Shown here: piece after piece, positions 1 to 64,000 of the stretch | Numbering within the stretch: the first letter of the stretch is position 1 | Layout of the letters: every line of letters starts with the position of its first letter | Notes under the pieces: model-generated | The model's database searches: none | Told to the model about the DNA's origin: nothing | What the model saw: the letters and a program-made list of their open reading frames with translations, nothing else | Program-made: the position numbers and the translations under genes | NCBI RefSeq assembly: GCF_000010525.1 | Contig: NC_009937.1 | Span: 1,121,501-1,185,500, forward strand | DNA from: Azorhizobium caulinodans ORS 571 | GTDB taxonomy: Bacteria > Pseudomonadota > Alphaproteobacteria > Rhizobiales > Xanthobacteraceae | DNA: 64,000 bases | Direction of reading: 5' to 3'

Positions 1-611
1 GGAATGCGGAACAGCGTTTCCTGCTCCGGGAAATGGTAGATCAGCGCGCGCGCCAGCACGGCGAGGTCGCGGGCCGTGGTGATCTGGCCCGGATCGGGCA
101 GGCCGTTGGGATTGTTGTAGTGCGTGCCCGCCATGCCCAGCCGCTCGGCGGTGTCGTTCATCTCCTCGACGAAGGCGGGCATGGAGCCGCCCACGCCCTC
201 GGCGATGACCACGGCCATGTCGTTGGCCGACTTCACCATGAGCATGCGCAGGGCATTCTCCAGCGTGAGCTGGGTGCCCGGCTTGAAGCCCATCTTGCTC
301 GGCTGCTGCGAGGCGGCGAGCGGAGAGACGGTCAAGAGGCTGTCAAAGCTGATGCGCCCTTCCTTCACCGCGTTCAGCGCCACATAGACGGTCATCAGCT
401 TGGTGACGGAGGCCGGATACCAGGGCTTGCCGGCATCCTGCTGCTCCAGCACGCGGCCGGTATCGGCTTCCACCAGCAGGACGGGGGCGGCATTCACGCT
501 CGCCCCGGCGGCGCAGAGCAGCGCGGTCGCGGACAGGAGGCGCACCAGCGCGCCACGGGCGGGTGAGACGGCGGCCCGAAGGCGTGCGGAAAGGCGGAAC
601 AGGTCCGGCAC
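1..611 (-). CDS. D-alanyl-D-alanine carboxypeptidase (S11 family), 3' end beyond window
   Basis: Periplasmic penicillin-binding enzyme that trims the terminal D-Ala of peptidoglycan stem peptides. The frame starts at a GTG (611) preceded by GAGGGAG at good spacing. A hydrophobic, alanine-rich N-terminal segment looks like a signal sequence. The catalytic SxxK tetrad is visible as SVTK in SVTKLMTVYV, and the SxN motif as SAN in MVKSANDMAVVIAEG. The typical S11 stretch GLPDPGQITTARDLAVLAR follows. The KTG motif and C-terminal domain lie beyond position 1. Same strand as the glucan exporter gene but 344 bases away, so probably transcribed separately. Family assignment is firm; the paralogue (DacA, C or D type) cannot be told. 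Confidence 0.9.
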   Translation of the reverse strand, partial: MPDLFRLSARLRAAVSPARGALVRLLSATALLCAAGASVNAAPVLLVEADTGRVLEQQDAGKPWYPASVTKLMTVYVALNAVKEGRISFDSLLTVSPLAASQQPSKMGFKPGTQLTLENALRMLMVKSANDMAVVIAEGVGGSMPAFVEEMNDTAERLGMAGTHYNNPNGLPDPGQITTARDLAVLARALIYHFPEQETLFRI

Positions 612-955
612 TGCTGGCTCCCTCTGCGCACGCCGCCGGCAAGAGGGCCAGCGGTGCTCCGCGCGCATCTGAACGCGGCACAGGCAGCGACGCGGGACGG
701 TCCGATCTGCCCAAGCCAATGGGTGAGGCGCCCCCCGGCGACACTGGGATCCAACGCAGGCGCACCGCAGGCACGGCAGACCGCGTCCGATCCAAGCCTG
801 ATCCTTAGCGCTTTTTCCCTCAGGGGGAAAGGCGCCGGCCGGGGAGGGACCTCTTGCCCCACAGCGCCGGGGGAATGCGGCATCAGCGGGGCTGAAGGCG
901 CCGCATTCGATTCCAGAAAGCGTGGATTGCTTCCGGGATGGAAGATTGCCCGTCC
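612..955. other. 344-base intergenic region with a REP-like palindrome
   Basis: Lies between the carboxypeptidase start and the end of the glucan exporter, both on the minus strand. No convincing gene in either strand. It holds an inverted repeat at 811-831 (CTTTTTCCC, loop TCA, GGGGGAAAG, with two T-G pairs) followed by a GC-rich GGCGCCGGCC and GGGGAGGG. This resembles the palindromes scattered between genes in Hyphomicrobiales and could act as an exporter terminator. The carboxypeptidase promoter must also lie here but is not recognisable. Confidence 0.5.
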
Positions 956-2740
956 TCAGGTCTCCACCAGCGGCTTGCCGCCGGGCTCGGGCGGGGCGAG
1001 GAACTGGGCGCGGGCAAGCCCGGCGAAGCGCCCGCCGAGGGCGACCAGTTCATCGAACGTTCCGGCTTCCACGATGCGTCCGTGTTCGAAGACGAGGATG
1101 CGGTCGGCATTGCGCACCGTGGCGAGGCGGTGGGCGATGACGAAGGTGGTGCGGCCCTTCATCACCTCGTCCAGCGCCGCCTGCACCTTCACCTCGGTCG
1201 CGGCATCGAGGGCGCTCGTCGCCTCGTCGAGAATCAGGATGGGTGGGTCTTTCAGGAGCGCGCGGGCGATGGAGAGGCGCTGGCGCTCGCCGCCGGAGAG
1301 GGCCCGGCCGCGCTCGCCCACGCGGGCCTGAAGTCCCATGGGATTGCGCTCCACCAGTTCCCACGCCTGCGCCCGCTCCAGCGCGAGGCGCAAGTCCGCC
1401 TCCGTTGCGTCGGGCTTCCCGACCCGCAGGTTGTCCTCGATGGTGCGGTTGAAGAGCATGGCCTCCTGGAACACCACGCCGATCTGCCGCCGCAGGGAGG
1501 CCAGTGTCACGTCCTTGATGTCCGTGCCGTCGATGAGCACGCGGCCGGACTGGGGATCGAACACCCGGTGCAGCAGGGTGAGCGCCGTGGACTTGCCGGC
1601 GCCGGTGCTGCCGACCAGCGCAATGGTCTCGCCGGGCTTCGCCTCGAAATCCACGTCCGCGAGCGCGCTGCGCTTGCCGTCGTAGGAGAAGGAGACGTTC
1701 TCGAACCGCACGTCCCCCTTCACCCCGGCAAGCTCGGTGGCGCCGGGCTTGTCCCGCACCTGCCCGACCGTATCCAGCACATCGAAGAACTGTGCGAGGC
1801 CCGGGGCCGACATGACCAGCCGGTTGACGAAGCTCACCGTATGGTCGAGCCGCCCGATGAGCATGGTGGCGAAGCCTACATAGGTGACGATGTCGCCGAT
1901 GGCGGCGAGGCCATCGAGATAGAGCCACGTGCCGATGAGCAGGATTGCGAGGATGGTGAGCGTGGTGGCCGCCTTGGTGGCCATGGAGACCAGCGCCCAC
2001 CAGGACAGCACCGGGATCTGCGCCGCCAGCACCTGGCTGGCGGTGTCGCGGAGGCCCCGTACCTCGGCCTCGATGCGGGTGTAGCTCTGCACGAGCGCCA
2101 CATTGCCCAAAGCGTCCGAGGCGTGCTCGGCGAGATTGGCGTGGTGGCCTTCCACCTGCCGCTGCAAGGCTTCCGTCTTGCGCAGCACGAAGGCGGTGGT
2201 GATGCCGAAGACGATGATGAGCACCACCAGCACGAGGCCGAGCCGCCAGTTGATCCAGATGCCCACCGGCAGCAGCACGACGAGCGAGACGATGGCCGCG
2301 CAATCCTCGCGGAAGAAGGAGAGCCACATGCCCCAGAGCGTATCCGTGCCCTGGAGCATGATCTTCAGCAGGCGCCCGGAATGGGTCTCGCCATGGAAGG
2401 AGAGGGGGAGCTGGAGCACGTGCTCGAAATATTCGGTGAGCACGCCGAGCCGCCGCCGGTGGGCGAGGCGGTCCGCATGGAGCGAGACCAGCACGCCGGC
2501 GACGATGTTGAACAGGCCGAAGGCGACCCAGCCGCCGAGCAACGGAGTGAGCGTGTCATAGCTCGGCAACTGCCCGCGGGATTGCCCGCCCGCCAGAGCG
2601 TCGATGATCCAGCCGAACAGGATGGGCTCGGCGAACTGCGCCAGCGCAAGGGCGAGATTGCCGATGGCCAGGAACCCGCCCACCCGCGCGAGCGGGCCGA
2701 GGAGAGACAGGGCGCGGGCATAGATACGCAACAGGGACAT
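956..2740 (-). CDS. ndvA: Cyclic beta-1,2-glucan ABC exporter, fused permease/ATPase
   Basis: A 594-residue half-transporter with an N-terminal six-helix membrane domain (about residues 15-310) and a C-terminal ATPase. Walker [10 protein letters not shown] has its lysine near 383, the signature LSGGERQR follows, and Walker [13 protein letters not shown] is near 501-512. The N-terminus [15 protein letters not shown] and the segment [13 protein letters not shown] match the NdvA/ChvA family, which exports cyclic beta-1,2-glucan to the periplasm for osmoadaptation and plant interaction. No glucan synthase (ndvB/chvB) is nearby. It could be another lipid or glycan exporter of the same fold, but the N-terminal match makes NdvA the best call. 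Confidence 0.85.
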
Positions 2741-2932
2741 GGCCGGCGTTCCGGATCGGATCAGTCAGGCCGGCGGTTGCCGGATGCTTCCGTCGAGAAA
2801 GCCCGAGGCGCGGGACGAAGGCAAGGCCATCTCGTTCCATAGCAAGCTACCGCCCGCGCCGGCATCTTCGCCGCCTTGCCTTGAAGCCATCCCTCTTGTG
2901 TCCCAAAAAGCGAAGAAGAAACGGGAGAGATC

Positions 2933-4036
2933 ATGACCGAGCCGCTGCCTCAAGATGGCGCTTCCGCCCCGCGCGTCGACATCGGCATGGGGGATCTCCA
3001 GCGGGCGGTGGACATGGGCATTCTGGAGCGAGCGCAGGCCCGCGCGCTCTGGGATTTCCTCGCCGGGGCCGCGCCCGCGGGCGCCTCCGTCCCTGCGGCG
3101 GCCCGCTTCAGCTTCGGGCACACGCTCTATTATTTCGGCGGCCTCATCGCGATCTCCGCCATGAGCCTGTTCATGACGCTGGCGTGGGATGCGCTCGGCC
3201 CCTGGGGCATCTGTGCCCTGGCGCTGGTCTATGCTGGCGCCGTCTGGACGGCGGCGGAGGTGCTCCGCGCGCACGGCTATGTCATTCCCGCCGGGCTTCT
3301 CGGCGCGCTGGCGGTGTGTCTCGTGCCGCTCGCCACATGGTCCGCGCAGCATGCGCTGGGCCTGTGGCCGGAACTCTCCGGCGGCATTTCCGGCGAGCGC
3401 TACAGCCAGTATCACCAATGGATCGACGGCCGCTGGCTGACGCTGGAGCTGACGACGCTGCTGGTGGGGGCGCTCGCCCTCTGGCGCATGCGCCTGCCCT
3501 TCCTGGTGATGCCGCTCGCCGTGACGCTCTGGTACATGAGCATGGACCTCTCCCGCTGGCCGGCGGGGGAGAGCGACCCATGGGATTTCGACCACGCCCG
3601 GCGGGTGTCCATCGTCTTCGGCATCGCCATGTGCCTGGTCGCCGGGGCGCTCGATCTCTATCGCCGCCACCGCCACACGGCCGACTTCGCCGGCTGGCTC
3701 TATCTCTTCGGCGCCCTGGCGGCCTGGGGCGGCGTGACGGCAAGCCACTCCGACAGCGAACTCGCCAAATTCGTCTATGCGCTGCTGAACGCCGGCCTCG
3801 TGCTGTTCGGCGCCATCATCGGCCGCCGCATCTTCACGGTGCTCGGCGCCATCGGTGTTGCCACCTATCTCGGCTATCTGGCCTTCCAGCTGTTCGAGGA
3901 CAGCCTGCTCTTCCCCTTCGCCCTCAGCCTCATCGGCCTCGGCATCGTCGGCCTCGGCATCTGGTGGCAGAGGCACGAGGCCGCGATCCAGGCCCGGCTG
4001 GGCCGGCTGTTGCCGACGGTGAGCTGGGACCGATAG
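2933..4036 (+). CDS. Uncharacterised multi-pass membrane protein (DUF2157-like)
   Basis: A 367-residue protein with a soluble N-terminus of about 60 residues ([20 protein letters not shown]) followed by roughly ten hydrophobic segments, starting with [19 protein letters not shown] and ending with [16 protein letters not shown] short amphipathic N-terminal region before a row of helices recalls DUF2157-type inner-membrane proteins, but I do not recognise it with certainty. The start ATG at 2933 has GGGAGA just upstream. It is divergent from the glucan exporter and followed by the Ku/LigD cluster with no obvious functional link. Function unknown. Confidence 0.6.
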
Positions 4037-4145
4037 CCAACTGCGGCGTGCGGCGTCGGGAACGTCGCGCTATGCTGGTCGTTATCGCGTGGGTGACGCT
4101 CGGCCGCTCGGGTCGGGTGCGGGCTCTATGTGGCAGATCGCGATC

Positions 4146-5117
4146 ATGGCACTGCGGGCAAGCTGGAAGGGGTTTTTGACCGTCGGGGCGCTGAGTTGCC
4201 ACGTGGGTCTCTATGCGGCCGCGTCCACCTCCGAGCGCATCTCGCTGCATATGGTCAACCGCAAGACGGGGCACCGGCTGCGGCGGCAATATGTGGATGA
4301 GGAGACGGGAGAGCCGGTCGAGGCCGACGCGCAGGTGAAGGGCTACGAGGTCTCAAAGGGCGAGTTCGTGACCGTCGAGCCTGACGAGATCGCCGACATC
4401 GTGCCCGCCGGCACAAAGACCATTGCAGTCAATACCTTCCTCGCCTGCACGGACGTGGACACCGCATATTTCGACCGACCCTATTTCCTCGCGCCGGTGG
4501 ATGAGCCGAGCGCGGAGGTGCTGAAACTGCTCGCCGCGGGCATGAGCGAACGCAAGGTGGCGGCGCTCGGGGAGGCGGTGCTGTTCCGGCGGGTGCGGCG
4601 GCTGCTCATCCGCCCGGTGGCGGAAGGTGGCGCGCTCACCGCCTGTACGCTCAATTTCGATTACGAGGTCCGCTCCGCGCAGGAGCAGTTCGCCGATGTG
4701 CCGAAGACGCGCATCTCCGGCGAAATGCTGGAGCTCGCCACGCACATCATCCGCTCCAAGCCGGGCAAGTTCGACCCGTCCGCCATCGAGGATCGCTACG
4801 AGGACGCGCTGGCGGCGCTTGTGCGCGCCAAGATGGAGGGCAAGCCGCTGCCCAAGCCCGAGCCGCGGCGCGAGGAGAAGGTGGTGAGCCTGCTCGATGC
4901 CCTGCGCGCCAGCGCGGGGTCTCCGGACAAGCCGGCGCCCAAGCGGGCGGGTGCCAAGGGCAAGGCCGCCGGTACGAAGACGGCTGGGTCCAAGGCGGGT
5001 AGCGCCAAGGCGGGTGGGTCCAAGGCAACTGGGACCAAGACCCGCAAGGCAAAGAGTGCTGCGGCATCCGCCGGCGCGCAGACGCGGCGTACCGGCACCA
5101 CCCGCAAGGCGGGGTGA
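4146..5117 (+). CDS. ku: Non-homologous end joining protein Ku (first copy)
   Basis: Bacterial Ku homodimer subunit that threads onto DNA double-strand breaks and recruits LigD. The frame is open from 4089, but the family N-terminus is recognisable as [11 protein letters not shown] beginning at 4146, so I place the start there (ATG at 4128 is possible). Core motifs [21 protein letters not shown] and [12 protein letters not shown] are visible. After the core comes a tail of about 70 residues rich in Lys, Ala and Gly with repeats such as [17 protein letters not shown]. Such basic tails in other bacterial Ku proteins bind DNA. Eighteen bases separate it from ligD. Confidence 0.93.
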
Positions 5118-5135
5118 GACAAGGCGGAGCAGAAG

Positions 5136-7838
5136 ATGGGCCTCAGCACCTATCGCGCCAAGCGCGACTTCACCGTGACTCCCGAGCCCGACGGCGGCGC
5201 GAAAGGCAAGGCCCGCGCCGCAGCCAGCGCCTCGGCGGGCGCCTATGTGATCCAGAAGCACGCCGCCCGCCGCCTGCACTATGATCTGCGGCTGGAGATG
5301 GATGGCGTGCTGAAGAGCTGGGCCGTCACGCGCGGGCCGAGCCTCGTGCCCGGTGAGAAGCGCCTCGCCGTGCATGTGGAGGACCATCCGCTCGCCTATG
5401 GCGGCTTCGAGGGTACCATCCCCGAGGGCCAGTACGGGGCGGGCAAGGTCATCGTCTGGGATCGCGGCAGCTGGACCCCGGTGGGGGATCCGCACAAGGG
5501 CTACAAGAAGGGGCATCTGGAATTCGCACTCGACGGCGAAAAGCTCCATGGCCGCTGGCATCTGGTGCGCATGTCACCCCACCCCGGCGACAAGAAGGAA
5601 AACTGGCTGCTCATCAAGGTGGAGGACGAGGCGGCGCGCCCTGAGGGTGCGCCCGAGATTACCGACGAGGCGCCCCTCTCCGTCGTCTCGGGCCGGGACG
5701 TTGAGGAAGTGGGTGCCCCATCGGCCGCAAAGTCCCCGAAGTTAAGCACGGCAAAGACGTCCAGGCCGAAGGCTGCGGCACGCGATGCGAAGGCATCCGA
5801 GGAGGCCGAGACGACCGCAAGCGGCGCGGAGCGGGGTGCGCGCGCAGTGTCTGCTCCGGCAAAAGCCAAGAAAACGACGGCCGCAAGGGTCAACGGACGC
5901 TCCACCCGCGCGACCGCCTGGGACCTGCCAAAGGGCGCGAAACGCGCGCCTTTGCCGGATTTCCTGCCCCCGGCTCTCGCCACGCTGGCCAGGCAGGCGC
6001 CGAAGGGCCGGCGCTATGTCCATGAGATCAAGTTCGATGGCTATCGCATCGCCGCGCGGCTTGAGGATGGAGAGGTCCGCCTGCTTACGCGCACCGGCCT
6101 CGACTGGTCCGCGCGCTTCGGGACGGCGATCCGGGAGGCGGCCGCGGCCCTTCCCGTATCCGATGCCATGCTTGATGGCGAGGTGGTGGTGGAGGGCGGC
6201 AACGGCGCCTCGGACTTCTCCGCCTTGCAGGCGGATCTGAGCGAAGGGCGCACGGACCGCTTCGTCTATTATGCCTTCGATCTCCTGCATCTCGACGGGC
6301 ACGACCTGACGGGCGCGCCGCTCGCGGAGCGCAAGGCGCTGCTGGAGCAATTGCTCACCAGAGCTGAAGGGAGCGGCGAAGGCGTCCTGCGCTACAGCGG
6401 CCATTTCGAGGATGACGGCGCCATGGTGCTCCAGCATGCCTGCCGGCTGAGCCTGGAGGGCGTCGTCTCCAAGCTCAAGGATGCGCCCTATCATTCCGGC
6501 CGCTCGCGGGACTGGATCAAGTCCAAGTGCTCGGAGCGGCAGGAGTTCGTGATCGGCGGCTTCGTGCCCTCCACCACTGCCCGCAAGGCTATCGGCTCGC
6601 TGGTGCTCGGCGTCTATGAGGGCAAGCGCCTCGTCCATGTGGGGCGTGTGGGCACGGGCTTCTCGAACAAGATGGCGTCGGATCTCCACACCCTGCTGGC
6701 GCCCGAGGCGGTTGAGGAAAGTCCGTTTTCCGCGCGGCTTACGGCGGATGAGGCGCGGGGCGTCACCTTTGTTGCGCCCAAGCGTGTGGCCGAAGTCGAG
6801 TTCCGCGCCTGGACGGGAGACGGCCACCTGCGCCACGCCGCCTTCCGGGGACTGCGCGACGACAAGGCGGCCGCCGATGTGGTGCGCGAGGCCGCGTCGC
6901 AGCCGGCCGAGACGCCCAAGACACCGCCCAAGCGCCGGGTGCGCCTCACCCATCCTGACCGCATCTACTGGCCGGATGCGGGCGTCACCAAGGAGGGATT
7001 GGCCGATTATTACGCAGAGGTCTGGCCGCGCATCGCGCCCTTTATCGTCGGCCGGCCGCTGGCGCTGGTGCGTTGTCCGGAGGGCATCGAAGGGCAGCAC
7101 TTCTTCCAGAAGCACCCGTGGAAGGGCGCGGACAAGGCGCTGAAGGAGGTGCACGATCCCAAGGCCCCGGACGAGCCGCCCTATCTCGCCGTCGAGACGC
7201 TGGACGGGCTGATGGCGCTGGTGCAGGGGGCGGCGCTGGAAATCCACCCCTTCGGTGCTCCGCTCTCGGACTGGGAGCGCCCGGACCTTCTCACCATGGA
7301 TCTCGACCCCGGCGAGGGCGTCCCATGGAGCGCGGTCATCGCCGCTGCCCATGAGGTGAAGGCGCGCCTTGAGACGGCGGGCCTTGCCGCCTTCGTGAAG
7401 ACCTCCGGCGGCAAGGGGCTGCATGTCTGCGCGCCGCTGAAGCCGCGGGCCGATTGGACCGAACTCAAGGCCTTCACCAAGGCCATGGCCGAGACAATGG
7501 CGCAGGAGGCGCCCGACACCTATGTGGCGACCATCACCAAGGCCAAGCGGCGTGGCCGCATCCTTGTTGATTATCTGCGCAACCAGCGCGGCTCCACGGC
7601 GGTCGCGCCCTATTCCGCCCGCGCGCGGGCCGGGGCGCCCGTCTCCATGCCCATCGCTTGGGAGGAGCTGGGCGAGGGCATGGGGCCCCAGCATTTCACG
7701 GTTCTGAACGCACCGGCGCGGCTCGCCAATCTCTCGGCCGATCCATGGGCTGATTTCCGGAAGGCGGCGGCGCCCCTGCCGGCGGGCAGAACGGCGGGCG
7801 GAACGGCCGGCGGCAAACGGCGCGGCGGGAGGCGCTGA
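5136..7838 (+). CDS. ligD: Multifunctional DNA ligase D (phosphoesterase-ligase-polymerase)
   Basis: 900-residue end-joining enzyme. Domains in order: an N-terminal 3'-phosphoesterase (about 5-190, with HAARRLHYDLRLEMDG), a low-complexity Ala/Lys linker (about 195-270), an ATP-dependent ligase (about 280-590) with the adenylation motif KFDG at K299, and a C-terminal primase/polymerase (about 610-890) starting at RLTHPDRIYWPDAGVTKEG, with the metal-binding DLD near 722-724 and QHFFQKHPW. PE-Lig-Pol order is common in proteobacteria, unlike the Pol-PE-Lig order of mycobacteria. It sits between two ku genes and its stop overlaps the second by one base, so the three are probably one operon. Confidence 0.95.
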   Translation: MGLSTYRAKRDFTVTPEPDGGAKGKARAAASASAGAYVIQKHAARRLHYDLRLEMDGVLKSWAVTRGPSLVPGEKRLAVHVEDHPLAYGGFEGTIPEGQYGAGKVIVWDRGSWTPVGDPHKGYKKGHLEFALDGEKLHGRWHLVRMSPHPGDKKENWLLIKVEDEAARPEGAPEITDEAPLSVVSGRDVEEVGAPSAAKSPKLSTAKTSRPKAAARDAKASEEAETTASGAERGARAVSAPAKAKKTTAARVNGRSTRATAWDLPKGAKRAPLPDFLPPALATLARQAPKGRRYVHEIKFDGYRIAARLEDGEVRLLTRTGLDWSARFGTAIREAAAALPVSDAMLDGEVVVEGGNGASDFSALQADLSEGRTDRFVYYAFDLLHLDGHDLTGAPLAERKALLEQLLTRAEGSGEGVLRYSGHFEDDGAMVLQHACRLSLEGVVSKLKDAPYHSGRSRDWIKSKCSERQEFVIGGFVPSTTARKAIGSLVLGVYEGKRLVHVGRVGTGFSNKMASDLHTLLAPEAVEESPFSARLTADEARGVTFVAPKRVAEVEFRAWTGDGHLRHAAFRGLRDDKAAADVVREAASQPAETPKTPPKRRVRLTHPDRIYWPDAGVTKEGLADYYAEVWPRIAPFIVGRPLALVRCPEGIEGQHFFQKHPWKGADKALKEVHDPKAPDEPPYLAVETLDGLMALVQGAALEIHPFGAPLSDWERPDLLTMDLDPGEGVPWSAVIAAAHEVKARLETAGLAAFVKTSGGKGLHVCAPLKPRADWTELKAFTKAMAETMAQEAPDTYVATITKAKRRGRILVDYLRNQRGSTAVAPYSARARAGAPVSMPIAWEELGEGMGPQHFTVLNAPARLANLSADPWADFRKAAAPLPAGRTAGGTAGGKRRGGRR

Positions 7839-8650
7839 TGGCACCCCGCGCCTTCTGGAAGGGCTGGCTGAAGCTCTCGCTCGTCACCTGCCGCGTCGCC
7901 ATGTCCCCCGCCACCAGCGACCGGGAGAAGGTGCGCTTCCACACGCTGAACCGGGACACCGGCAACCGCATCGTCACGCGCTATGTGGACGAGGGCACGG
8001 GCAAGCCTGTGCGGGAGGAGGACGAGGCGCGCGGCTATGCCTCCGGCGAGGACAGCTACGTGCTGATCGAGGACGAGGATCTTGAGGCCATCGCGCTCGA
8101 TACGGTGCGCACCATCGACATCGCGAGCTTCGTCGACCGCGACGACGTGAGCTGGCTCTATCTGGACAAGCCGCACTATCTGGTGCCGGACGATGAGGTG
8201 GGCGCGGAGGCCTTCGCGGTCATCCGCGACGCCATGGCGAAGACCGGCAAGGTCGCCCTCTCGCGCCTCGTGCTCTATCGCCGCGAGCGCACCGTCATGC
8301 TGGAGCCGCGCGGGCTCGGCTTCGTGCTCTGGACGCTGCGCTATGCGGACGAGGTGCGCCATTTCGAGGGCGCGCCCAAGGCCGAGGGCAAGCCCGACAA
8401 GGCTGCGCTCGGCCTGCTCGGCAAGCTCATCGACAGCGAGACGAAGCCCTGGAGCCCGGATCTCGTCACCGATCCGGTGCAGGAGGGGCTGGTCGACCTC
8501 ATCGCCGCGAAGCGCCGCAAGCGTCCGGCCCGCAAGCCGAAGGTCGCCGCGCCCGAGCCCACCGGCGGCAATGTGGTGAACATCATGGATGCCCTGCGCC
8601 GCAGCCTGAAGGCCGAAGGCGGCGACGGCGGGCGCTCGCGCAAGCGCTGA
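7838..8650 (+). CDS. ku: Non-homologous end joining protein Ku (second copy)
   Basis: A 270-residue Ku paralogue whose ATG shares its first base with the ligD stop, which suggests translational coupling. The Ku core is clear: MAPRAFWKGWLKLSLVTC, then FHTLNRDTGNRIVTRYVDEG and LDKPHYLVPDDE. The C-terminus is short and basic (KRRKRPARKPK) and ends in RSRKR, unlike the long Lys/Ala tail of the upstream copy. Two different Ku proteins with one LigD suggests either a heterodimer or separate homodimers for different conditions; some rhizobia are known to carry several ku genes. Confidence 0.93.
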   Translation: MAPRAFWKGWLKLSLVTCRVAMSPATSDREKVRFHTLNRDTGNRIVTRYVDEGTGKPVREEDEARGYASGEDSYVLIEDEDLEAIALDTVRTIDIASFVDRDDVSWLYLDKPHYLVPDDEVGAEAFAVIRDAMAKTGKVALSRLVLYRRERTVMLEPRGLGFVLWTLRYADEVRHFEGAPKAEGKPDKAALGLLGKLIDSETKPWSPDLVTDPVQEGLVDLIAAKRRKRPARKPKVAAPEPTGGNVVNIMDALRRSLKAEGGDGGRSRKR

Positions 8651-8898
8651 GGCCGCGCGCGGGCAAGGCCCGGGTCGGGTCGTCCTGCTATAAGGTCCGA
8701 AACGGAAACCGGCTGGACCGGCCCCGTCTCAGCGAATGAATCCGCCTCCGATGTGTCGGGACGTCTGACCTTGAGCCAACGTCTTCGTGACGGGGCAGAC
8801 GCAGCGACAACCCGTCCGATGTCGGTGGCGTCCACCTGAGGAGCGGTCGCGCTGACATTGCTCTTGACGATGAAGGTCGGCAGCGACAGTGTTCGCGC

Positions 8899-8991
8899 AT
8901 GCTCTGGAACCGGAACATCTGTGACCGACGCCGCTTGACCCAAGCGGCAGCTTTCAGGCTGCGCGTCGCTCAGTGTCCTTCCGTCTGGTGA
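8899..8991 (+). CDS. Candidate 30-codon arginine-rich leader peptide before argC
   Basis: Reads MLWNRNICDRRRLTQAAAFR and ten further residues, then TGA. Six of 30 codons encode arginine, including three in a row (CGA CGC CGC at 8926-8934). The last of these runs into the stem CCGCTTG/CAAGCGG. Arginine codons just ahead of a terminator before an arginine-biosynthesis gene is what ribosome-mediated attenuation would need. No good ribosome-binding site is visible, so it is only a candidate. Confidence 0.25.
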   Translation: MLWNRNICDRRRLTQAAAFRLRVAQCPSVW

Positions 8992-9040
8992 CAGCCTCGC
9001 TGTAGGCCCACCCGCAGAAGCGGCCCCGCCCGCGTTCCTG

Positions 9041-9076
9041 AACCTCCGCAGCCCTCGGCTCCGGGGGTTTTCTTTT
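9041..9076 (+). terminator. Intrinsic terminator or attenuator just upstream of argC
   Basis: Outer arms AACCTCCG (9041-9048) and CGGGGGTT (9062-9069, one T-G pair), then a C-C mismatch, then inner arms AGCC/GGCT around a CTC loop, followed by TTCTTTT. The argC ATG is only 23 bases beyond the T-run, too close for a promoter in between. Transcripts reaching argC must therefore pass this hairpin. Confidence 0.75.
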
Positions 9077-9099
9077 GCCCAGATCCATAGGGACATCAC

Positions 9100-10074
9100 A
9101 TGAGCATTCGCGTCGGCATCGTTGGGATCAGCGGCTTTGGGGGCGGCGAAGCGCTGCGCCTGATCGCGAGCCACCCGTCTTTCGAGCTGGTCTACGCAGC
9201 GGGAGAAAGCAGCGCCGGCAGCCGCCTGGTGGATCGCTTTCCCGGTGTGCCGGCCAAGCTGGCCGAGTTGCTGATCCAGAAGTGGGATCCCGCAGCCTTG
9301 CCGCCGCTCGACGTCCTGTTCGCGTCGCTGCCGACGGGCGCCTCGGCCGATGCATTGGCTCGCGTACCCAAGGATGTGAAGGTCGTCGATATCGGCGGGG
9401 ACCATCGCTACGTCGAGGGCTGGGTGTATGGCCTTGCCGACATCTGGCCGACCCGGATCGAGGGACAGACCCGGATTGCCAATCCCGGCTGCTTCCCCGC
9501 CGCGACGCTGATCCCGCTGGCACCGCTACTGGCCGACGGGCTGATCGAGCCGGGCAATATCGTGATGGACGTCAAGACGGGCATCTCCGGAGCGGGCCGG
9601 GGTGGCGACAGCAAGTTTGGCTATGCCGAGAGCAACGAGAACCTGATCCCGTATGGTCTGCTCAAGCACGTCCACATGCCCGAGATCGCCAGCACGATCG
9701 AGCGTTTGAGCGGCGGCAGTGCGGCTGGCCTGGTGTTCACGCCGCATCTGGTGCCGATGACCCGTGGCATCCTTGCCACCATCTACTGCCGCGGCGAGGC
9801 CACCACGGACCGGTGCCTGGACGCGGCACGGCGCTTCTATGCCGAGCGGCCGTTCGTCCGCGTGACCGACAAGCCGCCACAGACCAAATGGGCGAGCGGC
9901 TCGAATCTCGCATTCGTCAGCTATGCAGCCGATCCGGAGCGAAATCTGGTGATCGCGATGGGCGTGGTCGACAATCTCGGCAAGGGCGCGGCAGGTCAGG
10001 CGGTGCAGAACGCGAACCTGATGTGCGGCTTGCCGGAAACCGCCGGGCTGGACGGAGCCCCCGTCTGGCCCTGA
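9100..10074 (+). CDS. argC: N-acetyl-gamma-glutamyl-phosphate reductase
   Basis: Third step of arginine (ornithine) biosynthesis: NADPH-dependent reduction of N-acetylglutamyl phosphate to the semialdehyde. 324 residues. The Rossmann start VGIVGISGFGGGEALRL binds NADP, and the catalytic cysteine is in IANPGCFPAATLIPLAPL. The downstream TGISGAGRGGDSKFGYAE and HLVPMTRGILATIY are typical of the common form of the enzyme. It stands alone, with no arg neighbours, between the end-joining cluster and gyrB, and its codon use looks less GC-saturated than its neighbours by eye. It may be an acquired or second copy. Confidence 0.93.
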   Translation: MSIRVGIVGISGFGGGEALRLIASHPSFELVYAAGESSAGSRLVDRFPGVPAKLAELLIQKWDPAALPPLDVLFASLPTGASADALARVPKDVKVVDIGGDHRYVEGWVYGLADIWPTRIEGQTRIANPGCFPAATLIPLAPLLADGLIEPGNIVMDVKTGISGAGRGGDSKFGYAESNENLIPYGLLKHVHMPEIASTIERLSGGSAAGLVFTPHLVPMTRGILATIYCRGEATTDRCLDAARRFYAERPFVRVTDKPPQTKWASGSNLAFVSYAADPERNLVIAMGVVDNLGKGAAGQAVQNANLMCGLPETAGLDGAPVWP

Positions 10075-10162
10075 CTTGAGGAGCGGACCGCCCATGGACC
10101 GGGCGGGGCATTCTGGCCCCACCTCCACGGCCCCGGCACAACTGGAATGGTGAGGCGGCAGA

Positions 10163-10193
10163 GGGGGCGCGGCGGCAAGGTCGCCGCGCCCTT
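10163..10193. terminator. Stem-loop between argC and gyrB
   Basis: Perfect ten-base inverted repeat GGGCGCGGCG (10165-10174) / CGCCGCGCCC (10182-10191), with a seven-base loop, between the convergent argC and gyrB. Neither side has a real T-run (TTAA on the plus side), so terminator function is inferred from position. Confidence 0.45.
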
Positions 10194-10213
10194 AACGCGA
10201 AATCCCGCCGCCG

Positions 10214-13342
<3,129 letters not shown>

Positions 13343-13369
13343 TCAACCCCGCCCGGCAAAGCCTTGAAG

Positions 13370-13401
13370 GCAAAGAAAAACGGCGCCGAAGCCGGCGCCG
13401 T
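13370..13401 (-). terminator. Intrinsic terminator of the L,D-transpeptidase gene
   Basis: Perfect nine-base arms ACGGCGCCG (13380-13388) and CGGCGCCGT (13393-13401) with loop AAGC, followed on the minus strand by TTTTTCTTTG. It sits six bases after the stop of the L,D-transpeptidase gene. Confidence 0.9.
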
Positions 13402-13406
13402 CAGGA

Positions 13407-14069
13407 TCAGTTGTTGATGACGATCACGCGGGTGCCCAGCGGCACGCGCTCGTAAAGGTCGATGATGTCCTGGTTCAGCAGGCGGATGCAGCCGGAGGAG
13501 ACCTCGGTGCCGATGGTGTCGGGCTCGATGGTGCCGTGCAGGCGGAACATGGTGTCCCGGTCGCCGTCATAGAGATAGAGCGCACGCGGGCCGAGCGGAT
13601 TGGTCTCGCCACCCGGCAGGCCGGCGGCATACGGCTTGTAGCGCTCAGGCTGCTTGGCGATCATGTTCGGGGTCGGCGTCCAGTGCGGCCACTTTTCCTT
13701 GCGCTTGATGGTCGCCCATCCGCGATAGCTGTAGCCCTGCTTGCCAACGCCCACGCCGTAGCGGATGGCCTTGCCGTCCTTCTCCACGAGGTAGAGGTAG
13801 CGGTTGGGCACGTCCACCACGATGGTGCCGACCGGGTACTTGCTCGGATAGTCCACCACCTGACGCAGCAGGCGCGGGTCGAGGCCGGACGTATCCACCG
13901 CCGGCACCTCGAAGGGCTCGCCGACCACCTCGCCATAGCGCGGGTCGCCGAGGGTCTGCACAACGGGAGGCGGGGAGTTCGTGACGCAGGCCGCCAGAAG
14001 CAGCGGAGTGCCAAGCACCAAGGCACGCCGGCTCAACGCAGCGGGCGGCGGGAACAGATCGCGGGTCAT
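13407..14069 (-). CDS. L,D-transpeptidase (YkuD domain) lipoprotein
   Basis: 220 residues. A signal peptide ends in a lipobox LAAC with the lipidated cysteine at about 28, so the protein is probably anchored in the outer or inner membrane facing the periplasm. The YkuD catalytic signature is complete: HGTIEPDTIGTEVSSGCIR, with the cysteine nucleophile near residue 195. The substrate-binding VVDVPNRYLYLVEKDG and GVGVGKQGYSYRGWATI are typical of YbiS/ErfK types, which make 3-3 crosslinks or attach lipoproteins to peptidoglycan. It has its own terminator, and 116 bases separate it from recF. Confidence 0.92.
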   Translation of the reverse strand: MTRDLFPPPAALSRRALVLGTPLLLAACVTNSPPPVVQTLGDPRYGEVVGEPFEVPAVDTSGLDPRLLRQVVDYPSKYPVGTIVVDVPNRYLYLVEKDGKAIRYGVGVGKQGYSYRGWATIKRKEKWPHWTPTPNMIAKQPERYKPYAAGLPGGETNPLGPRALYLYDGDRDTMFRLHGTIEPDTIGTEVSSGCIRLLNQDIIDLYERVPLGTRVIVINN

Positions 14070-14185
14070 GATTCCCCAAGACGGTGGAGAGGTCTGATTC
14101 GCCTTCTAGCACGCGGGTTTCCGGGGCTGGTTGCACAGCGGCAACACCCGTCCGAAAAGCCGCCATTTTGGCGATCACACGGCCG

Positions 14186-15340
14186 TCAAACGCTCCTGTT
14201 CACCGCACCGGGGCTGACGGTGAAGCGCTCGGCGCCGTCCAGCGCCGCGAAGGCGGACGGGTCGGCCCCGGTCATCCACACCTGCGCACCCAGCGCCTTC
14301 AGTGCCGCGAACATGCCGGAGCGCCGCTCGGCGTCGAGATAGGCCACCACGTCGTCCAGTAGCACCACCGGGGCAAGGCCCTGCATGGCGGTGACGAGCC
14401 GGGCGTGGGAAAGGGCAAGGCCGATGAGGAGCGACTTCTGCTCGCCCGTGGAGCAGCGGGCCGCGGGCAGCCCCTTGGGGCCGTGGGCCACCACGAGGTC
14501 GCACAGGTGCGGCCCCTCCAGAGTGCGGCCGGCGGCGCGGTCGCGGGGGCGGTTGTCCTGAAGGAGGGCGCGATAGCGGTCTTCCACCTCGACGGCGGGC
14601 GCGTCGGTCAGCATGCGCTCCAGCGCGCCGTCGAGGGCGATGTCCGCGTGGGGGAAGGGGGAGGTCTCGTCCGCATGGGCCGCGATCTCGCCGGCGAGGC
14701 GCTGCACCGTTTCCAGCCGGGCAGCGGCGACGGCAACACCCAGTTCCGCCAGTTCATGCTCGACGGCGGAGAGCATGCGATTGTCGCCGCCATCCTCCAG
14801 CACGCGGTTACGGCTGCGCAGCGCGCGTTCCAATGCGTTGACCCGCGTGCCGTGGGAGGCATCCACCGCCAGCACGAGGCGATCGAGGAAGCGGCGGCGG
14901 TCGGCGGGCGGGCCGGTGAACAGGCCGTCCATCTCCGGTGTCAGCCACACCACCTTGAGATGGTCGAGGAAGGCATTGGCGGACGACACACTCTCGCGGT
15001 CGATGCGGCAGCGCCGGGTGCTGCCGTCCGGCCGGCTGGCATCGCTGCCCGTGCCGAGATCAACCGGGCCGAGCGCGCCCTCCACATGGGCGGCCACTGC
15101 CCAGGAGCCGTCGCCGCCCGCCTGCGCGAAGGCATCGAGCGCGGCACGGCGCAGCCCGCGTCCCGGCGAGAGCAGGGAGACGGCTTCAAGGATGTTGGTC
15201 TTGCCCGCGCCGTTCGGCCCCGTGAGCACCACCGGACCGTCCGCCACCTCGATCTGGGCGGCGGAATAGCTGCGGAAGCGGGAGAGGGTGAGGCGGCGGA
15301 CGCGGGCGCGCGGCGCGGTCACGGCAGGCGGTCGGCTCAC
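14186..15340 (-). CDS. recF: DNA replication and repair protein RecF
   Basis: 384-residue SMC-like ATPase that loads RecA at gapped DNA with RecO and RecR. N-terminal motif LTLSRFRSYSAAQIEV is followed by Walker A GPNGAGKT at 41-48. The signature STGEQKSLLIGLALSHARL and Walker B VVLLDDVVAYLD (aspartate-rich, near 330-341) are in the C-terminal half. It follows dnaN with an ATGA overlap, the ancestral dnaN-recF arrangement, so the two are probably translationally coupled. Confidence 0.95.
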   Translation of the reverse strand: MSRPPAVTAPRARVRRLTLSRFRSYSAAQIEVADGPVVLTGPNGAGKTNILEAVSLLSPGRGLRRAALDAFAQAGGDGSWAVAAHVEGALGPVDLGTGSDASRPDGSTRRCRIDRESVSSANAFLDHLKVVWLTPEMDGLFTGPPADRRRFLDRLVLAVDASHGTRVNALERALRSRNRVLEDGGDNRMLSAVEHELAELGVAVAAARLETVQRLAGEIAAHADETSPFPHADIALDGALERMLTDAPAVEVEDRYRALLQDNRPRDRAAGRTLEGPHLCDLVVAHGPKGLPAARCSTGEQKSLLIGLALSHARLVTAMQGLAPVVLLDDVVAYLDAERRSGMFAALKALGAQVWMTGADPSAFAALDGAERFTVSPGAVNRSV

Positions 15341-16455
15341 ACCCGCATGGGCATGAGCACGTAGAGCGAATCCGTCTTCGTGCTGTCGCGCACCAGCGTC
15401 GGCGAGCCGGGATCAGCGAGCTTCAGCTCCGCCGTGTCGCCTTCGAGCTGCGAAGTGATGTCGAGCAGGTAGCGGCTGTTGAAGCCGATATCGAGGGGCT
15501 CGGCGGCGTAGTCCACCTCGAGCTCCTCGGTGGCGCTGCCGCTGTCCGGATTGGTCACGGAGAGGGTGAGCTTGCCGTCCTGGATGGACAGCTTCACCGC
15601 CCGGCCGCGCTCGCTGGAGACTGTCGACACGCGGTCCACGGCGGCCGCGAAATCGGACTTGTCCACCAGCAGGATCTTGTCGTTGCCCGCCGGGATGACC
15701 CGGCCATAATCCGGGAAGGTGCCGTCGATCAGCTTGGAGGTGAGCACGATGGCGCCCACAGCGACGCGGATCTTGGTGGTGGACAGGGAGACGGTGACTT
15801 CCGCGTCCTTGTCTTCCAGCAGCTTCTGGATTTCGGCCACCGTCTTGCGCGGGACGATCACGCCCGGCAGGCCGGCGGAACCCTCGGGCGCATCCAGCTC
15901 GGCCTGGGCGAGGCGGTGGCCGTCGGTGGCGACCGCCCGCAGCTTGGCGGTGCCGGCAGCATCCGCCACGTGCAGATAGATGCCGTTGAGGTAGTAGCGG
16001 GTTTCCTCGGTGGAGATGGCGAACTGGGTCTTGTCCACCAGGCGGCGGAATTCCGCGCCCTTCACCTTGAAGGAATGGGAGAAGTCGCCCGCTGCGAGAT
16101 CCGGGAAATCGGCTTCCGGCAGGGTCTGGAGGGTGAAGCGGGCGCGGCCGGCGCGCACCGTGAGGTTGCCGCGCTCACCGCCGGCTTCCAGCTGCACCTG
16201 CGACCCGTCGGGCAGCTTGCGCACGATGTCGTAGAGCACGTGGGCGGGCACCGTGGTCGCGCCGTCCTGGCCGACTTCCGCCGGCACCGTCTCCACCACC
16301 TCGAGATCAAGGTCGGTGGCCTTCAGCGACAGCCCGTTCGTGCCGGTGCGGATGAGCACGTTGGCGAGAATCGGGATGGTGTTACGCCGCTCGACGACGC
16401 GATGGACATGGCTGAGCGACTTGAGAAGCTCGGCGCGCTCGACGGTGACCTTCAT
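15337..16455 (-). CDS. dnaN: DNA polymerase III beta sliding clamp
   Basis: 372-residue processivity clamp, forming a ring dimer around DNA. I place the start at 16455 (MKVTVERAELLKSLSHVHRV), the standard N-terminus; the frame continues upstream without family similarity. Three repeated clamp folds can be followed: about 1-120, 125-245 and 250-372. The C-terminus DSLYVLMPMRV is the conserved end of the clamp. It lies downstream of dnaA across a 283-base gap that includes a dnaA terminator, so it needs its own promoter. Confidence 0.96.
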   Translation of the reverse strand: MKVTVERAELLKSLSHVHRVVERRNTIPILANVLIRTGTNGLSLKATDLDLEVVETVPAEVGQDGATTVPAHVLYDIVRKLPDGSQVQLEAGGERGNLTVRAGRARFTLQTLPEADFPDLAAGDFSHSFKVKGAEFRRLVDKTQFAISTEETRYYLNGIYLHVADAAGTAKLRAVATDGHRLAQAELDAPEGSAGLPGVIVPRKTVAEIQKLLEDKDAEVTVSLSTTKIRVAVGAIVLTSKLIDGTFPDYGRVIPAGNDKILLVDKSDFAAAVDRVSTVSSERGRAVKLSIQDGKLTLSVTNPDSGSATEELEVDYAAEPLDIGFNSRYLLDITSQLEGDTAELKLADPGSPTLVRDSTKTDSLYVLMPMRV

Positions 16456-16665
16456 GGCCCGGACCCGTGACTCTTCGCTCGGAGGAAAAGAATGCGCCCG
16501 ATGGCTGGCGCCACCGAGGCCCTGCGGGTTCGTCGAAACGAACTGCCGGGCCGCAGACATTGCCGCCCCCGCGCCGGCAACGCAAGGCCCGGTCCGTGAA
16601 TTCTCCAGAGGAAGGGGAGGGCGGTCCGGAACCGGGGAGCGGGGGCGTCTGTCGCGCCGAACGCT

Positions 16666-16699
16666 CGAAACGAAAACGGCACCGGTGGGGACCGGTGCC
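16666..16699 (-). terminator. Intrinsic terminator after dnaA
   Basis: Perfect nine-base arms GGCACCGGT (16678-16686) and ACCGGTGCC (16691-16699) with a four-base loop, followed on the minus strand by GTTTTCGTTTCG. It ends dnaA transcription and separates it from dnaN. Confidence 0.85.
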
Positions 16700-16738
16700 G
16701 CGACGTTCAGGCGTGGAGGAGAAGCGCCGTGTCGGGCC

Positions 16739-18241
16739 TCACTCAGCCACGAGGCGCTTCAGGGTCTCGATCTCGTCGGCGAGCGCGCGGTCGGTGGCGA
16801 TCAGGCCGTCGATCTTGCGCACCGCATGGAGGACGGTGGTGTGGTCGCGCCCGCCGAAGCGGCGGCCGATCTCGGGCAGCGAACGCAGGGTGAGCGTCTT
16901 GGCCAGATACATGGCGATCTGGCGCGGCTTCACCACGTTGGCGGTGCGGCGTTGCGACAGCAGGTCGGCGCGCGTCACGTTATAATGCTTGGCCACCACG
17001 CGCAGGATGTCGTCCACGCGCACCCGCTTGGGATCGCAGGGGCGGACCAGATCCTTCACGGCGGTCTCGGCCATCTCCAGCGTCACCGGCTCGCCGGTGA
17101 GCTTGTTCACCGCCAGAAGCTTGTTCAGCGCGCCGTCGAGGTCGCGGCCGGACGTGCCCACGTGACGGGCGAGGAACTCCAGAACCGCCGAGGGAACGGC
17201 GAAGCCGCGGTGCTGCTCGGACAGGGACACCGAGCGGGTCTTCAGGATCTGCGCGCGCAGGTCCTCTTCCAGCGGGGCCAGTTCCACCACGAGGCCGCCG
17301 GCGAGGCGCGAGCGCACGCGGTCGTCCAGCGCGTCCAGCTCGGACGGCGGACGGTCGGCGGCCACCACCACCTGACGGCCGGCATCCATGAGCGCGTTCA
17401 GCGTGTGGCAGAACTCCTGCTGCATGTTCTTGCCGGTCAGGAACTGCAGGTCGTCGATCACCAGCGTGTCGATGGAGCGCAGGGCATCCTTGAAGGCGAT
17501 GGCGGCGTGGGACTTCAGCGCGGCCACGAAGCCGTACATGAAGCGCTCGGCGGTCAGATACACCACGCGGCGGCCGCGCGCGGCGCCGGCCCAGGCCACG
17601 GCCTGGAGGAGGTGGGTCTTACCGAGGCCAACGGCCGCATGCATGTAGAGCGGATTGAAGAGCGGGGCGGCGCCGGGCACGGCCTCGGCCACCTGCCGGG
17701 CGGCGGCATGGGCGAGGGTGTTGGACTTGCCGACCACGAAGGTCTCGAAGGTGAGGCGGGCGTCCAGCGGCGAGCCGGCGGCCACATCGGCAGGCTGGGC
17801 GGAGGCCGGCGCGGTCGGAGCGGCCACCGGCTGGGACCGCGCCGGAGCAGCAGCGGTCGGCGCGACAACGGGGCGCTCGGAAACGATCTCGCGCGGCGCA
17901 TTCGCCGCCTTCAGGGGAACGGTGCGGGCAACGGCGGTGCGGACCACGAGGTCGACGCGGGTGGTACCGCTTTCCTCACGCCACAGCTCGGACAGGCGGT
18001 CGAGATAGTGGTCCTGGATCCAGGCCTTGAGGAAGCGGGTCGGGACGGACAACTGGACGGCGCTGCCAGTCATGCGGTCGAGCTCGATGCGCGCGAACCA
18101 GCTCGTATAGGATTCCTCGCCGATCTCTTCGCGCAGACGCTGGCGGACCCGGTCCCATTGGAGGGAGGAGACATCGGTCGAAACGGCTCCCGCAAGGGCG
18201 GGCCGAAATTTGGCGACGTCAACGGCTTCCGGCTTCAGCAT
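16739..18241 (-). CDS. dnaA: Chromosomal replication initiator DnaA
   Basis: 500-residue AAA+ initiator. Domain I (about 20-105) begins [21 protein letters not shown]. An Ala/Pro-rich domain II linker spans about 115-160. Domain III carries Walker A GLGKTHLL (K near 208) and Walker [12 protein letters not shown]. Domain IV has the DNA-binding signature [17 protein letters not shown] close to the C-terminus. The start at 18241 ([12 protein letters not shown]) precedes a 979-base gap before rpsT. The protein binds DnaA boxes at oriC; none of the canonical TTATCCACA form is obvious in that gap. Confidence 0.97.
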
Positions 18242-19220
18242 GAGGGCTGCTCCCGCGCGTGGCGGTTCCCTGGTTGAGACGCGAAGGGCACTCGCGCCGA
18301 CGGACGGCGCGCTTCGCGAAGGTGATAAGGAGATGGTTCGGGGGTCGCGCTGGGCGCGGGATCAGGTCATGCCGCTCCGCGCAGACCTGGAAGACAGGGG
18401 CGGGCCGGCAACGAAAAGGGCAGCGTTCATGTCGGCCAGCATAAAGGCCGAAAACGCCGCGGGCATGGCGCTGAATGTCGCGCGCGCACCACTGTCGCAA
18501 TTGGTCATAGCCGCCCCATGCGCCGCCGAAACAGGTTTCCGCGGCTCGTCCGTTGTTAGCATATTATGGTTCTAAATTCGCTTGTCTGACGGGATCTAGA
18601 AGTTGTGTTCTAGTTATCGATCCTGTCGTCCAAGATGCTGACCTCACAGGTTCTAACAACTCTTGATGCGGGAAGAGATGACAAAAGGCAAAACATCTTG
18701 TCCCTCCTCCTGCGAAGAGCGCCAAACCTTGCGTCTTTTGGTGAATTCCCGGGTCAGCCCCTGAGGTGAGATTGAACATACACAGGCCTTAGGGGCGGTG
18801 CAACGCCTTTCCCGCTCTCTTGGGATAGTGGGGGAAAGAGGTCGCGGCGCCGGGCTCATGTGGCGCCTGAAATCAGCCGGCAAACCTATGGCTGGGCAAC
18901 GAGAATCTCGGAGTCCAGCGCAAAGTGGGCGCCTCTGTCATCTCAGATGTCGCATGGCATTTTAATACCGCTAAGGAGCCTCGAATTCCTCCGCTCCCGT
19001 GCCTTTAGGGATAAGCCGTTCAATCGGATCGACTTTTCGTGAGCGGCTTTTGGCGAGCCCTCACGGCCCTTCTGGGGAGAGCGTGTCCGGCGGGCTTGAC
19101 CCGACCGCGTGGCCGTAACAGCCGTCAGGTCAGTGAGTCGCGCCTGGTCGCCTCGCAATAAAAAAGCCCGGCCAAGCCGGGCTTTTCCTGTCGCGACGGG
19201 GGCGACGCAAAGATAAAGCG
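18242..19220. other. 979-base gap between dnaA and rpsT with an AT-richer palindromic island
   Basis: No gene is convincing on either strand. The central part (about 18545-18780) is clearly AT-richer than the rest of the window. It contains a perfect inverted repeat CTAGAAGTTGTGTTCTAG (18596-18613), three copies of GTTCTA (about 18569, 18607, 18650) and a long-range inverted pair GTTGTTAG (18552-18559) / CTAACAAC (18653-18660). The dnaA promoter must lie in the left part. Canonical DnaA boxes and paired CtrA sites were looked for and not found, so an oriC call is not supported. Confidence 0.5.
19150..19186 (-). terminator. Intrinsic terminator of rpsT
   Basis: Perfect 11-base arms AAAAGCCCGGC (19162-19172) and GCCGGGCTTTT (19176-19186) with loop CAA, continuing on the minus strand into TTTTTTATTG. 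It sits 34 bases after the rpsT stop and could also stop plus-strand transcription. Confidence 0.92.
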
Positions 19221-19487
19221 TCAGGCGCTGATCTTGCGCACGCGAGCCGCGAGGCGGGAAACCTTGCGGGAAGCGGTATTCTTGTGAAGAACACCCTTGG
19301 TCACCGCACGCATGATCTCGGGCTCGGCAGCCTTGAACGCGGCCACGGCGGCGTCCTTGTTGCCGGCGGTCAGCGCGTCTTCCAGCTTGCGCAGATAGGT
19401 GCGCACGCGCGAGCGGCGAGCGCGGTTCACTGCAGTGCGCCGCTCGATCTTGCGAGCCGCCTTCTTGGCGGAGGGCGTATTGGCCAT
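19221..19487 (-). CDS. rpsT: 30S ribosomal protein S20
   Basis: 88-residue, strongly basic primary 16S rRNA-binding protein. [20 protein letters not shown] at the N-terminus and the helical [20 protein letters not shown] near the end, then SRLAARVRK, are diagnostic. Length is normal. It is monocistronic with its own terminator and lies upstream of dnaA on the same strand, an order often seen in alphaproteobacteria. In other bacteria S20 represses its own translation; no such element is evident here. Confidence 0.97.
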
Positions 19488-19785
19488 CGGCCGTCCTTCG
19501 GTTGGGCGAGCCGGCGCTTGCCCTAAGGCGATGCCGTGCTGCGTTGGGAATGATTTCGGTTGCGGGCGACCGGAGCCGCCAGCGAAGTGCCGGGCTTATA
19601 AGGTTAGCAGGGTCCGCCGTCAACCACGTTTCGCCCCATCATGTCGCCTTTGCGACGGACATTCAGGCTGCGGGACGCTTTACGCGCGCAGCGATGATCG
19701 CGTATGTCGTGCGCATCGTATATAGAGCACGCGCGAGCGCGATCCTTTAAGAAAGGCACGCGCCGAGTACCGCGGGAGAGGGCAG

Positions 19786-20772
19786 ATGAGCGACGTGACG
19801 GTGGCGGAACAGCCGGTGACCAACAGCCTGGTGACGGTGTTTGGCGGGTCCGGCTTCCTTGGCCGCCACGTGGTGCGCGCGCTCGCCCGACGCGGCTACC
19901 GGGTGCGCGTGGCCGTGCGCCGTCCTGAGCTTGCCGGCTTCCTCCAGCCCATGGGCTATGTGGGCCAGATCCAGGTCATCCAGGCGAATCTGCGCTATCC
20001 CGACTCGGTCCGCCGTGCGGTGGAAGGGGCGGACGCGGTGGTGAACCTCGTCGGCATCCTGGCCCCCTCGGGCCGCCAGTCCTTCAAGGCGGTGCAGGCC
20101 GCCGGCGCCCGCGCAGTGGCTGAAGCTGCGGCGGCGGTCGGCGCCCGCCTCGTGCATGTCTCGGCCATCGGTGCCTCCGCGAGCAGTGCGTCCGACTATG
20201 CCAAGACCAAGGCCGAAGGCGAGGCGGCGGTTCGCGCGGCGGTGCCGGATGCCATCATCCTGCGTCCTTCCATCGTGTTCGGTCCCGAGGACGACTTCTT
20301 CAACAAGTTCGCCGGCATGGCGCGCATGAGCCCGGTTTTGCCGCTGATCGGCGGTGGCCAGACCCGGTTCCAGCCGGTGTTCGTGGGTGACGTGGCCGAG
20401 GCGGTCGAGCGTGCGGTGGAGGGCCTCGCCAAGCCGGGCGCCACCTATGAGCTCGGCGGCCCGGAAGTGCGCACCTTCGAACAGCTGCTGCGCACCACCC
20501 TGCACGAGATCGGTGCCAAGCGGCCGCTGGTGTCGCTGCCCTTCGGCGTCGCCGCCTGCGTCGGCTCCATCGCGCAGAAGCTGCCGGGCGCCCCAATCAC
20601 CAAGGATCAGGTGGAACTGCTGAAGTCCGACAATGTGGTGTCCGACGCCGCCAAGGCGGAGGGCCGGACGCTGGAAGGGCTGGGTGTCACTCCCACCGCG
20701 CTCGAATCCATCCTCGGGAGCTATCTTTGGCGCTTCCGCAAGGCGGGTCAGTTCACCCATATCCCGACCTGA
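19786..20772 (+). CDS. Complex I NDUFA9-like atypical short-chain dehydrogenase
   Basis: 328 residues. N-terminal Rossmann motif VFGGSGFLGRHVVRALARRG (about 18-37) binds NAD(P). LVHVSAIGASASSASDYAKTK gives the Ser...YxxxK pattern of extended SDRs. The overall sequence (ILRPSIVFGPEDDFFNKFAG, then FQPVFVGDVAEAV) matches the NDUFA9-like proteins associated with respiratory complex I, whose NADPH binding appears structural. An upstream GGGAGAGGG gives a good ribosome site for the ATG at 19786. It precedes trpF by 43 bases and may share its transcript. Confidence 0.85.
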   Translation: MSDVTVAEQPVTNSLVTVFGGSGFLGRHVVRALARRGYRVRVAVRRPELAGFLQPMGYVGQIQVIQANLRYPDSVRRAVEGADAVVNLVGILAPSGRQSFKAVQAAGARAVAEAAAAVGARLVHVSAIGASASSASDYAKTKAEGEAAVRAAVPDAIILRPSIVFGPEDDFFNKFAGMARMSPVLPLIGGGQTRFQPVFVGDVAEAVERAVEGLAKPGATYELGGPEVRTFEQLLRTTLHEIGAKRPLVSLPFGVAACVGSIAQKLPGAPITKDQVELLKSDNVVSDAAKAEGRTLEGLGVTPTALESILGSYLWRFRKAGQFTHIPT

Positions 20773-20815
20773 TGGGGCGCCGCGCGCGGCGCGGACCGGA
20801 AAGGCAGACGGGACG

Positions 20816-21502
20816 ATGGCCATCGAGGTGAAGATCTGCGGGCTCAGCACCGCCGAGACGCTGGAGGCCGCGCTTGCGGCCGGCGCCGACCTCGTGGGTT
20901 TCGTCCACTTTCCGAAGAGCCCCCGCCACGTTCCGCTCGAAGCCGCGCCCGCCCTCTCGAGGGCGGTGGCCGGTCGCGCGGCCAAGGTGCTGCTGCTGGT
21001 GGACCCGGACGATGCCACGCTGGCTGCGGCCGTGGCCGCCTTCCAGCCCGACATCATCCAGCTGCATGGCAAGGAGAGCCCCGAGCGCGTCGCCGCCATC
21101 CGCGCCCGCACGGGCCGGCCGGTGATGAAGGCGCTGCCGGTCAGCGGACCCGCTGATCTTGCCGTCGTGCCCGCCTATGCAGCGGTGGCCGACCGTCTTC
21201 TCTTCGATGCCAAGCCCGCTCCCGACGACACGCTGCCGGGCGGCAACGGGCGGGTGTTCGACTGGACCCTGCTCGCCGGCCTTGACCCTGGGCGCCCGGT
21301 CATGCTTTCCGGTGGTCTGGATGCCGGCAATGTGTCGCAAGCCCTGTCCGTGGTCCGCCTCGATGGCGTGGACGTATCGTCAGGGGTTGAAACGGCCCCC
21401 GGCCTGAAATCGCCGGAAAAGATCCTGGCCTTCGTCCGTGCGGTGAAGGCTGCCGAGGCGGCATCGCGGCCGTCGCGCCTGAAGAAAGTCGAAGCTCCGT
21501 GA
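20816..21502 (+). CDS. trpF: Phosphoribosylanthranilate isomerase
   Basis: 228-residue TIM-barrel enzyme of tryptophan synthesis (Amadori rearrangement of phosphoribosylanthranilate). The start at 20816 gives [20 protein letters not shown], with the catalytic cysteine in [31 protein letters not shown] and the phosphate-binding [12 protein letters not shown] / [16 protein letters not shown] follow in the usual order. The ribosome site is weak. trpB begins inside its stop codon (GTGA), so the two are translationally coupled. Confidence 0.95.
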
Positions 21503-22710
21503 ACGCGCTCAATTCCTATCGCACCGGCCCCGACGAGAACGGCCATTTCGGCATCCATGGCGGACGTTTCGTCGCCGAGACCCTGATGCCGAACATTCTC
21601 GAACTGCAGGCGGCCTATGAGGCGGCCAAGGCCGACCCGGCCTATCAGTCCGAGATGGCCGGCTACCTTGCCCATTATGTGGGGCGACCCTCGCCGCTCT
21701 ATTATGCCGAGCGCCTGTCCGAGCATCTCGGCGGCGCGAAGATCTATCTGAAGCGCGAGGAGCTGAACCACACCGGCTCTCACAAGGTGAACAACGTGCT
21801 CGGCCAGATCCTGCTGGCCCTGCGCATGGGCAAGAAGCGCATCATTGCCGAGACCGGCGCCGGCCAGCACGGCGTCGCCACCGCGACGCTCTGCGCCCGC
21901 TTCGGCCTGAAGTGCATCGTGTACATGGGCGCGGTGGACGTGGAGCGGCAGAAGCCGAACGTCTTCCGCATGAACATGCTGGGCGCCGAGGTGGTGCCCG
22001 TGCAGTCCGGCTCGCGCACCCTGAAGGACGCCATGAACGAGGCGCTGCGCGACTGGGTGACCAATGTGCACGACACCTTCTATTGCATCGGTACGGTGGC
22101 GGGCCCGCATCCCTATCCGTCCATGGTGCGCGACTTCCAGTCCATCATCGGCCGCGAGACCCGCGAGCAGCTGATGGAAGCCGAAGGCCGCGGCCCGGAC
22201 AGCCTGATCGCGGCGGTGGGCGGCGGCTCGAACGCCATCGGCCTGTTCCACGAATTCCTCGACGACAGCGGTGTCGAGATCTACGGCGTCGAGGCGGCCG
22301 GCCACGGCATCTCCTCGGGCATGCACGCCGCCTCCATCACCGGCGGCAAGCCGGGCGTGCTGCACGGCAACCGCACCTATCTCCTGATGGATGACGACGG
22401 CCAGATCATTGAGGCCCATTCCATCTCCGCCGGCCTCGACTATCCGGGCATCGGGCCGGAGCATTCCTGGCTGCACGATACGGGGCGGGTGACCTACATT
22501 CCCTGCACCGACAAGGAGGCTCTCGAGGGCTTCCAGCTTCTCTCCCGTCTCGAAGGCATCATCCCGGCGCTGGAATGCGCCCATGCCATCGGGAAGGTGA
22601 TGGAGATCGCACCGACCAAGCCGAAGGACCATCTGATGGTGGTCAATCTGTCCGGCCGCGGCGATAAGGACATCTTCACTGTGGCCGAACATCTGGGGGG
22701 CCAGATATGA
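21499..22710 (+). CDS. trpB: Tryptophan synthase beta chain
   Basis: 403 residues, PLP-dependent condensation of indole with serine. GTG start overlaps the trpF stop. The PLP lysine is K96 in [19 protein letters not shown]; the phosphate-binding glycine loop is [11 protein letters not shown]. The C-terminus [18 protein letters not shown] is standard. Partner trpA is not directly adjacent: a small secreted protein gene is inserted, overlapping the trpB stop by four bases. The alpha-beta pair must therefore be made from a transcript carrying that insert. Confidence 0.97.
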
Positions 22711-23051
22711 AGCGTATGGTCGTTGCTTTCCTCGCGCTCGGCGTTGCGGGGGCCGTCGTGCCCGCCTTCGCCCAGCAGCCGCCGCAGCCTGCCAACCTGC
22801 AACTGCAGGTGGACAAGGTCTCGACCGACCCGGCCGGCGCCTTCATCAACATCCGCGTCAAGAACGTGGGCACGGTGGCGATCTCGCAGATCGACGTGGG
22901 CTGCCAGTTCCTCGCCAAGGGCAAGGTCATCGGCACCTCCAGCACCACGCTCTTCGCCTCGGTGCCCGGCGTCACCGGCATCGGGCAGGTGCGCCTGATG
23001 GGCGCCACCAACGCCACCGATGCCCGCTGCGGCATCCTGAAGGCGAGCTGA
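22707..23051 (+). CDS. Small exported protein of unknown function between trpB and trpA
   Basis: 114 residues. A clear signal peptide ([20 protein letters not shown], cleavage after AFA) is followed by a mature part of about 90 residues that looks like a beta-sandwich: [33 protein letters not shown], then [17 protein letters not shown]. The alternation of strands with KNVG and two cysteines recalls FxLYD-type extracellular domains, but I cannot name a family with confidence. The start overlaps the trpB stop (ATGA), so it is translated with the trp genes. Nothing in it suggests a role in tryptophan synthesis. Confidence 0.75.
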
Positions 23052-23166
23052 CCTTCCGGGCGGCCGACGCCGCCCGCCTGATCCTGCGGCGGGCCGCGCG
23101 CCCGCTCCTCGCGCATCCGCACACCCCCGGCCGCCTGCGGACCGGAGGGGAGAGACAGACGGACCC

Positions 23167-24006
23167 ATGACCACCCGCATCACCGCCCGCTTCACGGAAC
23201 TCGCCGCCGAAGGCCGCCCCGGCCTCGTGACCTTCATCACGGCGGGCGATCCCGATTACGACACCGCGCTTTCCATCCTGCGCGGACTGCCGGAGGCGGG
23301 GGCCGACGTGATCGAGGTCGGCATCCCCTTCACCGATCCCATGGCCGACGGCCCGGCCATCCAGGCCGCCGGTCTGCGGGCACTGAAGGGCGGGCAGACG
23401 CTCGCCAAGACGCTCGACATGGTGCGGGCGTTCCGGGACGAGAATGACACCACGCCCGTGGTGCTCATGGGCTACTACAACCCCATCTACATCTATGGCG
23501 TGCCGCGCTTCATCGCCGACGCCAAGGCGGCGGGCGTGGACGGCCTCATCGTCGTGGACCTGCCGCCGGAAGAGGATAACGAGCTCTGCCTGCCGGCGCT
23601 CGACGCGGGGCTGGACTTCATCCGCCTCGCCACCCCGACCACGGACGAGAAGCGCCTGCCGGCCGTGCTCGCCCATACGGCGGGCTTTGTCTATTACGTC
23701 TCCATCACCGGCATCACCGGCTCGGCGACCCCCGACGCGAATGCGGTGGCGGGCGCGGTGGCGCGCATCAAGCAGCACACCACGCTGCCCGTGGCAGTCG
23801 GCTTCGGCGTGAAGACGCCGGCCCAGGCGGCGGCGATCGCGGCGGGTGCGGATGGCGTCGTGGTGGGCTCGGCCCTCGTCGAGGCGGTGCGCAAGACGCT
23901 GGATGAGGACGGCAAGGCGACCGTGAACACGGTTCCGGCCGTGACGGCGCTGGTGCAGGAACTGGCGGAAGCGGTGCGCGGCGTAAATCGCGCGGCGGCG
24001 GAATAG
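23167..24006 (+). CDS. trpA: Tryptophan synthase alpha chain
   Basis: 279-residue TIM barrel that cleaves indole-3-glycerol phosphate to indole, which is channelled to TrpB. The catalytic glutamate lies in [20 protein letters not shown], which also holds the catalytic aspartate. The phosphate loop is [20 protein letters not shown] followed by [12 protein letters not shown] strong ribosome site (GGAGGGGAGAG) precedes the ATG. It lies 115 bases after the small exported protein gene; a GGGCGGC/GCCGCCC stem-loop sits in that gap. Confidence 0.96.
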
Positions 24007-24113
24007 TCCACCCCTTCTCCTCGCGCGTCCCTCGGCCGCGCGACCTTTGGGCCGCTTGCCCCGCGCCCGTGTGCGGCCTTCACTCCCCTTGCGGCATCGG
24101 AGGGGGGCTTCTC

Positions 24114-25205
24114 ATGGCGTTGGCGAGATGGAAGCGGGCGGCAAGGGCCGTCATTGTGGCGGCGGCCGGCTATGCCGCCGTTGATCCCGCGGTGGCCTGC
24201 ACGCGGGCCATGTTCGTGGGCACCGATCAGGTGGTGATCACAGGCCGGAACATGGACTGGCCGGAGGACATGCGCTCCAATCTCTGGGCTTTTCCGAAGG
24301 GGATCGCCAGGGACGGTGCCGCCGGACCGAAGTCCATCAGGTGGACCTCGAAATACGGCAGCCTCATCGCCACCGCCTATGATGTGGGCAGCGCCGACGG
24401 CATGAACGAGGCCGGCCTCGTCGCCAACATGCTCTATCTCACCGAGGCCCAGTATGGCGCGGCGGACGACCGGCCGACGCTGGCGGTGTCCCTGTGGGCG
24501 CAATATGCGCTGGACAATTACGCCACCGTGGCGGAGGCGGTGGACGCCTTCGCGAAGGACACTTTCCGGGTCGTGGGCGGCACGATCCCGAACGGCGCGG
24601 CGGCGCAGCTTCACCTCGCCCTGTCGGATGCGACGGGTGACAGCGCCATCCTTGAACATATCAATGGCAAGCTCGTCATCCACCACAGCCGCGACTATGT
24701 GGTGATGACCAATTCCCCGCCCTTCGACCAGCAACTGGCGCTCGACGCCTACTGGAAGGAGATCGGCGGTCTCACCTTCCTGCCCGGCACCAACCGCGCC
24801 TCGGACCGCTTCGTGCGGGCGTCCTTCCTCATCGGCTCGCTGGCCAAGACGGCCGATCCGGCCTTCATCTCCGCCGTGCCGGGCCAGAATTTCGAGAACC
24901 AGTCGGCGCTCGGCGTGCTGAGCGTCATGCGGGCGGTGAGCACGCCGCTCGGCATCAAGACGCCGGAGACGCCCAACGTGTCCGCCACTTTGTGGCGCAC
25001 GGTCTCGGACCAGAAGAACAGGGTCGTCTATTTCGATTCCGCCACCAGCCCGAACAGCTTCTGGGTGCCTCTGGGGGATCTGGACTTGAAGCCCGGCGCG
25101 CCGGTGAAGAAGCTCACCATTGCCGGCGGGCGGGTCTATGGCGGCAATGCCGCAGCGCAGTTCGAGGCGGCCAAGCCCTTCGAATTCCTGCGCGCCGATC
25201 CATAA
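24114..25205 (+). CDS. Secreted choloylglycine hydrolase / penicillin V acylase family amidase
   Basis: 363-residue N-terminal nucleophile hydrolase. The start at 24114 has GGAGGGGGG seven bases upstream. A signal peptide ends at ...DPAVA, so cleavage would expose Cys29 (CTRAMFVGTD), the catalytic nucleophile of this family. ITGRNMDWPEDM, ADGMNEAGLVANML and the later VVMTNSPPFDQQL also match. Relatives cleave bile salts, penicillin V or N-acyl homoserine lactones. In a soil bacterium, N-acyl amide turnover is more plausible than bile salts, but the substrate is unknown. It sits between trpA and the mctP locus, breaking the usual trpA-accD link. Confidence 0.88.
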   Translation: MALARWKRAARAVIVAAAGYAAVDPAVACTRAMFVGTDQVVITGRNMDWPEDMRSNLWAFPKGIARDGAAGPKSIRWTSKYGSLIATAYDVGSADGMNEAGLVANMLYLTEAQYGAADDRPTLAVSLWAQYALDNYATVAEAVDAFAKDTFRVVGGTIPNGAAAQLHLALSDATGDSAILEHINGKLVIHHSRDYVVMTNSPPFDQQLALDAYWKEIGGLTFLPGTNRASDRFVRASFLIGSLAKTADPAFISAVPGQNFENQSALGVLSVMRAVSTPLGIKTPETPNVSATLWRTVSDQKNRVVYFDSATSPNSFWVPLGDLDLKPGAPVKKLTIAGGRVYGGNAAAQFEAAKPFEFLRADP

Positions 25206-25212
25206 GAAAGCA

Positions 25213-25245
25213 GGCTCCCGGACGGACCGTCCGGGAGCCCCTTTG
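25213..25245. terminator. Bidirectional terminator between the amidase and mctP
   Basis: Thirteen-base arms GGCTCCCGGACGG (25213-25225) and CCGTCCGGGAGCC (25227-25239) meet almost without a loop. CCTTTG follows on the plus side and TGCTTTCTTATG on the minus side. It serves the two convergent genes. Confidence 0.85.
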
Positions 25246-25247
25246 CG

Positions 25248-26732
25248 TCACGCCGTCACGCGCTTGGGCGAGGTGGCGGCGAGGAGGGCGTTCACCACCA
25301 CTGCCACGATCACGTTGGCAGCGAAGGCCAGCAGGCCGACATAGATGGTGTAGTTCTGCCCGCCGATGACCAGCGTGTGCACCGGCACGAGGCCGTCCGC
25401 GAAGGCGACCGTGGTGCCGCCGACAATGCCGACGAGCCAGCCGGCCAGCAGCGCGGGAGCGCGGAACCAGCGGGTGAACAGCCCGAACACCAGCGAGGGG
25501 AAAGTCTGGAGAATCCAGAGGCCGCCCAGAAGCTGGAGGTCGATGGCGAACTTCGTCGGCATGAAGACGATGCAGGCGAGCGCGCCCACCTTCACCACCA
25601 GCGAGACGATCTTGGCCACCTGCGCCTCGCCGGCTTCCGTGACCTGCGGGTTCACATAGGCCTTCCAGACGTTGCGGGTGAAAAGATTCGAGGCGCCGAT
25701 GGACATCACCGCCGCCGGCACCAGCGCGCCGATGCCGATGGCCGCGAAAGCGAAGCCCGAGAACCAGCCGGAGAACAGCGTCTGGAACAGCACGGGCACC
25801 ACGTCCGTGGGGCTGGTCACCTTCACGCCCGCCGCATGGGCCATGTAGCCGAGCAGCGCGATGAGGCCGAGCAGCACCGTATAGGCCGGCAGCAGCACGG
25901 CGTTGGAGCGGATGGTGTTCGCGCTCTTCGCCGCGAAGATGCCGGTGAGGGTGTGCGGATACATGAAGGCGGCCAGCGCCGACCCCAGCGCCAGCGTGGC
26001 GTAGGGGAGCATCTGCGCATCCTTCAGCACGAGGCCGGTGTTGCCGCCCTTGGCCGCATAGACCGCATCCGCCGCGCTGAACACCGCGCCATAGCCGCCA
26101 AGGTGCATGGGCACCACCACCACGGCCACGATGACCACGATGTAGATCATCACGTCCTTCACGAAGGCGATGAGCGCGGGAGCGCGAAGGCCCGCCGAGT
26201 AGGTGTAGAGAGCGAGGATGAGGAAGGCGACGATGATGGGCAGTTCGCCCTTCAGCCCCATGGCGCCGATCACCGCCTGCATGCCGACCAGCTGGAGGGC
26301 GATGTAGGGCATGGTGGCGACGAGGCCGGTGAGCGCCACCGCCAGTTCCAGCCAGCGGTTGTTGTAGGTGCCGTGCACCACGTCCGCCGCCGTCACATGG
26401 CCGGCCGCATGGGCGACCTTCCAGAGCCGGGGCATGACGAGGAAGATGAAGGGATAGACGACGATGGTGTAGGGCAAAGCGAAGAAGCCGTAGGCCCCCA
26501 CCGCATAGACCAGCGCCGGCACGGCGATGACGGTGTAGGCGGTATAGAAGTCGCCACCCACGAGGAACCAGGTGATCCAGACGCCGAACTGGCGCCCGCC
26601 AAGGCCCCATTCGTCGAGCTTGGCGTGATTGTCCGCCTTCTTCCACCGGCTGGCGACGAAGCCCATGATGGTGACGAGGGCGAAGAAGACGAGAAAGACC
26701 GACAGTTCGGCCCAGTCGCGAACGGCGATCAT
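25248..26732 (-). CDS. mctP: Sodium:solute symporter family monocarboxylate permease (MctP-type)
   Basis: 494-residue inner-membrane protein with about 13 hydrophobic segments. The family start DEWGLGGRQFGVWITWFLVG, the signature TWFLVGGDFYTAYTVIAVPA and the central TYSAGLRAPALIAFVKDVMI match SSS carriers related to MctP of Rhizobium leguminosarum, which takes up lactate, pyruvate and alanine. I set the start at 26732 (MIAVRDWAELSVFLVF), where it overlaps the end of the DUF3311 reading frame by ATGA. The frame is also open upstream to 26912, a side effect of the frameshift in that partner gene. Substrate is inferred from family. Confidence 0.85.
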   Translation of the reverse strand: MIAVRDWAELSVFLVFFALVTIMGFVASRWKKADNHAKLDEWGLGGRQFGVWITWFLVGGDFYTAYTVIAVPALVYAVGAYGFFALPYTIVVYPFIFLVMPRLWKVAHAAGHVTAADVVHGTYNNRWLELAVALTGLVATMPYIALQLVGMQAVIGAMGLKGELPIIVAFLILALYTYSAGLRAPALIAFVKDVMIYIVVIVAVVVVPMHLGGYGAVFSAADAVYAAKGGNTGLVLKDAQMLPYATLALGSALAAFMYPHTLTGIFAAKSANTIRSNAVLLPAYTVLLGLIALLGYMAHAAGVKVTSPTDVVPVLFQTLFSGWFSGFAFAAIGIGALVPAAVMSIGASNLFTRNVWKAYVNPQVTEAGEAQVAKIVSLVVKVGALACIVFMPTKFAIDLQLLGGLWILQTFPSLVFGLFTRWFRAPALLAGWLVGIVGGTTVAFADGLVPVHTLVIGGQNYTIYVGLLAFAANVIVAVVVNALLAATSPKRVTA

Positions 26733-26897
26733 TCCTTCGTTCCCTTCCAGACGATGTAGGTGAGGAGCGAGGTCAGAGGTACCCAAAGGAGCTGGTACCA
26801 GTAGAAGAAGGGAAAGCCGAGGAGCTGGGGCTCCTTGAAATTGTAGAACGGCACCCAGAGCAGCCCGATGAAGGGCAGAAGCAATAACCAACGCATG
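26729..26897 (-). pseudogene. DUF3311 small membrane partner of mctP, apparently frameshifted
   Basis: SSS carriers of this kind are usually preceded by a 55-70 residue DUF3311 membrane protein. An ATG at 26897 with a strong GGAGG site nine bases upstream begins MRWLLL. The rest of the expected protein (LPFIGLLWVPFYNFKEP, then FPFFYWYQLLWVPLTSLL) reads in the +1 frame from the T-run at 26879-26881, ending at a TGA that overlaps the mctP ATG. One extra base in TTT explains the break. In the unshifted frame the same ATG runs straight into mctP. It could be a sequencing error, a real mutation or +1 frameshifting at CUU-U. Confidence 0.6.
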
Positions 26898-27111
26898 GGG
26901 CGGATCCTCCATTCCGGGGGAGAATGACGGATATTCTGTCGCAGAATGTCAGTCCACTATCCTTTATGCGTGCCGTTACGTCAGATTTACTTAAGGGCAG
27001 GATGGTGCGACTGACGCGCTGCGCCGCAGGCCGCGCGGGGCAGACGCGCGTGTTCGGCCTTCCGTTCGCCCCACAAGGGCATTACATGGATGCCGGAAAA
27101 GCTGGAGATAC

Positions 27112-28008
27112 GTGTTGAACTGGATTTCCAACGTCGTCCGCCCGAAGATCCGCAGCTTCCTCAATCGCCGGGACGTGCCGGAGAACCTCTGGGTGAAGTG
27201 CCCCGAGACGGGGCAGATGGTCTTCCACAAGGACCTCGAGGCCAATCAGTATGTGATCCCCGGCTCGGGCTTCCACATGCGCATGGGTCCGGCGGACCGC
27301 CTGAAGGCGACGTTCGACGACGGCGCCTATGAGGAGGTCGCCCTTCCCGATGTGCCGATCGATCCGCTGAAGTTCCGCGACGAACGCCGCTATATCGACC
27401 GCCTGAAGGACGCCCGCGCCAAGACCGGCGCGCAGGACGCCGTGAAGGTGGCGCATGGCCTGCTGGAAGGGCTGCCGGTGACGGTTGCCGTGCAGGACTT
27501 CGGCTTCATGGGTGGTTCGCTCGGCATGGCGGCGGGCGAGGCGGTGGTCACCGGCCTGTTCACCGCGGCCGAGAAGAAGACCCCCTTCATCATGTTCGCG
27601 GCCTCCGGCGGCGCCCGCATGCAGGAGGGCATCCTGTCCCTCATGCAGATGCCCCGCACCACGGTGGCCATCCAGGAACTGCGCGAGGCGCGCCTGCCTT
27701 ACATCGTGGTTCTGACCAATCCGACCACGGGCGGCGTCACGGCTTCCTACGCCATGCTGGGCGATGTGCAGATCGCCGAGCCCGGCGCGCTCATCGGCTT
27801 CGCCGGCCCGCGCGTGATCGAGCAGACCATCCGTGAGAAACTGCCCGACGGCTTCCAGCGATCCGAATATCTGTTCGAGCACGGCATGATCGACATGGTG
27901 GTGCACCGCCACCAGATGCGCGAGACGCTGGCCCGCGTCTGTCGTCTCATGATGAAGGCGCCCGGCGTGCCCCCCAAGGGCCGTCTTCCGGCCCCCGCCG
28001 CCGCGTGA
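27112..28008 (+). CDS. accD: Acetyl-CoA carboxylase carboxyltransferase subunit beta
   Basis: Forms with AccA the carboxyltransferase that makes malonyl-CoA for fatty acid synthesis. 298 residues from the GTG at 27112. A TTG at 27115 gives the more typical [12 protein letters not shown] and a better seven-base spacing from GGAG, so the true start may be one codon later. The core [51 protein letters not shown] and [12 protein letters not shown] are standard. The N-terminus has [19 protein letters not shown] with only one cysteine, so the zinc ribbon of E. coli AccD is missing, as in other alphaproteobacteria. folC overlaps its stop. Confidence 0.95.
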
Positions 28009-29312
28009 GCCCACTCGGCGCGCTGCTGGAGCGCCTCGCGGCGCTCCACCCCAAGAAGATCGACCTGTCGCTGGAGCGCATGGAGCGCCTGGCGGCGGCG
28101 CTCGGCAATCCCGAGCGCCGGCTGCCGCCCGTCGTCCATGTGGCGGGCACCAACGGCAAGGGCTCCACCGTCGCCTACCTGCGCGCCGCGCTGGAGGCGG
28201 CCGGACGGCGCGTCCACACCTACACCTCGCCACACCTCGTGCGCTTCAACGAGCGCATCCGCCTCGCCGGTGAACTGGTGGACGATGCGCGGCTGTGCGA
28301 TGCGCTGGAGCGCGTGGCGGCGGCCAATGACGGTGGCCCGATCACCTTCTTCGAAGTGACGACGGCGGCCGCCTTCCTCCTGTTCGCGGAGACCCCGGCG
28401 GACGTGCTGCTGCTGGAGGTGGGCCTCGGCGGCCGCCTCGACGCGACTAACATCATCGAGGCGCCGGTCGCGAGCGTCATCACGCCCATCTCCATCGACC
28501 ATGTGGAATTCCTCGGCGATACGCTGGAAGCCATTGCCGGTGAGAAGGCGGGCATCATCAAGCCGCGCGTGCCGGTGATCGTGGGCGAGCAGCCGGACGA
28601 GGCGCTGGCGGTGATCGAGCGCACCGCCGCCCGCCGCCGGGCACCGCTGTTCGCGCGCGGCCAGCAGTGGACGGTGCAGGAGGAGGCGGGCCGCCTCGTC
28701 TATTCCGACGAGGATGGACTGCTGGACCTGCCGCGCCCGCGTCTCATGGGGCCGCACCAGTTCGACAATGCCGGCCTTGCGGTGGCCACGCTGCGGGCCG
28801 TGCCCGAGTTGCGCGTGCCGCCGCCGGCGCTTGAGGCCGGCATCCGGGGCGCCGACTGGCCCGCCCGTCTCCAGCGCCTGCCCGTCGGGCCGCTGGTCGC
28901 CCGCGCGCCACGCGAGGCGGAGGTCTGGCTCGACGGCGGCCACAATGCCGGCGGCGGTCAGGCGCTGGCCCATGCGCTGGCGGAACTGGAAGAGCGCGTG
29001 CCCCGGCCGCTGGTGCTGGTGGTCGGCATGCTGGCCAACAAGGACGTGTCCGGTTTCCTCGGCGCCTTTGCAGGACTCGCCCGCGAGGCCATCTGCGTAC
29101 CGGTGCCGCCGGAACACAACGGCACGGCGCCGGACGACCTCGCACGCATCGCCGCCGGGCTCGGCTTTTCCGCTTCCACGGCGGGCGATGTGGGCGCGGC
29201 GCTGGACGGCCTTGCGCGCTATCCGCTGACGCCGCCACCCCGCGTCCTCGTCTGCGGCTCGCTCTATCTCGCCGGGACGGTGCTCGCCGCCAACGAGACG
29301 CTGCCGAACTGA
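28005..29312 (+). CDS. folC: Folylpolyglutamate / dihydrofolate synthase
   Basis: 435-residue Mur-ligase-type enzyme adding glutamate to folates. The GTG start overlaps the accD stop (GTGA), the conserved accD-folC arrangement. The P-loop is [19 protein letters not shown], followed by [14 protein letters not shown], the folate-binding [11 protein letters not shown] and the Mg-binding [21 protein letters not shown]-terminal domain motifs [13 protein letters not shown] and [10 protein letters not shown] are present. Length is normal. It ends the trp-acc-fol run; a 166-base gap follows. Confidence 0.95.
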
Positions 29313-29478
29313 TTATCTCGACAGGCCAGATGGATAGGGCCGGGTCGTCCGAGCGGCGCCCAACGGCGGTTGCAGATTCTCGCAATGCGCAAGCCTCGCG
29401 CAACCCATGTCTAAATCTAAAGTTGTATGATGTCTGAGATGTAGATTTTCAATTGTGAGCAATCATTGAGGCTTGCAT

Positions 29479-30945
29479 ATGTTCTCTTCTCAGGCGGATG
29501 CCAAGCTGGCCGCGATCCAAAAATCTCAGGCCATCATCGAGTTCGAACCGGATGGCACGATCATTTCGGCCAACCCCAATTTCCTCTCCGCGATGGGCTA
29601 TACGCTCGCAGAGATCCGCGGCAAGCACCACTCCCTTTTCATGCCGCCCGAAGAGCGCGATACGACAGATTATCGCCAGTTCTGGGAGGATCTGCGCGCC
29701 GGCAAGTTCCAGCGGTCCGAATTCCGCCGGCTGGCGAAGGGCGGGCGGGAGATCTGGATCCAGGCTTCCTACAACCCGGTCATCTCCTCCGGGGGAGAGG
29801 TGCGCCGCATCATCAAGGTGGCGACCGACATCACAGGCCAGAAGACGCACAACGCTGATCTTCAAGGACAGATCGACGCCATCAATCGCGTGCAGGCGGT
29901 GATCCAGTTCGACCTTGACGGAACCATTCTCGACGCCAACGAGAATTTCCTGAAGACCATGGGCTACACCCTCGCCGAGGTGCAGAGACGGCCACATGCC
30001 ATCTTCATGGATCCGCAGGAGCGCGAGGCGCCGTCCTATCGCGCCTTCTGGGACAGTCTGCGGGCCGGCACCTTCCAGCAGGCTGAGTTCCGTCGGTTGG
30101 CGAAGGGCGGGCGGGAAGTCTGGATCCAGGCCTCGTACAACCCGATTTTCGACGCCAGCGGCCGTGTCTACAAGGTGGTGAAGTATGCCACCGATATCAC
30201 GGCGCAGGTGCAGGAGCGGATGCGCCGGGAGCGCCGCCGCTGCATCGACAAGGAACTCTCCGAGATCGCCGAGGCCATCACCGCGGCCAACCATCAGGCG
30301 GCGGCCGCGGCCAGCGCCTCGACGCAGGCGTCCTCCGGCGTGCAGTCCGTCGCCGCCGGCGCAGAGGAACTGGTGGCCTCCATTCATGAGATCGGCAGCC
30401 AGGTAAGCCGCGCGCTCGACGTTGCGAGCAATGCGGTGGGTCAAGCGGTGCGGACCAAGGAGATCGTGTCGGGGCTTGCCAGTGTGGCCCAGAAGATCGG
30501 CGCGGTTGTCGAATTGATCAATAGCATCGCCGGTCAGACCAACCTGCTGGCCCTCAACGCCACCATCGAGGCGGCGCGTGCGGGCGAGAGCGGCAAGGGC
30601 TTTGCGGTGGTCGCTTCGGAGGTGAAAAATCTCGCGTCGCAGACGGCGAGGGCGACCGAGGAGATCACCGGCCAGATCATCGCTGTCCAGGCGTCCACCT
30701 CGGATGCGGTCGGTGCGATCGCGGGGATCACCGAGACCATTTCCGAGATCAACGACATCTCCAGCGGCATCGCGGCGGCGGTGCAGCAGCAGTCGGCGGT
30801 CACCAGCGAAATCTCGCGGAGCATGCATGCGGCGGCGGGGGGCGTGGGAGAGATCACCCGCAATCTCACCTCCCTCTCCAGCGCCACGGCCCAGATCGAT
30901 GCCGCCAACCGCAAGGTCCTGGAGGCGCAGCGGGAGGTGGCCTGA
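29479..30945 (+). CDS. Soluble methyl-accepting chemoreceptor with two PAS domains
   Basis: 488 residues with no transmembrane segment, so a cytoplasmic receptor. The ATG at 29479 has GAGG seven bases upstream. Two PAS domains (about 12-122 and 135-245) are near copies: each has GTI-SAN/DAN-FL-MGYTLAE and ends [21 protein letters not shown]. The signalling part (about 270-488) has the receptor tip [20 protein letters not shown] followed by [16 protein letters not shown], which contacts CheA and CheW. No heme- or FAD-contacting residue can be assigned by eye. Redox or oxygen sensing for aerotaxis is a reasonable guess. No che genes are nearby. Confidence 0.92.
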
Positions 30946-30971
30946 TCCGCCCCTGTCGACAATGATCCGGC

Positions 30972-31931
30972 ATGGGGTTGAAGGCGTCGCCGCCGCCTCC
31001 TAAACCTCGCCCCATGTCGCTCCCAACTGCTTCGCACGCCGGTTTCCGGTTCCGTCTGAGCCGGCCGGAACTCGCCCTCATCGGCATCACCATGCTCTGG
31101 GGGGCGACCTTCCTCGTGGTGCATCTCGCCATGCGGCAGGAGGGCGCGCTCTTCTTCGTCGGGCTGCGCTTCCTGTCGGCGGGTGTGCTTCTGGCGATCC
31201 TGTTCCGCCGCGAGATGATCCAGGTCACGCCGCAGGAGGTGGGGGCGGGCGCCGCCATCGGCCTTGCGATCTGCCTCGGTTACGGGGCCCAGACGTTCGG
31301 GCTCAAGACCATTTCCAGCAGCCAGTCGGCCTTCATCACGGCCGCCTATGTGCCGCTGGTGCCTCTGCTGCAATGGGTAGTGCTGAAGCGCCCGCCGGCG
31401 CTCATGAGCTGGGTGGCGGTGGGCTTTGCCTTTGTCGGTCTGCTGCTGCTGGCCGGTCCCGGCGCGCACGGCATCGGCTTCGGCGTGGGCGAGGTGGTGA
31501 CGCTGCTCGGCACCCTCGCCATGGCCGCCGAAATCCTCCTCATCGGCACATTCGCGGGGCGGGTGAACAGCCGGCGCGTTACGGTGGTGCAACTGGTGGC
31601 GGCAGGCATGTTCGCCCTCATCGCCATGCCCTTCGCCGGCGAGGTGGTGCCGGATGCCAGCGCCTCCTGGTTCGCGGCGGCGCTGGGGCTCGGCGTCATG
31701 AGCGCCATCATCCAGCTCACCATGAACTGGGCGCAGGCCTTCGTTTCGCCCACGCGCGCCACCCTGATCTATGCGGGCGAGCCGGTGTGGGCCGGCATTG
31801 TCGGCCGGCTCGCGGGGGAGCGGCTCGCTCCGCTCGCGCTGCTCGGCGGTGGGCTCATTCTGGTGGGGACCCTCATCGGTGAACTGAGGCCTCAACGCCG
31901 CAGCAAGGCGCACAACGCCCCGGCGAAGTGA
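30972..31931 (+). CDS. EamA/DMT-family transporter (first of a pair)
   Basis: 319 residues from ATG 30972; an ATG at 31014 (MSLPTASHAGF) is an equally possible start, since neither has a clear ribosome site. About ten helices in two EamA repeats: LALIGITMLWGATFLVVHLA starts the first and GVGEVVTLLGTLAMAAEILL the second. The C-terminal signature PTRATLIYAGEPVWAGIVG matches drug/metabolite exporters. Substrate unknown. The next EamA gene overlaps its stop (GTGA), so the pair is co-translated and may form a heteromeric or paired export system. Confidence 0.88.
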   Translation: MGLKASPPPPKPRPMSLPTASHAGFRFRLSRPELALIGITMLWGATFLVVHLAMRQEGALFFVGLRFLSAGVLLAILFRREMIQVTPQEVGAGAAIGLAICLGYGAQTFGLKTISSSQSAFITAAYVPLVPLLQWVVLKRPPALMSWVAVGFAFVGLLLLAGPGAHGIGFGVGEVVTLLGTLAMAAEILLIGTFAGRVNSRRVTVVQLVAAGMFALIAMPFAGEVVPDASASWFAAALGLGVMSAIIQLTMNWAQAFVSPTRATLIYAGEPVWAGIVGRLAGERLAPLALLGGGLILVGTLIGELRPQRRSKAHNAPAK

Positions 31932-32818
31932 CGGGCGCCGCCATGAAGCCGCGCGATCTCGCCGCCTATTTGTTCCTCGCGCTCGCCTGGGGTCTCTCCT
32001 TCCTCGTGCTGCTGCGGGTGGTGCAGGCCTTCGGCTGGGCGGCGGCGGTATCCTTGCGGGCGCTCGTGGCGGCAGGCGTACTGTTCCTGATGGCACGCCT
32101 CGCCCGGCGCCGCCTCGTCTTCAGCACGGGGTGGAAGCCCCTGGTCATGGTCGGCGCGACCACGGTGGCCGGGCAACTGGTCTGCCTCTCCGTGGCGACC
32201 CCCATGATCGGGACGGCCATGACCGCCATCTGCATCGCGGCCATTCCGCTCTTCTCCATGGCCATCGGGCAGGCGTGGGGGCTGGAGCGGGTCACGCTGG
32301 CGGGCCTCCTGGGGCTCGCCCTCGGTCTTGCCGGCATCGTGCTGCTGGTGGGGTTTCCGGCCGAGCCGGTGACGCCCACCTTCCTCCTCGGCTGCGCGGC
32401 TGCGCTCGCCGGCGCCTTCTGCTCGGCGCTCGGCAGCAATTATACGAGCCGCTTCCTGCGCGGCATGGGCGCGCTGGAGGTCACCATCGGCGCCTTCCTT
32501 GCGGGCGGCCTCATCACCCTGCCGCTGCTGCTGTTTGTGCCCCTCCCGGCCGTTCCGCATGCCGCGGATCTCGGGTTGCTGCTGGTGCTCAGCGGGGTGA
32601 TGAGCGGGATCTGCTACACGCTCTATTTCTGGCTGGTCACCCGCATCGGCGCCACGCGCACGGTGAGCGTGGAATTTGCCGTGACGCTCATCGCCGCCGT
32701 CATCGGAGCGGTCTTTCTGGGAGAGGCGCTGGCGCCGCTGCAACTCGTCGGCGGCGGCGTCATCCTGTGCGGCTGTGCCCTTGTCCTTGGCGCCAAGCCC
32801 GGCGTCCCGGTCTTGTGA
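31928..32818 (+). CDS. EamA/DMT-family transporter (second of a pair)
   Basis: 296 residues from the GTG that overlaps the previous stop; an ATG at 31943 (MKPRDLAAYLFLALAWGLSF) is the likelier functional N-terminus by family pattern. Ten predicted helices, with LAWGLSFLVLLRVVQAFGWA in the first and VSVEFAVTLIAAVIGAVFLG near the end. It is only distantly like its neighbour, so this is not a recent duplication. Substrate cannot be told. Confidence 0.87.
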   Translation: MTGAAMKPRDLAAYLFLALAWGLSFLVLLRVVQAFGWAAAVSLRALVAAGVLFLMARLARRRLVFSTGWKPLVMVGATTVAGQLVCLSVATPMIGTAMTAICIAAIPLFSMAIGQAWGLERVTLAGLLGLALGLAGIVLLVGFPAEPVTPTFLLGCAAALAGAFCSALGSNYTSRFLRGMGALEVTIGAFLAGGLITLPLLLFVPLPAVPHAADLGLLLVLSGVMSGICYTLYFWLVTRIGATRTVSVEFAVTLIAAVIGAVFLGEALAPLQLVGGGVILCGCALVLGAKPGVPVL

Positions 32819-32841
32819 CCCCTCCAGAATAGGTGTGAATC

Positions 32842-32872
32842 GCAAAAAGCCCGGTGCCTGAGGCACCGGGCT
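32842..32872 (-). terminator. Intrinsic terminator of the triple-repeat protein gene
   Basis: Perfect 11-base arms AGCCCGGTGCC (32848-32858) and GGCACCGGGCT (32862-32872) with loop TGA, followed on the minus strand by TTTTTGCG. It may also serve the EamA pair arriving from the other side. Confidence 0.9.
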
Positions 32873-32902
32873 CGTCGGGGGCGAAGGGTCAGTGGATCTG
32901 CG

Positions 32903-33313
32903 TCACTTGCTGGTGCCGGGGGTCGCCTGCGTGCGGCCGCCTTCCTGCGCCGGACCCTTGTGCGGGTCCTGCGTGGACAGGCCGCTGCGCGGCGTCACGG
33001 AGCCGGTCGTGTCGCCCATGGGCGCGGTGCCGGACGTTGTGGAGCCGCCGGGAGTCGCCTGGGTCCGGCCACCCTCCTGCGCCGGCCCGCGCTGGGTGTT
33101 CTGCGTGGAGAGGCCGCTGTTGGGGGTCGGCTGCGAGGCTGCATCGCGGGGCGTCGCGCCGCCGGAAGAGCTGGCGCCGGGCGTTGCCTGCGTGCGGCCA
33201 CCTTCCTGAGCCGGGCCCTTGTGCGGGTCCTGCGTGGACAGGCCGCTCTGGGCGGCGGCGCCGACGGTCGAGAGGGCGAGAAGGGCGGCGGCGGCGAGGG
33301 TCAGTTTGCGCAT
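32903..33313 (-). CDS. Small exported protein built of three near-identical repeats
   Basis: 136 residues. Start at 33313 (MRKLTLAAAALLALSTVGAAA) with a clear signal peptide cleaved after AAA. The mature protein is three copies of a unit reading SGLSTQDPHKGPAQEGGRTQ followed by ATPG, joined by Ser/Thr/Gly/Ala/Pro-rich spacers (SSSGGATPRDAASQPTPN and STTSGTAPMGDTTGSVTPR). The middle copy has NTQR for DPHK. No cysteines, few hydrophobic residues, so probably disordered in the periplasm or outside the cell. I do not recognise the family. It is monocistronic with its own terminator and divergent from glyQ. Confidence 0.75.
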   Translation of the reverse strand: MRKLTLAAAALLALSTVGAAAQSGLSTQDPHKGPAQEGGRTQATPGASSSGGATPRDAASQPTPNSGLSTQNTQRGPAQEGGRTQATPGGSTTSGTAPMGDTTGSVTPRSGLSTQDPHKGPAQEGGRTQATPGTSK

Positions 33314-33534
33314 TCGGGTTTCTCCTTCGTGTGGGCTTCCCTGCCTTCTCAACACCTTCCGCAGCGTTTGGTTTCACTCACGCTCTCGCGAGCACGCCGC
33401 AGGGCGCCGCCTTGATCTCGGGGGGGCGGGCCTCTAGTGTCCGCGCGCGTTCCGCGTGGGACGCGCATCCGTTCCGCACGGCGGCGCGGCGGGGGCCATC
33501 CCCTCGTCCAAGACGCCCTCTGACATGAAGCGCC

Positions 33535-34467
33535 ATGATCGATCCCGCCCTTCCGCCCCACATGCGGCCCGACCGCTCGTTCCAGGGCCTGCTGCTGACC
33601 CTCCAGACCTTCTGGGCGAACCAGGGGTGCGTGGTGCTCCAGCCCTATGACATGGAAGTGGGCGCGGGCACCTTCCATCCGGCGACCACGCTGCGGGCGC
33701 TGGGGCCCAAGCACTGGAAGGCGGCCTATGTGCAGCCCTCCCGCCGGCCCAAGGACGGGCGCTATGGCGAGAACCCCAACCGGCTCCAGCACTATTACCA
33801 GTTCCAGGTGATCCTGAAGCCCTCGCCGGCCAACCTTCAGGAGCTCTATCTCCAGTCGCTCGATGCCATCGGCATCGACACGCGCCTGCATGACGTGCGC
33901 TTCGTGGAAGACGATTGGGAAAGCCCGACGCTGGGCGCTTGGGGCCTCGGCTGGGAGTGCTGGTGCGACGGCATGGAAGTCTCCCAATTCACCTACTTCC
34001 AGCAGGTGGCGGGCTTCGAATGCGCGCCCGTGTCCGGCGAGCTGACCTACGGCCTTGAGCGCCTCGCCATGTATGTGCAGGGCGTCGAGAACGTCTATGA
34101 TCTGAACTTCAACGGCCGCGAGGGCGCCGAGAAGACGACCTATGGCGATGTCTTCCTTCAGGCGGAGAAGGAATACTCCCGGCACAATTTCGAATATGCC
34201 GACACGGACATGCTCTTCGAGCAGTTCCGCATGGCCGAGGCCGCCTGCGCCAAGTATCTGGCGGCGGGCGATGCGGGCGAGAAGCACCTCATGGCCCAGC
34301 CGGCTTATGACCAGTGCATCAAGGCCTCGCACGTCTTCAACCTGCTGGATGCGCGCGGCGTCATTTCGGTGACGGAACGCCAGAGCTACATCCTGCGCGT
34401 GCGTGAACTCGCCAAGGCCTGCGGCGCGGCCTGGCTGAAGACGGAAGCGGGCGGCGCTGCTGCCTGA
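33535..34467 (+). CDS. glyQ: Glycyl-tRNA synthetase alpha subunit
   Basis: 310-residue catalytic subunit of the alpha2-beta2 glycyl-tRNA synthetase. [20 protein letters not shown] opens the class II core; [40 protein letters not shown] and [14 protein letters not shown] are diagnostic. Its partner glyS lies three kilobases downstream on the same strand, with two transporter genes between, whereas the two are normally adjacent. A CCAGAG/CTCTGG hairpin follows the stop at 34485-34500 without a T-run. Confidence 0.97.
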
Positions 34468-34607
34468 CATGCCGGCGCGCGCCTCCAGAGCTTTCTCTGG
34501 ATGGGGTGCGACGAAAGCTTGGCTTTAGGCGGATCCCGTCGTTACCCTGTTAGGCAGTGCAGCGTGCCTTTTGGGGGGCTCGTGATCCGTTCTCCTGCGT
34601 TCCGGGG

Positions 34608-34628
34608 ACGGCCGGCGCGGCCGGCCGT
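34608..34628 (+). promoter_or_regulatory. Perfect stem-loop in the leader of the first MHS transporter
   Basis: Arms ACGGCCGGC (34608-34616) and GCCGGCCGT (34620-34628) with a three-base loop, about 60 bases before the transporter start. There is no T-run, so it may influence mRNA stability or translation, or be an operator. Confidence 0.4.
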
Positions 34629-34688
34629 GCTGTTCAAGTGTGGGCCTCGCTCAATGCCGTCCGCAGCGTCCTGCATCGGGGGGCTGTC

Positions 34689-35990
34689 ATGACGAGCCTT
34701 GCGGATGCCGGCGCCGCCGCTGCTCCAGGCCAGGCGGCCCCCGCGCCCCTCTCCCTGCGCCTCGTGCTCGCGGGCAGCATCGGCAACACGCTGGAGTGGT
34801 ACGACTTCGGCGCCTATGGCTTTCTCGCGGCCATCTTCGCCCGCAACTTCTTTCCGGCGGATAGCGGCTTTGCCGCTTTGCTGGCGGCCTATGGCATGAT
34901 GGCCGCCTCCTTCCTCATGCGCCCGGTGGGCGGCGTCATCTTCGGCCACATCGGGGATCGCTACGGGCGCCGCCATGCGCTCTATCTCTCGGCGGCGCTC
35001 ATGTGCGTCTCCACCGTCGCCATCGGTCTCCTGCCCACCTATGCCACCGCCGGCATGGCGGCACCCATCCTCCTTCTGGCTCTGCGTCTGTTACAGGGCG
35101 TCTCCATCGGCGGGGAATATTCCTCCTCCGTCGTTTTCCTCGCCGAGAGTGCCAAGCCGCGCTGGCGTGGGCTGCTGCTCAGCCTGTGCTCCATGGGGGC
35201 CATGGGCGGCACGATGCTCGGGTCGCTCGTCGGGGCCGCGACCGCCTCCTTCCTGTCGCAGGACGAACTGATCGCCTGGGGCTGGCGCATGCCCTTCTTC
35301 GTCGGCCTGCTGCTGGGCGGCACCACGCTCTGGCTGCGACATGGCCTGCAATCCGCGCCCGAGCGCTCAACCGAGCAGCCGCGCAGCCCCCTGCTGCAAG
35401 CTTTCGCCGACGACTGGCGCGCCATTGTCATCTGCGCCGTCATCAATCTCGCGGGCGGGGTGAACACCTACACGCTCTTCGTCTATCTCGTGACCTATAT
35501 GGAGCAGGTGGACGGCCTCTCCCCCGGCAGTGCGCTGCAGGTCAATACGGCGAGCATGGTCGTCGCCGTCGTGCTCATGCCGATGTTTGCCGCGCTGTCT
35601 GATGTGATCGGCCGCAAGCGTGTGCTCGTGGCGTCGCTGCTCGGCTTCATCCTGTTCGGCTGGCCGCTCTTCCGGCTGGTGAGCGGAGGCACGGAGGAGG
35701 GGGCGATGCTGGGCCAGCTCGGCTTTGCCGTCCTCATCTCGGCCTATACGGGCGTCTCGCCGGCGGTGCTCGCGGAGCTCTTCAAGCGCGCCACCCGCTG
35801 CTCGGCGGCGGCGGTGAGCAACAATGTGAGCCGGGGCATCGCGGGCGGCACCGCGCCCATGGTGGGCGTCTATCTGGTGAGCGGCCTGCACGACCCCATG
35901 GGGCCGGCCCTCTACATCATCTGCATCGCGCTGATCTCGCTGATCGCCACGTTGTGCATGACCGACCGGACACGGCTCCCGCTGCCATGA
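34689..35990 (+). CDS. MFS transporter, metabolite:H+ symporter (MHS) type, first copy
   Basis: 433 residues, 12 predicted helices. I place the start at 34689 (MTSLADAGAAAAPGQAAPAP), after a run of G residues; the frame is open further upstream. The MHS hallmark GNTLEWYDFGAYGFLAAIFA in helix 1 and the loop 2-3 motif GDRYGRRHAL mark relatives of ProP, KgtP and ShiA, which import osmolytes, ketoglutarate or shikimate. RLLQGVSIGGEYSSSVVFLA is typical. The next gene, a paralogue, overlaps its stop by ATGA. Both are inserted between glyQ and glyS. Confidence 0.88.
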   Translation: MTSLADAGAAAAPGQAAPAPLSLRLVLAGSIGNTLEWYDFGAYGFLAAIFARNFFPADSGFAALLAAYGMMAASFLMRPVGGVIFGHIGDRYGRRHALYLSAALMCVSTVAIGLLPTYATAGMAAPILLLALRLLQGVSIGGEYSSSVVFLAESAKPRWRGLLLSLCSMGAMGGTMLGSLVGAATASFLSQDELIAWGWRMPFFVGLLLGGTTLWLRHGLQSAPERSTEQPRSPLLQAFADDWRAIVICAVINLAGGVNTYTLFVYLVTYMEQVDGLSPGSALQVNTASMVVAVVLMPMFAALSDVIGRKRVLVASLLGFILFGWPLFRLVSGGTEEGAMLGQLGFAVLISAYTGVSPAVLAELFKRATRCSAAAVSNNVSRGIAGGTAPMVGVYLVSGLHDPMGPALYIICIALISLIATLCMTDRTRLPLP

Positions 35991-37309
35991 GGTGGGACAA
36001 GGCTTCCGCCGATTTTGCGGATGATGGATCCGGAGAGGGGGCCGTGTCCGTCGCGATCGTCAGTGAGCGCCCCTCGGCCCGCCTCGTTGCCGGTGGCGCC
36101 ATCGGCAACATGCTGGAGTGGTACGATTTCGGCGTGTACGGCTTTCTGGCCTCGGTGTTCGCGCGCAACTTCTTTCCCGACAGCAGCGCCTTCATCGGCC
36201 TCCTGTCGGCCTTCGGCATGTTCGCCGCCTCCTTCCTGATGCGGCCGCTGGGTGGCATCCTCTTTGGCCGGGTGGGTGACCGGCTGGGGCGGCGGCGGGC
36301 GCTGTTCCTCTCCGCCATGATGATGACCCTCTCCACGGTGAGCATCGGCCTGCTGCCGACCGCCGCCAGCGCGGGGGCGATGGCCCCTGTCCTCTTGCTG
36401 GCGCTGCGCCTGTTGCAGGGCATTTCCGTGGGCGGCGAGCAGGCGGCGGCGGTGGTGTTTCTGTCCGAGGCGGCGCCACCCCGGCGGCGCGGGCTGCTCG
36501 CCTCCCTTTCCGTGGTGGGGGCGACGCTCGGAACCCTGCTGGGCTCGGCCGTGGGCGCCTCGGTCGCCAGCCTGCTGCCCCCGCAGGACATGGCCGACTG
36601 GGGTTGGCGCGTGCCCTTCCTGCTGGGATTGGTGCTGGGCGGGGCGGCGCTGATCCTGCGCGCCGGCAAGGGCGAGCCCGAGCCAGATCGGACTGCCACG
36701 CCCAAGGCCCCCTTGCGGGAGGCTATGCGCGCGCATGGCCGCCAGATCCTCCACGCCATGCTGATCGTGGTGGCGGAAGGCAATGTCTTCTATCTCGCCT
36801 TTGTCTTCCTCGCGACCTACATGCAGAAGGTGGACGGGCTGCCGCTCGCCAAATCCCTGCAGATGAGCGTGTTCGGCATGGTGGTGGTGCTCATCGCCAG
36901 CCCGGCGGCGGCCCTGCTGTCGGACCGGATCGGCCGCAAGAAGGTGCTTCTGGCCGCGCTCGTCGGCCTCATCCTGTGTGCCTGGCCAGTGTTCCGATTG
37001 CTGAGTTCGGACAACCTGCCGCAGATGATCGCCGGGCAGGTCATCCTCGCCCTTCTCGCCTCCTGCTACGGCGGCCCCATGCCGGCGGCGCTGTGCGAAC
37101 TCTTCCAACGCCGCACCCGCTGCACCGCATATGCCATCGCCTGGAATTGCGGTGTCGGCTGGGTCGGCGGGCTCACGCCGATGCTGACCATCTATCTCAT
37201 GCACCGCTTCGACAGCCCCATGGCGCCGGCGGTGATGGTGATCGTCCTCTCCTGCGTCTCGCTGGCCGGCGTCCTTGCCATGACGGACAAATCGGTCGGC
37301 CCGATCTGA
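35987..37309 (+). CDS. MFS transporter, MHS type, second copy
   Basis: 440 residues from the ATG at 35987 that overlaps the preceding stop. Clearly a paralogue of the gene before it: GNMLEWYDFGVYGFLASVFA, FAASFLMRPLGGILFGRVGD and LLALRLLQGISVGGE align position by position. The N-terminus has about 25 extra residues (DKASADFADDGSGEGAVSVA) ahead of the first helix. The central loop differs, so substrates may differ. Tandem duplication followed by divergence is the simplest reading. Substrate unknown. Confidence 0.88.
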   Translation: MRWDKASADFADDGSGEGAVSVAIVSERPSARLVAGGAIGNMLEWYDFGVYGFLASVFARNFFPDSSAFIGLLSAFGMFAASFLMRPLGGILFGRVGDRLGRRRALFLSAMMMTLSTVSIGLLPTAASAGAMAPVLLLALRLLQGISVGGEQAAAVVFLSEAAPPRRRGLLASLSVVGATLGTLLGSAVGASVASLLPPQDMADWGWRVPFLLGLVLGGAALILRAGKGEPEPDRTATPKAPLREAMRAHGRQILHAMLIVVAEGNVFYLAFVFLATYMQKVDGLPLAKSLQMSVFGMVVVLIASPAAALLSDRIGRKKVLLAALVGLILCAWPVFRLLSSDNLPQMIAGQVILALLASCYGGPMPAALCELFQRRTRCTAYAIAWNCGVGWVGGLTPMLTIYLMHRFDSPMAPAVMVIVLSCVSLAGVLAMTDKSVGPI

Positions 37310-37431
37310 TCCCTCCGCAGGGCGGCCGGGGACAAGATGGGCCGCCCCGTCTCGACGCGGCGGCCGAAAAGCTCTAGCACACGGGCAGACATTCGATCCT
37401 CACGAACCGGGGCCCAGCGCCGCGCGATCCC

Positions 37432-39666
37432 ATGCCCGATCTGCTCCTTGAACTGTTCTCCGAAGAAATCCCCGCCCGCATGCAGGCGCAGGCCGCCGAC
37501 ACGCTGCGCAAGCTCGTCACCGACGCGCTGGTGGAGCGGGGCCTGCTCTATGAGGGCGCCAAGGCCTTCGTGACGCCGCGCCGCCTCGCGCTCGCCGTCC
37601 ACGGCTTGCCCGGCCGGCAGGCGGACAGCCGGGAAGAACGCAAGGGTCCGCGTATGGGCGCGCCGGAAGGCGCCATCCAGGGCTTCCTGAAGAGCGCGGG
37701 CCTTGCCTCCATCGATCAGGCGAAGATCGAGAGCGACCCCAAGAAGGGTGAGTTCTACGTCGCGGTCATCGAGCGCCCCGGCAAGGCGACCACCGAGGTG
37801 ATTGCCGAGATCGTGCCCGAGATCGTGCGCACCTTTCCGTGGCCGAAGTCCATGCGCTGGGGCACCGGCACCATGCGCTGGGTGCGGCCGCTGCATTCCA
37901 TCGTCTGCACCTTCGGCACCGAGGTGGAAGACCCCGAGGTGGTGCGCTTCGAGGTGGAGGGTATCGTCTCCGGCGACGTGACCCGTGGCCACCGCTTCCT
38001 CGCCCCCGAGCCCTTCGCGGTGCGGCGGCTCGAGGACTGGATGGCCAAGCTTGAGGCGGCGAAGGTTGTCGCCGACCGCGACCGCCGCAAGGCCATCATC
38101 CTCAACGACGCCAAGGATCTTGCCCTCGTGCACGGGCTGGAGCTGGTGGAGGACGAGGGCCTGCTGGAGGAGGTGTGCGGCCTCGTGGAATGGCCCGTCA
38201 CCCTCATGGGCAGCTTCGAGGAGCGCTTCCTCGACATTCCCGACGAGGTGATCCGCGCCACCATCCGCGCCAACCAGAAGTGCTTCGTGCTGCGCGATCC
38301 GCGCACGGGGCGCCTCGCCAACCGCTTCATCCTCGTCTCCAACATTGCCGCCACCGACGGCGGTGCGGCCATCGTGGCAGGCAACGAGCGCGTGATCCGC
38401 GCCCGCCTGTCGGATGCCAAATTCTTCTGGGATACCGACCGCCGCACCCCCATGGCGGACCGGATGTCCAAGTTCGACGCCATCACCTTCCACGAGAAGC
38501 TCGGCTCTCAGGGCGCGCGCATCAACCGCATCGTGGCGCTGGCCCGCGAGATCGCGCCCCGCGTCGGCGCCGACGTGGACCTGACCGAACAGGCCGCGCG
38601 TCTCGCCAAGGCGGACCTGCTCACGGAAGTGGTGGGCGAGTTCCCCGAGTTGCAGGGCCTCATGGGCCGCTATTATGCCCAGCACGAGAAGCTGCCGCCG
38701 GAAGTCGCAGCCGCCTGCGAGGAGCATTACAAGCCGCAGGGGCCGTCCGACCGCGTGCCCACCGCGCCCGTCTCCATCGCCGTGGCGCTGGCGGACAAGC
38801 TCGACACGCTGGTGGGCTTCTGGGCCATCGACGAGAAGCCGACCGGATCCAAGGACCCCTACGCGCTGCGCCGTGCTGCGCTGGGCGTCATCCGCATCAT
38901 TCTCGACAACAATCTGCGCCTGCCGCTGCGCCCGCTGTTGGTGAGCGCCTCGCGCACCATCCTCGGCGAGGAGCATTTCGAGCGCCACCCGCACGATGTG
39001 TTCCGTCTGGAGACCATCGCCGACAAGGTGGTGAGCGATCTCCTGCAGGGGCTCGCCCGCCGCCTCGCCAACCTGCCCGCGGATGCGGACGTGGAGAGCG
39101 CCGAGCGCGTGGAGGGCATGACGCTGTCCGGTGACCTCGCCGACGACCTGCTGGCCTTCTTCGGCGACCGCCTGAAGGTGCATCTGCGCGACCGTGGCGC
39201 TCGCCACGACCTCGTGGATGCCGTCTTCGCGCTGCCGGGGCAGGACGACCTGCTGCTGGTGGATCGCCGCGTGGCGGCCCTCGCGGCCTTCCTGGAGACC
39301 GAGGACGGGCGCACGTTGCTCGCTGGCTATCGCCGCGCGGTGAACATCCTGCGCATCGAGGAGAAGAAGGACGGCGTGGCCTACAAGGGCCCGTCCGAGG
39401 CCAAGCTCCTGAAGGAGCCGGCGGAGGAGCATCTCGCCGCCGCCATCGAGACCGTGAAGCGGCAGGTGGCGGATGCGGTGGCGCGCGAGGACTTCGCCGC
39501 CGCCATGGGCGCGCTCGCCCATCTGCGGGGTCCGGTGGACGCCTTCTTCGAAGGCGTGACGGTGAACGCGCCGGAGGCCGCGCTGCGCATCAACCGGCTG
39601 AAGCTGCTGGATGAAATCCGCTCTGCTACGCGCGGCATCGCGGATTTCGACCGCATCGAAGGTTGA
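37432..39666 (+). CDS. glyS: Glycyl-tRNA synthetase beta subunit
   Basis: 744-residue tRNA-recognition subunit of glycyl-tRNA synthetase. [20 protein letters not shown] is the standard start, [20 protein letters not shown] and [20 protein letters not shown] follow, and [20 protein letters not shown] begins the HD-like region. The C-terminal anticodon-binding part ends with [13 protein letters not shown]. Slightly longer than the E. coli protein. It needs to be made with GlyQ but is 3 kb downstream; a separate promoter in the 122 bases after the transporter pair is possible. Confidence 0.97.
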
Positions 39667-39983
39667 GGTAAACGGGGTCTGAATCCGCTCTGTCCCGTTA
39701 ACGCAAGTCTTTCTTAAGATAGATGAAGAAAACGCCCGCCGGCTGATCCCGGCGGGCGTTTTGCGTTCTGCCCGGAAAGCCTTGTGGCTTAAGGCTCCGG
39801 CGGTACAACCGTGGCGCTCTCCGGCTCCCGCAAATCCTTTATCAAAAACACGCGATATCCGTGGTTATTTCAGCTTCCATTAAGAGAAGTAAATAACATA
39901 TTCTAGTTGTCTTTTAGGGAAATCTTCATCGCCACCTGCCACGGTTACGTCAACGAGTGGGGTAGTAACGGGTGAGCGTAACG
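39667..39983 (+). promoter_or_regulatory. 317-base gap: glyS terminator and AT-rich sciP upstream region
   Basis: The left part holds the glyS terminator. The stretch 39840-39925 is unusually AT-rich for this window (runs such as TTTATCAAAAACACG and AGTAAATAACATATTCTAG). A TTAA at about 39892 followed seven bases later by AAAT is one mismatch from a CtrA full site (TTAA-N7-TTAA). That would fit cell-cycle control of sciP but is weak evidence. No gene seen. Confidence 0.4.
39729..39766 (+). terminator. Intrinsic terminator of glyS
   Basis: Perfect 14-base arms AAAACGCCCGCCGG (39729-39742) and CCGGCGGGCGTTTT (39749-39762), loop CTGATC, T-run inside the second arm. It begins 63 bases after the glyS stop. 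Confidence 0.93.
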
Positions 39984-40259
39984 ATGACCGATGCTTATCG
40001 GCCCAGAGTCAAATACGTGATCGGGCCTGACGGCAGTCCGCTGACGATTGCGGACCTGCCCCCTCCGGACACGCGCCGCTGGGTCATCCGCCGCAAGGCC
40101 GAGGTGGTTGCGGCGGTGCGCGGCGGCCTGATCAGCCTGGAAGAGGCCTGCAAGCGTTACACGCTGACGGTGGATGAGTTCCTGTCCTGGCAGGCCTCCA
40201 TCGACCGCCACGGCCTTCCTGGCCTGCGCACGACGCGCATCCAGCATTATCGCCAGTAA
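39984..40259 (+). CDS. sciP: CtrA inhibitor SciP (DUF1153)
   Basis: 91-residue helix-turn-helix protein. In Caulobacter, SciP binds the cell-cycle regulator CtrA and blocks its transcriptional activity in G1. The sequence VIGPDGSPLTIADLPPPDTR, then RWVIRRKAEVVAAVRGGLIS and DRHGLPGLRTTRIQHYR is the family's near-invariant core. The start at ATG 39984 matches homologues; an in-frame GTG at 39972 would add four residues. Monocistronic, with its own terminator. Confidence 0.93.
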   Translation: MTDAYRPRVKYVIGPDGSPLTIADLPPPDTRRWVIRRKAEVVAAVRGGLISLEEACKRYTLTVDEFLSWQASIDRHGLPGLRTTRIQHYRQ

Positions 40260-40274
40260 CGGCGATCCAGACGC

Positions 40275-40314
40275 AAAAGGGCTTCGCGGCTGATCCGCGA
40301 AGCCCTTTTTCTTT
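40275..40314. terminator. Terminator between sciP and fdxB
   Basis: Perfect 15-base arms AAAAGGGCTTCGCGG (40275-40289) and CCGCGAAGCCCTTTT (40295-40309), loop CTGAT, followed by TCTTTGG. It serves sciP on the plus strand. On the minus strand it ends in TTTTGCG and can stop transcripts from the nif operon after fdxB. Confidence 0.93.
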
Positions 40315-40398
40315 GGTGCAGGGCGGCGTTGGACGCCTTCCTGACTCCATCCTGGGACAACGCACCCGCGAGGCCGTTCCCGACGTTGCGGCCGGCCC

Positions 40399-40695
40399 TC
40401 AGGCCGCCTGCGAGGCCGGCACGTGGGTCTGGCAATTGGTGGGGCACACGCGGGCACAGGCGCCGCAGCCGATGCAGGCACCGGTATCGGCCATCACCAT
40501 GATCTTCTTCTCGACCTCATCATCCTCGTCATCGTCGAGGCTGACGATCTCGCCTTCGTCAGTGATGCCCTTGAGCGTCATCACCTCGCGGCCGCAGACC
40601 TTGTAGCAGCGGCCGCAGCCGATGCATTTCCTGTCGTCGATGGCGACGAGATATTCCGGCTCCCAGGCGCGGCCGTCGCGGGTGGATTGAGACAT
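40399..40695 (-). CDS. fdxB: Nif-specific ferredoxin III (2[4Fe-4S])
   Basis: 98-residue ferredoxin with two cluster motifs, CIGCGRCYKVCG (near 24-35) and CIGCGACARVCPTNC (near 74-88), separated by an acidic insert (SLDDDEDDEVEKK). That insert and position downstream of nifX are typical of FdxB, a proposed electron donor in nitrogenase cofactor assembly. The start at 40695 gives MSQSTRDGRAWEPEYLVAID. A 333-base gap with palindromes lies between it and the preceding nif gene, so its expression may be reduced relative to the rest of the operon. Confidence 0.92.
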   Translation of the reverse strand: MSQSTRDGRAWEPEYLVAIDDRKCIGCGRCYKVCGREVMTLKGITDEGEIVSLDDDEDDEVEKKIMVMADTGACIGCGACARVCPTNCQTHVPASQAA

Positions 40696-41028
40696 GACTT
40701 CCTGCCTTTCCGGAGCGGCGGGCGGCCACCCCTGTTGGTGATGGATGGGCGTCCGGCGCTGGCCTCGCGGCTTCGAATCCGTGTTCGCTCGCGTGCGCCG
40801 CCGTCCGCCCAGACCTCCTGCTTCCGGCCTCGGGCGATGCCTTTCGGCTCGCGCTCGCTCCTCCCTCTCCCGCTCGCGGCGGAGGACCGGGGAGGGGGCC
40901 GCGCGCGAGCGCGGAGGGCGTGGCGCCAGCCACAAAGGCCGCGCTGCCGGCCTTCGGCCGTCGCCCCCCCCAACCCTCCCCCGCAAGCGGGAGAGGGCTC
41001 TCCGCCGCTTACATAGATGCGGTGTCGC
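40696..41028. repeat. 333-base gap with two REP-like palindromes
   Basis: Between the NifX-associated gene and fdxB, same strand. Element A (40858-40896) pairs a CTCCCTCTCCCGC-like arm with GGGGAGGG across a GC-rich centre. Element B (40970-40997) has arms CCCTCCCCCGC (40974-40984) and GCGGGAGAGGG (40987-40997) with one mismatch. The two share the CTCCC-TCTCCCGC / GCGGGAGAGGG pattern in opposite orientation, as in intergenic palindromes of Hyphomicrobiales. No sigma-54 promoter or NifA site was found here, so fdxB is probably read from upstream. Confidence 0.55.
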
Positions 41029-41493
41029 TCAGTAACGTGCCACAGCCTCGAACTTGGTGATCATGTCGATGCCGGCCTGCACCTGCTTGGCGCCTTCCTC
41101 GGCGAGCTTGGCGAGGCTGTCGAAACCGAAGCGGTGCACGTCGCGCAGCTGCTTGTTGACCACGATCAGGCGGCCGCCGATGAGCACCATGCGGCCGAAG
41201 CCCTCGTGGCTCATCTTCATCATGGGCGTGATCATGACGCCGGTCGCCTTCTCGATGGAGAGGCAGATGGCGTTGTAATAGAGCTCCAGCCGCCACAGCG
41301 TCTCCGGGTCCGGATCGCCCACGATGGGCAGGGCCCGGCGCTTCTCCTTATCGAGAATATAGGGCTCCAGAAGATCGAGATCGCCCTTGCTGTCCCAGGC
41401 GCCGTGGCTGTCCTGGGCACGCCACACCTTGATCAATTCCTTGATGAAGGGGGCTTCGGCGGGATTGGCTTCAAGTTCCAGCGTATCGGCCAT
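41029..41493 (-). CDS. NifX-associated nitrogen fixation protein (DUF269)
   Basis: 154-residue protein found almost only next to nifX in nitrogen fixers. [40 protein letters not shown] and [20 protein letters not shown] are characteristic. The biochemical role is not settled; it is thought to assist FeMo-cofactor trafficking. Nine bases separate it from nifX, so they are one transcript. No cysteines, so it holds no Fe-S cluster by itself. Confidence 0.92.
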
Positions 41494-41502
41494 GGGTCGT
41501 CC

Positions 41503-41898
41503 TCACTCGTCGAAGTCGAAGCTGCGTTCCTGGCCCTTGGCGAGGGCCTTGCGCAGCCAGGGGGGCGGGGCGCCCTTGAGCACGCCTTCCAGCTTCACGA
41601 GCAGATCGGAAATCTCCTCGGGCTGGTTCACTTTCATGGGGTGGATGTTGTTGGCCACCACGCGCGCCGCGCCGGAGCCGCCAATGGCCGCCACATAGAG
41701 GATGGCGCAGTCCTTGATCGCCTCGATCTTGGGACCGAGCTTGTCCTCATTGCCATCCTCCTTCAGGTCGCCATCGAACTGGATGGCCTCCACGAAATGG
41801 TGCCCCTCGGGGCTGATCTCATAGATGGCGATGTTCTTGGCCCAGCCGAAATGGGCATCCACGCGCTTCAAATCCTGGGTCGCGAAGGCGATCTTCAT
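41503..41898 (-). CDS. nifX: FeMo-cofactor carrier protein NifX
   Basis: 131 residues. The start at 41898 gives MKIAFATQDLKRVDAHFGWA, the conserved beginning of the NifX/NafY/VnfX family, with the His in DAHFGWA implicated in cofactor binding in relatives. CAILYVAAIGGSGAARVVAN and the C-terminal PPPWLRKALAK are typical. NifX binds NifB-co and the VK-cluster on its way to NifEN. Twenty-five bases after nifN. Confidence 0.95.
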   Translation of the reverse strand: MKIAFATQDLKRVDAHFGWAKNIAIYEISPEGHHFVEAIQFDGDLKEDGNEDKLGPKIEAIKDCAILYVAAIGGSGAARVVANNIHPMKVNQPEEISDLLVKLEGVLKGAPPPWLRKALAKGQERSFDFDE

Positions 41899-41923
41899 GG
41901 GCGTGCGTCCTTGCGTTGGCCGA

Positions 41924-43291
41924 TCAATGCATGGGAGCGGCATGAGTGCCGTCCGTCCGCCAGGTGTCGGGCGTGGCGTCGTGGTTGGCCTCGTGGTCAC
42001 TGATGAGAAGGTTGGCGATGGTGAAGAGCGTGGTGCGGGTGCCGCGATAGCCCACGGAGAGCTGGTGGCCGGCGCCCAGCCGGTCGAACATGGGAATGCC
42101 CGCCCGGTAGAAGGGAATGTTGAGCCGGGAGGCCGCCTGCCGCCCGTGCGAATGGGTGATGAGCAGATCGCACTCGCGCTCCTTGGCGAGGCGCTCCAGA
42201 TCCTCCAGATCGCCGATCAGCACCTCGTCGGTGTGGACCCGCTCCAGCACCGGCGAATGGGTGGTGGTGACGGCGGCGGTCACATGCGCCCCCATCTCGT
42301 GCAGCACGGACGACATGTCGAACAGGAGGTCCGGTTCGGCGCCGATGGCAAGCCGGCGGCCGCCGATGTGGAAATGGGCGTCCAGCATGGCATCCACCAG
42401 CTGGCCGCGCTGGCGGCGATACTTGCGCGGCACCGGGCGGCCGGAGATCTGGCTGAGGAACATGATGAATTCATCATTCGCCTCCAGCCCGCACAGCCGC
42501 TCGAACAGGCGGAAGGGCACGCCGGTCTTCTTCTCCATGGCCTCGGCCGCCCGGCGCATCTGCGCGCCGATGGCAATCGTCCAGCCCGCCTCGCCCATGG
42601 CGGCGATCTCGTCCACGCCGATGCCGCCGATGGTGGTGGGGGTGAATTCGTCGGGAATATGCCCGTCCAGCGAGCCGGCGAGATCCGGCAGGAAGGAGGG
42701 GATGAGGCCGAAGTCCTCGATGATGGTGCGCAGCTCATCAAGGTCGCCGGGCGTGAGGTGGCTGCCCGGCAACACATTCACCCGCTTGGCGTTGCGCTTG
42801 GCCGGATCCGGTACCTCCACCAGCACCTCGACCATGCGGGTGACGGTTTTCTCCCAGCCATCCTGGAAGGCGTCCTTGAAGTCCGGGGTGGAGACATAGA
42901 TCATGGGCAGGTCGGCGACCTCCGGATGCTTCTCGCGGATGAGCTTGAGATAGCCCTCCACGTCGTCGCCCTTGGTCTCGGTGACGCCCGTGGAACAGAT
43001 GCCGATGATCTCCGGCTTGGTGCGCTTGTGGATGTTGAGCACCGCCTGTTCCACATTCTCGTAGCCGCCGAGAACCGTGGCCACCTCGCTCATGGCGGTG
43101 GTCTGCATGGGGATGGCCTCCTTGAAGTGCCGCACGAACAGCACTAGGCCGAAGGAGGTGCAGCCCTGCGAACCGTGCAGCAGCGGCATGGCCCCGCGCA
43201 AACCCATGAAGGCGAGCGCGCCACCGATCGGCTGGCTCATCTTCAGGGGATTGACGACGCAGGCCTTCCTGGAGTGGACGACGGTGGCCAT
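41924..43291 (-). CDS. nifN: Nitrogenase FeMo-cofactor scaffold subunit NifN
   Basis: 455 residues, homologous to NifK; with NifE it forms the scaffold on which NifB-co matures to FeMo-co. The start at 43291 gives MATVVHSRKACVVNPLKMSQ. KACVVNPLKMSQPIGGALAF and HGSQGCTSFGLVLFVRHFKE retain the P-cluster-like cysteines, and IIGICSTGVTETKGDD replaces the NifK third-cysteine loop. C-terminal HGRQAASRLNIPFYRAGIPM is typical. Only five bases separate it from nifE. Confidence 0.96.
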   Translation of the reverse strand: MATVVHSRKACVVNPLKMSQPIGGALAFMGLRGAMPLLHGSQGCTSFGLVLFVRHFKEAIPMQTTAMSEVATVLGGYENVEQAVLNIHKRTKPEIIGICSTGVTETKGDDVEGYLKLIREKHPEVADLPMIYVSTPDFKDAFQDGWEKTVTRMVEVLVEVPDPAKRNAKRVNVLPGSHLTPGDLDELRTIIEDFGLIPSFLPDLAGSLDGHIPDEFTPTTIGGIGVDEIAAMGEAGWTIAIGAQMRRAAEAMEKKTGVPFRLFERLCGLEANDEFIMFLSQISGRPVPRKYRRQRGQLVDAMLDAHFHIGGRRLAIGAEPDLLFDMSSVLHEMGAHVTAAVTTTHSPVLERVHTDEVLIGDLEDLERLAKERECDLLITHSHGRQAASRLNIPFYRAGIPMFDRLGAGHQLSVGYRGTRTTLFTIANLLISDHEANHDATPDTWRTDGTHAAPMH

Positions 43292-43296
43292 GGCGC

Positions 43297-44979
43297 TCAC
43301 TCCGCCGCCCGCAGCGCCGGCGCCGCTGCCACCGCGGGCAGGGGCTCGGCCAGGATCTCCTCGATGCGGATGGCGCAGGCGCCGCAGCCGCCGGAGGCGT
43401 TGGTGTGTGTGCGCACGCCCTCCACGGTGGAAAGGCCGTGGGCGCGGATGGCATCCTCGATGGTCCCGACGTCCACGCTCTTGCACTGGCACACTTTCTT
43501 GGCACGCCGGGCGGCCTCGGCGGCCACCGGATCGGCGGCGAGCACGGCGGCTTCCGCATCCATCTGGGCCAGCGCCTTGGCCTGCCAGCTCTCGCCGGGG
43601 CGATCCCACGGGGCGGGCTTGCGCACCTGTTCCCACATGGGGTTGAAGAGCGCCTTGTCGATCTCCTCCACCAGCTTCACCATGCCCACATAGCCCATAT
43701 AGGCGTGGTGGCGTTCCTGGTTGATGTCGAGCCAGGGCATCGCGGCCTTCAGCGCGATGAATTGCGAGCGGCCGCCCGAAAGCATGATATCGGCCTTCGC
43801 ATCCTTGAGCATCTTGTACATTTCACGAGGCGTCATGTCCTCGATCATGTGGGCATCCTGACCCATCAGCTCCTTGATGCGCTCCTTGTCCTCGCGGGTG
43901 GACTTCTTCACCGAAGTGCCCACCAGCTCCAGGCCCGCCTCCTGAAGAGCCGCGACCACCGACCAGGACTTCACGCCGCCGGTGATGAGCAGCACCTTCT
44001 TGCCCTGGAAACGGGGCTTGTAGGCGGCGATCGCCGCGAAGGCCTTGGCCTCCTCGCGGGCGATCACCGCCTCGGTGCGCTCCATCAGTTCCGCCGGGGC
44101 GCCGCGCTCGATGAGCAGGCGCGCGATCTCCCGCAGGGAGTCGCTCGAATCCTCGATGCCGTAGAAGGAGCCCTCGAAGAACGGGATGCCGTAGCGCTCC
44201 TCCATCTTGCGGGCGACATTGATCATGGCCTTGGAGCACACCATCATCGCCGCCTTGGCGCGGTGGGAATAGGCCACTTCCTTGTAGCGCCCGTCGCCGG
44301 AGATGGAGGCGAAGATGCGGATGCCGAGCTCGTCGAACAGCGGCTTGATCTGCCACAGCTCGCCCGCGAGATTGTATTCGCCGATGATGTTGAGGTCGTA
44401 GGGCGTCGTATATTCAGGTTCCTCGGTGCCGATCACATGCTCCAGCAGGGCTTCGCCCGCGAGCTTGTTGCCGAGGTTCTTGGGGCCGACGAAGCCGGGC
44501 GAATTGATCGGGATCACCGGCTTGCCGAACTTCTCCTTCGCCGCCTTGCAGACCGCGTTGATGTCGTCGCCGGTCATGGCCGGCACGCAGGTCTGGTAGA
44601 CGAAGACGGCGGGCGGATCATATTTCTCGATGGTCTCGCGGATCGCCTTGAACAGGCGCTTCTCGCCGCCGAACACCACGTCCGTCTCGTTCATGTCGGT
44701 GGTGAAGCTGGTGCGCCAGAGGTCCGAGCCGGAGGAGCGGGCGCCGCGGTTGTCCCAGCTGTTACCCTCGCAGGCGATGGGGCCGTGCACGAGGTGAGCG
44801 ACGTCGGTAAGCGGCTGGAGGGCTATCTTCGCGCCATCGAAGGCGCAGCCGCCGGCGGCGCCGCCGGGCTGGAGCTGCTTGGTGCAGCCCTTCTTGCGCT
44901 CGGCCTCGGACTTGTTGGCGTTCTTGCCGCAGCCGGGCTCGTTGAACACGTCCTGAATGGTGGCCGAGAGCGACGTCAT
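43297..44979 (-). CDS. nifE: NifE scaffold subunit with C-terminal Bfd-like [2Fe-2S] domain
   Basis: 560 residues, longer than the roughly 470 of a plain NifE. The main part is classical: GCAFDGAKIALQPLTDVAHL, HGPIACEGNSWDNRG, YQTCVPAMTGDD and ISGDGRYKEVAYSHRAKAAM. From about 496 there is an added domain beginning VCQCKSVDVGTIEDAIRAHG and ending NASGGCGACAIRIEEIL. Its four cysteines (497, 499, 532, 535) are in the C-x-C...C-x2-C layout of Bfd-type [2Fe-2S] domains, also present in the NifU middle domain. This could deliver electrons or clusters to the scaffold. It is separated from nifK by 137 bases with a strong hairpin. Confidence 0.95.
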   Translation of the reverse strand: MTSLSATIQDVFNEPGCGKNANKSEAERKKGCTKQLQPGGAAGGCAFDGAKIALQPLTDVAHLVHGPIACEGNSWDNRGARSSGSDLWRTSFTTDMNETDVVFGGEKRLFKAIRETIEKYDPPAVFVYQTCVPAMTGDDINAVCKAAKEKFGKPVIPINSPGFVGPKNLGNKLAGEALLEHVIGTEEPEYTTPYDLNIIGEYNLAGELWQIKPLFDELGIRIFASISGDGRYKEVAYSHRAKAAMMVCSKAMINVARKMEERYGIPFFEGSFYGIEDSSDSLREIARLLIERGAPAELMERTEAVIAREEAKAFAAIAAYKPRFQGKKVLLITGGVKSWSVVAALQEAGLELVGTSVKKSTREDKERIKELMGQDAHMIEDMTPREMYKMLKDAKADIMLSGGRSQFIALKAAMPWLDINQERHHAYMGYVGMVKLVEEIDKALFNPMWEQVRKPAPWDRPGESWQAKALAQMDAEAAVLAADPVAAEAARRAKKVCQCKSVDVGTIEDAIRAHGLSTVEGVRTHTNASGGCGACAIRIEEILAEPLPAVAAAPALRAAE

Positions 44980-45072
44980 GGGGCTTCTCCGGAAGTCATC
45001 GTGGGCGGAACGGTGGGCGCCGGGCGGCGTCACGCCAGAGGATCGGAGATAAGGGGCGCGAAACGCGCGAAG

Positions 45073-45109
45073 GCCCCGCCGCGGCCCCTGGGGAGGGTCG
45101 CGGCGGGGC
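45073..45109 (-). promoter_or_regulatory. Stem-loop in the nifK-nifE gap
   Basis: Perfect 11-base arms GCCCCGCCGCG (45073-45083) and CGCGGCGGGGC (45099-45109), with an inner CCCC-T-GGGG in the loop. It sits just after the nifK stop. No T-run, so more likely an mRNA 3'-end stabiliser or partial terminator setting the structural-to-scaffold ratio. Confidence 0.6.
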
Positions 45110-45116
45110 GCCTCGA

Positions 45117-46676
45117 TCACCGGATGATGTCGAAGCTGTAGTCGGTCTTGGCCGGCACGTTGGTGTTGCGGTCGATCTCGTCAAAGATCTTGTCGAGGAT
45201 CGTGATCAGGACATTCATGCCGCCCTGATAGCCCCACACCGGACGGCGGTGGTGGTGGTGGCGGTCGAAGATTGGGAAGCCGATGCGGATCAGCGGGGTG
45301 CCCGTGTCGCGCTCCAGATACTTGCCGTAGGTGTTGCCGATCAGGAAGTCCACCGGCTCGGTGAAGAGCAGGGAGCGCATGTGCCACAGGTCCTTGCCGG
45401 GATAGGCATGGCAGTTGGCACCGAACGGCGAGCTGTCGAACAGCGCCTGCATCTTCTCCGCCCAGTCCTTGTTGCCATTGGTGGCGAGGACGTGGGTCGG
45501 TTCGGCGCCCAGCTCCAGCAGGAAGGCGGCAAGGCCCAGGCACAGGTCCGGATCGCCATAGATGGCGAACTTCTTGCCGTGGATGTGGGCGTTGGAGTCG
45601 GCGATGGCGTCCACCAGACGGCCGCGCTCCTTGGCCAGCTCCTCGGGGATCTCCTTGCCGGTGAGGCGGGCGATCTCCATCAGGAACTTGTCGGTGCCGG
45701 CCACCCCGATGGGATGGTTGAAGGCGACCGTCTCCTGGCCGTGGTTGGCGATGAAGGGCAGGGTCTTCTCGGTGCAGAACTCCTGCATGGAGAGGGTGGC
45801 CTTGGCGTGGATCGCGTTGGCCGCGTCCTCCAGCGTGGTGCCGCCGTCATACATGCGGAACTCGCCGTCGGTGGGGGTGTCCCACACTTCGGAATTGTCG
45901 CCGAGGATGGTGTATTCGACGCCCATCAGCTCGAAAATGCGCTTGATCTCGCGCAGGTTGCCGACCGTGTAGCCGTCGAAGCCGCCGAGGAAGTTGATCT
46001 TCTCGTTCGGCACGCGCTCCAGCGCCGGCACGGTGCGGGCCTTGCCGTCCCAGAAGTGCTCCAGCACGCCCTTCATGGCGTTGTCGTAGCCGGTGACGTG
46101 GCTGCCGACGAAGGCCGGGGTGTGAGCGAAGGGCACGTCGAACTCGGCGGGAACCGAGCCTTTTTCCTTGGAGGTCTTGATGAAGGCGTTGAGGTCGTCG
46201 CCGATGACTTCCGCCATGCAGGTGGTGGAGACGGCGATCATCTTGGGCTTGTACATGGAATAGGTGTTGGCGAGGCCGTCAATCATGTTGTTGAGGCCGC
46301 CGAACACCGCCGCGTCCTCGGTCATGGACGAGGAGACGCAGGAGGTGGGTTCCTTGAAGTGGCGGGAGAAGTGCGAGCGGTAATAAGCGACGCAGCCCTG
46401 CGAACCGTGCACGAAGGGAATGGTCTGCTCGAAGCCGACCGCCACGAACACGGCGCCGAGCGGCTGGCAGGCCTTGGCGGGGTTCACGGTCAGCGCCTCG
46501 CGGGCGAAGTTCAGTTCGCGATACTCGGGCGTCTTGGCCCATTCCCGAACGCGCTCCACTTCGGCCGGATCGCGACGGTTCTCGAACATCTTCTGCTTGT
46601 TCGCCAGCATCTGCTGGTATTCCGGGCCGCGGAATAGCTCGAAATGATCGAGCACGTGTTCGGCATTCTGAGTCAT
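45117..46676 (-). CDS. nifK: Nitrogenase MoFe protein beta chain
   Basis: 519 residues. The start at 46676 gives [21 protein letters not shown]-cluster cysteines are visible as C70 (KACQPLGAV), C95 ([11 protein letters not shown]) and C153 ([13 protein letters not shown]); the serine-containing [15 protein letters not shown] is also present. It pairs with NifD as alpha2-beta2 and holds half of each P-cluster. Lies downstream of nifD across a 79-base gap with a strong hairpin. No separate promoter seen. Confidence 0.98.
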
Positions 46677-46716
46677 GGTGGCAGTCCTTCCGGATGTCTG
46701 ATCGGGGTCGCGCCGT

Positions 46717-46743
46717 CCGGCCCCCGCGCGCGGCGGGGGCCGG
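46717..46743 (-). promoter_or_regulatory. Stem-loop in the nifD-nifK gap
   Basis: Perfect 11-base arms CCGGCCCCCGC (46717-46727) and GCGGGGGCCGG (46733-46743) with a five-base loop, 12 bases after the nifD stop and about 40 before the nifK start. No T-run. Confidence 0.6.
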
Positions 46744-46755
46744 TTGGCGTGGGTG

Positions 46756-48258
46756 CTATTCCGCGGCCAGAAGGGAGGGCTTGGGCGCCTGCTTCCAGGG
46801 CGCCTTCGCCATCTTCCAGACGGGCGAGTTGATGGCCATGTCCATGTCGCGCGCGAAGATCGCGAAGCCGTCATAGCCGTGGTAGGGGCCCGAGTAGTCC
46901 CAGGAGTGCATCTGGCGGAAGGGCACGCCCATCTTCTGGAAGACGTACTTTTCCTTGATGCCCGAGCCGACCAGATCCGGCTGGATCTTCTCGACGAACT
47001 TCTCGAACTCGTAGCCGGTCACGTCGTCATAGATGATGGTGCCATCCTTGACGTAGTGCTGGGCCGTGCGCTGGTAGTCGTCGTTATGGGCGAACTCGTA
47101 GCCCGTGCCGACCACTTCCATGCCGAGGTCCTCATAGGCGCCGATGACGTGACGGGGACGCAGGCCGCCCACGTACAGCATCACGGTCTTGCCTTCGAGG
47201 CGCGGACGATACTTGGCGATGACCGCGTCCATCAGCGGCTGGTACTTGGCGATGACGCGCTCGGCGCCTTCCTTGATCTTGTCGTCGAAGAAGCCGGCGA
47301 TCTTGCGCAGCGATTCCGCGATCTTGGAGGGGCCGAAGAAGTTGTATTCGCACCACGGAATACCGTACTTCTCTTCCATGTGCCGCGAGATGTAGTTCAT
47401 CGAGCGGTAGCAGTGGAGCACGTTGAGCTTGGCCTTCGGGGTGGCCTCCAGCTCGGCCAGCGAGCCGTCGCCGGACCACTGGGCGATGACGCGCAGGCCC
47501 ATTTCTTCGAGCAGAATGCGCGAGGACCAAGCGTCGCCACCGATGTTGTAGTCGCCGATGATGGCGACGTCATAATCGCTGGGCTCGAAGCGCGGAGGCG
47601 CGTTCGGGTCGAGCTTGTCGAACACCCAGTCGCGCACCGCGTCGTTGGCGATGTGGTGACCGAGCGACTGGGAGACGCCGCGGAAGCCCTCGCACCGCAC
47701 CGGCACGATGGTCTTGCCGTCATACTCCTTCGACTTCACCTTCGACACCGCTTCGATGTCGTCGCCGATGAGGCCGATGGGGCATTCCGACTGGACCGTG
47801 ATGCCGTTATTGAGCGGGAACAGTTCCTGGATCTCGTCCATGATCTTGGCGAGCTTCTTGTCGCCGCCGAAGACGATGTCCTTCTCCTGGAAGTCGGAGG
47901 TGAACTGCATCGTCACGAAGGTGTCGATGCCGGTCGTGCCGATGTAATAATTGCGGCGCGCCGCCCAGCTGTACTGGCCGCAGCCCACTGGGCCGTGGCT
48001 GATGTGGATCATGTCCTTGATCGGGCCCCACACCACGCCCTTCGAGCCGGCGTAGGCGCAGCCGCGGATGGTCATGACGCCCGGAACGGACTTCAGGTTC
48101 GACTTGACGCCGCAGTCCGACTTGCCGGCCTCGTGCACGTTCAGGTGCTTGGCGCGGCGCTTGGCGGTCTTCTCGGGATAGACCTGCAGGACTTCAGCGA
48201 TCAGTTCCTTGTTGCGGGCCTTGATTTCCTCAACGGTCTGAGGCTGTGACACGCTCAT
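46756..48258 (-). CDS. nifD: Nitrogenase MoFe protein alpha chain
   Basis: 500 residues. P-cluster ligands C67 (IRGCAYAG), C93 ([11 protein letters not shown]) and C159 ([12 protein letters not shown]), and FeMo-cofactor ligands C283 ([12 protein letters not shown]) and H451 ([14 protein letters not shown]) are all present. The QSECPIG and HSWDY contexts mark a molybdenum rather than vanadium or iron-only enzyme. It is second in the nifHDK operon, 67 bases after nifH with a strong hairpin between. Confidence 0.98.
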
Positions 48259-48289
48259 TTTGGAGTTCCTCGCTTCATTGCGTTGCGAA

Positions 48290-48314
48290 GGCCGGCCCCA
48301 CGCGGGGGCCGGCC
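48290..48314 (-). promoter_or_regulatory. Stem-loop in the nifH-nifD gap
   Basis: Perfect ten-base arms GGCCGGCCCC (48290-48299) and GGGGCCGGCC (48305-48314) with a five-base loop, directly after nifH. In other diazotrophs a nifH-nifD hairpin marks an RNA processing site giving excess stable nifH mRNA; the same role is inferred here. Confidence 0.65.
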
Positions 48315-48325
48315 GGCGTGTCGGC

Positions 48326-49429
<1,104 letters not shown>

Positions 49430-49481
49430 TTAATCAAGTAAAATCAGTGCATTGCAGAATCGAACGGTTCCAAAAGCCCCG

Positions 49482-49497
49482 TGTTTCAAACGCGACA
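49482..49497. promoter_or_regulatory. NifA upstream activator site shared by nifH and sufE
   Basis: TGT-TTCAAACGCG-ACA, a perfect TGT-N10-ACA. Its centre is about 79 bases from the nifH -24 element and about 100 from that of sufE, both within the usual range for looping by NifA with IHF. Confidence 0.88.
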
Positions 49498-49587
49498 TCG
49501 CTGGTGGGCACCCGACGCAGCCGGTGTGAAAGGACACAGCCGCGACGGCGTTCCGGCGGTCTGCCTGCTGGGGCGTCCACGCGCACG

Positions 49588-49603
49588 CGGTACGCCCCTT
49601 GCT
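49588..49603 (+). promoter_or_regulatory. Sigma-54-like promoter of sufE
   Basis: CGGTACGCCCCTTGCT: GG at 49589-49590, ten bases, GC at 49601-49602, with the TTGC and YACG positions kept and a C instead of the first T. Transcription would start near 49614, 38 bases before the sufE ATG. Confidence 0.7.
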
Positions 49604-49651
49604 TGGGTGCAGCGACGCCGCGCGATGCCGCCGGCCGCGCTGGAGGATGCG

Positions 49652-50095
49652 ATGACGCTTGTGGACCTCACCCCTCTGCCCACGCTCGAGGACATCTTCG
49701 AGAATTTCGCCCTGCTGGACGATTGGGATGACCGCTACCGTTATGTGATCGAACTTGGTCGCACGCTGCCGCAGCTGCCGGACGCGGACCGTTGCGATAC
49801 CAACAAGGTGCAGGGCTGTGTGAGCCAGGTGTGGCTTGCGACACTGGTGTCGCCCGGCCCCGTCCTGTCGTTCCGGGGCGACAGCGATGCCCAGATCGTC
49901 CGGGGCCTTGTGGCGATCCTGTTCGCGATGTTTTCGGGCCGGACCGCGCGCGACATTCTGGATGCGGACCCCGTCGCCGTGTTCGAGCGCCTCGGCTTGA
50001 AGGAGCATCTGACGCCCCAGCGCTCGAACGGCTTCCGCTCCATGGTCGCGCGCATTCGGCACGATGCGCAGGCCGCGCTGCGCGATCCCATCTGA
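49652..50095 (+). CDS. sufE: SufE cysteine-desulfurase sulfur acceptor
   Basis: 147 residues. The start at 49652 has GGAGGA five bases upstream; the frame is open earlier but without family similarity. LPTLEDIFENFALLDDWDDR opens the SufE fold, and the acceptor cysteine is C56 in NKVQGCVSQVWL. SufE takes persulfide sulfur from SufS and passes it to SufB. It is divergent from nifH with a NifA-type promoter and lies upstream of fdxN-sufBCDS, so it is probably dedicated to nitrogenase Fe-S assembly. Confidence 0.94.
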   Translation: MTLVDLTPLPTLEDIFENFALLDDWDDRYRYVIELGRTLPQLPDADRCDTNKVQGCVSQVWLATLVSPGPVLSFRGDSDAQIVRGLVAILFAMFSGRTARDILDADPVAVFERLGLKEHLTPQRSNGFRSMVARIRHDAQAALRDPI

Positions 50096-50121
50096 GCGGT
50101 GGCCGTCTCCGACAATGTGCC

Positions 50122-50155
50122 TGTCGCAGTCGCGACACGTGTCGGGGGCGCGACA
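50122..50155 (+). promoter_or_regulatory. Two tandem NifA activator sites for fdxN-suf
   Basis: TGT-CGCAGTCGCG-ACA at 50122-50137 and TGT-CGGGGGCGCG-ACA at 50140-50155, both perfect TGT-N10-ACA, centres 18 bases apart (close to two helical turns, so on the same face). They lie 65 and 83 bases from the -24 element of the following promoter. Confidence 0.9.
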
Positions 50156-50210
50156 GGCGATGGCGCCTTTCCGGAACTGGAAAAACTCGAAAAAACAAGG
50201 CCGGAGCGCT

Positions 50211-50225
50211 TGGCACGCAGCTTGC
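50211..50225 (+). promoter_or_regulatory. Sigma-54 promoter of fdxN-sufBCDS
   Basis: TGGCACGCAGCTTGC: GG 50212-50213, ten bases, GC 50224-50225, a full consensus match. The fdxN ATG follows 57 bases later. Confidence 0.93.
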
Positions 50226-50281
50226 GACGAGGGACCTGCGGCCGCCCGAGCAGATGGGCCGCGCGCTCAGGAGCTAGTTTG

Positions 50282-50479
50282 ATGGCCTACAAGATCATCG
50301 CATCCCAATGCACGGTGTGCGGCGCCTGCGAGTTCGAATGCCCGAACGCCGCCATCCGGCTGAAGAACGACATGTACATCATCGACCCGAAGAAGTGCAC
50401 GGAGTGCGAGGGCAGCTTCGACAGCCCGCAGTGCGACGCCGTGTGCCCGGTGCCCGGCACCTGCGTGCCCGCCGGCTGA
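50282..50479 (+). CDS. fdxN: Nif-associated 2[4Fe-4S] ferredoxin (FdxN type)
   Basis: 65-residue ferredoxin. First cluster motif [12 protein letters not shown] near 10-21; second CTEC near 39-42 with an insert (EGSFDSPQ) before [11 protein letters not shown], the FdxN/VnfF variant of bacterial ferredoxins. In rhizobia and Rhodobacter, FdxN donates electrons to nitrogenase. It opens the sufBCDS transcript behind two NifA sites and a sigma-54 promoter. GGAG lies about ten bases before the ATG. Confidence 0.93.
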
Positions 50480-50541
50480 CCTGCCGGGCTGACAGCGTCG
50501 GCTCTCCGTTGCAGCGCCGTGCCGGCTTTCGCCGGCTGGCG

Positions 50542-50564
50542 CCCGGCACGGCCCGCGTGCCGGG
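50542..50564 (+). promoter_or_regulatory. Stem-loop in the fdxN-sufB gap
   Basis: Perfect eight-base arms CCCGGCAC (50542-50549) and GTGCCGGG (50557-50564) with a seven-base loop; the left arm can also pair with an upstream GTGCCGG. No T-run. Similar in position and composition to the hairpins between nifH, nifD, nifK and nifE. Confidence 0.5.
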
Positions 50565-50609
50565 CCTGATCTTCTGCACAGTCCGTTCCATTGCCGTGAG
50601 GAGCCCCAC

Positions 50610-50639
50610 ATGGCCGCCGTTCAGGAGACGATCGATCAG
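50610..50639 (+). promoter_or_regulatory. sufB translation start region
   Basis: The sufB ATG at 50610 is preceded by GAGGAGCCCCAC, giving a strong ribosome site at seven to eight bases. The gap from fdxN is 130 bases with no promoter match, so sufB is read from the fdxN promoter. Confidence 0.5.
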
Positions 50640-52091
50640 GTTCGCCAGATCGATGTCGAGCAGTATAAATACGGGTTCGTGACGGACGTGGAATCCGAAA
50701 AGGCCCCGAAGGGCCTGTCGGAGGACGTCATCCGCTTCATCTCGGCCAAGAAGAACGAGCCGGAGTGGATGCTGGAATGGCGCCTTGATGCCTATCGCCG
50801 CTGGCTTACCATGCGCGAGCCCGAATGGGCCAAGGTGAATTTCCCGAAGATCGATTTCCAGGATCTCTATTATTATGCGGCGCCGAAAAAGAAGAAGGCG
50901 CTCTCCTCCCTCGACGAGGTCGATCCCGAGATTCTGAAGACCTATGAGAAGCTCGGCATCCCGCTGCGCGAACAGGAGCTTCTCGCTGGTGTCGAGCGCC
51001 CGGAAGGCGAGCGCAAGATCGCTGTCGATGCGGTCTTCGACAGCGTCTCGGTGGCCACCACCTTCCAGAAGGAGCTGAAGGAGGCGGGCGTCATCTTCAT
51101 GCCCATCTCGGAGGCCCTGAAGGAACATCCCGAGCTGGTGCGCAAATATCTCGGCACGGTGGTGCCGGTGACCGACAATTACTATGCGACGCTGAATTCC
51201 GCGGTCTTCTCGGACGGCTCCTTCGTCTATGTACCGGAAGGGGTGCGCTGCCCCATGGAGCTCTCCACCTATTTCCGCATCAATGAGAAGAACACCGGCC
51301 AGTTCGAGCGCACGCTCATCATCGCCGACAAGGGCGCCTATGTGAGCTATCTGGAAGGCTGCACGGCGCCCCAGCGCGACGAGAACCAGCTCCACGCCGC
51401 GGTGGTCGAGCTGGTGGTTCTGGACGATGCGGAAATCAAGTACTCCACCGTCCAGAATTGGTATCCCGGCGACAAGGATGGCAAGGGCGGCATCTACAAT
51501 TTCGTCACCAAGCGTGGCGACTGCCGGGGCGCGAATTCCAAGATCAGCTGGACGCAAGTGGAGACGGGCTCCGCCATCACCTGGAAATATCCGAGCTGCG
51601 TCCTGCGGGGCGACGGCAGCCAGGGCGAGTTCTATTCCATCGCCATTTCCAACGGGCATCAGCAGGTGGATTCCGGCACCAAGATGATCCATCTCGGCAA
51701 GAACACGTCGAGCCGGATCGTCTCCAAGGGCATCTCCGCCGGCCAGTCCCAGAACACCTATCGCGGGCTCGTTTCCGCCCACCGCAAGGCCAAGGGCGCA
51801 CGCAACTTCACCGCCTGCGACAGCCTGCTGATCGGAGATCAGTGCGGCGCGCACACCGTGCCTTACATCGAGGCCAAGAACCCGACAACGGTGTTCGAGC
51901 ACGAGGCCACCACCTCCAAGATCTCCGAGGACGTGCTGTTCTATTGCGTGCAGCGCGGGCTCTCGCAGGAGGAAGCCGTGGGGCTCGTGGTCAACGGCTT
52001 CGTCAAGGAGGTGCTCCAGCAGCTCCCCATGGAATTCGCGGTGGAGGCGCAGAAGCTCATCTCCATCTCGCTCGAAGGCAGCGTCGGCTGA
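50610..52091 (+). CDS. sufB: Fe-S scaffold subunit SufB
   Basis: 493 residues. With SufC and SufD it forms the SufBC2D scaffold that assembles [4Fe-4S] clusters. The N-terminus [20 protein letters not shown] and [19 protein letters not shown], the core [40 protein letters not shown] and the conserved cysteine in [20 protein letters not shown] are standard. C-terminal [20 protein letters not shown] is shared with SufD. Transcribed from the NifA-dependent fdxN promoter. Confidence 0.97.
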
Positions 52092-52128
52092 CCTGTCGCT
52101 TCTCCAATTGCAAGGCGAGGACTTCGTG

Positions 52129-52890
52129 ATGACCGCTCTCCTGGAAATCCGCGACCTCAAGGCCGAAGTGGCCGGGCGCCAGATCCTCAACGGGCTGAAC
52201 CTCACCGTGAATGCGGGCGAGATCCACGCCATCATGGGGCCGAACGGAGCGGGCAAGTCCACGCTCTCTTATGTGCTTTCCGGCAAGCCGGGCTATGAGA
52301 TCACCGGCGGCGAGGTCTTCCTCAATGGCGAGGATCTCCTGGCCATGGAGGCGGACGAGCGGGCCGCCAAGGGCCTTTTCCTCGCCTTCCAGTATCCGCT
52401 GGAAATCCCCGGCGTCGCGACCCTCACCTTCCTGCGCACGGCGCTCAATGCCCAGCGCCGCAAGCGGGGCGAGGAGGAATTGTCCTCGCCCGATTTCATG
52501 AAGAAGGTGCGCGAGCTGTCGAAGAAGCTCGGCATCGATCCGGACATGCTGCGCCGGCCGGTGAATGTCGGCTTCTCCGGTGGCGAGAAGAAGCGCAACG
52601 AGACCCTTCAGATGGCGCTGCTGGAGCCGCGCCTGTGCGTGCTGGACGAGACCGACTCCGGCCTCGACATCGACGCGCTGAAGGTGGTGGCGAATGGCGT
52701 CAACCAGCTGCGCGCCGCTGAGCGGGGGATGATCGTCATCACCCACTACCAGCGCCTGCTCGATTACATCGTGCCCGACGTGGTGCACGTGCTGGCGGCG
52801 GGCCGCATCGTGGAAACCGGCGGCAAGGATCTGGCCCTCCAGCTCGAAGCTACCGGCTATGCGCAGTATCAGCAGAGCGAGGCGGCGTGA
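52129..52890 (+). CDS. sufC: SufC ATPase of the Fe-S scaffold
   Basis: 253-residue ABC-type ATPase. I choose ATG 52129 (MTALLEIRDLKAEVAGRQIL), with GGCGAGG upstream; a GTG at 52126 or TTG at 52108 would add a few residues. Walker A GPNGAGKST with K43, Q-loop LAFQYPLEIPGV, signature GFSGGEKKRNETLQMALLEP and Walker B CVLDETDSGLD are visible. It drives conformational change in SufB-SufD. sufD starts at its stop. Confidence 0.97.
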   Translation: MTALLEIRDLKAEVAGRQILNGLNLTVNAGEIHAIMGPNGAGKSTLSYVLSGKPGYEITGGEVFLNGEDLLAMEADERAAKGLFLAFQYPLEIPGVATLTFLRTALNAQRRKRGEEELSSPDFMKKVRELSKKLGIDPDMLRRPVNVGFSGGEKKRNETLQMALLEPRLCVLDETDSGLDIDALKVVANGVNQLRAAERGMIVITHYQRLLDYIVPDVVHVLAAGRIVETGGKDLALQLEATGYAQYQQSEAA

Positions 52891-54221
52891 TGAACGCGCC
52901 CGTCGCCATCAAGACCGAAGCCGAACAGGGGCTGATCAGCGCTTTCGCGGCGGCTCAACCGACCCTGCCGGGCGGGCCGGGCGTTTCCGCCGCGCGCCTC
53001 GCCGCCTTCGAGGCCTTCAACCGGGTGGGGCTGCCGCACCGGCGCGTGGAAGCCTGGAAATATACCGACCTGCGCCGCCTGATGCGCGACGCCAAGCCGC
53101 TTGCGCCGCTGCCGGATGCCGCCGCCAAGGCTGAGGCGGCCTCTGCCGGCGCGCTGCTGGCGGGCCTTGGCCTGCGGCGGCTCGTGGTGGTGGATGGCAG
53201 CTTGGCGCCGGAGCTGTCCGATCTGGCGGATCTCGAACCCGGCCTTACCATCCGCCCCATGGCGGAGGTGTTCGGCGAGGACGGGCCGCTGCTGCCGGAC
53301 TCCTTGCGCGACGCATTGCCGGACGTGGAGCCCGCGCTGGCGCTCAATGCCGCCTTCGCTCGGGATGGCGTCTTCATCGGCGTCGCGCCGGGCGCGGTTG
53401 TCACGCGGCCGATCCATGTGGCCTTCATCACCACTGGCGATGCGCCGCAAGCCGTCTTCAGCCGTTCGCGCGTTGTGCTGGGCGCTGAGGCGCAGCTGGC
53501 ACTGGTGGAGACCCATGAGGCGAAGGCCGGCGTCGAGCATCAGGTGAATGTCGCACTCGGCCTGCTGGTGGGTGACAAGGCACAGCTCGATCATGTGAAG
53601 GTGACGGGCGAGGGCAGCGCCGTTCTCCATGTGGGCAGTCTGGTCGCGAGTGTCGGGGCGCAGGCGCGTTTCGGCTCGTGCGGCTTCACCCTCGGCGGCG
53701 CCACGGTGCGCAACCAGCTCTATGTGCGCTTGGTCGGCGAGACGACAGAGCTGAACCTTGCCGGCGCGAGCCTGCTCTGCGGCAAGCAGCATGCGGACAC
53801 GGCGCTCTTCTTGACCCACGCAGCGCCGGGCAGCACCAGCCGCGAAGTGTTCAAGGCGGTAGTGGACGACAAGGCCGAAGCAGCCTTCCAGGGCCGCATC
53901 ACAGTGGAGCAGGCGGCGCAGCAGACGGACGCGCGGATGATGTCGCGCGCCCTGCTGCTCTCCGAGGAGGCCGAGGCCTATTCCAAGCCGGAGCTGGAAA
54001 TCTTCGCCGATGATGTCCAGTGCGGCCATGGCGCCACCGTGGGCACGCTGGATGAGCAGCTGAAATTCTATCTGAAGGCCCGCGGCATTCCCGCCAAGGA
54101 GGCGGAGGCGCTGCTGATCCAGGCCTTCATCGGCGAGGTGCTGGACGGCATCGCGCACGAGGGCGTCCGCGAGGCGTTGACCGCCGCAACGGTGAGCTGG
54201 CTGGAGGCGCGCGGCGCATGA
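52890..54221 (+). CDS. sufD: Fe-S scaffold subunit SufD
   Basis: 443 residues from ATG 52890, which shares a base with the sufC stop (an in-frame GTG at 52887 is also possible). Central beta-helix region includes LNLAGASLLCGKQHADTALF; the conserved histidine lies in DDVQCGHGATVGTLDEQLKF, and the C-terminus AFIGEVLDGIAHEGVREALT is typical. The N-terminal third is variable, as usual in SufD. It heterodimerises with SufB. Confidence 0.95.
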   Translation: MNAPVAIKTEAEQGLISAFAAAQPTLPGGPGVSAARLAAFEAFNRVGLPHRRVEAWKYTDLRRLMRDAKPLAPLPDAAAKAEAASAGALLAGLGLRRLVVVDGSLAPELSDLADLEPGLTIRPMAEVFGEDGPLLPDSLRDALPDVEPALALNAAFARDGVFIGVAPGAVVTRPIHVAFITTGDAPQAVFSRSRVVLGAEAQLALVETHEAKAGVEHQVNVALGLLVGDKAQLDHVKVTGEGSAVLHVGSLVASVGAQARFGSCGFTLGGATVRNQLYVRLVGETTELNLAGASLLCGKQHADTALFLTHAAPGSTSREVFKAVVDDKAEAAFQGRITVEQAAQQTDARMMSRALLLSEEAEAYSKPELEIFADDVQCGHGATVGTLDEQLKFYLKARGIPAKEAEALLIQAFIGEVLDGIAHEGVREALTAATVSWLEARGA

Positions 54222-55498
54222 ACATGCATCCTTCCGTCACGCCCCCGACCGTGCCCGCCCATCCGGCGGTGACCGGGGAGGCCTATGACGTGGCGCGCGT
54301 GCGCGCGGATTTCCCCATCCTCGGCCTCAGCGTCTATGGCAAGCCGCTGATCTATCTGGACAATGCAGCGTCCGCCCAGAAGCCGCAGCAGGTGCTGGAC
54401 CGCATCACGCAGGTCTATGCGTCGGAATATTCCAACGTGCACCGGGGCCTGCATTATCTCGCCAATGCAGCGACCGAGGCTTATGAGGGCGCCCGCGAGA
54501 AGGTGCGCGCCTTCCTCAATGCGCCGAGCACGGAAGAGATCATCTTCACCAAGGGTGCGACGGAGGCCATCAACCTCGTGGCCCACACTTTCGGCCGCAC
54601 GCGCGTTGGCGCGGGCGATGAGATCGTGCTCTCCATCATGGAGCACCACGCCAATGTGGTGCCCTGGCATTTCCTGCGCGAGCGGCAGGGCGCGGTGCTG
54701 AAATGGGCGCCGGTGGACGACGAGGGCAACTTCCTCCTCGACGAATTCGAGGCCCTGCTCACCGAGCGCACCAAGCTTGTCGCCATCACCCAGATGTCCA
54801 ACGTGCTCGGCACGGTGGTGCCGGTGAAGGAGGTGGTGCGCCGCGCCCATGCCCGGGGCATCCCGGTGCTGGTGGATGGGTCGCAGGCCAGCGTCCATAT
54901 GGACGTGGACGTGCAGGACATCGATTGCGATTTCTATATCATCACCGGCCACAAGCTCTATGGGCCGACGGGCATTGGGGCACTCTACGGCAAGGCGGAG
55001 ATGCTCGCCGGGCTGCCGCCGTTCAATGGCGGCGGGGAGATGATCCGCGAGGTGTCGCGCGACACCGTCACCTATGGCGCGCCGCCCCATCGCTTTGAGG
55101 CGGGCACTCCGCCCATCGTGCAGGCGGCGGGGCTCGGCGCGGCGCTGGATTACATGGCCTCCCTCGGCAAGGCGCGCATCCAGGCCCATGAGGCGGATCT
55201 CTTGGCCTATGCGCAGGAGCGCCTGTCGGAAATTTCCGGCCTCAAAGTCTATGGCACGGCGGCGGAGAAGGGGGCGCTCATCTCCTTCTCTCTGGAGAAT
55301 ACGCACGCCCATGACGTCGCGACGGTGATCGACCGCTCCGGCGTGGCGGTGCGCGCCGGCACCCATTGCGCCATGCCGCTGCTGGAGCGCTTCGGTGTCG
55401 CCGCCACCTGCCGCGCCTCCTTCGCCCTCTACAACACGCGCGGCGATGTGGATGCGCTGGCGGAGGCCCTGATCAAGGCGCGCAGTTTCTTCGCCTGA
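54218..55498 (+). CDS. sufS: Cysteine desulfurase SufS (group II)
   Basis: 426 residues, PLP enzyme that extracts sulfur from cysteine as a persulfide for SufE. The start overlaps the sufD stop (ATGA). YLDNAASAQKPQQVLDRI, SNVHRGLHYLANAATEAYEG and the PLP lysine K246 in ITGHKLYGPTG are present. The persulfide cysteine is C398 in AATCRASFALYNTR, in the short group II loop (SufS rather than NifS/IscS). No nifS or nifU is seen in the window, so this is the likely sulfur source for nitrogenase clusters. Confidence 0.96.
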   Translation: MNMHPSVTPPTVPAHPAVTGEAYDVARVRADFPILGLSVYGKPLIYLDNAASAQKPQQVLDRITQVYASEYSNVHRGLHYLANAATEAYEGAREKVRAFLNAPSTEEIIFTKGATEAINLVAHTFGRTRVGAGDEIVLSIMEHHANVVPWHFLRERQGAVLKWAPVDDEGNFLLDEFEALLTERTKLVAITQMSNVLGTVVPVKEVVRRAHARGIPVLVDGSQASVHMDVDVQDIDCDFYIITGHKLYGPTGIGALYGKAEMLAGLPPFNGGGEMIREVSRDTVTYGAPPHRFEAGTPPIVQAAGLGAALDYMASLGKARIQAHEADLLAYAQERLSEISGLKVYGTAAEKGALISFSLENTHAHDVATVIDRSGVAVRAGTHCAMPLLERFGVAATCRASFALYNTRGDVDALAEALIKARSFFA

Positions 55499-55750
55499 GG
55501 AAGCCACGCGTCGGCGCGGGACCGTGGGGGCGCGGCCCCGCGCCTCCCTTCTGGTGTCCGCCCATGTGCGCCGGCAAGACCGCCGGATGGCGGTACGAGA
55601 CGAGAGACGGATCGGCCACGATCCTCCGGCCGCTCCGCTCTCCTCGGTGAGACCGGGCCATGCTGTCGTCGTTCGACCTGGCGGCGAACGCGCCGGCAGG
55701 CCCGGTTTCACCGTTCGTGTCCGTCGGAGGTCGCCGGTCCCGGTGTCGCC

Positions 55751-56542
55751 TCAAGTGGGGGCATTCAGCCGCGCCAGTGCCAGATCCCGGATGGCCGCCA
55801 CCTCGTCCTCTGCCATGCCTGCGAGATGGGCCAGCGGCAGCCGCTCGGCGACGGCGAAGCGCACGCGCATGTCGGCATCGCGCATCAGCACGGTGAGCCG
55901 CTCGGGCGGCAGCCGTTCGGCCACCGTGACGCGCACCAGAGGGTCCGCATCCGCTGCCATGGTGACGAGATTGGGGAGCGGCACGCGCCGGGCGACTTCG
56001 CGCCGGACCTCGATGTCGGGATCATAGAGCGCCATGATGAGCGATTCCGGCGGCGCCCGCCGGGCCGCCACCACCCGCACCCGATAATCCGCATCCCCCA
56101 GCATGGCGACCAGCATCCGGCCCTCCAGCCGGTGCGCAACCGCCATGCGCACACGCGGATCCGGATCGTCGCGCATGTCGGTGATGCGGGCGAGCGGCAG
56201 GCGGTAGGCCACCATCACCCGCACGTCCGGTTCCGTGTCCGCCTTCAGCGGCGGCAGCAGGAACACGCTGGCATGCTTGGCGGCGAGCAGCCGTACCTCG
56301 GAGTAGGGATGGGTCAGATAACGCGCCGCCAGTTCCGGATTGCGGGCGAAGAAGCGGTCGATCCGACGGGTACGCCGGTCGGCCACGCAGACCTTGCCGA
56401 GATCGCAGCGGCCGATGGCCTGAATGTCCTCGTGCGGGCAATCCTCGCAGCGCACGGGGCGTCCCTGCCAGTCCAGCGCCTCGAAGCTTCCCGGCGGATC
56501 CGGCGGCGCGGCGGGCTCCGGTGCCGTGTGCTCACCGCTCAT
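55751..56542 (-). CDS. LRV protein: [4Fe-4S] domain plus leucine-rich variant repeats
   Basis: 263 residues. The N-terminal part has a four-cysteine cluster motif (VRCEDCPHEDIQAIGRCDLG then KVCVADRR). After that come at least seven tandem helical units of about 24 residues with the pattern DPDxxVRxxVAxRLP (for example DPDPRVRMAVAHRL and DADMRVRFAVAERLP). This is the leucine-rich variant protein first described beside nif genes in Azotobacter; its role is unknown. It follows nifA by 96 bases. The start ATG at 56542 is the second half of a hairpin (see 56540-56559). An upstream frame extension to 56623 has no family support. Confidence 0.88.
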   Translation of the reverse strand: MSGEHTAPEPAAPPDPPGSFEALDWQGRPVRCEDCPHEDIQAIGRCDLGKVCVADRRTRRIDRFFARNPELAARYLTHPYSEVRLLAAKHASVFLLPPLKADTEPDVRVMVAYRLPLARITDMRDDPDPRVRMAVAHRLEGRMLVAMLGDADYRVRVVAARRAPPESLIMALYDPDIEVRREVARRVPLPNLVTMAADADPLVRVTVAERLPPERLTVLMRDADMRVRFAVAERLPLAHLAGMAEDEVAAIRDLALARLNAPT

Positions 56543-56559
56543 GGGAGGGGGGCTCCCAT
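56540..56559 (-). promoter_or_regulatory. Hairpin hiding the LRV ribosome site, with a six-codon upstream ORF
   Basis: On the minus strand ATGGGAG (56559-56553), five C, then CTCCCAT (56547-56541): a perfect seven-base stem. The left arm contains the only good Shine-Dalgarno (GGGAG) and the right arm covers the start codon. The left arm also begins an ATG whose six-codon frame ends in a TGA overlapping the LRV ATG. Confidence 0.5.
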
Positions 56560-56612
56560 AAAACGGCCCGGCGCTTTCCCGCGGGCGCCGCGATCGGCGG
56601 CCGGACGGGACA

Positions 56613-56632
56613 GGGCGGAGCAAGCTCCGCCC
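56613..56632 (-). terminator. Stem-loop after nifA
   Basis: Perfect arms GGGCGGAGC (56613-56621) and GCTCCGCCC (56624-56632), seven bases after the nifA stop. No T-run on the minus strand, so read-through into the LRV gene is likely. Confidence 0.4.
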
Positions 56633-56638
56633 CGTGGT

Positions 56639-58486
56639 TCAGAAGCGCTTGATGTCGATGTCATATTTGCGCAGCGCATAACCCACCTGGCGCGGCGTGA
56701 GGTTGAGGAGGCGCGCGGCCTTCGCCTGCACCCAGCCGGAGCGCTCCATGGCCTGGAGCAACTGCTCCTTTTCGCTCTGGCGGGGGGGCACCGCGGGACA
56801 GGCCTCGGTGCCGGGGCAAGTGACCGGCAGGCTGTCGGCCGCCGGCGCCGGGCTCGCCGCAGCGGGCGCTGCGGTCGCGAGCGGAGCAGGGGAGAGCGGA
56901 GTCAGCGGCGTGGGCGCCGGCGGCACGTGCGGCATCACAGGCTTCGGGGCCGAGCCCTTCCAGAGCATGGCCGAGAGGCACTGGCCGCTGTCGCAGGCGA
57001 AGTCATGGGGGGTGATGACGGCATCGTGGGCGAGCGTTGCCGTCCGCCGGATACAGTTCTCCAGCTCGCGCACGTTGCCCGGGAAATAGCAGCGCCGCAG
57101 CACGTCGATGGCCGGCGCCGAGAGCATCATGTGGAGCTTGTTTTCCTTGTTGAAGCGGTCGAGGAAGTTCTTCGCGAGCTTGGGAATGTCGCCCGGCCGT
57201 TCGCGCAGCGGCGGCAGGATCAGCGGCACCACATGGATGCGGTAGTAGAGATCGGCCCGGAACTCGCCCTTGGAGACCGCCTCTTCCAGATTCTTGTTGG
57301 TGGCGCACACGAGCCGCACATCCACCTTCAGCGTGCGATTGCCGCCGACCCGCTCGAACTCGCCTTCCTGCAGCACGCGCAGCAGCTTGGCCTGGAAAGC
57401 GGGGGTGATCTCGCCGATCTCGTCAAGGAAGAGCGTGCCGCCGTGCGCCAGCTCGAAGCGGCCCTGGCGCATGTTCAGCGCACCGGTGAAGGCGCCCTTC
57501 TCATGGCCGAACAGTTCCGATTCCAGCACCGATTCCGGGAGGGCGGCGCAGTTCACCTTCACGAAGGGCTTGCCCTTGCGGGGCGACAGTTCGTGGATGG
57601 CACGGGCGAACAACTCCTTGCCGGTGCCGCTCTCCCCGCGCAGCAGCACGGTGGAGTTTGAGCGGGCGACCACTTGCGCGGTCGCGATCAGGCGTTTCAC
57701 CAGCGGGCTATCGCCCACGATGCCCATGGCGGATCCGTTGGCGGCCTCGGCCACCTCCGGCTCGGCCCCGGATTTTTCTTCCCGCAGCGCCTTTTCGAGG
57801 CGGTGCGTCTGGGCGATCAGCCGGTCGCGGTCGCTCGCCACCAGCTTGTGCAGGCGCACGGTCTGGCCGACGAGATTGGCCACCATGGTGAGGAAGCGCA
57901 CGTCCTCGTCGAAGCGGAAACGGGCGGTGCCGTCCCAGATGCGGTCGATGGAGAGGGTGCCCATCACATGGTGGTCGGCCTTGATCGGCACGCCGATGAA
58001 GGAGACGGTGGCCTCCTCAGGCGGGCCGAACAGATCCTCGTGACCGGCGAAGAGCGGATCGGCCGTCACGTCCTGCACCACCAGCGGCATCTGCGTGGCG
58101 ACGATCTGGTCGATGGCCTTCTGGGGCACATGCGCGCGGATCTGGCCCGCCATCTCAGGCGTCCAGCCGGTGGTGGCCACCATGTCGGGATCGCCCTCGC
58201 TGTCGAGGATGCAGATCATGCCATGCCGCATCTGCAGCATGGAGGAGAGCACGTTCACCACATTGGCGAGCGTGACTTCGAGGCGCCGGGGCGCCGTCAG
58301 GATCTTCGATATCTCATAGACCCCGATGAGTGCCACCTCGGGCGAGGTCCCCCGCGACATGGACACAGGCATCCCTCCCGGGCGCGGCAGCGCGCCCCGC
58401 GTGGTGATGGATGACGCGGCGATGTCTCCGGCGGTGCTCGACGAAACCCGAGGTACGCGGACCTGGAAGGCGTCGGTCATTGGCAT
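56639..58486 (-). CDS. nifA: Nif-specific sigma-54 activator NifA (oxygen-sensitive class)
   Basis: 615 residues. N-terminal GAF domain (about 65-215), central AAA+ domain with Walker A GESGTGKE (K290), the sigma-54 contact loop GAFTGA (331-336), and a C-terminal helix-turn-helix ([20 protein letters not shown]). Four cysteines C466-x11-C478-x19-C498-x4-C503 between the AAA+ end and the linker are the oxygen/iron-sensing signature of rhizobial-type NifA, absent in Klebsiella and Azotobacter. The interdomain linker is long and Pro/Ala-rich and carries two further cysteines. A FixK box lies upstream, and the collinear ahpC-ahpD genes precede it. Confidence 0.97.
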
Positions 58487-58613
58487 GCTCCCTGCCGCAA
58501 AAGCGGCTGCGAGGGATCAGCCTCCTGTCGGTGTTCCCTGAAGCGGCCTCGTGTGCCGGGCCGTCGATTTAATGGAATTGTTATAATGGAAACCGCGGAG
58601 ACAACGGACGGCT

Positions 58614-58627
58614 TTGATCTGGATCAA
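58614..58627. promoter_or_regulatory. FixK/FNR box upstream of nifA
   Basis: TTGAT-CTGG-ATCAA, a perfect FNR-family palindrome. It lies about 130 bases before the nifA start, and about 35-40 bases upstream of a -10-like TATAAC on the minus strand (58585-58580). This supports low-oxygen induction of nifA, as reported for Azorhizobium. Confidence 0.88.
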
Positions 58628-58640
58628 ATTTTGAAGGTAT

Positions 58641-58670
58641 CCGTCCCCGAAGCCCTGGCGGCGGGGACGG
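58641..58670 (-). terminator. Stem-loop after ahpD
   Basis: Arms CCGTCCCC (58641-58648) and GGGGACGG (58663-58670), beginning 15 bases after the ahpD stop. On the minus strand it is followed by ATACCTTCAAAATTTG, not a proper T-run, so termination before nifA may be incomplete. Confidence 0.4.
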
Positions 58671-58684
58671 AGGCAGGGCCGCGC

Positions 58685-59230
58685 TTATTCCGCAGCTTCC
58701 GGAAAACCCGCGCCGGCGGCCTCGAGGGCCACCGCGGCGGAGGCGATGATGGCGCCGACGCGCACCGCCGTCTGGATCTGGGCCTCGCTGAGGCCCGCCT
58801 CGCGCAGCACCGCCTCATGGGCATCGATGCAGCGGCCGCATCCGTTCATGGCCGAGACGGCGAGCGACCAGAGTTCGAAGTCCACCTTGTCCACGCCGGG
58901 ATTGCCGATGACGCTCATGCGGAGCTTCGCCGGCAGGGTCTCATAGGCCTTGTTGGAGGCCAGATGCGTAAATCGATAGTAGACGTTGTTCATGGCCATG
59001 ATGGAGGCCGCCGCCTTCGCCGCGTCGAGCGCGGCCGGCGAAAGGTGGGGGGCGGCCTCTGCCTCCAGTGCCTGCGCGACCGTGCCGTTGCGCGTGGTGT
59101 AGCCGCAGGCGACCAGCAGCCCGTAGAGCTGCTGTTCGGTCAGGCTGTCCTCCCGCGGCAGGGCGGAAAGGTTGAGCTTCACGTCCTTCGCAAAAGCGGG
59201 AAGCTGGGTCTTGAGCGCCTCGATGCTCAT
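58685..59230 (-). CDS. ahpD: Alkylhydroperoxidase AhpD (carboxymuconolactone decarboxylase fold)
   Basis: 181 residues with the AhpD active site CGRC (C131, C134) followed by the proton-relay histidine in IDAHE. The N-terminus [20 protein letters not shown] and the [20 protein letters not shown] stretch match mycobacterial-type AhpD, which reduces AhpC through a lipoyl adaptor. Four bases downstream of ahpC, one operon. It lies between ahpC and nifA. Confidence 0.93.
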
Positions 59231-59234
59231 CCGC

Positions 59235-59789
59235 TCAGGCCACCTTCAGCACGTCGCCGCCGACCTCGCGGTTGCAGGGGCACAGTTCGTCCGTCTGCAG
59301 GGCGTCGAGCACGCGCAGCGTGTCCTTCGGATTGCGGCCGACATTGAGGTTGGTCGCATAGACGTGCTGCACCACATTGTCGGGATCGACGATGAAGGTG
59401 TAGCGATAGGCGACGCCATCGGGTGAGCGCACGCCGAGTCCATCCACCAGCGAGCCGTTGGTGTCGGCGAACGACCAGATGGGCAGGCGGTTGAGGTCCT
59501 TGTGGTCGCGCCGCCAGGCGAGCTTCACGAACTCATTGTCCGTCGAGCCGCCGAGCACCACGGCGTCGCGGTCGGCGAAATCGCCCGCAAGGCGCGCGAA
59601 TTCCGCGATTTCGGTCGGGCAGACGAAGGTGAAGTCCTTCGGATAGAAGAAAATGATCTTCCACTTACCGGGGAAGCTCGCTTCCGTGACCGTCTCGAAG
59701 GCGGACTGCCCGTTCTCCTCGTGGAGGTTGAAGCCGGGCTTCACGCCGGTGACCGAGAAGGCGGGAAGGGTGCTGCCGATGCCGAGCAT
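59235..59789 (-). CDS. ahpC: Peroxiredoxin AhpC
   Basis: 184-residue two-cysteine peroxiredoxin. The peroxidatic cysteine is C57 in [13 protein letters not shown], and the resolving cysteine is in [13 protein letters not shown] near the C-terminus. Reduces hydrogen peroxide, alkyl peroxides and peroxynitrite, with electrons from AhpD (no ahpF here). Its promoter is a sigma-54 site with a NifA site 70 bases further upstream rather than an obvious OxyR site, so the pair appears to be induced with nitrogenase. Confidence 0.95.
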
Positions 59790-59859
59790 ATCTGTCTCCG
59801 TGATCGCTCACGCAGGCGGGCCATCGTCGTCGGGCCGCGCCGCTGTCGACGTCTGTCAA

Positions 59860-59874
59860 GCAAGGCGTATGCCA
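59860..59874 (-). promoter_or_regulatory. Sigma-54 promoter of ahpCD
   Basis: Minus strand TGGCATACGCCTTGC: GG at 59873-59872, ten bases, GC at 59861-59860. One transition from TGGCAC, all other conserved bases kept. Transcription would start near 59848, about 60 bases before ahpC. Confidence 0.85.
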
Positions 59875-59934
59875 CGGCTGTTGCGTTGCAAAATGCTTCT
59901 GATTCCAAACTGCATCTTTGCGACAGCCCTGTTC

Positions 59935-59950
59935 TGTCGGCTTTCCGACA
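59935..59950. promoter_or_regulatory. NifA activator site shared by ahpCD and the YqeB-like gene
   Basis: TGT-CGGCTTTCCG-ACA, a perfect TGT-N10-ACA. Its centre is 70 bases from the ahpC -24 element and about 138 from that of the divergent gene. Confidence 0.85.
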
Positions 59951-60078
59951 TCGGCCGCACCGCCCCGGCCCGCCCTGACTGTCGGGAACCCGCCGTCCGC
60001 CCGCGGCGATGCAAACGGAGCGTGCAGCCGCGGAGTTTTTCGCGCGGGCAGCCGGGTGGTTAACGGCTTTCCACCAAC

Positions 60079-60093
60079 TGGCACGAAAGTCGC
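60079..60093 (+). promoter_or_regulatory. Sigma-54 promoter of the YqeB-like gene
   Basis: TGGCACGAAAGTCGC: GG 60080-60081, ten bases, GC 60092-60093. Only TTGC to TCGC departs from consensus. The candidate start codon lies 77 bases further. Confidence 0.8.
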
Positions 60094-60169
60094 TTGAGCC
60101 GCAGCGCCTGCGGCGTCCCGCCGGAGCACAATTCGCCCGACCCGCGCTGCGGACCGCCCCGGCTCGCAG

Positions 60170-61057
60170 ATGGTGATGCACGGCCACGAGGCTTGGACAG
60201 ACATGCGCAGCGAAAACCAGTTCACTCCGCAGCGGCGCGCACCGGTGGCCGTCGTGCTGGGCACGCAGGATGTGGCCTCGGCCGTCGCGCACCGCCTGTT
60301 CCATGCCGGCTACGGCGTCGTGCTCTCCCGCGATCCGGCCCAGCCGGTGCTGCGCCGGAGCATGAGCTTCGATGATGCGCTCGTCACCGGCTTCTCCGAG
60401 GTGATGGGCCTCTCCGCCCGTCCGGCCCACGCGCTGGTGGAAGTGCTGCGAGGGTTCACGGAACGCAGCGGCGTCATGGTGACTGCGCTGGAACTGGGGG
60501 ACCTGCTCTGCCTCGGCCTCATCGATCTGCTGGTGGATGCGCGCATGCGCATGCGCGGCCTCAAGGTGGATATCCGGCCTTATGCGCGCCTCTCCATCGG
60601 GCTCGGGCCGGGCTTCACGGCCGGGCGCAATGTGGATGTTGCCGTCGAGACGGCCCCCGATGCGATCGGGGTGCTGCGGGAAGGCAGCACGCGGGGTGCG
60701 GACGGTATAGCGTCCGAGTTGGGTGGGGTTGGCCGCGAGCGCTTCTCCCGCGCGCCGCTCGCCGGCATCTGGACCACCTCCCGAGCCATCGGTGACCGGG
60801 TCGCGCAGGGCGAGGTGATCGGCGCGTGCGGCGACATTCCGGTTTGCGCCTCCCTGGAGGGGCGGCTGCGCGGTCTGGTGCGCAGCGGCGTCGAGGTGCC
60901 GGCGGACCTGCGGCTGGCGGAGGTCGATCCACGGGGGGAGGGGGAGCCGAGCTGGCTGGGCTTCGGGCCACGGGGGCAGCGTATCGCGGATGCGACACTC
61001 GATGCGGTCGCCTCCATGGAGACCTTCCGCCTCGGCCTCGAGGGCGTGGCCCATTGA
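60170..61057 (+). CDS. YqeB/XdhC-like molybdenum-enzyme maturation protein
   Basis: 295 residues from ATG 60170; ATG 60203 (MRSENQFTPQRRAP) is also possible, and the recognisable part starts at RRAPVAVVLGTQDVASAVAH, a Rossmann-like motif. LFHAGYGVVLSRDPAQPVLR, RRSMSFDDALVTG and the later IGLGPGFTAGRNVDVAVET resemble the YqeB (EF2563) proteins of selenium-dependent molybdenum hydroxylase systems and, more distantly, XdhC. Those handle molybdenum cofactor or Mo-sulfur chemistry. Here it has a NifA-type promoter and is followed by modD, so a role in supplying or storing Mo for nitrogenase is inferred. Confidence 0.75.
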   Translation: MVMHGHEAWTDMRSENQFTPQRRAPVAVVLGTQDVASAVAHRLFHAGYGVVLSRDPAQPVLRRSMSFDDALVTGFSEVMGLSARPAHALVEVLRGFTERSGVMVTALELGDLLCLGLIDLLVDARMRMRGLKVDIRPYARLSIGLGPGFTAGRNVDVAVETAPDAIGVLREGSTRGADGIASELGGVGRERFSRAPLAGIWTTSRAIGDRVAQGEVIGACGDIPVCASLEGRLRGLVRSGVEVPADLRLAEVDPRGEGEPSWLGFGPRGQRIADATLDAVASMETFRLGLEGVAH

Positions 61058-61211
61058 GATGGGCCGCGGCGAGGAGCGACGCAAAGAGCCTTGTGCCGGG
61101 GCCGCGGGAATGAAAACCTTGGCATGGGTGCCGGCCGGCTTTGAGGTCGGTCCATTGGTCGGCGCCTGATCAGCAGTCGCCTTGTCGCGTACCGAGTGCG
61201 GGAGTTCTGAC

Positions 61212-62042
61212 ATGTGGTCGCCGGAGAAGATCGCGGCTCTTTTGGCCGAAGACGTGCCCTATGGCGACCTGACCACGGACCTGCTTGGCATCGGCAGCGC
61301 GCCGGCACGCATGGTGTTCCGCCTGCGGCAGGCGGGTGTCGTCGCGGGCGTTGAGGCGGCGGCGCAGCTCATCCGGGCGGCGGGCGGCGCGGCGGAGCTT
61401 CAGAGCGCGACCGGGGCGCGGGTGGAGGCCGGCACGGTGCTGCTGCGGGCGGAAGGCCCCGCTGGCGCGCTGCACCGGGGCTGGAAGGTGTCGCAGACGC
61501 TGGTGGAATATCTCTCCGGCATCGCCACTGCCACCGCGGCGCTGGTGGAGGCGGCCCGCGCGGTCAGTCCTCACATCGCCGTCGTCACCACGCGGAAAAC
61601 CTTTCCGGGCGTGAAGGCGGCGATGATCGAGGCCATCAAGGCCGGCGGTGCGCTGCCCCACCGCCTCGGGCTGTCGGAGACCGTGCTGGTCTTCCCCGAG
61701 CATCGCGCCTTCCTGCCCGACACGCTCGCCGCCCTCGCCCGGTTGAAGCGGGAGGCGCCGGAAAAGCGCGTGGTGGTGGAGGTGGACACGCTGGAGGGTG
61801 TCGAGGCCATCCTGCCGGCGGCACCCGACATTCTCCAGTGCGAGAAGATGGCGCCCGAGGGCATTGCCGAAGTGGTGGCTTTGGTGCGGGCGGCGGGCAT
61901 CGCCGTGAAGGTGGCGGCGGCCGGCGGCGTCAATGCCGGCAATGCCGCAGCCTATGCTGCCGCGGGTGCCGACATTCTGGTGACGTCGGCGCCGTACTGG
62001 GCCAAGCCCGCCGATGTGAAGGTGGTGCTCGAGCCCGCCTGA
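61212..62042 (+). CDS. modD: ModD, quinolinate phosphoribosyltransferase-like molybdenum protein
   Basis: 276 residues. Start at 61212 with GGGAG eight bases before. DVPYGDLTTDLLGIG opens the fold, with TTRKTFPGVKAAMIEAIKAG and HRLGLSETVLVFPEHRAFL as in ModD. These are homologues of NadC encoded with Mo transport genes, where the NadC-specific residues are partly changed (TRKTFPG for TRKTTPG). Its exact reaction is not known. It follows the YqeB-like gene by 154 bases on the same strand and converges with mop, so this corner is a molybdenum module. Confidence 0.85.
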   Translation: MWSPEKIAALLAEDVPYGDLTTDLLGIGSAPARMVFRLRQAGVVAGVEAAAQLIRAAGGAAELQSATGARVEAGTVLLRAEGPAGALHRGWKVSQTLVEYLSGIATATAALVEAARAVSPHIAVVTTRKTFPGVKAAMIEAIKAGGALPHRLGLSETVLVFPEHRAFLPDTLAALARLKREAPEKRVVVEVDTLEGVEAILPAAPDILQCEKMAPEGIAEVVALVRAAGIAVKVAAAGGVNAGNAAAYAAAGADILVTSAPYWAKPADVKVVLEPA

Positions 62043-62055
62043 GGACGGGCAGGGC

Positions 62056-62262
62056 CTACTTGCCGACGAGAATGCTGGAGGATTTGATGATGGCGACCAC
62101 GTCGTCGCCCACCTTCAGGTCCAGTTCCCGCACCGCGTCATCGGTGATGTGCGAAACGAGGACATTGCCGTTGCCGATGTCGATGGTCACCTTGCCGGAG
62201 ATCGGCCCGTGGTCCACCGAGACCACCTTGCCCTTGATCTGATTGCGCGCGCTGATCTTCAT
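62056..62262 (-). CDS. mop: Molbindin (single TOBE/Mop domain)
   Basis: 68 residues. MKISARNQIKGKVVSVDHGP, then VTIDIGNGNVLVSHITDDAV, is the classical Mop domain; KVGDDVVAIIKSSSILVG ends it. Mop proteins form hexamers that bind molybdate in the cytoplasm as a store or buffer. It stands 13 bases from the end of modD on the opposite strand. The upstream region has an AATATATC stretch that could be part of a -10 or ModE site, too short to call. Confidence 0.94.
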   Translation of the reverse strand: MKISARNQIKGKVVSVDHGPISGKVTIDIGNGNVLVSHITDDAVRELDLKVGDDVVAIIKSSSILVGK

Positions 62263-62351
62263 CGCTGCCCCCTGTTTGGGGGAAAGATATATTCAGCGGG
62301 GAATAGGAGGCAGCCGCCAAAGTGTCGCGCGGCCAGCCAGTGCCGTCCTTA

Positions 62352-63227
62352 TCAAGCGCTGGCGGGCTTGCGGCCGATGATGGCGAAGCGCAGGCGCGAG
62401 GACACGAAGTCGATCACCGCCACGGTGATCAGGATCATGATGATGATCACGCACACCTGGCTCATTTCCAGCGTGCGGATCAGCTCCGTGAGATAGCCGC
62501 CGATGCCGCCCGCCCCGACGATGCCGATGATGGTGGCCGAGCGGGTGTTGGATTCGAAGAAATAGAGGATCTGGCTGGCGATCACCGGCAGGATCTGCGG
62601 CACCAGCGCGAAGCGCACGCGGTGGAGCCCGCTGCCGCCCGAGGCGAGCACGCCCTCCACCGGTTTGCGGTCCGCCGCCTCGATGGCCTCCGAGAACAGC
62701 TTGCCGAAGGCGCCGAAATCCGCGCAGGCGATGGCGAGCGCGCCGGCGAAGGGGCCGAGACCCACCACATTGATCCACATGAGTGCCCAGATGAGCGTGT
62801 CCACCGAGCGCGAGACATCGAACACCCGACGCAGCGAGAAGTGGACGAAGATGTTCGGCACCACGTTCTTGGCCGCGAGGAAGGCCACCGGGAAGGCGAC
62901 GAGGGCGGCGGTGAGGGTGCCCAGGAAGGCGATGGCCAGCGTCTCGCCAAGCGCCTTCATGAAGGCCGGCAGGCGGCCGTGCGCATCGGGCGGGAACAGC
63001 AGCGAGAAGAAGAGGCCGAGGCGGCTCAGCCCCTGCCAGATGCGCTGGGGCGAGAAGTCCAGCGCCCAGAGCGCGAAGAGCGCGATGCCGACGATGATGC
63101 CGATGAAGGCTGCCGTCTTCAGTCGCCGCGCGGGATGGGCTCGGAAGGCGTCCGGATAGCGCGCGCGCATGGCCGCGACATCGGTTTCAAGCACCGGGCG
63201 CGGCGCGGTGGGGGAGGTGGCGGTCAC
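62352..63227 (-). CDS. phnE: Phosphonate-type ABC transporter permease (second)
   Basis: 291 residues. The GTG start at 63227 overlaps the stop of the preceding permease (GTGA); residues before MRARYPDAFRAHPARRLK are Pro/Thr-rich. About six helices with the permease signature in AFGKLFSEAIEAADRKPVEG and TIIGIVGAGGIGGYL. PhnE-type permeases import phosphonates or phosphite with PhnC and PhnD. Two permeases in a row suggest a heterodimeric channel. The binding protein and ATPase genes would lie beyond the window. Confidence 0.9.
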   Translation of the reverse strand: MTATSPTAPRPVLETDVAAMRARYPDAFRAHPARRLKTAAFIGIIVGIALFALWALDFSPQRIWQGLSRLGLFFSLLFPPDAHGRLPAFMKALGETLAIAFLGTLTAALVAFPVAFLAAKNVVPNIFVHFSLRRVFDVSRSVDTLIWALMWINVVGLGPFAGALAIACADFGAFGKLFSEAIEAADRKPVEGVLASGGSGLHRVRFALVPQILPVIASQILYFFESNTRSATIIGIVGAGGIGGYLTELIRTLEMSQVCVIIIMILITVAVIDFVSSRLRFAIIGRKPASA

Positions 63228-64000
63228 TGGCGCTGATCCTGAAAGAGCAGGCGGTGGCGGATGCGCTCGGTGCCAAGGTCGATGAGGATCACCGTGGCGA
63301 TGATCATCAGCAGGATGGCGCTTACGTCCGTGTAGTAGAAATTGCGGATCGCGGTCAGGAATTCCTGGCCGATGCCGCCGGCACCCACGAAGCCCAGCAC
63401 GCCCGCGCCGCGCACGTTGATCTCGAAGCGCAGCAGGCCGTAGGAGGCGAAGTTCGAGAGCACCTGCGGCACCACGCCGAAGCGCACCCGCTGCACCCAT
63501 GTGGCGCCGGTGGCGGTGAGGCCCTCCACGGGCTTCATGTCGATATTCTCCACCACCTCGGCGAACAGCTTGCCCAGCGCGCCGGCGGTGTGGATGGAGA
63601 TGGCGAGCACGCCCGGCACCGGCCCGAGGCCGAAGGCGAAGACGAAGATCAGCGCGAACACCACGTCCGGGACGGTGCGGCAGAATTCGAGGAAGCGGCG
63701 GGTGAGGAAGATCACCGCCTTGTTGCGCACGAGGTTCGCGGAGGCGAGGAAGCACAGCACGAAGCCGCCGATGGCGCCGAACAGCGTGCCGAGATAGGCC
63801 ATCAGGATGGTCTCGCCCAGAAGGCGCGCCCAGTTCTTCAGGTCCCAGTACCATGCGACGATATCCGCCCGCGGGGTCTCGGCGGAAATGGTCGGGATGG
63901 TCTTGGCGAGATAATCGGTGAAGTGCGCAATGTCCTTCAGGGCGCCCGGTTTCACCTCGGCGAACCATGCGGCGAGGAGAGCGAGCGCGGCCACCACCAC
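63224..64000 (-). CDS. phnE: Phosphonate-type ABC transporter permease (first), 5' end beyond window
   Basis: At least 258 residues. The window ends inside three consecutive GTG codons, so the true start is probably outside. FTDYLAKTIPTISAETPRAD and WYWDLKNWARLLGETILMAY precede a PhnE core with GALGKLFAEVVENIDMKPVE and GVLGFVGAGGIGQEFLTAIR. The neighbouring permease overlaps its stop. No sign of NifA control here. Confidence 0.88.
   Translation of the reverse strand: MVVAALALLAAWFAEVKPGALKDIAHFTDYLAKTIPTISAETPRADIVAWYWDLKNWARLLGETILMAYLGTLFGAIGGFVLCFLASANLVRNKAVIFLTRRFLEFCRTVPDVVFALIFVFAFGLGPVPGVLAISIHTAGALGKLFAEVVENIDMKPVEGLTATGATWVQRVRFGVVPQVLSNFASYGLLRFEINVRGAGVLGFVGAGGIGQEFLTAIRNFYYTDVSAILLMIIATVILIDLGTERIRHRLLFQDQRQ

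Follow-up and report, generated by a model that had tools for sequence, protein, structure and literature searches.

Genes and promoters of the nif-linked suf locus

In the 64-kb stretch of Azorhizobium caulinodans ORS571 DNA analysed here (the window, to which coordinates refer unless a contig is named), sufE is followed by fdxN-sufB-sufC-sufD-sufS, all on the + strand, beside nifHDKENX. Coordinates and protein models agreed with the gene order and place that an earlier note, made from the sequence alone, had given:

48326..49216, - strand: nifH, first gene in the nifHDKENX run
49652..50095, + strand: sufE, sulfur acceptor of SufS; PF02657 157 bits (cut-off 27), Cys motif QGCVSQV
50282..50479, + strand: fdxN, 65-aa dicluster 4Fe-4S ferredoxin; Fer4 26.5 bits (cut-off 21.1)
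50610..52091, + strand: sufB, scaffold subunit; TIGR01980 637 bits (cut-off 346)
52129..52890, + strand: sufC, ATPase of the scaffold; TIGR01978 352 bits (cut-off 213)
52890..54221, + strand: sufD, scaffold subunit; TIGR01981 241 bits (cut-off 222)
54218..55498, + strand: sufS, group II cysteine desulfurase; TIGR01979 584 bits (cut-off 475), RAGTHC
56639..58486, - strand: nifA, activator with the UAS sites as its presumed targets; PF00158, GAF, HTH_8

SufB, SufC, SufD and SufS exceeded the curated cut-offs and SufE was recognized by PF02657, which at sequence level makes all five predicted members of the SUF system. With the SufE equivalog model NF006792 the window's SufE stayed below the cut-off (131 vs 160 bits); the Cys was present in all 17 sufE frames compared. 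The model matches of FdxN were all weak, among them 72 bits for a YfhL-type model with a cut-off of 86, and fdxN is the name that we take to apply to this ferredoxin gene. The active-site context RAGTHC of the window's SufS is that of group II and, together with the TIGR01979 score of 584 against 475, rules out a misnamed NifS, just as the note had held. The genes sufB-C-D-S are spaced by +37, -1 and -4 bases, and 130 bases separate fdxN from sufB. The operon is flanked by fdxN upstream and by lrv and nifA downstream; the housekeeping-type layout, with iscS upstream and sufT and sufA downstream, was not found around it. In the relatives mapped, the nif-linked module likewise starts with fdxN.

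Promoters were sought with the UAS pattern TGT-N10-ACA, and a UAS and a sigma-54 box were counted as a pair at a distance of 40-200 bp. The following elements lie ahead of the suf genes and of the divergent nifH:

49397..49412, - strand: sigma-54 box TGGCACacccgTTGCA, precedes nifH
49482..49497, unstranded: UAS TGTTTCAAACGCGACA, between sufE and divergent nifH; could serve both
49588..49603, + strand: sigma-54 box CGGTACgccccTTGCT, precedes sufE
50122..50137, unstranded: UAS 1, precedes fdxN
50140..50155, unstranded: UAS 2, precedes fdxN
50211..50226, + strand: sigma-54 box TGGCACgcagcTTGCG, precedes fdxN-sufBCDS; aligned in relatives

Five pairs occurred in the window, as compared to a mean of 0.13 and a maximum of 1 in 30 first-order random windows. 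A UAS was present upstream of fdxN in 24/24 nif-linked loci checked, in 23 of them as a pair, and upstream of none of 54 housekeeping suf operons. In nif-linked loci, TGGCAY-N5-TTGM follows 56-91 bp beyond the fdxN UAS; the -12 box had been relaxed to TTG[CA] after inspection of the alignment, and the strict TTGC is found ahead of fdxN in only 3/24 loci. For sufE, the pattern recovered a promoter pair in only 5 of 16 relatives, and in 9 of the 16 a UAS was absent within 350 bp. A peroxiredoxin gene near nifA likewise has a NifA-type promoter. Judged by UAS plus sigma-54 box, the window's suf genes are predicted members of the NifA regulon, in line with the promoters that the note had proposed. 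Excerpts of work on Bradyrhizobium DOA9 describe sufE, sufD, sufB and sufS as down in rpoN mutants, with the suf set unstated (PMC13207237). For A. caulinodans ORS571 we found neither expression data for fdxN-suf nor a mutant of the operon in the literature. The suf genes are not mentioned in PMC5017802, PMC6422874 or PMC4999443, and the only locus tag matched in the literature was Azc_1047, a primer label for dnaA.

NifS, truncated NifU and a housekeeping suf operon in the same genome

The earlier note had seen no nifU or nifS in the 64 kb, and searches of the whole genome (5,369,772 bp) bear this out: all matches to NifU_N, Nfu and NifS map outside the window. An intact NifS is encoded at C1:3938551-3939702 (TIGR03402 572 bits, cut-off 531) behind its own NifA-type promoter, in an operon consisting of iscA, nifS and a 'nifU' cut down to the C-terminal Nfu domain. 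Of the 290 positions in the NifU model, this 94-aa 'NifU' covers only 209-290, and it reaches 80 bits against a cut-off of 273. Full-length NifU with the N-terminal scaffold is absent from the genome, the sole NifU_N match, at 36.5 bits, being a SufU-like gene with a folE-like neighbour. In excerpts of Lee 2008, AZC_3410 is nifU and AZC_3411 is nifS. The NifA-controlled nifUS pair that would speak against the note thus exists in name, but its NifU is without the scaffold domain. The proposal that SUF takes the place of NifU-NifS stands for the NifU scaffold, which is missing, and falls for NifS, which is retained. As intact nifS and an Nfu-only 'nifU' occur elsewhere in the genome, SUF would replace the NifU scaffold but not NifS.

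A search for a second suf operon, as the note had suggested, revealed housekeeping iscS-sufB-C-D-S-T-A at C1 about 4.139-4.147 Mb. This operon encodes homologous SufB, C, D and S and differs in having iscS, sufT and sufA and no UAS or fdxN. The nif-linked genes are hence not the only SUF line, and because another suf operon exists they do not form a sole, always essential one. In the assembly the housekeeping sufB reads with a frameshift: near codon 430 it differs from the two congeners by one base, and downstream of this point it still closely resembles them. With a one-base difference followed by such closely similar sequence, sequencing error and very recent loss look alike, and the frameshift is either of the two. 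If it is real, the nif copy is the only intact SufB of the genome.

Between the two sets, identity amounts to 82% for SufB, 71% for SufC, 46% for SufD and 66% for SufS.

Distribution and divergence of the nif-linked module

We surveyed 115 nifD-bearing genomes of the family for the same linkage. In 52 of them, from nine genera, sufB adjoins fdxN or nif genes; 24 encode full-length NifU, none has both and 39 have neither, including the fragmentary genome G216. For the exclusion of the two systems a one-sided Fisher test gives 4.5e-8 (uncorrected for kinship), and genus g7 includes both solutions. In the interval between iscA and nifS, 13/13 nif-SUF loci inspected contain the Nfu domain only and 4/4 NifU loci a full NifU; the Nfu-only form also occurs in three loci from two genera with neither system. 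NifS was retained in 34/34 nif-SUF genomes searched. A genome-wide scan for sufE, from which 80 loci of 362 relatives were kept, mostly returned unlinked genes, 18 of the 80 adjoining other nif-type suf genes. Outside the family the class-wide sample is thin, with 11 nifD-positive genomes; in six, NifU_N matches a long frame of at least 304 aa, whereas the other five lack such a match, one of them (G433) having two short IscU-size frames. A second SufB was found in 0/11.

The individual proteins diverged to different degrees. In the SufD tree, the main nif type forms one clade of 18 rows (support 99/96 against all housekeeping rows), and its members are 44-55% identical to the housekeeping SufD of their own genome. 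In the SufS tree, 24 nif SufS grouped at 96, and SufS was of nif type in 19/19 genomes compared. SufB DNA is near-identical to the housekeeping copy in G043 (99%), G235 (97%) and G319 (96%), which indicates that SufB is sometimes homogenized with that copy and argues against a strict separation of function. In one Bradyrhizobium sub-group, housekeeping copies replace nif SufD and, among the tree rows listed, nif SufC.

In the NifD tree the suf module tracks the nifD lineage, the 52-row clade having a support of only 88 in one quick tree. Nif-linked sufB is kept by 11/11 NodA-negative Bradyrhizobium-like genomes vs 18/47 NodA-positive ones, so that all 29 genomes of this group without it are NodA-positive (Fisher 3e-4, kinship-uncorrected). 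The NifD tree is consistent with the module having been recruited a single time, within one nif lineage, and then lost several times among Bradyrhizobium-like genomes that carry NodA.

Predicted role in nitrogen fixation

Cluster supply to nitrogenase is a bottleneck in moving nitrogen fixation to new hosts, and NifU and NifS are commonly co-transferred. We consider it likely that the nif-linked genes form a second SUF line that is reserved for nitrogen fixation and does the work of the NifU N-terminal scaffold. Active NifA would cause sigma-54 RNA polymerase to transcribe sufE and fdxN-sufBCDS along with the nif genes. Persulfide would come from SufS and SufE, and clusters would be built on SufB-SufC-SufD as the substitute for the NifU scaffold, with electrons probably provided by FdxN. 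NifS, made from the other NifA-type operon with the IscA-like protein and Nfu-only NifU, would probably add sulfur and deliver clusters to NifH, NifB and NifDK, by analogy with Paenibacillus. Such a natural NifA-type SUF route with truncated NifU would be an evolution-tested alternative to NifU, and genus g7 permits a comparison of both within one genus.

The second SUF line could instead merely add general cluster capacity at times of high iron and sulfur demand by nitrogenase, with no preference for that enzyme. SufB homogenization and SufC/SufD replacement make the scaffold core seem exchangeable, and the 39 genomes that cope without full NifU and nif-SUF suggest that a dedicated scaffold is dispensable. 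However, main-type SufD stands as a separate clade, SufS is consistently of nif type and a plain dosage copy need not exclude NifU, and we regard this explanation as unlikely. That the suf genes are chance passengers in the nif cluster, with no role in fixation, might be read from two NodA-positive genomes (G376 and G369) with a broken or incomplete nif-linked operon; the NifA sites conserved at every locus checked, open frames in 38/41 nif-linked loci tested and the conserved catalytic motifs render it highly improbable.

A further proposal, which would be a reason for the dedicated line and not its opposite, is that SUF was chosen because it remains functional where NifU would be disabled by oxygen or by iron limitation, and that it is needed for free-living fixation but not in nodules. 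The losses among NodA-bearing genomes are compatible with this microaerobic or oxidative-stress rationale, and the promoter of the peroxiredoxin gene points the same way. Yet genera g10 and g44 are without both systems, the NifU genomes of three genera could equally be oxic fixers and, as nodule-type nif lineages make up one part of the NifD tree, kinship alone may account for the NodA link. We hold the proposal to be possible, with the balance somewhat against it. The association with nodulation genes raises the question of what the nodule spares the bacterium.

In a fuller scenario for the dedicated SUF line, which we put forward as rather doubtful, one nif lineage would have lost the NifU scaffold domain a single time, and a captured SUF line, since divided by selection, would have taken over its function; SufB would be interchangeable with the housekeeping copy via gene conversion, SufS, SufD, SufE and FdxN would bear the preference for nitrogenase, and nodule-only fixers, for which housekeeping SUF suffices, would have repeatedly discarded the line. 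If SufB is shared and SufD and SufS are specialized, this points to where target choice in SUF lies.

With NifU-NifS systems of the Azotobacter/Klebsiella type Azorhizobium shares NifS and an IscA-like partner, but its NifU is without the N-terminal scaffold and central domains. Another likeness is Paenibacillus polymyxa WLY78, for which excerpts of PMC8038749 describe how nitrogenase is served by a SufCDB scaffold, a NifS-like protein and YutI, an Nfu protein: a SUF scaffold with a NifS-type sulfur donor and an Nfu-only carrier. There, according to the same excerpts, a single housekeeping sufCDSUB operon, nif-unlinked and with SufU, is used, whereas Azorhizobium has a separate nif-linked paralogue and SufE.

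In the literature searched we found neither the exclusion of NifU nor the loss pattern nor SufB homogenization, whereas suf-nif linkage in Bradyrhizobium is already published: excerpts of PMC6066989, PMC6167111 and PMC11973431 report nif-linked fer/fdxN-sufBCDS and sufE in DOA9, TSA1 and photosynthetic strains. For ORS278, a passage of PMC3899966 lists a NifU C-terminal fragment; in the portions consulted, none of the Bradyrhizobium accounts connects the suf genes with a missing NifU scaffold. The same genes lie beside nifA and nifDKENX in Bradyrhizobium (loci L077, L079 and others) as in Azorhizobium, but fdxN-sufBCDS, which has the direction of sufE in Azorhizobium and G051, is inverted in the Bradyrhizobium loci.

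Fe-S assembly genes of Azorhizobium caulinodans ORS571

The earlier note proposed that a nitrogenase-dedicated SUF pathway adjoins nifHDKENX and takes the place of NifU-NifS. The linkage was borne out by gene positions and by family models, which back the identities of SufE and of SufB, SufC, SufD and SufS; the SufS of the window contains the RAGTHC motif. The relevant genes in the window and elsewhere on the genome contig (C1), including a NifA-type upstream site (UAS, TGT-N10-ACA), are:

window, + strand: sufE and fdxN-sufB-sufC-sufD-sufS, between the divergent nifHDKEN-nifX run and the lrv-type gene/nifA
window, - strand: lrv-type Fe-S repeat protein gene, then nifA, on the other flank of the suf block
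C1:3937906-3939705: iscA-like gene, gene for a 94-aa Nfu-domain protein, nifS and nifT/fixU gene, with UAS and sigma-54 box upstream

The published genome has a size of 5.37 Mb, with AZC_1036 (nifX) to AZC_1041 (nifH) and AZC_1049 (nifA) among its listed genes; the term 'suf' is absent from the text of the genome paper (PMC2443382). The LRV protein carries an N-terminal 4Fe-4S motif (55751-56569, - strand, between sufS and nifA; PF05484, PF01816), and its gene also adjoins fdxN in two genomes without nif-linked suf genes (G044, G053).

Searches of the single-contig genome (5,369,772 bp; the window is C1:1121501-1185500) for a second suf operon found one, which also contains iscS, sufT and sufA and maps to roughly C1:4.139-4.147 Mb. 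SufD and SufS of this housekeeping set share 46% and 66% identity with those of the window. The housekeeping sufB (L019:9078-10460, - strand, C1 about 4.144 Mb) reads in this assembly as frameshifted at about codon 430, where a single base sets it apart from two congeners, to which it is still closely similar downstream; this may be a sequencing error or a recent loss.

NifS, encoded outside the window, scored above its own model cut-off (572 vs 531). The Nfu-domain protein covers positions 209-290 of the 290-position NifU model (80 bits vs a cut-off of 273), and genome-wide only one gene matched NifU_N (36.5 bits), a SufU-like one adjoining a folE-like gene. Hence the genome encodes NifS but lacks the NifU scaffold, so that the proposed replacement would hold for the scaffold domain but not for NifS. 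Most likely, the SUF line does for nitrogenase the work done elsewhere by the scaffold domain of NifU, and NifS, IscA and Nfu would be retained as its helpers. Such an arrangement resembles that of Paenibacillus polymyxa, in which a SufCDB scaffold, a NifS-like donor and the carrier YutI are reported to work as a team (PMC8038749). A gene for a SIR2-like domain protein (PF13289; L022:4578-5438, + strand) has the nifT/fixU gene on one side and, on the other, the next NifA-type promoter (UAS L022:5564, sigma-54 box L022:5638).

NifA/sigma-54-type promoters

Promoters of this type before sufE and fdxN, also claimed in the earlier note, were confirmed in the sequence; the 64-kb window holds five UAS/sigma-54 pairs, and 30 random windows averaged 0.13.

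49482: UAS in the nifH-sufE intergenic region, flanked by a sigma-54 box on each side
50122 and 50140: two UAS before fdxN
50211: sigma-54 box before fdxN

A UAS precedes fdxN in 24/24 nif-linked loci of relatives, and in 23 of these it is paired at 19 bp (18 bp in the window). With a strict TTGC box, a UAS plus sigma-54 pair was found in only three of the 24; alignment of the fdxN upstream regions placed TTGA at the same spot in the remainder, and the pattern relaxed accordingly to TTG[CA] gave a pair in all 24. Upstream of housekeeping suf operons UAS were absent (54/54), with a lone sigma-54-like match in four. For sufE of relatives, a pair was detected in 5/16 cases and no UAS in 9/16, indicating that this promoter is less conserved or that the search pattern misses sites. 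In Bradyrhizobium DOA9, transcripts of sufE, sufD, sufB and sufS are reported to be lower without RpoN (PMC13207237). Upstream of nifA (58685-59789, - strand), two genes identified by visual inspection alone, one for an AhpC-like peroxiredoxin and one AhpD-like, lie behind a NifA-type promoter (59950 to 59859, - strand; UAS 59950, sigma-54 box 59874); they may provide a peroxide defence under NifA control.

Distribution of nif-linked suf and NifU among relatives

NifD (TIGR01282) was above cut-off in 115/391 family genomes, all of which were searched for SufB and NifU_N in batches of 80 and 35. Strong NifU_N matches (E-values of at most 2.7e-31, in frames of 315-385 aa) occurred in 24, whereas the other 91 gave weak ones (about 1e-5 to 1e-10). 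A second sufB, or nif-linked suf genes reaching a contig end at sufB (G025 and G138), was present in 52 of the 115, and mapping showed that in every one sufB, or else another part of the suf set, is next to fdxN or to nif genes; nine of these loci are interrupted at a contig end or gap. A second SufB was found in 0/24 NifU genomes (Fisher's test 4.5e-8, ignoring kinship). Neither system was found in 39 genomes, fragmentary G216 included. Nif-linked suf occurs in nine genera and NifU in five; all members of two have neither, and one genus (g7) is mixed, with NifU in three genomes and nif-linked suf in one. Among 11 nifD-positive genomes outside the family, no second SufB was detected and six gave NifU_N matches within frames no shorter than 304 aa.

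NifS was found in 78 of 80 nifD-positive genomes searched (80/115), including all 34 with nif-linked suf. Beside nifS, the Nfu domain stands alone in 13/13 nif-SUF loci vs full NifU in 4/4 NifU loci; five loci from genomes with neither system gave three clear Nfu-only cases, one weak Nfu match and one without any.

The adjacency of suf and nif in Bradyrhizobium is already published, as is a C-terminal NifU fragment in ORS278. No statement of the SUF/NifU exclusion, of nif-SUF loss in nodulators or of SufB homogenisation was found in the non-subscription literature searched.

Probable gain, losses and SufB exchange

In a quick NifD tree (81 rows), all nif-SUF rows fall inside one 52-row set (support 88), within which 16 Bradyrhizobium-like rows with neither system are nested; the NifU rows lie outside it, in two sets. 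Over all 23 rows with neither system, that label requires eight changes, and at least six by well-supported branches. The simplest reading of this tree is one gain of nif-SUF followed by several losses; alternatively, it may have been gained repeatedly. With regard to loss, NodA (PF02474; negative, no match better than 1e-10) was searched in 58 Bradyrhizobium-like genomes: nif-linked sufB was present in 11/11 NodA-negative genomes and in 18/47 NodA-positive ones, being absent in 29/47 (p 3e-4, uncorrected). Two NodA-bearing genomes, G376 (L177) and G369 (L235), have a broken or incomplete nif-linked suf operon; the nearest NifD relative of G376, G330, lacks it, apparently through loss. Three Bradyrhizobium-like loci with neither system retain fdxN alone.

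The SufD tree (62 rows) united 18 main-type nif rows (99/96) and placed five second-type nif rows, from Bradyrhizobium-like genomes, among housekeeping SufD, one of them pairing with the housekeeping copy from the same genome (100/98). For SufS, a quick tree of 64 rows kept 24/24 nif rows together (support 96). Taken together, both trees suggest that in the second type scaffold subunits were swapped for housekeeping ones and SufS was retained.

Nif and housekeeping rows are mixed in the SufB tree, where nif labels require eight changes for the main type. Within genomes, the two sufB copies share 99% DNA identity in G043 (with a 1211-bp identical run), 97% in G235 and 96% in G319; sufC, sufD and sufS of the same locus pairs (L153/L154, L163/L164 and L169/L170) share 63-79%, sufD 63-66%. 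The best match was a housekeeping copy for SufB in 5/21 genomes, SufC in 4/21, SufD in 1/18 and SufS in 0/19. Gene conversion would be the simplest reading of the likeness of sufB copies within genomes. The sufB copies of ORS571 share 83%, with no recent exchange. Several relatives' assemblies break inside sufB.
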